From contig DUKP01000119.1 of NCBI GenBank assembly GCA_013329295.1, positions 1-16,430 on the forward strand: DNA of 16,430 nt, in the 5' to 3' direction. The stretch is from Candidatus Poseidoniaceae archaeon. GTDB lineage: Archaea > Thermoplasmatota > Poseidoniia > Poseidoniales > Poseidoniaceae. Shown here piece after piece: positions 1 to 16,430 of the stretch (the first letter of the stretch is position 1; the number at the start of each line of letters is the position of its first letter). The notes beneath the pieces were generated by a model. The model was not told the origin of the DNA, did not search any database, and worked only from the letters and a program-made list of their open reading frames with translations. A program made the position numbers and the translations under genes.

Positions 1-143
1 CCATCAGTATCTTGAGTTTCGCTTGAATCATTAGGGAATGCATCAGAATTATCTCCAACTCCATCTCCATCAGTATCTTCCCATTCATTTGGATCATTAG
101 GGAATGCATCATTTTGATCGCTATATCCATCTCCGTCAGTATC
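1..143 (-). repeat. 66-bp in-frame tandem repeat coding for Ca-binding units
   Basis: Two full 66-bp units (143-78 and 77-12, read on the minus strand) and the start of a third (11-1) each encode a 22-residue unit beginning DTDGDG and containing DAFPND. The array continues past the window edge. The aspartates at alternate positions are the expected Ca ligands of this repeat type. The units differ at synonymous and variable positions, so this is a protein-level repeat and not a recent exact DNA duplication. Confidence 0.85.
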
Positions 144-620
144 AACAAATTCTGGAATCGAAACACTGACAGTATTCCATACATCGCCACCGGACCCAGC
201 CCCGTTAGCATTTAGTACTGCAATATTAACCGTTACCGCTCCACTTCCCAAGGCTGGTGGTGACCAGTCAAAGGTCCAAGATGTTGCTGATTTACTATTG
301 TGAGTGATACTTAGGCCGCTAATTTGTGAATTCGAATCGGGATTAGACAAAACTCCATCACTTATCTGTAACGAATATCCACCAAAAGACCCGACTCCGC
401 CACCGGAAAATCCAATATTGATTGAATAAGTAGCTACCGATGAATCATATTCGGCAGGGAAATTGTGCGTTGGGGTAATACTGTTGGAAGAGCCTCCATG
501 GCAGCCACATCCGCTAGTTCCGGAATTGTGTTTTCCTGAAGGGTAACCATCTATTGCAGGAATCATTGTCAATAAAATCAGCGAACAAAATAACAAAACT
601 AACTCTCTACGCTTAAACAT
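1..620 (-). CDS. Secreted protein with calcium-binding DTDGDG repeats (3' end outside window)
   Basis: The open frame begins at an ATG (618-620) and runs without a stop to the window edge, so at least 206 residues are visible and the C-terminus is missing. The first ~25 residues are a signal peptide: MFKRRE, then a hydrophobic core (LVLLFCSLILL) and a small-residue end. Soon after comes SGCGCHGG, a Cys-x-Cys-His cluster, followed by a Gly/Ser-rich, beta-strand-like domain (about residues 45-155). From about residue 160 there are Asp-rich repeats of 22 residues, DTDGDGxxDxxDAFPND, like the thrombospondin type 3 / EF-hand-like calcium-binding repeats found on many archaeal surface proteins. It is presumably exported and held at the cell surface, with the repeats forming a Ca-stabilised stalk. 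The actual function is unknown. A TATA-like CTATAAC on the minus strand (around 648-654) lies about 30 nt upstream. Confidence 0.85.
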   Translation of the reverse strand, partial: MFKRRELVLLFCSLILLTMIPAIDGYPSGKHNSGTSGCGCHGGSSNSITPTHNFPAEYDSSVATYSINIGFSGGGVGSFGGYSLQISDGVLSNPDSNSQISGLSITHNSKSATSWTFDWSPPALGSGAVTVNIAVLNANGAGSGGDVWNTVSVSIPEFVDTDGDGYSDQNDAFPNDPNEWEDTDGDGVGDNSDAFPNDSSETQDTD

Positions 621-693
621 AGTATCAATTATCCCTGTTTTGATTTTGTTATAGTGATTGTGGATTTAAGTTTAAATTCGAGATTGATTTACA

Positions 694-936
694 TCATTTG
701 GCTGAATTTAGAATATTTCCAAAGGAATCTCTTTTTACCTTTCGAATTTTGAGGACAGGTAGTTTATTCTTTTTTTGGCCTGAATGCAAAAAATGTCTCT
801 CTGAGTATCCAACCAGTGGCTTAGACTTTCTAATACCAAATGGGCCTCGAGATTTCGGTTTTACTGATTGCCTTGATTTTCTAACTGGTGCTGGTAAATC
901 GGGAGTAGTAATTTCGTCAATACTCCAGTCGACCAT
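694..936 (-). CDS. Small basic protein of unknown function
   Basis: Reading from the ATG at 934-936 gives 80 residues, rich in Lys and Arg and without a membrane segment. The N-terminal part is acidic/neutral (MVDWSIDEITTPDLPAP); the rest is strongly basic, suggesting nucleic-acid or ribosome contact, though this is inference only. The frame stays open upstream to an ATG at 1011, which would overlap the neighbouring peroxidase gene by 35 nt. I prefer 936 because a good TATA box (GTTTATACC on the minus strand, 957-965) sits about 25 nt upstream, the spacing expected for a leaderless archaeal transcript, and falls just beyond the peroxidase stop. I do not recognise the family. A competing plus-strand frame over the same bases has no promoter or family signal. 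Confidence 0.55.
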   Translation of the reverse strand: MVDWSIDEITTPDLPAPVRKSRQSVKPKSRGPFGIRKSKPLVGYSERHFLHSGQKKNKLPVLKIRKVKRDSFGNILNSAK

Positions 937-956
937 GTTACTAAATTGAAGCACTT

Positions 957-965
957 GGTATAAAC
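957..965 (-). promoter_or_regulatory. TATA box for the small basic gene
   Basis: GTTTATACC on the minus strand resembles the archaeal TATA consensus. It lies about 25 nt from the ATG at 936, so transcription would begin at or very near the start codon (leaderless). It occupies the only non-coding gap between the peroxidase stop and the small gene. Confidence 0.5.
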
Positions 966-976
966 GGTTGTTTAAC

Positions 977-1432
977 TCAAACGATTTCTTCTGCTGATGT
1001 TTGAGGTGCATAACGAGTTATTTCACCTTCCAAATCGATAATGAATTTTTCAAAATTCCATCTTATTGGACCGACATAACCATCTAAATCAACTACTGCA
1101 GTCAAATGTTTGAACAGTTCTGCTTGATTGCCACCATTAACTTCTATTTTTGCCATTAAGGAAAATGTAACTCCAAATTTATCACTGGTAAAATCACAAA
1201 TTTCTTGATGAGTACCTGGCTCTTGTGAACCAAATTGGTTACATGGAAATCCAACTACGGTTACGCCATTTTTTTCCGACACCTTTTGCAATCCAGTGTA
1301 ATGCTTTGTCAATCCACAAGCACTAGCGACATTTACTACCAACCACTTCTTGGTATCTTCTGCTCCAAGACTCCTGAGAGTTTGGACATTATCATCCATG
1401 TCATTGAACTCAACATCTAGAATACTTGCCAT
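977..1432 (-). CDS. Glutathione peroxidase-family thiol peroxidase
   Basis: The 151-residue protein carries the hallmark motifs of the glutathione peroxidase family: NVASACGLTKHY with the peroxidatic Cys39, GFPCNQFGSQEPG (Gln66), and WNFEKF (Trp125, Asn126), which together form the usual Cys-Gln-Trp-Asn tetrad. It uses Cys rather than selenocysteine, and the length fits the compact monomeric, usually thioredoxin-dependent members. There is no signal peptide, so it should act in the cytoplasm, reducing hydrogen peroxide or organic hydroperoxides. It begins at the ATG 1430-1432, about 27 nt from a TATA element shared with the divergent hydrolase gene. Peroxide defence fits an oxygen-using lifestyle and the oxygenases encoded further on, but the link is circumstantial. 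Confidence 0.92.
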   Translation of the reverse strand: MASILDVEFNDMDDNVQTLRSLGAEDTKKWLVVNVASACGLTKHYTGLQKVSEKNGVTVVGFPCNQFGSQEPGTHQEICDFTSDKFGVTFSLMAKIEVNGGNQAELFKHLTAVVDLDGYVGPIRWNFEKFIIDLEGEITRYAPQTSAEEIV

Positions 1433-1455
1433 GAAACAACGTAGATGTTCTGTTC

Positions 1456-1466
1456 CTTATAGTATC
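1456..1466. promoter_or_regulatory. Shared divergent TATA element
   Basis: The intergenic stretch 1433-1497 separates the divergent peroxidase and hydrolase genes. It contains CCTTATAGTATC, which read on the minus strand gives ACTATAAGG about 27 nt before the peroxidase ATG, and on the plus strand gives TTATAGTAT about 35 nt before the hydrolase ATG at 1498. A single AT-rich element may therefore drive both genes. Confidence 0.45.
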
Positions 1467-1497
1467 GTTTAGCATTAGCAATCATCATAGATGTCGA

Positions 1498-2259
1498 ATG
1501 TCTCGAATAATTATGGCAGTTGACCGCATGCAGTGGGGTGCGGAAGAATGGCAATTTGCAGACTTATACATGCCTGACGATGATTCACCATTTGCTTCTG
1601 AACATGGAATACCTTGCATAATGCTAATCCATGGAGGTTTTTGGAAAACTAAATACGGTTTAGAATTGATGAAACCTATTGCTGAAGATTTAGCTGAAGC
1701 AGGTATTGCTGCTTGGAATATTGAATTCAAAAGATGGAGTGACAATGAAGAAGGTGTATGGATGGATACTCTATCGGATGTCTTACGTGCTTGGGGACAG
1801 TTAGCGCTACTTCCTCGAATCGATATTATGAGATCGATGGTGATGGGTCATTCTGCTGGAGGCCAATTGGCACTACTATTGGCTGCAAAAGCAGAGAGAA
1901 AACCATGGTTAGCAATTGCTCAAGCTCCAATTACAGACTTAATTGGTGCAGATCATGCTAAACTATCAGACGAAGGGGATGCTGTTAGAAAATGGATAGG
2001 TTGTACTCCAGAGGAAGACACAAAACTTTGGTCAAACCTTAACCCAGTCGATAACATTCCTATTTCACCGGTTCTAATAATACATGGAGAAGAAGATGAC
2101 GAAGTCCCTCTCTCCCAATCTGAAACCTATGCTAGAGTAATGAGTGCTAAAGGTGCTGATATCCAAAAAGTCTGGCTTCCCGGAGACCATTTCTCAATTA
2201 TTGATGCCGCTAGCGATGATTGGTTGGTTCAACTCAATGCTATACTTGATTGGTTCTGA
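1498..2259 (+). CDS. Alpha/beta hydrolase, kynurenine formamidase-like
   Basis: This 253-residue alpha/beta-hydrolase has the oxyanion-hole motif HGGFW (residues 45-49), the nucleophile elbow GHSAGG (Ser119), an acid in HGEEDDEVP (Asp200 or Asp201) and His231 in GDHFSI. HGGxW followed by a segment ending in a basic/aromatic stretch (NIEFKRW) is typical of the BD-FAE / kynurenine-formamidase branch, which hydrolyses small esters or N-formyl amides. It is cytoplasmic, with no signal peptide. The start at 1498 is the first ATG after the promoter; ATGs at 1513 and 1528 are alternatives. The gene is followed after 38 nt by the SDR. A formamidase would suit a cluster dealing with tryptophan-derived or N-acyl aromatic amines, but the substrate cannot be deduced and a general carboxylesterase role remains possible. 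Confidence 0.85.
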   Translation: MSRIIMAVDRMQWGAEEWQFADLYMPDDDSPFASEHGIPCIMLIHGGFWKTKYGLELMKPIAEDLAEAGIAAWNIEFKRWSDNEEGVWMDTLSDVLRAWGQLALLPRIDIMRSMVMGHSAGGQLALLLAAKAERKPWLAIAQAPITDLIGADHAKLSDEGDAVRKWIGCTPEEDTKLWSNLNPVDNIPISPVLIIHGEEDDEVPLSQSETYARVMSAKGADIQKVWLPGDHFSIIDAASDDWLVQLNAILDWF

Positions 2260-2263
2260 TGGA

Positions 2264-2272
2264 ATAATAATA
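2264..2272 (+). promoter_or_regulatory. Possible TATA box for the SDR gene
   Basis: ATAATAATA directly after the hydrolase stop is centred about 30 nt before the SDR ATG at 2298. It could give a leaderless transcript independent of the hydrolase. The match is simple AT-rich sequence, so support is weak. Confidence 0.3.
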
Positions 2273-2297
2273 TGTCATATGACCTATTGGCTCAATC

Positions 2298-3113
2298 ATG
2301 GACTTGCTCAATCATAGTTTCCCATTTTCAAAAACTGCCCTTAATGGCAAGCATGCACTTATCTTCGGTGCAAGTAAAGGAATCGGGGCAGCGACTGCAA
2401 AAATGATGGCTATGGCTGGAGCAGATGTCACTTTGTGTGCTAGAAATTCTGAATCTCTAAAACGGGTAAAAGATGAGATTGAAACATTTGCAACAGGTAG
2501 AATTTCTTTTAGGAATGTAGACTTAGAAGAGTTGTCAGTAATTGATGAAATCATTGATGAAATTACAACTAATTTAGGCCCTGTGCACATTCTAGTGAAC
2601 AATTCGGGTGGCCCACCTGGTGGCCCTTTACTAAAAAATTCAGTAGAAGATTTCGACGCACCATTTACTCGTCACTTACATGCTGCACATAAAATAACAC
2701 AAAGATTAGTCCCCTTAATGGAATCTGAAGGCTTTGGTAGAATTATCCAAATTATTTCGACCTCTGTGAAGGAGCCAATCCCTAACCTTGGGTTATCAAA
2801 TACCCTTAGAGGCGCTATGGCAAGTTGGTCCAAGTCATTATCAAGAGAATTACATCCTTGTATCACCATCAATAACGTCCTACCTGGTTTCACCGATACT
2901 GAAAGATTAGGCAGTTTAGCTGAATCAATTAATCAAAAAACTGGTAAATCAATCGATGAAATTCATGATGGATGGATGGGGCAAGTACCAATTGAGCGCC
3001 TGGTTGACCCACTTGAAACCGCTTCAGCAATTACTTTCCTTGCATTACCTTCCTCAGGAGCAATTAGAGGAGTATCATTAGCAGTAGATGGTGGCAGACT
3101 ACGTAGTATCTAA
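2298..3113 (+). CDS. SDR-family protein with an atypical catalytic tetrad
   Basis: The 271-residue protein has a Rossmann fold of the short-chain dehydrogenase/reductase type: GASKGIG (24-30) for cofactor binding, CARN after the second strand, NNSGG (101-105) in place of NNAG, a serine region STS (154-156) and the C-terminal PG...T.R and DGG segments. The classic YxxxK is not present: the aligned stretch reads SNTLR, with Ser167 and Arg171 where Tyr and Lys should be. This matches a known 3-oxoacyl-reductase-like subgroup that lacks a perfect tetrad. It may be a reductase with altered chemistry or a non-redox binder. The gene lies 38 nt after the hydrolase, and its stop abuts the stop of the convergent phosphoesterase gene with no spare base. 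Confidence 0.88.
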   Translation: MDLLNHSFPFSKTALNGKHALIFGASKGIGAATAKMMAMAGADVTLCARNSESLKRVKDEIETFATGRISFRNVDLEELSVIDEIIDEITTNLGPVHILVNNSGGPPGGPLLKNSVEDFDAPFTRHLHAAHKITQRLVPLMESEGFGRIIQIISTSVKEPIPNLGLSNTLRGAMASWSKSLSRELHPCITINNVLPGFTDTERLGSLAESINQKTGKSIDEIHDGWMGQVPIERLVDPLETASAITFLALPSSGAIRGVSLAVDGGRLRSI

Positions 3114-4076
3114 TCACCGATACAAGTCAAACCATACAGGATAATGGTCAGAAACATCTGTATCATCAACCGAAGTATCAATACCCCACGAGCCCACTAA
3201 TCGCCCGTTTAGATCTCCAAGTGTAACGATTCTATCATAAGCACAATCTGTTGAGGAAACTGTTGTATCTGCAAGGTCATTAACCAACCAATTATATTGT
3301 GGTAGACGCATTGGTGACTCCCATAATTCTTGTGAGTTAGCATAACTGCAATCAGCGTTGAAATCTCCAAGAATAACTAAATCGGTTTCTGCTGAATTAT
3401 TCTCGCGGTAACTCTCTACCACGTCATGTAGTGAATTTATCTCTTCAAGGGCTAGTGCAGGTTTGGTATGAACAGTAAACAAAGTAAAGTCGAATCCTGA
3501 ACTATTACCACTCTCATTGAGTAATTCAAAAGTTGCAATATATGGCTCACGTTGGAAATAATCTCCTAATGAATCATTGTATAACTGACCTTGACCGACT
3601 TCACGAAATACGGATGTATTGTAGTAGTAAACATACTGCTCTTGTGATGATTGGTCATCTTCTTGAATCCCACTACGTGGACTCAAAGACATATTCCAAG
3701 TATTTTCTGAGACATTATTAATCTCATCTAAGAAATCATAGGGCACTGTTTGATCAATATCTTTCACTTCTTGAACTGCGACCATATCATATTGCAAAAC
3801 TGTATCAACTAATTGACTAACAACATCTGGTTTACCCATTTTTGTCTTGCCAAAAACCTTGATATTGAATGTAGCAATTCGAGCGACCTCTGAACGATTT
3901 AATTGTGGAATCTCCCTACCACCTAATTCATCTTCACCTTCGTCTTCTGATTCAGTCTCAACATAAATAAAAACAGTATTTTCCTCCTTGTGAACAATTA
4001 GGTGAATAGTCATTGGAGCGAGAATCAAAATCGCAACTAGACTCAATGCTTGGAGGTAGCCATCCATTGAACCCAT
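3114..4076 (-). CDS. Membrane-anchored DNase I-like endonuclease/phosphatase
   Basis: The 320-residue protein starts with an uncleaved signal anchor (hydrophobic residues about 8-29), then an acidic linker (DEGEDE) and an endonuclease/exonuclease/phosphatase domain from about residue 63. The catalytic motifs are in order: FNIKVFG (Asn71), VQEVKD (Glu103), TVHTKP (His203), LGDFNADC (Asp238, Asn240) and VSDHYPV (Asp310, His311). Cys243 and Cys278 could form the disulfide seen in secreted DNase I relatives. With the anchor, the catalytic domain should face outside, where it could degrade extracellular DNA for phosphate and nucleosides; another phosphodiester substrate is possible. An ATG at 4067 is an alternative start. 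The gene is convergent with the SDR, and an AT-rich CAATAAATC lies about 30 nt upstream. Confidence 0.88.
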   Translation of the reverse strand: MGSMDGYLQALSLVAILILAPMTIHLIVHKEENTVFIYVETESEDEGEDELGGREIPQLNRSEVARIATFNIKVFGKTKMGKPDVVSQLVDTVLQYDMVAVQEVKDIDQTVPYDFLDEINNVSENTWNMSLSPRSGIQEDDQSSQEQYVYYYNTSVFREVGQGQLYNDSLGDYFQREPYIATFELLNESGNSSGFDFTLFTVHTKPALALEEINSLHDVVESYRENNSAETDLVILGDFNADCSYANSQELWESPMRLPQYNWLVNDLADTTVSSTDCAYDRIVTLGDLNGRLVGSWGIDTSVDDTDVSDHYPVWFDLYR

Positions 4077-4161
4077 GACCAGTCGACTAATGATTGAGTT
4101 ATCAAGATTTATTGTAAAACACCTTGGAAGAGGTTATTCATGAGTTACAAATGGCGCAGTC

Positions 4162-4998
4162 ATGAACGGAGAAGTCAGTCAAGAGCAGGCAGAGAAAATA
4201 ATCGCCATGCTAACTGAAGGTGGTGCAATAGAAAATGTCAATGCACCACTGGCGTTGAGGCTAATCCCTTTGGCTGAAGAATTAGATAACATGGAACTTG
4301 TTGAGAGATTACTTGAACATGCAAATTCATGTGCTGCTGACGAACTTGAATCAGGATGGGTTAAATTCGAGAGATTGCGATATGATAATTCATCAATTGA
4401 CAACTTCGTTGAATTGGCCGCTATAGCTGAGAAAATAACTGACGGTAGCCCACTTGCCGCGGCGGTTCTCCATCACGTAGGACTACTATACCTTGGTGCT
4501 GAACAATATGATGATTGTCAAGTATTTACAACTCGTTCAATGCGAATTAGAGAAAAAATTGATGACAAAGCAGGTTTAGTTTACAGTTTGGCTGTTTTAG
4601 AAGCCTGTGACAAGCGACAAAATCAGCATGATTCTGCATTGATTCATGGAACTCGCAGGTTAGAGCTCTTGACGAATCTAAATGATCAAGAAGGTTTGAT
4701 GGAGTCTCTTGCTGATGTCGCCCATACCCAAGCAACATTGGGCTCATTTGATGCTGCAATTGATTTGTATACTCAATCTCTTGAGTTGTCAAATGAATTA
4801 GAAGATGTATCTGGCCAATTTGTCGCACGATGGGGCTTAGCTGACATATGTGAAATACAAGGTGATTACCAAACTGCTATGCTTCACCTATCCGATTGTC
4901 TACATTCATTCATCGCATTTGGCCTTCCAGCACCAATTCAAATTCGTCAACGTCTTGATGCTTTAACCAAATTAGAAGCCCCAAGTGAAGAAGAGTAA
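4162..4998 (+). CDS. TPR-repeat protein
   Basis: The 278-residue, acidic, all-helical protein contains about four tetratricopeptide-like repeats of roughly 34-40 residues (about 98-131, 138-171, 179-212, 219-252). These show the usual small/aromatic spacing, for example LADVAHTQATLGSFDAAIDL and GLADICEIQGDYQTAM. There is no signal peptide or enzymatic motif, so it is most likely a cytoplasmic adaptor. It begins at an ATG 85 nt from the divergent phosphoesterase gene; no Shine-Dalgarno is evident, consistent with a leaderless start. It is followed on the same strand by the flavin enzyme gene, 52 nt to the preferred start, so it may be transcribed with it. Whether it has a role in the catabolic cluster is unknown. 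Confidence 0.8.
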   Translation: MNGEVSQEQAEKIIAMLTEGGAIENVNAPLALRLIPLAEELDNMELVERLLEHANSCAADELESGWVKFERLRYDNSSIDNFVELAAIAEKITDGSPLAAAVLHHVGLLYLGAEQYDDCQVFTTRSMRIREKIDDKAGLVYSLAVLEACDKRQNQHDSALIHGTRRLELLTNLNDQEGLMESLADVAHTQATLGSFDAAIDLYTQSLELSNELEDVSGQFVARWGLADICEIQGDYQTAMLHLSDCLHSFIAFGLPAPIQIRQRLDALTKLEAPSEEE

Positions 4999-5050
4999 TT
5001 ATCCACAGCGATTATGGTCTATGTACTACTCGCAGAAACAGTGGCAAGCC

Positions 5051-6298
5051 ATGAAGCATGACATTTTCTTCTCGATTAGTCAAACACCTGATGTTAATGG
5101 TGTTACTCCGACTGAGAGAAAAATGTTCGAAAACTATTTCCAACAACTCAAGCATGCAGACAAATTAGGATTTGGTGTTGGGTGGATTGCTCAAGCACAC
5201 TTGTCTACTGAAACTCAAAAATCAAATTCAATGCCAGTAGTACCGCATTGGCAAGGGGAAGTTGGCCTCTGTACTGATTTTCCTCAATTGGCTATGGAGA
5301 GTTTTCGTCAGACTCAAAACATTGATATCGGCTCAGCAGTCATTAGTATATTGGCTAGTGGCGGACCTATTGCACAAGCTGAAAGAATCGCAAATACTGT
5401 CCAATTTCTTTCGATGTTAAATGACAACCGAAAGTTGCATGTTGGTTTTAGTGCCGGAAGATTTGAATTCATGGCAAGGCCTTATGGAATTTCACCAAGA
5501 AACTCTTGGGAAAGTGCAGCATGGAAAGCACTTAGAGGGCAAATCTTCCTTGAGGCAAGTGAAATCTTTCTTAGATTATTAAAAGGTGAAATAATCTCAA
5601 GTAGTCAAATTAGAAAGACCATTTTAACTAGAGAAAATTTTCGAAGTGATGAGGATTGGCAGGCAGTTCAAGAAGCATACCTTGCGGAAAATGATGAACA
5701 AAATATAACATCAATTACAATTCCTAACAGATATAATTTCGAAGATATTTCCATCATACCTAAACAGTGGAATCGTTCACAACTACAACTTGTCGCTGGA
5801 ACACATGACTCCAAAGCACAAGAATTCGTTAATACAATTTTGCCAGTTAGAGTTTTTAATCTCTCAATAACATCTCCTAAGATCATTGATGAAACCCACG
5901 AAAGAATGATGAAAAATTATCATTCCGATGGAGGAGAATGGGAGCGCAGTTATATGCCAAGAACTAGTTTTGTATTCATCAATGATGAAGAAGGTTTGAC
6001 AAATGAACAACAAAGTCAAGCCGCTAATGTTGAAGCAAAGGAAGCATTACAAGCATATTGGAATGCATTAGAAGGAACTATCGATCCCGAAAAAGTTTCC
6101 AAAGCGGCTAATAATGCGCTGATTGGCAATCCTGCTGAAGTAGCAAAACAAATTGTCGAAAGATTCCATCCCGATGACACGATAATGGCATGGTTTGATT
6201 TCTTCAATCATGACTCTGAACGAGTTTGCCGCAATATGACTGCATACATGACAAAAGTTGTTCCAATGGTAGAAAAGATGCTGGAGGAGTTGATATGA
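5051..6298 (+). CDS. Luciferase-like (LLM class) flavin-dependent monooxygenase
   Basis: A 415-residue TIM-barrel flavin enzyme of the bacterial luciferase family. It opens with MKHDIFFSIS, the usual first strand, and has the core segment AQAERIANTVQFLSML followed by HVGFSAGRF (the family's AE...LD.LS.GR..G...G region), plus a C-terminal IGNPAEVAKQI motif seen in this family. The frame is open back to a GTG at 4985, overlapping the TPR gene. I prefer the ATG at 5051 because family members start at this first strand; an ATG at 5021 is also possible. Such enzymes use reduced FMN (or F420) and oxygen to hydroxylate, or to cleave C-S, C-N or amide bonds. Its stop overlaps the start of the next gene (ATGA), so the two are translationally coupled. 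The substrate is unknown; oxidation of an aromatic amine or its precursor is a reasonable guess from context. Confidence 0.85.
   Translation: MKHDIFFSISQTPDVNGVTPTERKMFENYFQQLKHADKLGFGVGWIAQAHLSTETQKSNSMPVVPHWQGEVGLCTDFPQLAMESFRQTQNIDIGSAVISILASGGPIAQAERIANTVQFLSMLNDNRKLHVGFSAGRFEFMARPYGISPRNSWESAAWKALRGQIFLEASEIFLRLLKGEIISSSQIRKTILTRENFRSDEDWQAVQEAYLAENDEQNITSITIPNRYNFEDISIIPKQWNRSQLQLVAGTHDSKAQEFVNTILPVRVFNLSITSPKIIDETHERMMKNYHSDGGEWERSYMPRTSFVFINDEEGLTNEQQSQAANVEAKEALQAYWNALEGTIDPEKVSKAANNALIGNPAEVAKQIVERFHPDDTIMAWFDFFNHDSERVCRNMTAYMTKVVPMVEKMLEELI
6283..6287 (+). promoter_or_regulatory. Shine-Dalgarno deciding the amidohydrolase start
   Basis: GGAGG ends 7 nt before the ATG at 6295, inside the end of the flavin enzyme gene. 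It supports 6295 over the upstream TTG at 6226 that the open frame would permit. The same 7-nt spacing recurs before the dioxygenase fusion gene and the transporter gene. Confidence 0.7.
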
Positions 6299-7407
6299 GT
6301 TCAGAAAAAATACCCTCTGCAGTGCGTGAAGGCAAACCGGGAAGTTCAATGTATCCTGAATCATCGCTTGGAGAAGCGGTTGAAGGTATTCCTACTGGAC
6401 GAGATGTCGATTGGGAGCCATTAGTTGATTATCGTCGAAATGGAGTTTCAGAAACTACAATTCATGGTGCAGTTGCCTGGGCGCATGGCGAAGAAGTAAT
6501 ACACTCATTTGGCGGCAATGTTCTTTGTTATGGAAGGTCCATGATGAAGCCATTTATGCTCAAAGCTTTCACTGAAGAGTTACAAGATGCGACTTGGGAG
6601 CAAAAAGCAATTGCAGTTGCATCACACAATGGTGATACTGAACACGTTGCTACTGCTCAATCTTTACTTTCAGAAGAAGAATGGCCTTTGATGTTGACTC
6701 CTCTTGATGTACCTTTAATTCAATTTGGCAGGCAAGTTCGCCGGCCAAGAAGATGGTATCACACATGCTCTGGAGAACACTCTGCCATCCTACATGGCTG
6801 TAGAAAAAAGGGCTGGAATCGCGCAGGTTATACATTGCCTAACCACCAAGTCTTCAAAGCTTATATGGAACAAATACGCACATATCTTGGAGATGACTGG
6901 AAGCCACTTCGAGTAGCAAAAGATGGTTGTGGCTTGCCTACTGTATCCAATACCGTCTCTGAACTTGCTCAAATCTATGCTGGTCTTGTTAGAGACAAAG
7001 ATGATGATTGGATTTGGGAAGCGATGGTTAAACATCCAGATTTGGTAGGTGGGTTCAACCGTCTAGACTCAACTATATTGAAAGCAGGTGAAGGTAAGGT
7101 TATCGCTAAAGAAGGGGCTGATGGATTGCTTGGATTAGCTATTGAACACCCTGATTATCCAAAAGGATTGGGTGTTGTAATCAAGATTGCACATGGCTGG
7201 AATTCTCAAGCAACATGGTATATTGCAAGAGCTGTACTGGGCGTCCTTGGCATTGATTTGAGGAATCCATATCCTTTACACAGACAAAAGGCATTTATCG
7301 TGCCTGGTATTGTTCCACCAAAATATGTCAAATCACTAGGGGACATAGATACATGGGATGAATGGGATCCTGACCGTGATAGATGGACTTATGATATCGA
7401 GGTGTGA
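6295..7407 (+). CDS. Class 3 L-asparaginase-like (PF06089-type) amidohydrolase
   Basis: The 370-residue protein follows the asparaginase II / AnsA family (the Rhizobium etli ReAV type) from end to end. Motifs: RSMMKPF (Ser82, Lys85), ASHNGDTEH (Ser110), HTCSGEHSA (Cys158), KDGCGLPT (Cys212), HPDLVGGFNRLD and AKEGADG (Lys272). In the characterised family two Ser-Lys pairs act in catalysis, and two Cys plus a Lys bind zinc. Here both Ser-Lys pairs and both Cys are kept, but the CSGKH lysine is glutamate (Glu161). The enzyme should cleave an amide and release ammonia or an amine, but the altered zinc site and the neighbourhood suggest the substrate may not be asparagine. It overlaps the upstream flavin gene by 4 nt and the downstream dehydrogenase gene by 4 nt (GTGA), so all three are probably made together in the cytoplasm. 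Confidence 0.87.
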   Translation: MSSEKIPSAVREGKPGSSMYPESSLGEAVEGIPTGRDVDWEPLVDYRRNGVSETTIHGAVAWAHGEEVIHSFGGNVLCYGRSMMKPFMLKAFTEELQDATWEQKAIAVASHNGDTEHVATAQSLLSEEEWPLMLTPLDVPLIQFGRQVRRPRRWYHTCSGEHSAILHGCRKKGWNRAGYTLPNHQVFKAYMEQIRTYLGDDWKPLRVAKDGCGLPTVSNTVSELAQIYAGLVRDKDDDWIWEAMVKHPDLVGGFNRLDSTILKAGEGKVIAKEGADGLLGLAIEHPDYPKGLGVVIKIAHGWNSQATWYIARAVLGVLGIDLRNPYPLHRQKAFIVPGIVPPKYVKSLGDIDTWDEWDPDRDRWTYDIEV

Positions 7408-8849
7408 GTTTGCAAATTGAAAATTTCATTGGTGGAGAATTCATAGCACCATTGAAAAAAAACTATCTCGAAAATCTTAATCCAGCTACTGGAAAAATCA
7501 CATCAAAAATACCAAGTTCTACCAAAGAAGATGTAGAAATGGCAGTCAAGGCTGCTCAAAACGCCTTACCTAATTGGTCACAACTTTCGATTGACGAGCG
7601 AATCATTTGGCTAAGAAAAATTGCTAACGCCCTGGAATCACGCAAAGAAGATGTTGCCGCTTTAGAAAGCATGGACACAGGCAAACCAATTAGTCTCGCC
7701 AAGCGAGTAGATGCTGCACGTAGTGTAAGTAACTTCGAATTTTTTGCTGAACATGCTGAGAATCTAATTGAACTGAATTACAAAATGTCTGACGCAACTA
7801 ATTATGTGACCAGAAAACCTGTTGGCGTTGTAGGTCTAATTACTCCTTGGAACCTTCCGCTATACTTGCTGACATGGAAAATTGCTCCTGCATTGGTAAT
7901 GGGTAATACAATAGTGGCAAAACCAAGTGAAATGACTCCACTAACCGCTAACTTACTGTGCGAGATTCTAACATCAATAGAATTCCCAGAAGGAGTGATA
8001 AATATTGTTCATGGTCTTGGACCAAGTGCTGGTCAATCTATTTTAGAACATCCAAACATCAAGGCAATCTCATTTACTGGCGGTACTGCAACTGGAAAGA
8101 TTGTTGCACAAACAGCTGCACCTATGTTCAAAAAATTATCACTTGAACTCGGTGGTAAAAATGCTACCATTATTCTTGATGATGCTGACTTGCCAAATGC
8201 AGCAAAAGGTGCTGCTAGAGCAGCATTTACGAATTCTGGCCAAGTATGTTTATGTGGTTCAAGAATTCTTGTTGCTGACAACATCTATGATGAATTTGTT
8301 ACTTTATTGATTAATGAAGTTGAATCCATGACAATTGGTAATCCAAGTGATGAAAACACTGACATCGGTTCTGTAATTTCATCTGAACACATGGAAAAGG
8401 TCCTCTCATACATTGAACTTGCCAAACAAGAAGGTGGGAAAATTTCTGTGGGAGGCTCCAAGTTAACACTACCTCCTCCTAATGCTGATGGCGCATTCAT
8501 CGAACCTACTCTTATCGAAGGTTTAGCAATTGATTCCCGATGTGCAACTGAAGAAATTTTTGGACCTGTAGCATCAATTCATCGATTCATTACTGACGAT
8601 GAAGCAATTGAAATGGCTAACATCACTGAATATGGTTTAGCAGGCTCGGTCTGGACTTCAAATCCTACTCGTGGCAAATCTGTCGCTGAGCGAATAGATA
8701 GTGGTATTTTGTGGGTAAATACATGGCTTCACCGTGACCTTAGAACTCCATTTGGTGGTGTCAAAAGTTCAGGAGTAGGTAGAGAAGGTGGCGACTGGTC
8801 ACTGAATTTCTTCTCTGAACTCAGCAATATATGTGTAAAAGAAGAATGA
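7404..8849 (+). CDS. amnC: 2-aminomuconate 6-semialdehyde dehydrogenase-like ALDH
   Basis: This 481-residue NAD-dependent aldehyde dehydrogenase is full length. Asn150 lies in PWNLPLYLLTW, Glu248 in LELGGKN, the nucleophile Cys282 in GQVCLCGSR, and the end reads LRTPFGGVKSSGVGREGG. PWNLPLYLLTWKIAPAL and WLHRDLRTPFGG are characteristic of the ALDH8A1 / 2-aminomuconate and 2-hydroxymuconate semialdehyde dehydrogenase branch. Arg101 lies 49 residues before Asn150, the spacing of the substrate-binding Arg120/Asn169 pair known in Pseudomonas 2-aminomuconate semialdehyde dehydrogenase. It would oxidise the ring-cleavage product to 2-aminomuconate. The GTG start overlaps the amidohydrolase stop; a TTG at 7410 with GAGGTG upstream is an alternative. 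A 2-hydroxymuconate semialdehyde substrate cannot be excluded, but the AmnA/B/D-like genes downstream favour the amino form. Confidence 0.85.
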   Translation: MSLQIENFIGGEFIAPLKKNYLENLNPATGKITSKIPSSTKEDVEMAVKAAQNALPNWSQLSIDERIIWLRKIANALESRKEDVAALESMDTGKPISLAKRVDAARSVSNFEFFAEHAENLIELNYKMSDATNYVTRKPVGVVGLITPWNLPLYLLTWKIAPALVMGNTIVAKPSEMTPLTANLLCEILTSIEFPEGVINIVHGLGPSAGQSILEHPNIKAISFTGGTATGKIVAQTAAPMFKKLSLELGGKNATIILDDADLPNAAKGAARAAFTNSGQVCLCGSRILVADNIYDEFVTLLINEVESMTIGNPSDENTDIGSVISSEHMEKVLSYIELAKQEGGKISVGGSKLTLPPPNADGAFIEPTLIEGLAIDSRCATEEIFGPVASIHRFITDDEAIEMANITEYGLAGSVWTSNPTRGKSVAERIDSGILWVNTWLHRDLRTPFGGVKSSGVGREGGDWSLNFFSELSNICVKEE

Positions 8850-8850
8850 A

Positions 8851-8864
8851 CATATCTTGATAAG
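8851..8864 (+). promoter_or_regulatory. Possible TATA region for the LON-domain gene
   Basis: CATATCTTGATAAG, just after the dehydrogenase stop, is centred about 29 nt before the ATG at 8886 and could support a leaderless transcript. No Shine-Dalgarno is seen. The match to the TATA consensus is poor. Confidence 0.25.
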
Positions 8865-8885
8865 CAAATTCATTGAATTCACGCT

Positions 8886-9611
8886 ATGTCCGAGACTGGA
8901 ACATTGCCATTGTTTGTTCTTCCAATGGTTCTTGTTCCAGGAGAGATACAAAGTCTGCGGATTTTTGAACCGCGATATAGGCAAATGCTCGATGACTGTC
9001 TGCTTGATGGCAAACCATTTGGCATGATTATGACAGATCCTCTCGCATTCCATAATGGATGGAATGGGCCTCGAGCATTTGGATGTGAAGCAGAAATTAT
9101 CAGTCATGAAACCAAAGGAAGTAATCACTTCATTGAATTTGTTGGCCGAAGACGGTTTAAAATCGACAGAGTAATCGAACCTGCTCTTCCACCTTTTGAG
9201 GATGAATCAATGGCTGATTTGATTACGGAAATTGGAATTCTTCCCGACTTAGAGACAATTCTTGAGAGAATTCCAGAAGATAGTGAACATTCGAAACTAT
9301 ATCTTTCAGCAGATGTGACTTTCTTAGATGATGAACAAGAATTAACTGAATTTCAACAAACTGAATTAAGGTCTACACTTAATGGTATATTGGGTAAAAT
9401 TGGTGGAATTTTGCAAATTGAAAAGGATACTTTAGAGGATTGGATTGAAGATAGAACTGCGACTGTTATTGATGAAAGTTCATCATCTATGTTTGCAGTT
9501 GCTGCATTAACTATTAGTGACCCAGAAAATAAGTATCAATTATTATCATGTTCTGAACTGAAAGAGGTATTCCTAAAATTGACAAGATTTCTTGCAGAAA
9601 TGGATGTTTAA
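8886..9611 (+). CDS. Stand-alone LON substrate-binding-domain protein
   Basis: The 241-residue protein begins LPLFVLPMVLVPGE and continues LRIFEPRYRQML, the classic opening of the Lon N-terminal domain (PF02190). GRRRFKI at about residue 87 is also typical. The beta-rich domain occupies about residues 6-125; the remainder is acidic and probably helical. There is no AAA+ ATPase or protease domain, so this is not Lon itself. Single LON-domain proteins are widespread in bacteria and occur in these archaea, but their role is poorly defined; binding of unfolded proteins or peptides is assumed from the Lon domain. It sits between the catabolic dehydrogenase gene and panB with 36 and 52 nt gaps, and shows no obvious tie to either. 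Confidence 0.82.
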   Translation: MSETGTLPLFVLPMVLVPGEIQSLRIFEPRYRQMLDDCLLDGKPFGMIMTDPLAFHNGWNGPRAFGCEAEIISHETKGSNHFIEFVGRRRFKIDRVIEPALPPFEDESMADLITEIGILPDLETILERIPEDSEHSKLYLSADVTFLDDEQELTEFQQTELRSTLNGILGKIGGILQIEKDTLEDWIEDRTATVIDESSSSMFAVAALTISDPENKYQLLSCSELKEVFLKLTRFLAEMDV

Positions 9612-9663
9612 CTCAATAGATTGATAGCGTGACCTTCAAAACTCCAACGCCTGTGGTTTAACC

Positions 9664-10485
9664 ATGTCCGTTCACGGTCAAGCCAAGAAGGTCACAACTC
9701 ATACGCTTCAAGAAATGAAGCGTGCTGGTGAGAAAATCACTATGCTTACCGCATATGATTACTCACTAGCAAAATTGGTTGACAATGGCGGAGTGGATGT
9801 AATTCTTGTAGGAGATTCGGCATCAAATGTAATGGCTGGGCAAGTTACTACAGTGCCGATGACTTTGGATCACATGATATACCACGCTCAATGTGTAAAG
9901 CGAGCTGTTGACAGAGCACTTATTGTAGTGGATATGCCGTTTGGAACCTATCAAGGTAATTCTGCAATTGCTCTTGAATCTGCTATTCGAATTATGAAAG
10001 AAGCAGAAGGTCATGCTGTCAAGTTAGAAGGTGGGGCTGAAATTGTTGAGTCAATTAAGAGAATTCTAACTGCTGGTATTCCAGTAATGGGACATCTTGG
10101 ACTTACTCCTCAATCAATTTACAAATTTGGCACATACAGTGTTAGAGCAAAGGAAGATGATGAAGCGGCTAAGTTAATTGAAGATGCTAAAATCCTTGAA
10201 GAAGCTGGTTGTTTTGCAATTGTATTAGAAAAGATTCCCCGTGAACTAGCAAAGAAAGTAAGTGAGGCGATTAACATACCAACCATTGGAATCGGCGCTG
10301 GCCCTGATTGTGATGGACAAGTATTGGTATTGCATGATTTGCTTGGCATAACTATGGACTTTTCACCAAGATTCCTTAGGAGATATCTAAATCTTGCAGA
10401 ATCAATTGATGGTGCAGTAAAGCAATACTGCGAAGATGTTAGAACTGGCGATTTCCCTAATGATTCTGAGAGTTATACATCATAG
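9664..10485 (+). CDS. panB: 3-methyl-2-oxobutanoate hydroxymethyltransferase
   Basis: The 273-residue protein is a complete PanB. The metal-binding aspartates are Asp51 in VGDSASNV and Asp90 in VVDMPFGTY; Lys120 (KLEGG), His144 ([10 protein letters not shown]) and the catalytic Glu189 (VLEKIP) are present, as is [12 protein letters not shown]. The length matches the usual 260-280. It transfers a one-carbon unit from methylene-folate (or an archaeal carrier) to 2-oxoisovalerate to make ketopantoate, the first committed step of pantothenate/CoA synthesis. No other CoA genes are in the window, and pathway partners are often scattered in archaea. Its last 6 nt overlap the 3' end of the convergent membrane-protein gene. 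The start is the ATG at 9664, following the 52-nt gap. Confidence 0.96.
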
Positions 10486-10980
10486 GCCCATACTGTAAAC
10501 TAGCAAAGCGCCAGAAAATGAGCCAATATCAACAGCAAATGCATGCCATACACCATACCTAAATGGTGGCAAATCATACCTTCCCCAAGAGGTAGAAATC
10601 CAAACCCATAGTAACAAAGCACCATAGCCGCCACAAAATAATGCGCCCCATCCTGAGAACCAAACCACAAAGAAAATTACTCCAGGTAAAGCAATACCCA
10701 TGCTGTACTCATACCATCTTGATGCTTCTCCCCTTACCAGTATGAAATAAAGTAATGGAGAAAGAAGAATCGAAGTCAAAATTGCTCCTTGGGGTGGTGA
10801 AGGCCAACTATATTCGGGAGTGATATATTGCTGGAAGATAATTCCTACAATCATACCAAATAATGCTGGTGCGATAATGTGTCTTATTCCAGTATCAAAA
10901 TCAATACCTCTTACACGGTCTAATTCTGATTCATTGGACGAGCTTGCATACTGAGATACCTCAATTTCTAACTCGTCCAT
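10480..10980 (-). CDS. Small multi-pass membrane protein of unknown function
   Basis: The 166-residue protein has an acidic, Ser-rich cytoplasmic N-terminus (about 30 residues) and about five hydrophobic segments (about 33-52, 65-83, 93-110, 111-130, 145-165). Trp and aromatic residues lie at the interfaces. I recognise no catalytic or transport motif and no family. The start codon at 10978-10980 is 87 nt from the divergent dioxygenase gene (start 11068), so the intergenic segment may serve both. The 3' end overlaps panB by 6 nt on the opposite strand. Confidence 0.72.
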
Positions 10981-11032
10981 AATTCACCCAATCAGCGCTG
11001 GTGTTTGAGCCTTAGGGCGAGGATATTATCCG

Positions 11033-11044
11033 TTTATGATATAG
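11033..11044 (+). promoter_or_regulatory. TATA box of the dioxygenase operon
   Basis: TTTATGATATAG lies about 30 nt upstream of the ATG at 11068, the spacing for an archaeal promoter giving a leaderless mRNA. It supports 11068 as the true start and argues against the open frame's upstream TTG (11005), which lies before the TATA box and so would not be transcribed. Confidence 0.55.
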
Positions 11045-11067
11045 GCAACCTACTCATAGCGTGCAAC

Positions 11068-11964
11068 ATGGCGCAGGGCGAGATTGTTGCGGGCTGTTTA
11101 GCACCGCACCCACCCCACTTGGTTTATGCTGAGAATCCAGAGCAGAATGAACCGGTTGCAGAAGGTGGCTGGGAACAGCTTAGATGGGGTTATGAACGAC
11201 TTAGAGACTCGCTAAAGGGGATAGAATATGATGCGATAGTAATTCTATCGCCACACTGGCAAACCTATGTAGGAACTCATTTCCTTGGACTAGAAAATTT
11301 CCAAAGTCTTTCTGTAGATCCTATTTTTCCCAACCTATTTCGCTATCACTACGACATGAATGTTGATGTTGAACTTGCTCAACAGATTCATGACAAAGCC
11401 GACAAAGCAGGTTTGACAGTCAAGATGATGACTAATCCTGATTTTAGAGTAGATTATGGAACTATTACCACAGGCCACATGTTTAGACCACAATGGGATA
11501 AGCCATTAGTGGTAATTTCCAGTAACCGCTCAAGTGCATACTATTCAGTTGAAGTTATGCAAGAAATGATGATAGAACTTGGTAAAGCAACACGTGAAGC
11601 GATTTTGGAAAGTGGAAAGAAAGTTGTTGTATTAGCAAGTAACTCATTATCTCATCGTCATTTCACCACTGAGTCAGATATTCCAGAAGATATGAGCAAA
11701 GAGCACATTACTAGTCATGCTATGCATTTGTGGGATATGCGAATTATTGACTACATGAAATCAGGTCAATGCCAGAGAATTATTGATGAAATGCCTGAAT
11801 TTACCGAACAAGCGATTGCTGAAACAGATGGTGGAGCATTTACTTGGTTGCTATCTACTCTGGAAGTCCCAAACTATCCAGCAATTCTCCACGGATACGG
11901 CACAATTATTGGCACTGGTAATGCAATCGTTGAGTGGCCAGTCTACAAACATAAGGAGGCATGA
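11068..11964 (+). CDS. amnB: 2-aminophenol 1,6-dioxygenase catalytic (beta) subunit, LigB superfamily
   Basis: Counting from the ATG at 11068, the protein has 298 residues, close to the ~305 of AmnB. It carries the type III extradiol dioxygenase iron ligands at the expected spacing: His14 (LAPHPPH), His63 (SPHWQTYVG) and Glu252 (AIAETDGGAF), with the active-site His196 (SNSLSHRHF) and Tyr130 (FRVDYGT). Other AmnB-like segments are SVDPIFPNLFRY, GGAFTW and GYGTIIGTGNA. It would open the ring of 2-aminophenol or a substituted o-aminophenol with Fe(II) and oxygen, giving 2-aminomuconate 6-semialdehyde. The N-terminus is chosen by family alignment (MAQGEIVAG) and by the TATA box. The next gene encodes the non-catalytic partner and follows 2 nt after the stop. 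A catechol-type substrate is a less likely alternative. Confidence 0.9.
   Translation: MAQGEIVAGCLAPHPPHLVYAENPEQNEPVAEGGWEQLRWGYERLRDSLKGIEYDAIVILSPHWQTYVGTHFLGLENFQSLSVDPIFPNLFRYHYDMNVDVELAQQIHDKADKAGLTVKMMTNPDFRVDYGTITTGHMFRPQWDKPLVVISSNRSSAYYSVEVMQEMMIELGKATREAILESGKKVVVLASNSLSHRHFTTESDIPEDMSKEHITSHAMHLWDMRIIDYMKSGQCQRIIDEMPEFTEQAIAETDGGAFTWLLSTLEVPNYPAILHGYGTIIGTGNAIVEWPVYKHKEA
11953..11959 (+). promoter_or_regulatory. Shine-Dalgarno deciding the fusion-gene start
   Basis: AAGGAGG ends 7 nt before the ATG at 11967 but only 1 nt before the ATG at 11961. The normal spacing points to 11967 as the start; 11961 would make a 4-nt overlap with the upstream gene but is too close to the ribosome-binding site. 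Confidence 0.7.
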
Positions 11965-11966
11965 AA

Positions 11967-13358
11967 ATGACTAATGGTGAGATTGTTGAATCATTTGTTG
12001 TACCTGTTCATCCACACACTGTGCTGGCACCTGAACAAAATGAGGGTTGGGGCAGATTAAGAAAAGCATATGATGATGCTGCAAAAATTATCCAAGATAG
12101 TGGTGCAGATTTATTGATTATTTATTCAACCACTTGGCCAAGTATCATTGGCCATCAAATTATTTCAGACCCTAATCCTGAATGGGTGATGGTAGATCAT
12201 GACTTCCATGAGTTAGGTTCAATTCATTACTCATTCAAGATTGATGTTGAATTTGCCGAGCAATGGAATGCAGAAAACAAATCACGTGGATTACAAAGTC
12301 GATGTGTGAACTATCATGGTTTTCCGATTGATGTAGGTTCAGTAGTTGCACTTACTCTACTAAATCCAGAAAATAAAATACCAGCAATTATCGTTTCGTC
12401 TAATGTTTATGCCGACAGGAGTGAAACTACAGTCCTAGCTAAAGCATGCCGAGATTTGGTAAAAAGAACTGGACGTAAAGCTGTAGCAATCACTGCAATG
12501 TCCCTTTCAAATAGAATGTTCACTGAACATATCGACCCTAAAGATGACCGTATCCATTCTTTGAAAGATGATGAATGGAATCAAAAGATATTGGAATTTT
12601 TATCTGAAGGTAGGCTTGAGGATGTTGGCCAACTCTCAAGAACTATTCAGCGACAGATACGTGTTCAAAAAGTGGTTAATTTCAAGCCAATGTGGTGGTT
12701 ATCTGCAATGAATGATAATCGAAATAATTTGACTGGTAATGTTCTAGCATATGAGGGAATTCACGGCGCAGGTTGTGCTGTGGTAAATCTCAATCCTACG
12801 CCCTCTGGATTTGGTGACAAAGAATATGATGAAGATGATGTTGAAATTTTTGCTGGTGAAAGGGGCGTATTGGACTCTAACACACAACAAGAAAGTAAGA
12901 TAGAAACAGACGATGGACCTGCTTTATGGGAGCCAACTAAGGCTGAAGGTTCAGTTAATACAGATGCTGCTCCAAAACCCGTTGGTGCATATCCGCATGC
13001 AAGAAGAGTTGGTGACTTGATTTACTTGTCAGGAGTGGGTCCAAGGCAGCCTGGAACTAATGAGATTCCTGGTGGGCCAATTCATGACAATAGCGGTAAA
13101 CCTCTCAACTATGACATAAAAGAACAGACTCATGCTGTTGTCAATAACATCGCTAGAATTCTCGAAGAAGCTGGTTCATCACTTGACAAAGTTCTCGATG
13201 TGACTTCTTTTTTAGTAGATATGGATCGTGACTTTCAAGGTTACAATGAAGTTTGGGCAGAAACCCTTGGTAAAGTTGGACCTACTAGAACTACCTTAGC
13301 AATAAGGGCTTTACCAACACCAATTGCCGTAGAGATGAAGGTTATCGCCAGTATTTGA
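11967..13358 (+). CDS. amnA-amnD: Fusion: 2-aminophenol 1,6-dioxygenase alpha subunit + 2-aminomuconate deaminase (RidA family)
   Basis: The 463-residue protein has two parts. Residues 1 to about 280 are a LigB-fold domain like AmnA: GFPIDVG (119-124) and W-rich MWWLSA (242-247). Aligned with the catalytic subunit, the active-site residues are lost: His14 to Val14, His63 to Thr56, His196 to Asn182, Glu252 to Val236. As in known alpha subunits, it is therefore structural. After an acidic linker (about 284-333) comes a complete RidA/YjgF domain (334-463) with PKPVGAYPHARR, YLSGVGPR, GPTRTT (Arg441) and VEMKVIA (Glu456), the pattern of 2-aminomuconate deaminase, which hydrolyses the enamine/imine to release ammonia. 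Characterised systems encode these as separate proteins. The gene is probably co-translated with its partner subunit upstream. Confidence 0.9.
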   Translation: MTNGEIVESFVVPVHPHTVLAPEQNEGWGRLRKAYDDAAKIIQDSGADLLIIYSTTWPSIIGHQIISDPNPEWVMVDHDFHELGSIHYSFKIDVEFAEQWNAENKSRGLQSRCVNYHGFPIDVGSVVALTLLNPENKIPAIIVSSNVYADRSETTVLAKACRDLVKRTGRKAVAITAMSLSNRMFTEHIDPKDDRIHSLKDDEWNQKILEFLSEGRLEDVGQLSRTIQRQIRVQKVVNFKPMWWLSAMNDNRNNLTGNVLAYEGIHGAGCAVVNLNPTPSGFGDKEYDEDDVEIFAGERGVLDSNTQQESKIETDDGPALWEPTKAEGSVNTDAAPKPVGAYPHARRVGDLIYLSGVGPRQPGTNEIPGGPIHDNSGKPLNYDIKEQTHAVVNNIARILEEAGSSLDKVLDVTSFLVDMDRDFQGYNEVWAETLGKVGPTRTTLAIRALPTPIAVEMKVIASI

Positions 13359-13439
13359 ATTACCGGATTTCGGACATAATCCTTAGATTTCTTTAGTAAT
13401 CAATAACTACCTTCGTTTGTTACCGCCCAATATTGATAG

Positions 13440-13467
13440 GTATTTGGTAGAAATACGGTAATTTACC
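13440..13467. promoter_or_regulatory. Inverted repeats ahead of the transporter gene, candidate operator
   Basis: Within the 128-bp gap (13359-13486) are two adjoining palindromes: GTATTT-5 nt-AAATAC (13440-13456) and GGTAA-T-TTACC (13457-13467). An AT-rich CAATATTGATA (13428-13438) just upstream may be the TATA box, so the second palindrome would overlap the transcription start, a usual repressor position. No regulator gene is in the window. The rest of the gap shows nothing further that I can support. Confidence 0.4.
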
Positions 13468-13472
13468 AAAAT

Positions 13473-13479
13473 GAGGTGA
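13473..13479 (+). promoter_or_regulatory. Shine-Dalgarno of the transporter gene
   Basis: GAGGTGA ends 7 nt before the ATG at 13487, which fixes that start. Its presence implies a real 5' leader, unlike the apparently leaderless genes elsewhere in the window. Confidence 0.65.
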
Positions 13480-13486
13480 GATTTCA

Positions 13487-14905
13487 ATGGACATAAAATC
13501 AACCGCAGACAAATTGCTGAAGGGTGATGTTTCGGGCGTTGTTGATGATGTTAAATCAACCATCAAAAGATCATTGACATTAGTTGGAGTAATTATTGTC
13601 ACTGTAGCCGCAAGTATTGGCTCAGGGTTATTTGTCCTTCCTTCTTTTGCTGCCTCAGTAATGGGTCCAGGAATATGGTTGGCATTTTTACTGGCCGGAA
13701 TCGTGTTTTTACCTGGTGCTTTGTCAAAATCAGAACTGGCTTCTGCAATGCCAGTAAATGGTGGTGCATATGTTTACCTCGAACGGTCATTCGGACCAAT
13801 TATTGGAACCATTAGTGGTTTAGGATTATGGGCTTCATTTCTACTGAAATCTGCCTTTGCATTGATTGGTTTTTCCGCTTACATGTATGCGGTAACGAAT
13901 TATCTTGACATATCTACTAACGCTACGTTTGTTATCATGTCTGCACTAGCATTGATTACTATACTCAATATCTTTGGTATTAAGAAAGTCAAAGCATTTC
14001 AAACACCAATCTTGGCATTAACTACAATATTGATTTTAGTCATATGTTTCATCCAATTATTCGATGCAAGTTTTGATTTTTCCCGCCCCATTGATGGAGC
14101 ATTTGACGTTTCAAGAGATGACCCAGTATTGGTCGCAGAGGCTGCTGCGTTAGTCTTTGTCGCTTATGCAGGAATATACAAAGCAGGGGCTTTGGGTGGA
14201 GAAATTAAGGAACCAAAAAAGAATCTACCTGCTGGTATGCTATTATCTCTACTACTGATTACTTTGCTATATGTGGTTGTTACATTCATTATGATGGGGG
14301 CTGTAGAAGGCGAATGGTGGGTTAATTCAGATGGTAGCCCAAGAGAAGATCCGATCTTTGCCTTCGTAGATGCTGTGGCATCGACTGAAATTGGCATTGC
14401 TATGGCGCTATTAGCTTTTCTTACAATGATTTCAGGTGCTCTATCAGGATTATTGGCTGCATCAAGATTCTTGTTTGCAATGGCCAAGGATTGTCTTTTA
14501 CCAGATAATTTAAGTGAAACAAATGAGAAATTTGGTACTCCTCATTGGTCAATTATTATTACAGGTGTTGCAATGGGAATTTGCATCCTAACATTACCGG
14601 TCAAGGATGTTGCTAAATTAGCCTCAGGATTCCAAATTATGGTCATTGTAGCCTTGAATGCTTGTGTTATTATTCTAAGAAGAGAAAATCAAAAACACGA
14701 ATGGTACCAACCAGAATTTAAATCTCCATTGTACCCATTTGTCCAGGTCTTTGGTATAATTGCGGGCGCAATTCTAGTCTACTTGATGGGTTCTAAAGCC
14801 ATAATTGGAGCATTAGCCGCCATAGTTCTTGGACTTTCTACCTACAAAATTTATGGTGAAAAGAACTACAAGAATTTGGAAAATACAAGTTTGGAATCTG
14901 AATGA
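13487..14905 (+). CDS. APC-superfamily amino acid/amine transporter
   Basis: A 472-residue integral membrane protein with about 12 hydrophobic segments and a ~28-residue cytoplasmic N-terminus. TM1 contains GSGLFVLP (45-52), the glycine-rich unwound substrate-binding stretch of the amino acid-polyamine-organocation superfamily. GPGIWLAF, then NGGAYVYLERSFGP and an FALIGFSAY segment follow the usual APC order. A cytoplasmic loop holds GGEIKEPKKNLP, also typical. It probably imports an amino acid or amine using an ion gradient. It lies downstream of the dioxygenase/deaminase genes on the same strand, with its own leader, Shine-Dalgarno and palindromes, so it may be separately controlled. Uptake of an aromatic amino acid or amine feeding the pathway is a contextual inference; specificity cannot be read. 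Its stop is 12 bp from the convergent surface-protein gene. Confidence 0.88.
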   Translation: MDIKSTADKLLKGDVSGVVDDVKSTIKRSLTLVGVIIVTVAASIGSGLFVLPSFAASVMGPGIWLAFLLAGIVFLPGALSKSELASAMPVNGGAYVYLERSFGPIIGTISGLGLWASFLLKSAFALIGFSAYMYAVTNYLDISTNATFVIMSALALITILNIFGIKKVKAFQTPILALTTILILVICFIQLFDASFDFSRPIDGAFDVSRDDPVLVAEAAALVFVAYAGIYKAGALGGEIKEPKKNLPAGMLLSLLLITLLYVVVTFIMMGAVEGEWWVNSDGSPREDPIFAFVDAVASTEIGIAMALLAFLTMISGALSGLLAASRFLFAMAKDCLLPDNLSETNEKFGTPHWSIIITGVAMGICILTLPVKDVAKLASGFQIMVIVALNACVIILRRENQKHEWYQPEFKSPLYPFVQVFGIIAGAILVYLMGSKAIIGALAAIVLGLSTYKIYGEKNYKNLENTSLESE

Positions 14906-14917
14906 ATTTCGAAAATT

Positions 14918-16430
14918 TCACGAAACTCTAGTCCAAGAACCATCTGGACCAACATTCCAATATTGAATTTCACTACTGACATCAACGTACCAGCCGCTAG
15001 CACCTTGCTGGCTGGCATCTATTGCTTGCATAACTCCTAATCTACCAGCTTCAACTGCTAATCGTGTCTTTTCTTGAGGAGATAGTGTTGGCGCCATATT
15101 GGTATTCTGATTTGGTGGTGCTGATTGAGCAACTGCTGCTTCTTTTGGCTCCTCTTCGGAATAATCGTCTTCATCATCATCATAGTAGTCTTCATCATCA
15201 TATTCGTCATCGTCAAACCAATCTCCATCTTCTGGTTCATAATTTGCTCTACGCACCAATACTACCATTGTTGTCAAAATCAAACCAAGCAATACTGCTG
15301 CAATTGTCATGGCAGTATTTGTCGAACCAATAGCTCCGCCAAGCAGAACAGACTCAACATCAAAGAATGCTTGAGTAACTAAACCATTCCAAGTAATGCT
15401 GCAAGATCGGTCTAAGCCAGATTTTGAAATTTCCAATTCCCAAGTATCAGATGTGATAAATTTGTCAGGACCAGAGGTACAACTAATGGTTGTGTTTTCA
15501 GGCTCAACTGGTACTTTGTTATTGTTAATATCTACTCCATATACACGCAATAAAGCGATATCCCCTTGCTTGTAATCCTTACTCTCTATTTCACCAAACA
15601 ATTGTATGGCTTGACCTGGATTAACTATCAATGGAATAGTATGCTCTGCATTATCTTGAGAAATTGTCAAGCTATACTCTCCTGACACATTTCCGGTAAA
15701 AGTCCAGTATCCTCTACCTGCAATCGATGGAACAAATTCACCAATTGTTGAATTTAGGTTTGTTGATACTGATTCTGCAGGAGCAAGATTATTTCTTGAA
15801 TCAGAAATTTGAATGAAAATATCTGATTCTACTCCTGATTCAACTTCAAAGCCTGACTCTTGATTAGTGATTATTTGTCTAGCTTCGCCTGCAGAAACTG
15901 TTAGAGAGACTATAGAAAATACTCCGGCTGCATTAGCTTGAATCTCATGACTACCAATAGTTGTAGGAATCCAATTATAATCCAGTAAAGACATGCTCAA
16001 TGTTTGATCTTCGCCATCGATTGTCCAATTAACAAATATATCACTAAGTTGATTACCATAAGAATCAAAGAACCGAGGATTCAAATCAAATGGGACATCA
16101 ATAGGAATCTTTTGACCTTGCCCATTCAATTCAATTACAGCTAGTTCTCCAAAACCTACTTGCTCGATAGATTGAGATTCGAATAAAATACCAGATGCCT
16201 CGTCAAACCAACTTCCTCTAACCGCAAATGCTCCAACTGAGTCTGGGATTAGAGTGTAGTAATCTTGTTGAGAAACTAATGTTGACTGATTACCAATCAA
16301 AACCTCTACCGAACCATTAACGTTCCAAGTATTACCTGCTAAGTCATAGGCTTGAACTACAACTGTTGACTGTTGCCCAACTGCAAGGTTTTGAGGAGTC
16401 ATTTTTATTCTTGTATCTATTGCAAGACCG
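14918..16430 (-). CDS. Ig-like surface protein with one TM helix and acidic tail (5' end outside window)
   Basis: An ATG at 16402 could be read as the start, but the frame stays open upstream to the edge (coding GLAIDTRIK), in mid-domain, so the gene is truncated by the window. The visible ~503 residues hold several Ig-like / invasin-type beta domains in the extracellular part (repeated themes such as LAVGQQSTV, GSHEIQA, GEYSLTIS). One membrane helix follows near the residues AAVLLGLILTTMVVLV, then RR, then a long Asp/Glu/Tyr-rich cytoplasmic stretch, a Pro/Asn/Gln linker, a short helix and a terminal GWYVDV...QYWNVGPDG motif. The positive residues after the helix fit a cytoplasmic C-terminus. 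This architecture is common on Poseidoniales cell surfaces; the role may be adhesion or assembly of extracellular proteins, but none is established. Confidence 0.85.
   Translation of the reverse strand, partial: GLAIDTRIKMTPQNLAVGQQSTVVVQAYDLAGNTWNVNGSVEVLIGNQSTLVSQQDYYTLIPDSVGAFAVRGSWFDEASGILFESQSIEQVGFGELAVIELNGQGQKIPIDVPFDLNPRFFDSYGNQLSDIFVNWTIDGEDQTLSMSLLDYNWIPTTIGSHEIQANAAGVFSIVSLTVSAGEARQIITNQESGFEVESGVESDIFIQISDSRNNLAPAESVSTNLNSTIGEFVPSIAGRGYWTFTGNVSGEYSLTISQDNAEHTIPLIVNPGQAIQLFGEIESKDYKQGDIALLRVYGVDINNNKVPVEPENTTISCTSGPDKFITSDTWELEISKSGLDRSCSITWNGLVTQAFFDVESVLLGGAIGSTNTAMTIAAVLLGLILTTMVVLVRRANYEPEDGDWFDDDEYDDEDYYDDDEDDYSEEEPKEAAVAQSAPPNQNTNMAPTLSPQEKTRLAVEAGRLGVMQAIDASQQGASGWYVDVSSEIQYWNVGPDGSWTRVS

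Follow-up and report, generated by a model that had tools for sequence, protein, structure and literature searches.

An AmnA-RidA gene fusion of Marine Group II archaea and a possible kynureninase-bypassing tryptophan route through 2-aminophenol

The fused gene and its neighbours

The window, i.e. the whole stretch of 16,430 nucleotides analysed here, corresponds to contig C76 in a draft genome of 77% completeness; among named database entries, those nearest to it belong to the Poseidoniales (Marine Group II). It carries a set of genes on the forward strand (Table 1), one of which codes for an AmnA-like alpha subunit of 2-aminophenol 1,6-dioxygenase joined in a single frame to a RidA domain. 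ATG 11967 is the likelier start of this gene, the motif AAGGAGG being located seven bases upstream (11953-11959). Pfam recognizes LigB at residues 19-273 and Ribonuc_L-PSP at residues 335-464, each above its cut-off. In sequence searches of the PDB, the top match of the N-terminal part is the alpha subunit of 2-amino-5-chlorophenol 1,6-dioxygenase (3vsg_A, 5.7e-42), and the C-terminal part matches the 2-aminomuconate deaminase AmnE (6izh, 3.3e-26) better than the RidA protein 2dyy (9.6e-20). The AlphaFold2 model of the fusion consists of two domains (mean pLDDT 82.3, residues 299-323 below 50). Foldseek searches with this model returned 3vsg_A as top match and 6izh as top match of the RidA part; the LigB domain is thus homologous to AmnA/CnbCa in sequence and in fold. 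Pfam, PDB, Foldseek and phylogeny agree with the sequence-only reading that an AmnA-type subunit is joined in one frame to a RidA domain of the 2-aminomuconate deaminase type. That reading had also described the N-terminal part as a ring-cleaving dioxygenase subunit, which is correct but incomplete: the chain is the alpha subunit, and the presumed iron ligands lie in the separate AmnB.

Table 1. Features of the window discussed in the text
Feature	Position	Strand	Basis or remark
Alpha/beta hydrolase, candidate archaeal kynurenine formamidase (weak)	1498..2259	+	PF20434 (BD-FAE); adjoins SDR in relatives
SDR-fold protein of the cluster	2298..3113	+	Pfam; clustering
Luciferase-like flavin monooxygenase (LLM), 415 aa	5051..6298	+	fold match; listed ORF from GTG 4985
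Asparaginase-II-like hydrolase (PF06089)	6295..7407	+	ATG 6295 overlaps LLM stop; listed ORF from TTG 6226
ALDH, candidate 2-aminomuconate semialdehyde dehydrogenase	7404..8849	+	top NCBIfam model TIGR03216 (564.2 bits; cut-off of 693.25 not reached)
AmnB, catalytic beta subunit of 2-aminophenol 1,6-dioxygenase (predicted)	11068..11964	+	PDB 8ihg_A 5.3e-114; 56.0% identical to CnbCb
AmnA-RidA fusion gene	11967..13358	+	same frame open from ATG 11961, 465 aa
AmnA-like LigB domain (alpha subunit), to ~residue 276	11967..12788	+	Pfam; PDB sequence and fold match 3vsg_A
Conserved acidic C-terminal tail of AmnA clade, residues 290-304	12828..12872	+	also ends unfused AmnA
Variable linker	12873..12962	+	low confidence in AlphaFold2 model
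RidA domain, 2-aminomuconate-deaminase clade	12963..13352	+	Pfam, PDB match, tree
APC-family amino acid permease, candidate importer	13487..14905	+	PF13520; adjoins fusion in many family-1 loci

In an alignment of 104 AmnB rows, H14 is present in 102, H63 in 103 and E252 in all 104, the remainder being gaps. We take these residues to be the His, His and Glu iron ligands of 2-aminophenol 1,6-dioxygenase. Judged from its sequence, AmnB is predicted to be the catalytic partner of the fused alpha subunit and to cleave 2-aminophenol.

The region between the two domains had been called an acidic linker. A linker does exist and measures 26-51 residues (median 39) beyond the acidic tail in the 27/27 aligned fusions, with boundaries set by the chosen motifs. 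The acidic stretch itself (residues ~290-304, DEDDVEIFAGERGVL) is, however, mostly the conserved tail of AmnA, which also terminates the unfused AmnA of loci L067, L070-L072, L075, L076, L163 and L194. Kept with or without fusion, this tail may be involved in partner binding.

In the RidA tree, the domain of the fusion belongs to a clade of 42 rows (support 99/96) that also includes AmnE and six RidA rows of plasmids, deriving from amn and 3-hydroxyanthranilate clusters. The RidA paralogue encoded by the window's own genome (L196) falls apart from this clade. A generic RidA identity, which the sequence-only reading had named as its possible undoing, is rejected on these grounds. Two plasmid rows lie outside the clade on long branches, namely one of the two from Polaromonas (L210) and that of Comamonas CNB-1 (L212), which adjoins cnbCb. 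In three plasmids the RidA gene directly adjoins that of a 3-hydroxyanthranilate 3,4-dioxygenase (L208 6010-7010, L210 4010-5044, L211 2995-3978), and these RidA proteins cluster with AmnE. The cleft of AmnE includes Ser35, Gly36, Glu88, residue 103, Arg117 and Lys135 (PMC6742747). In 27 fusions, the Gly, Arg and Lys positions are invariant, Ser is kept in at least 90% and Glu88 is replaced by Asp; for residue 103, the paper and the sequence do not clearly agree. Arg56 was reported to be required for the hexamer of the AP-3 AmnE (PMC6742747); the position is variable among the fusions, with Lys in the window. Arg56 can be regarded as a feature of the AP-3 enzyme that is dispensable for clade membership.

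The asparaginase-like hydrolase shares PF06089 with the Rhizobium etli asparaginase ReAV and keeps its four catalytic positions (Ser48, Lys51 and Ser80 in 56/59 rows, Lys263 in 59/59, the rest being gaps), although overall similarity is low (E 1.2e-15) (PMC8602277). The zinc-ligand set of ReAV is only partly conserved, both Cys (135 and 189) being present in 57/59 rows and Lys138 being replaced by Glu in 56/59. The Pfam match of the LLM is weak (19.7 bits for a cut-off of 27.9). Its fold is that of bacterial luciferase, as in type II Baeyer-Villiger monooxygenases. Alignment with fold relatives revealed no sharper affinity to any one activity, and the 120 database relatives listed are named only LLM, luciferase, SsuD-like or hypothetical. 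The SDR-fold protein keeps Ser154, but Ser and Arg replace the usual Tyr and Lys in 37/37 rows. The closest PDB chain of the alpha/beta hydrolase is a carboxylesterase and its other PDB matches are esterases as well; the bacterial formamidase KynB belongs to a different fold family. A ketopantoate hydroxymethyltransferase gene (PanB, 9664-10485) lies upstream of AmnB in most family-1 loci, with one small gene of the opposite strand in between, and is likely unrelated to the cluster.

Distribution and origin of the fusion

A database search with the fusion found 3,324 clusters, and both Pfam domains are present in all 120 that were listed; some fusion-bearing clusters come from contigs of 0.4-1.4 Mb. 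Fused frames occur in Marine Group II archaea, Myxococcota, Planctomycetota and Bdellovibrionota. The 79 loci taken from named genomes comprise 67 fused and seven split ones, two without RidA in the stretch and three that could not be judged; the fused share is biased upward since the loci were collected with the fused protein as query. Within the order, the query matches 186 of 193 genomes. Among the matches listed, the match spans the whole protein in most family-1 genomes and its AmnA part only in many family-2 genomes, within a frame of ~310 residues; the family-2 genomes G129 and G007 carry the fused form (L165, L170). At the split archaeal loci L070, L071, L072, L076, L163 and L194, the RidA gene is located 3' of AmnA with a TGATG or TAATG junction. 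AmnA-RidA is a widespread architecture and not a single oddity.

The alternative that the fusion results from an assembly error or a chance joining, or that its RidA domain is a generic one, could appeal to the split forms of family 2, some of which have TGATG or TAATG just after AmnA. It is nevertheless contradicted by the two-domain structure of every listed cluster, by the fused form at most of the loci and by the position of the RidA domain next to AmnE, so that its probability is negligible. A frameshift or assembly error had been considered in the sequence-only reading as well; the fused frame recurs in many assemblies, and an artefactual joining is rejected.

The RidA and AmnA trees disagree on when the fusion arose. 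In the RidA tree, the unfused L067 and L075 are outside a group (98/91) that holds all fused rows and later splits. In the AmnA tree, the fused L062 and L068 branch first, with weak support.

Gene neighbourhoods and genome-wide searches

Family-1 archaeal loci mirror the window, with hydrolase, SDR, LLM, asparaginase-like, ALDH, AmnB, AmnA-RidA and permease genes and unrelated genes interspersed. The SDR, LLM, asparaginase-like and ALDH genes are found together in eight family-2 stretches (L160-L165, L170, L171), three of which also include AmnB-AmnA-RidA. At the archaeal loci L028, L029, L031 and L045, the genes for ALDH, the asparaginase-like enzyme and the LLM have the opposite orientation to AmnB. 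An asparaginase-ALDH fusion suspected in G001 (883-aa frame) was rejected, the ORFs being separate.

Bacterial loci additionally carry a KynB-type kynurenine formamidase gene 3' of AmnA-RidA and a gene for tryptophan 2,3-dioxygenase (TDO). Gene pairs were counted in the 18 genomes behind these loci when midpoints were at most 8 kb apart and identity reached 32% (38% for SDR, no limit for AmnA), the counts being limited by contig ends. LLM is paired with SDR in 15/18 genomes. The pairs LLM-asparaginase-like, LLM-ALDH, KynB-RidA and asparaginase-like-AmnB each occur in 14/18, KynB-AmnA and ALDH-AmnB each in 13/18, LLM-AmnB in 10/18, LLM-TDO and LLM-KynB each in 8/18 and TDO-AmnB in 6/18. In a Planctomycete (L074), TDO and the remaining set, eight genes in all with families confirmed by Pfam, form one run. 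In G207, the genes TDO-SDR-LLM-ALDH-RidA-KynB are packed with RidA unfused, and AmnB-AmnA-asparaginase-like is located elsewhere in the genome.

The pathway enzymes were also searched genome-wide in these 18 bacteria and in 27 of the 193 archaeal genomes, hand-picked across genera among those matching the fusion; all 45 carry relatives of the fusion family. TDO is above cut-off in 26/27 archaea and 17/18 bacteria (the misses being G009 and G204), and in 2/14 control genomes. LLM is present in 24/27 archaea and 18/18 bacteria, and the asparaginase-like gene in 25/27 archaea. Kynureninase is above cut-off in only 1/27 archaea (G013) and 0/18 bacteria; weaker matches (E up to 0.001) occur in three further archaea and four bacteria, with G202 almost at the cut-off. 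3-HAO is above cut-off in 2/45 genomes, strongly in G013 and marginally in G007; no control genome gave a hit by which to gauge the sensitivity of this search. The 4-hydroxy-2-oxovalerate aldolase (DmpG_comm) was detected in 0/27 archaea, 3/18 bacteria and no control genome. In the archaeal draft G013, the strong kynureninase and 3-HAO genes, which may be genuine or contaminants, are on separate contigs, L121 (G013:C29) and L178 (G013:C44).

A possible route from tryptophan and the role of the tether

The gene set can be arranged into a tentative pathway. TDO would convert tryptophan to N-formylkynurenine, and a formamidase would release kynurenine. The LLM would then act as a type II Baeyer-Villiger enzyme, inserting one oxygen between the carbonyl of kynurenine and its ring to give the beta-(2-aminophenyl) ester of L-aspartate, which could shift to N4-(2-hydroxyphenyl)-asparagine. 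Cleavage of the ester or amide by the asparaginase-like hydrolase would yield L-aspartate and 2-aminophenol. AmnB and the AmnA part of the fusion would open the ring of 2-aminophenol, ALDH would oxidize the semialdehyde and the RidA domain would deaminate 2-aminomuconate to 4-oxalocrotonate. The genes, their homology and clustering, the kept active-site positions and the rarity of kynureninase are observations; every enzyme activity in the carrier organisms, above all those of the LLM and of the hydrolase, is a prediction. In our estimation, the fusion is probably an alpha subunit of 2-aminophenol 1,6-dioxygenase with a tethered C-terminal 2-aminomuconate deaminase, belonging to a tryptophan gene set that bypasses kynureninase. 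On balance, we also lean towards an undescribed tryptophan route that Marine Group II archaea have in common with several bacterial phyla and in which Baeyer-Villiger oxidation of kynurenine by the LLM and release of aspartate and 2-aminophenol by an asparaginase relative make kynureninase dispensable, with the fusion as the ring-opening and deaminating unit.

Other routes can be drawn with the same genes. An LLM that hydroxylates the ring of kynurenine, followed by opening of 3-hydroxykynurenine or a related aminophenol by AmnB/AmnA and a later action of the asparaginase-like enzyme on an amide or ester, draws on the same gene set; LLM enzymes are known for varied oxidations and the LLM alignment does not separate activities. 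AmnB nevertheless closely resembles enzymes that act on 2-aminophenol, unsubstituted or chlorinated, and such a route offers no obvious substrate for a beta-aspartyl-type hydrolase, making it unlikely. We consider quite unlikely an ordinary meta-cleavage of external 2-aminophenol in which the LLM, the asparaginase-like enzyme and the SDR serve other ends. AmnB, AmnA, ALDH and RidA do fit that known pathway, but TDO and KynB are found in the same bacterial clusters, which weakens external 2-aminophenol as sole source. Moreover, LLM and asparaginase-like genes recur in these TDO/KynB clusters, and the annotation of the CNB-1 cnb region, in the stretch shown, lists neither TDO nor a formamidase, LLM or asparaginase-II gene. 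Very unlikely, finally, is a standard kynurenine pathway via 3-hydroxyanthranilate, the latter being taken by AmnB/AmnA, with a KMO and a kynureninase that are divergent or unassembled. The genomes are drafts, the searches for the later enzymes of this pathway covered kynureninase and 3-HAO, and kynureninase matches exist in G013 and G202; against this stand the single kynureninase and two 3-HAO genomes out of 45, compared with 43 for TDO.

The preferred Baeyer-Villiger route resembles several known systems in part. The amn/cnb pathway of Comamonas testosteroni CNB-1 and Pseudomonas AP-3 shares AmnB, the alpha subunit, ALDH and a RidA-type deaminase. The latter is a separate gene there, and the earlier statement that known pathways encode the two proteins separately holds in the plasmid amn clusters examined. 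The AmnA tail is an addition of the present family, and DmpG of the classic lower meta-cleavage pathway is mostly absent from it. The 3-hydroxyanthranilate kynurenine pathway of bacteria, animals and fungi likewise begins with TDO and formamidase and ends with a semialdehyde dehydrogenase and 2-aminomuconate; kynureninase and 3-HAO are rare here, and an LLM and an asparaginase-like enzyme are found instead. An Aspergillus 3-hydroxyanthranilate cluster includes ALDH and RidA-family genes next to BVMO, SDR and amino-acid transporter genes, but it opens and decarboxylates with 3HAO and ACMSD, its BVMO is FAD-binding, its context is salicylate and its available text reports no fusion (PMC7842363). 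In the ARO microcompartment pathway of Actinobacteria, the 2-aminophenol dioxygenase is also kept near its ALDH, by a protein shell and not by gene fusion, the word 'fused' being absent from the available text; its authors suggest that the true substrate is not 2-aminophenol itself but a precursor upstream of it (PMC10470539). Neither the fusion nor the route was found described among the matches listed from the open-access literature, subscription journals and preprints being outside this search, and the main text of a census of archaeal fusions contains none of the words 'dioxygenase', 'deaminase' and 'RidA' (PMC11237513). There is a fair chance that the pathway itself is new.

The tether would hold the ring-opening and deaminating steps together. 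2-Aminophenol dioxygenase is heterotetrameric, and tied to a trimeric Rid domain it would form a larger particle. The sequence-only reading saw a benefit in avoiding the loss of 2-aminomuconate semialdehyde to picolinate. The semialdehyde does cyclize to picolinate, but it is consumed by ALDH (PMC10470539), so a tethered deaminase alone cannot prevent this loss. The tether may rather hold the deaminase close to the enzyme that opens the ring, at a constant proportion of the two; the authors of the AmnE study could not obtain 2-aminomuconate owing to its instability (PMC6742747).

The fusion offers a simple system to test whether a tether is of use when the products of ring cleavage are unstable. 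The proposed route, if true, would assign a function to a large LLM group so far without specific names, and would provide a kynureninase-free branch of the kynurenine pathway as well as a natural source of 2-aminophenol, a compound mostly studied as a pollutant. Marine Group II have been described as outnumbering all other planktonic archaea in the surface ocean and are without cultures (PMC6461757); a complete tryptophan route would say something concrete on their diet.
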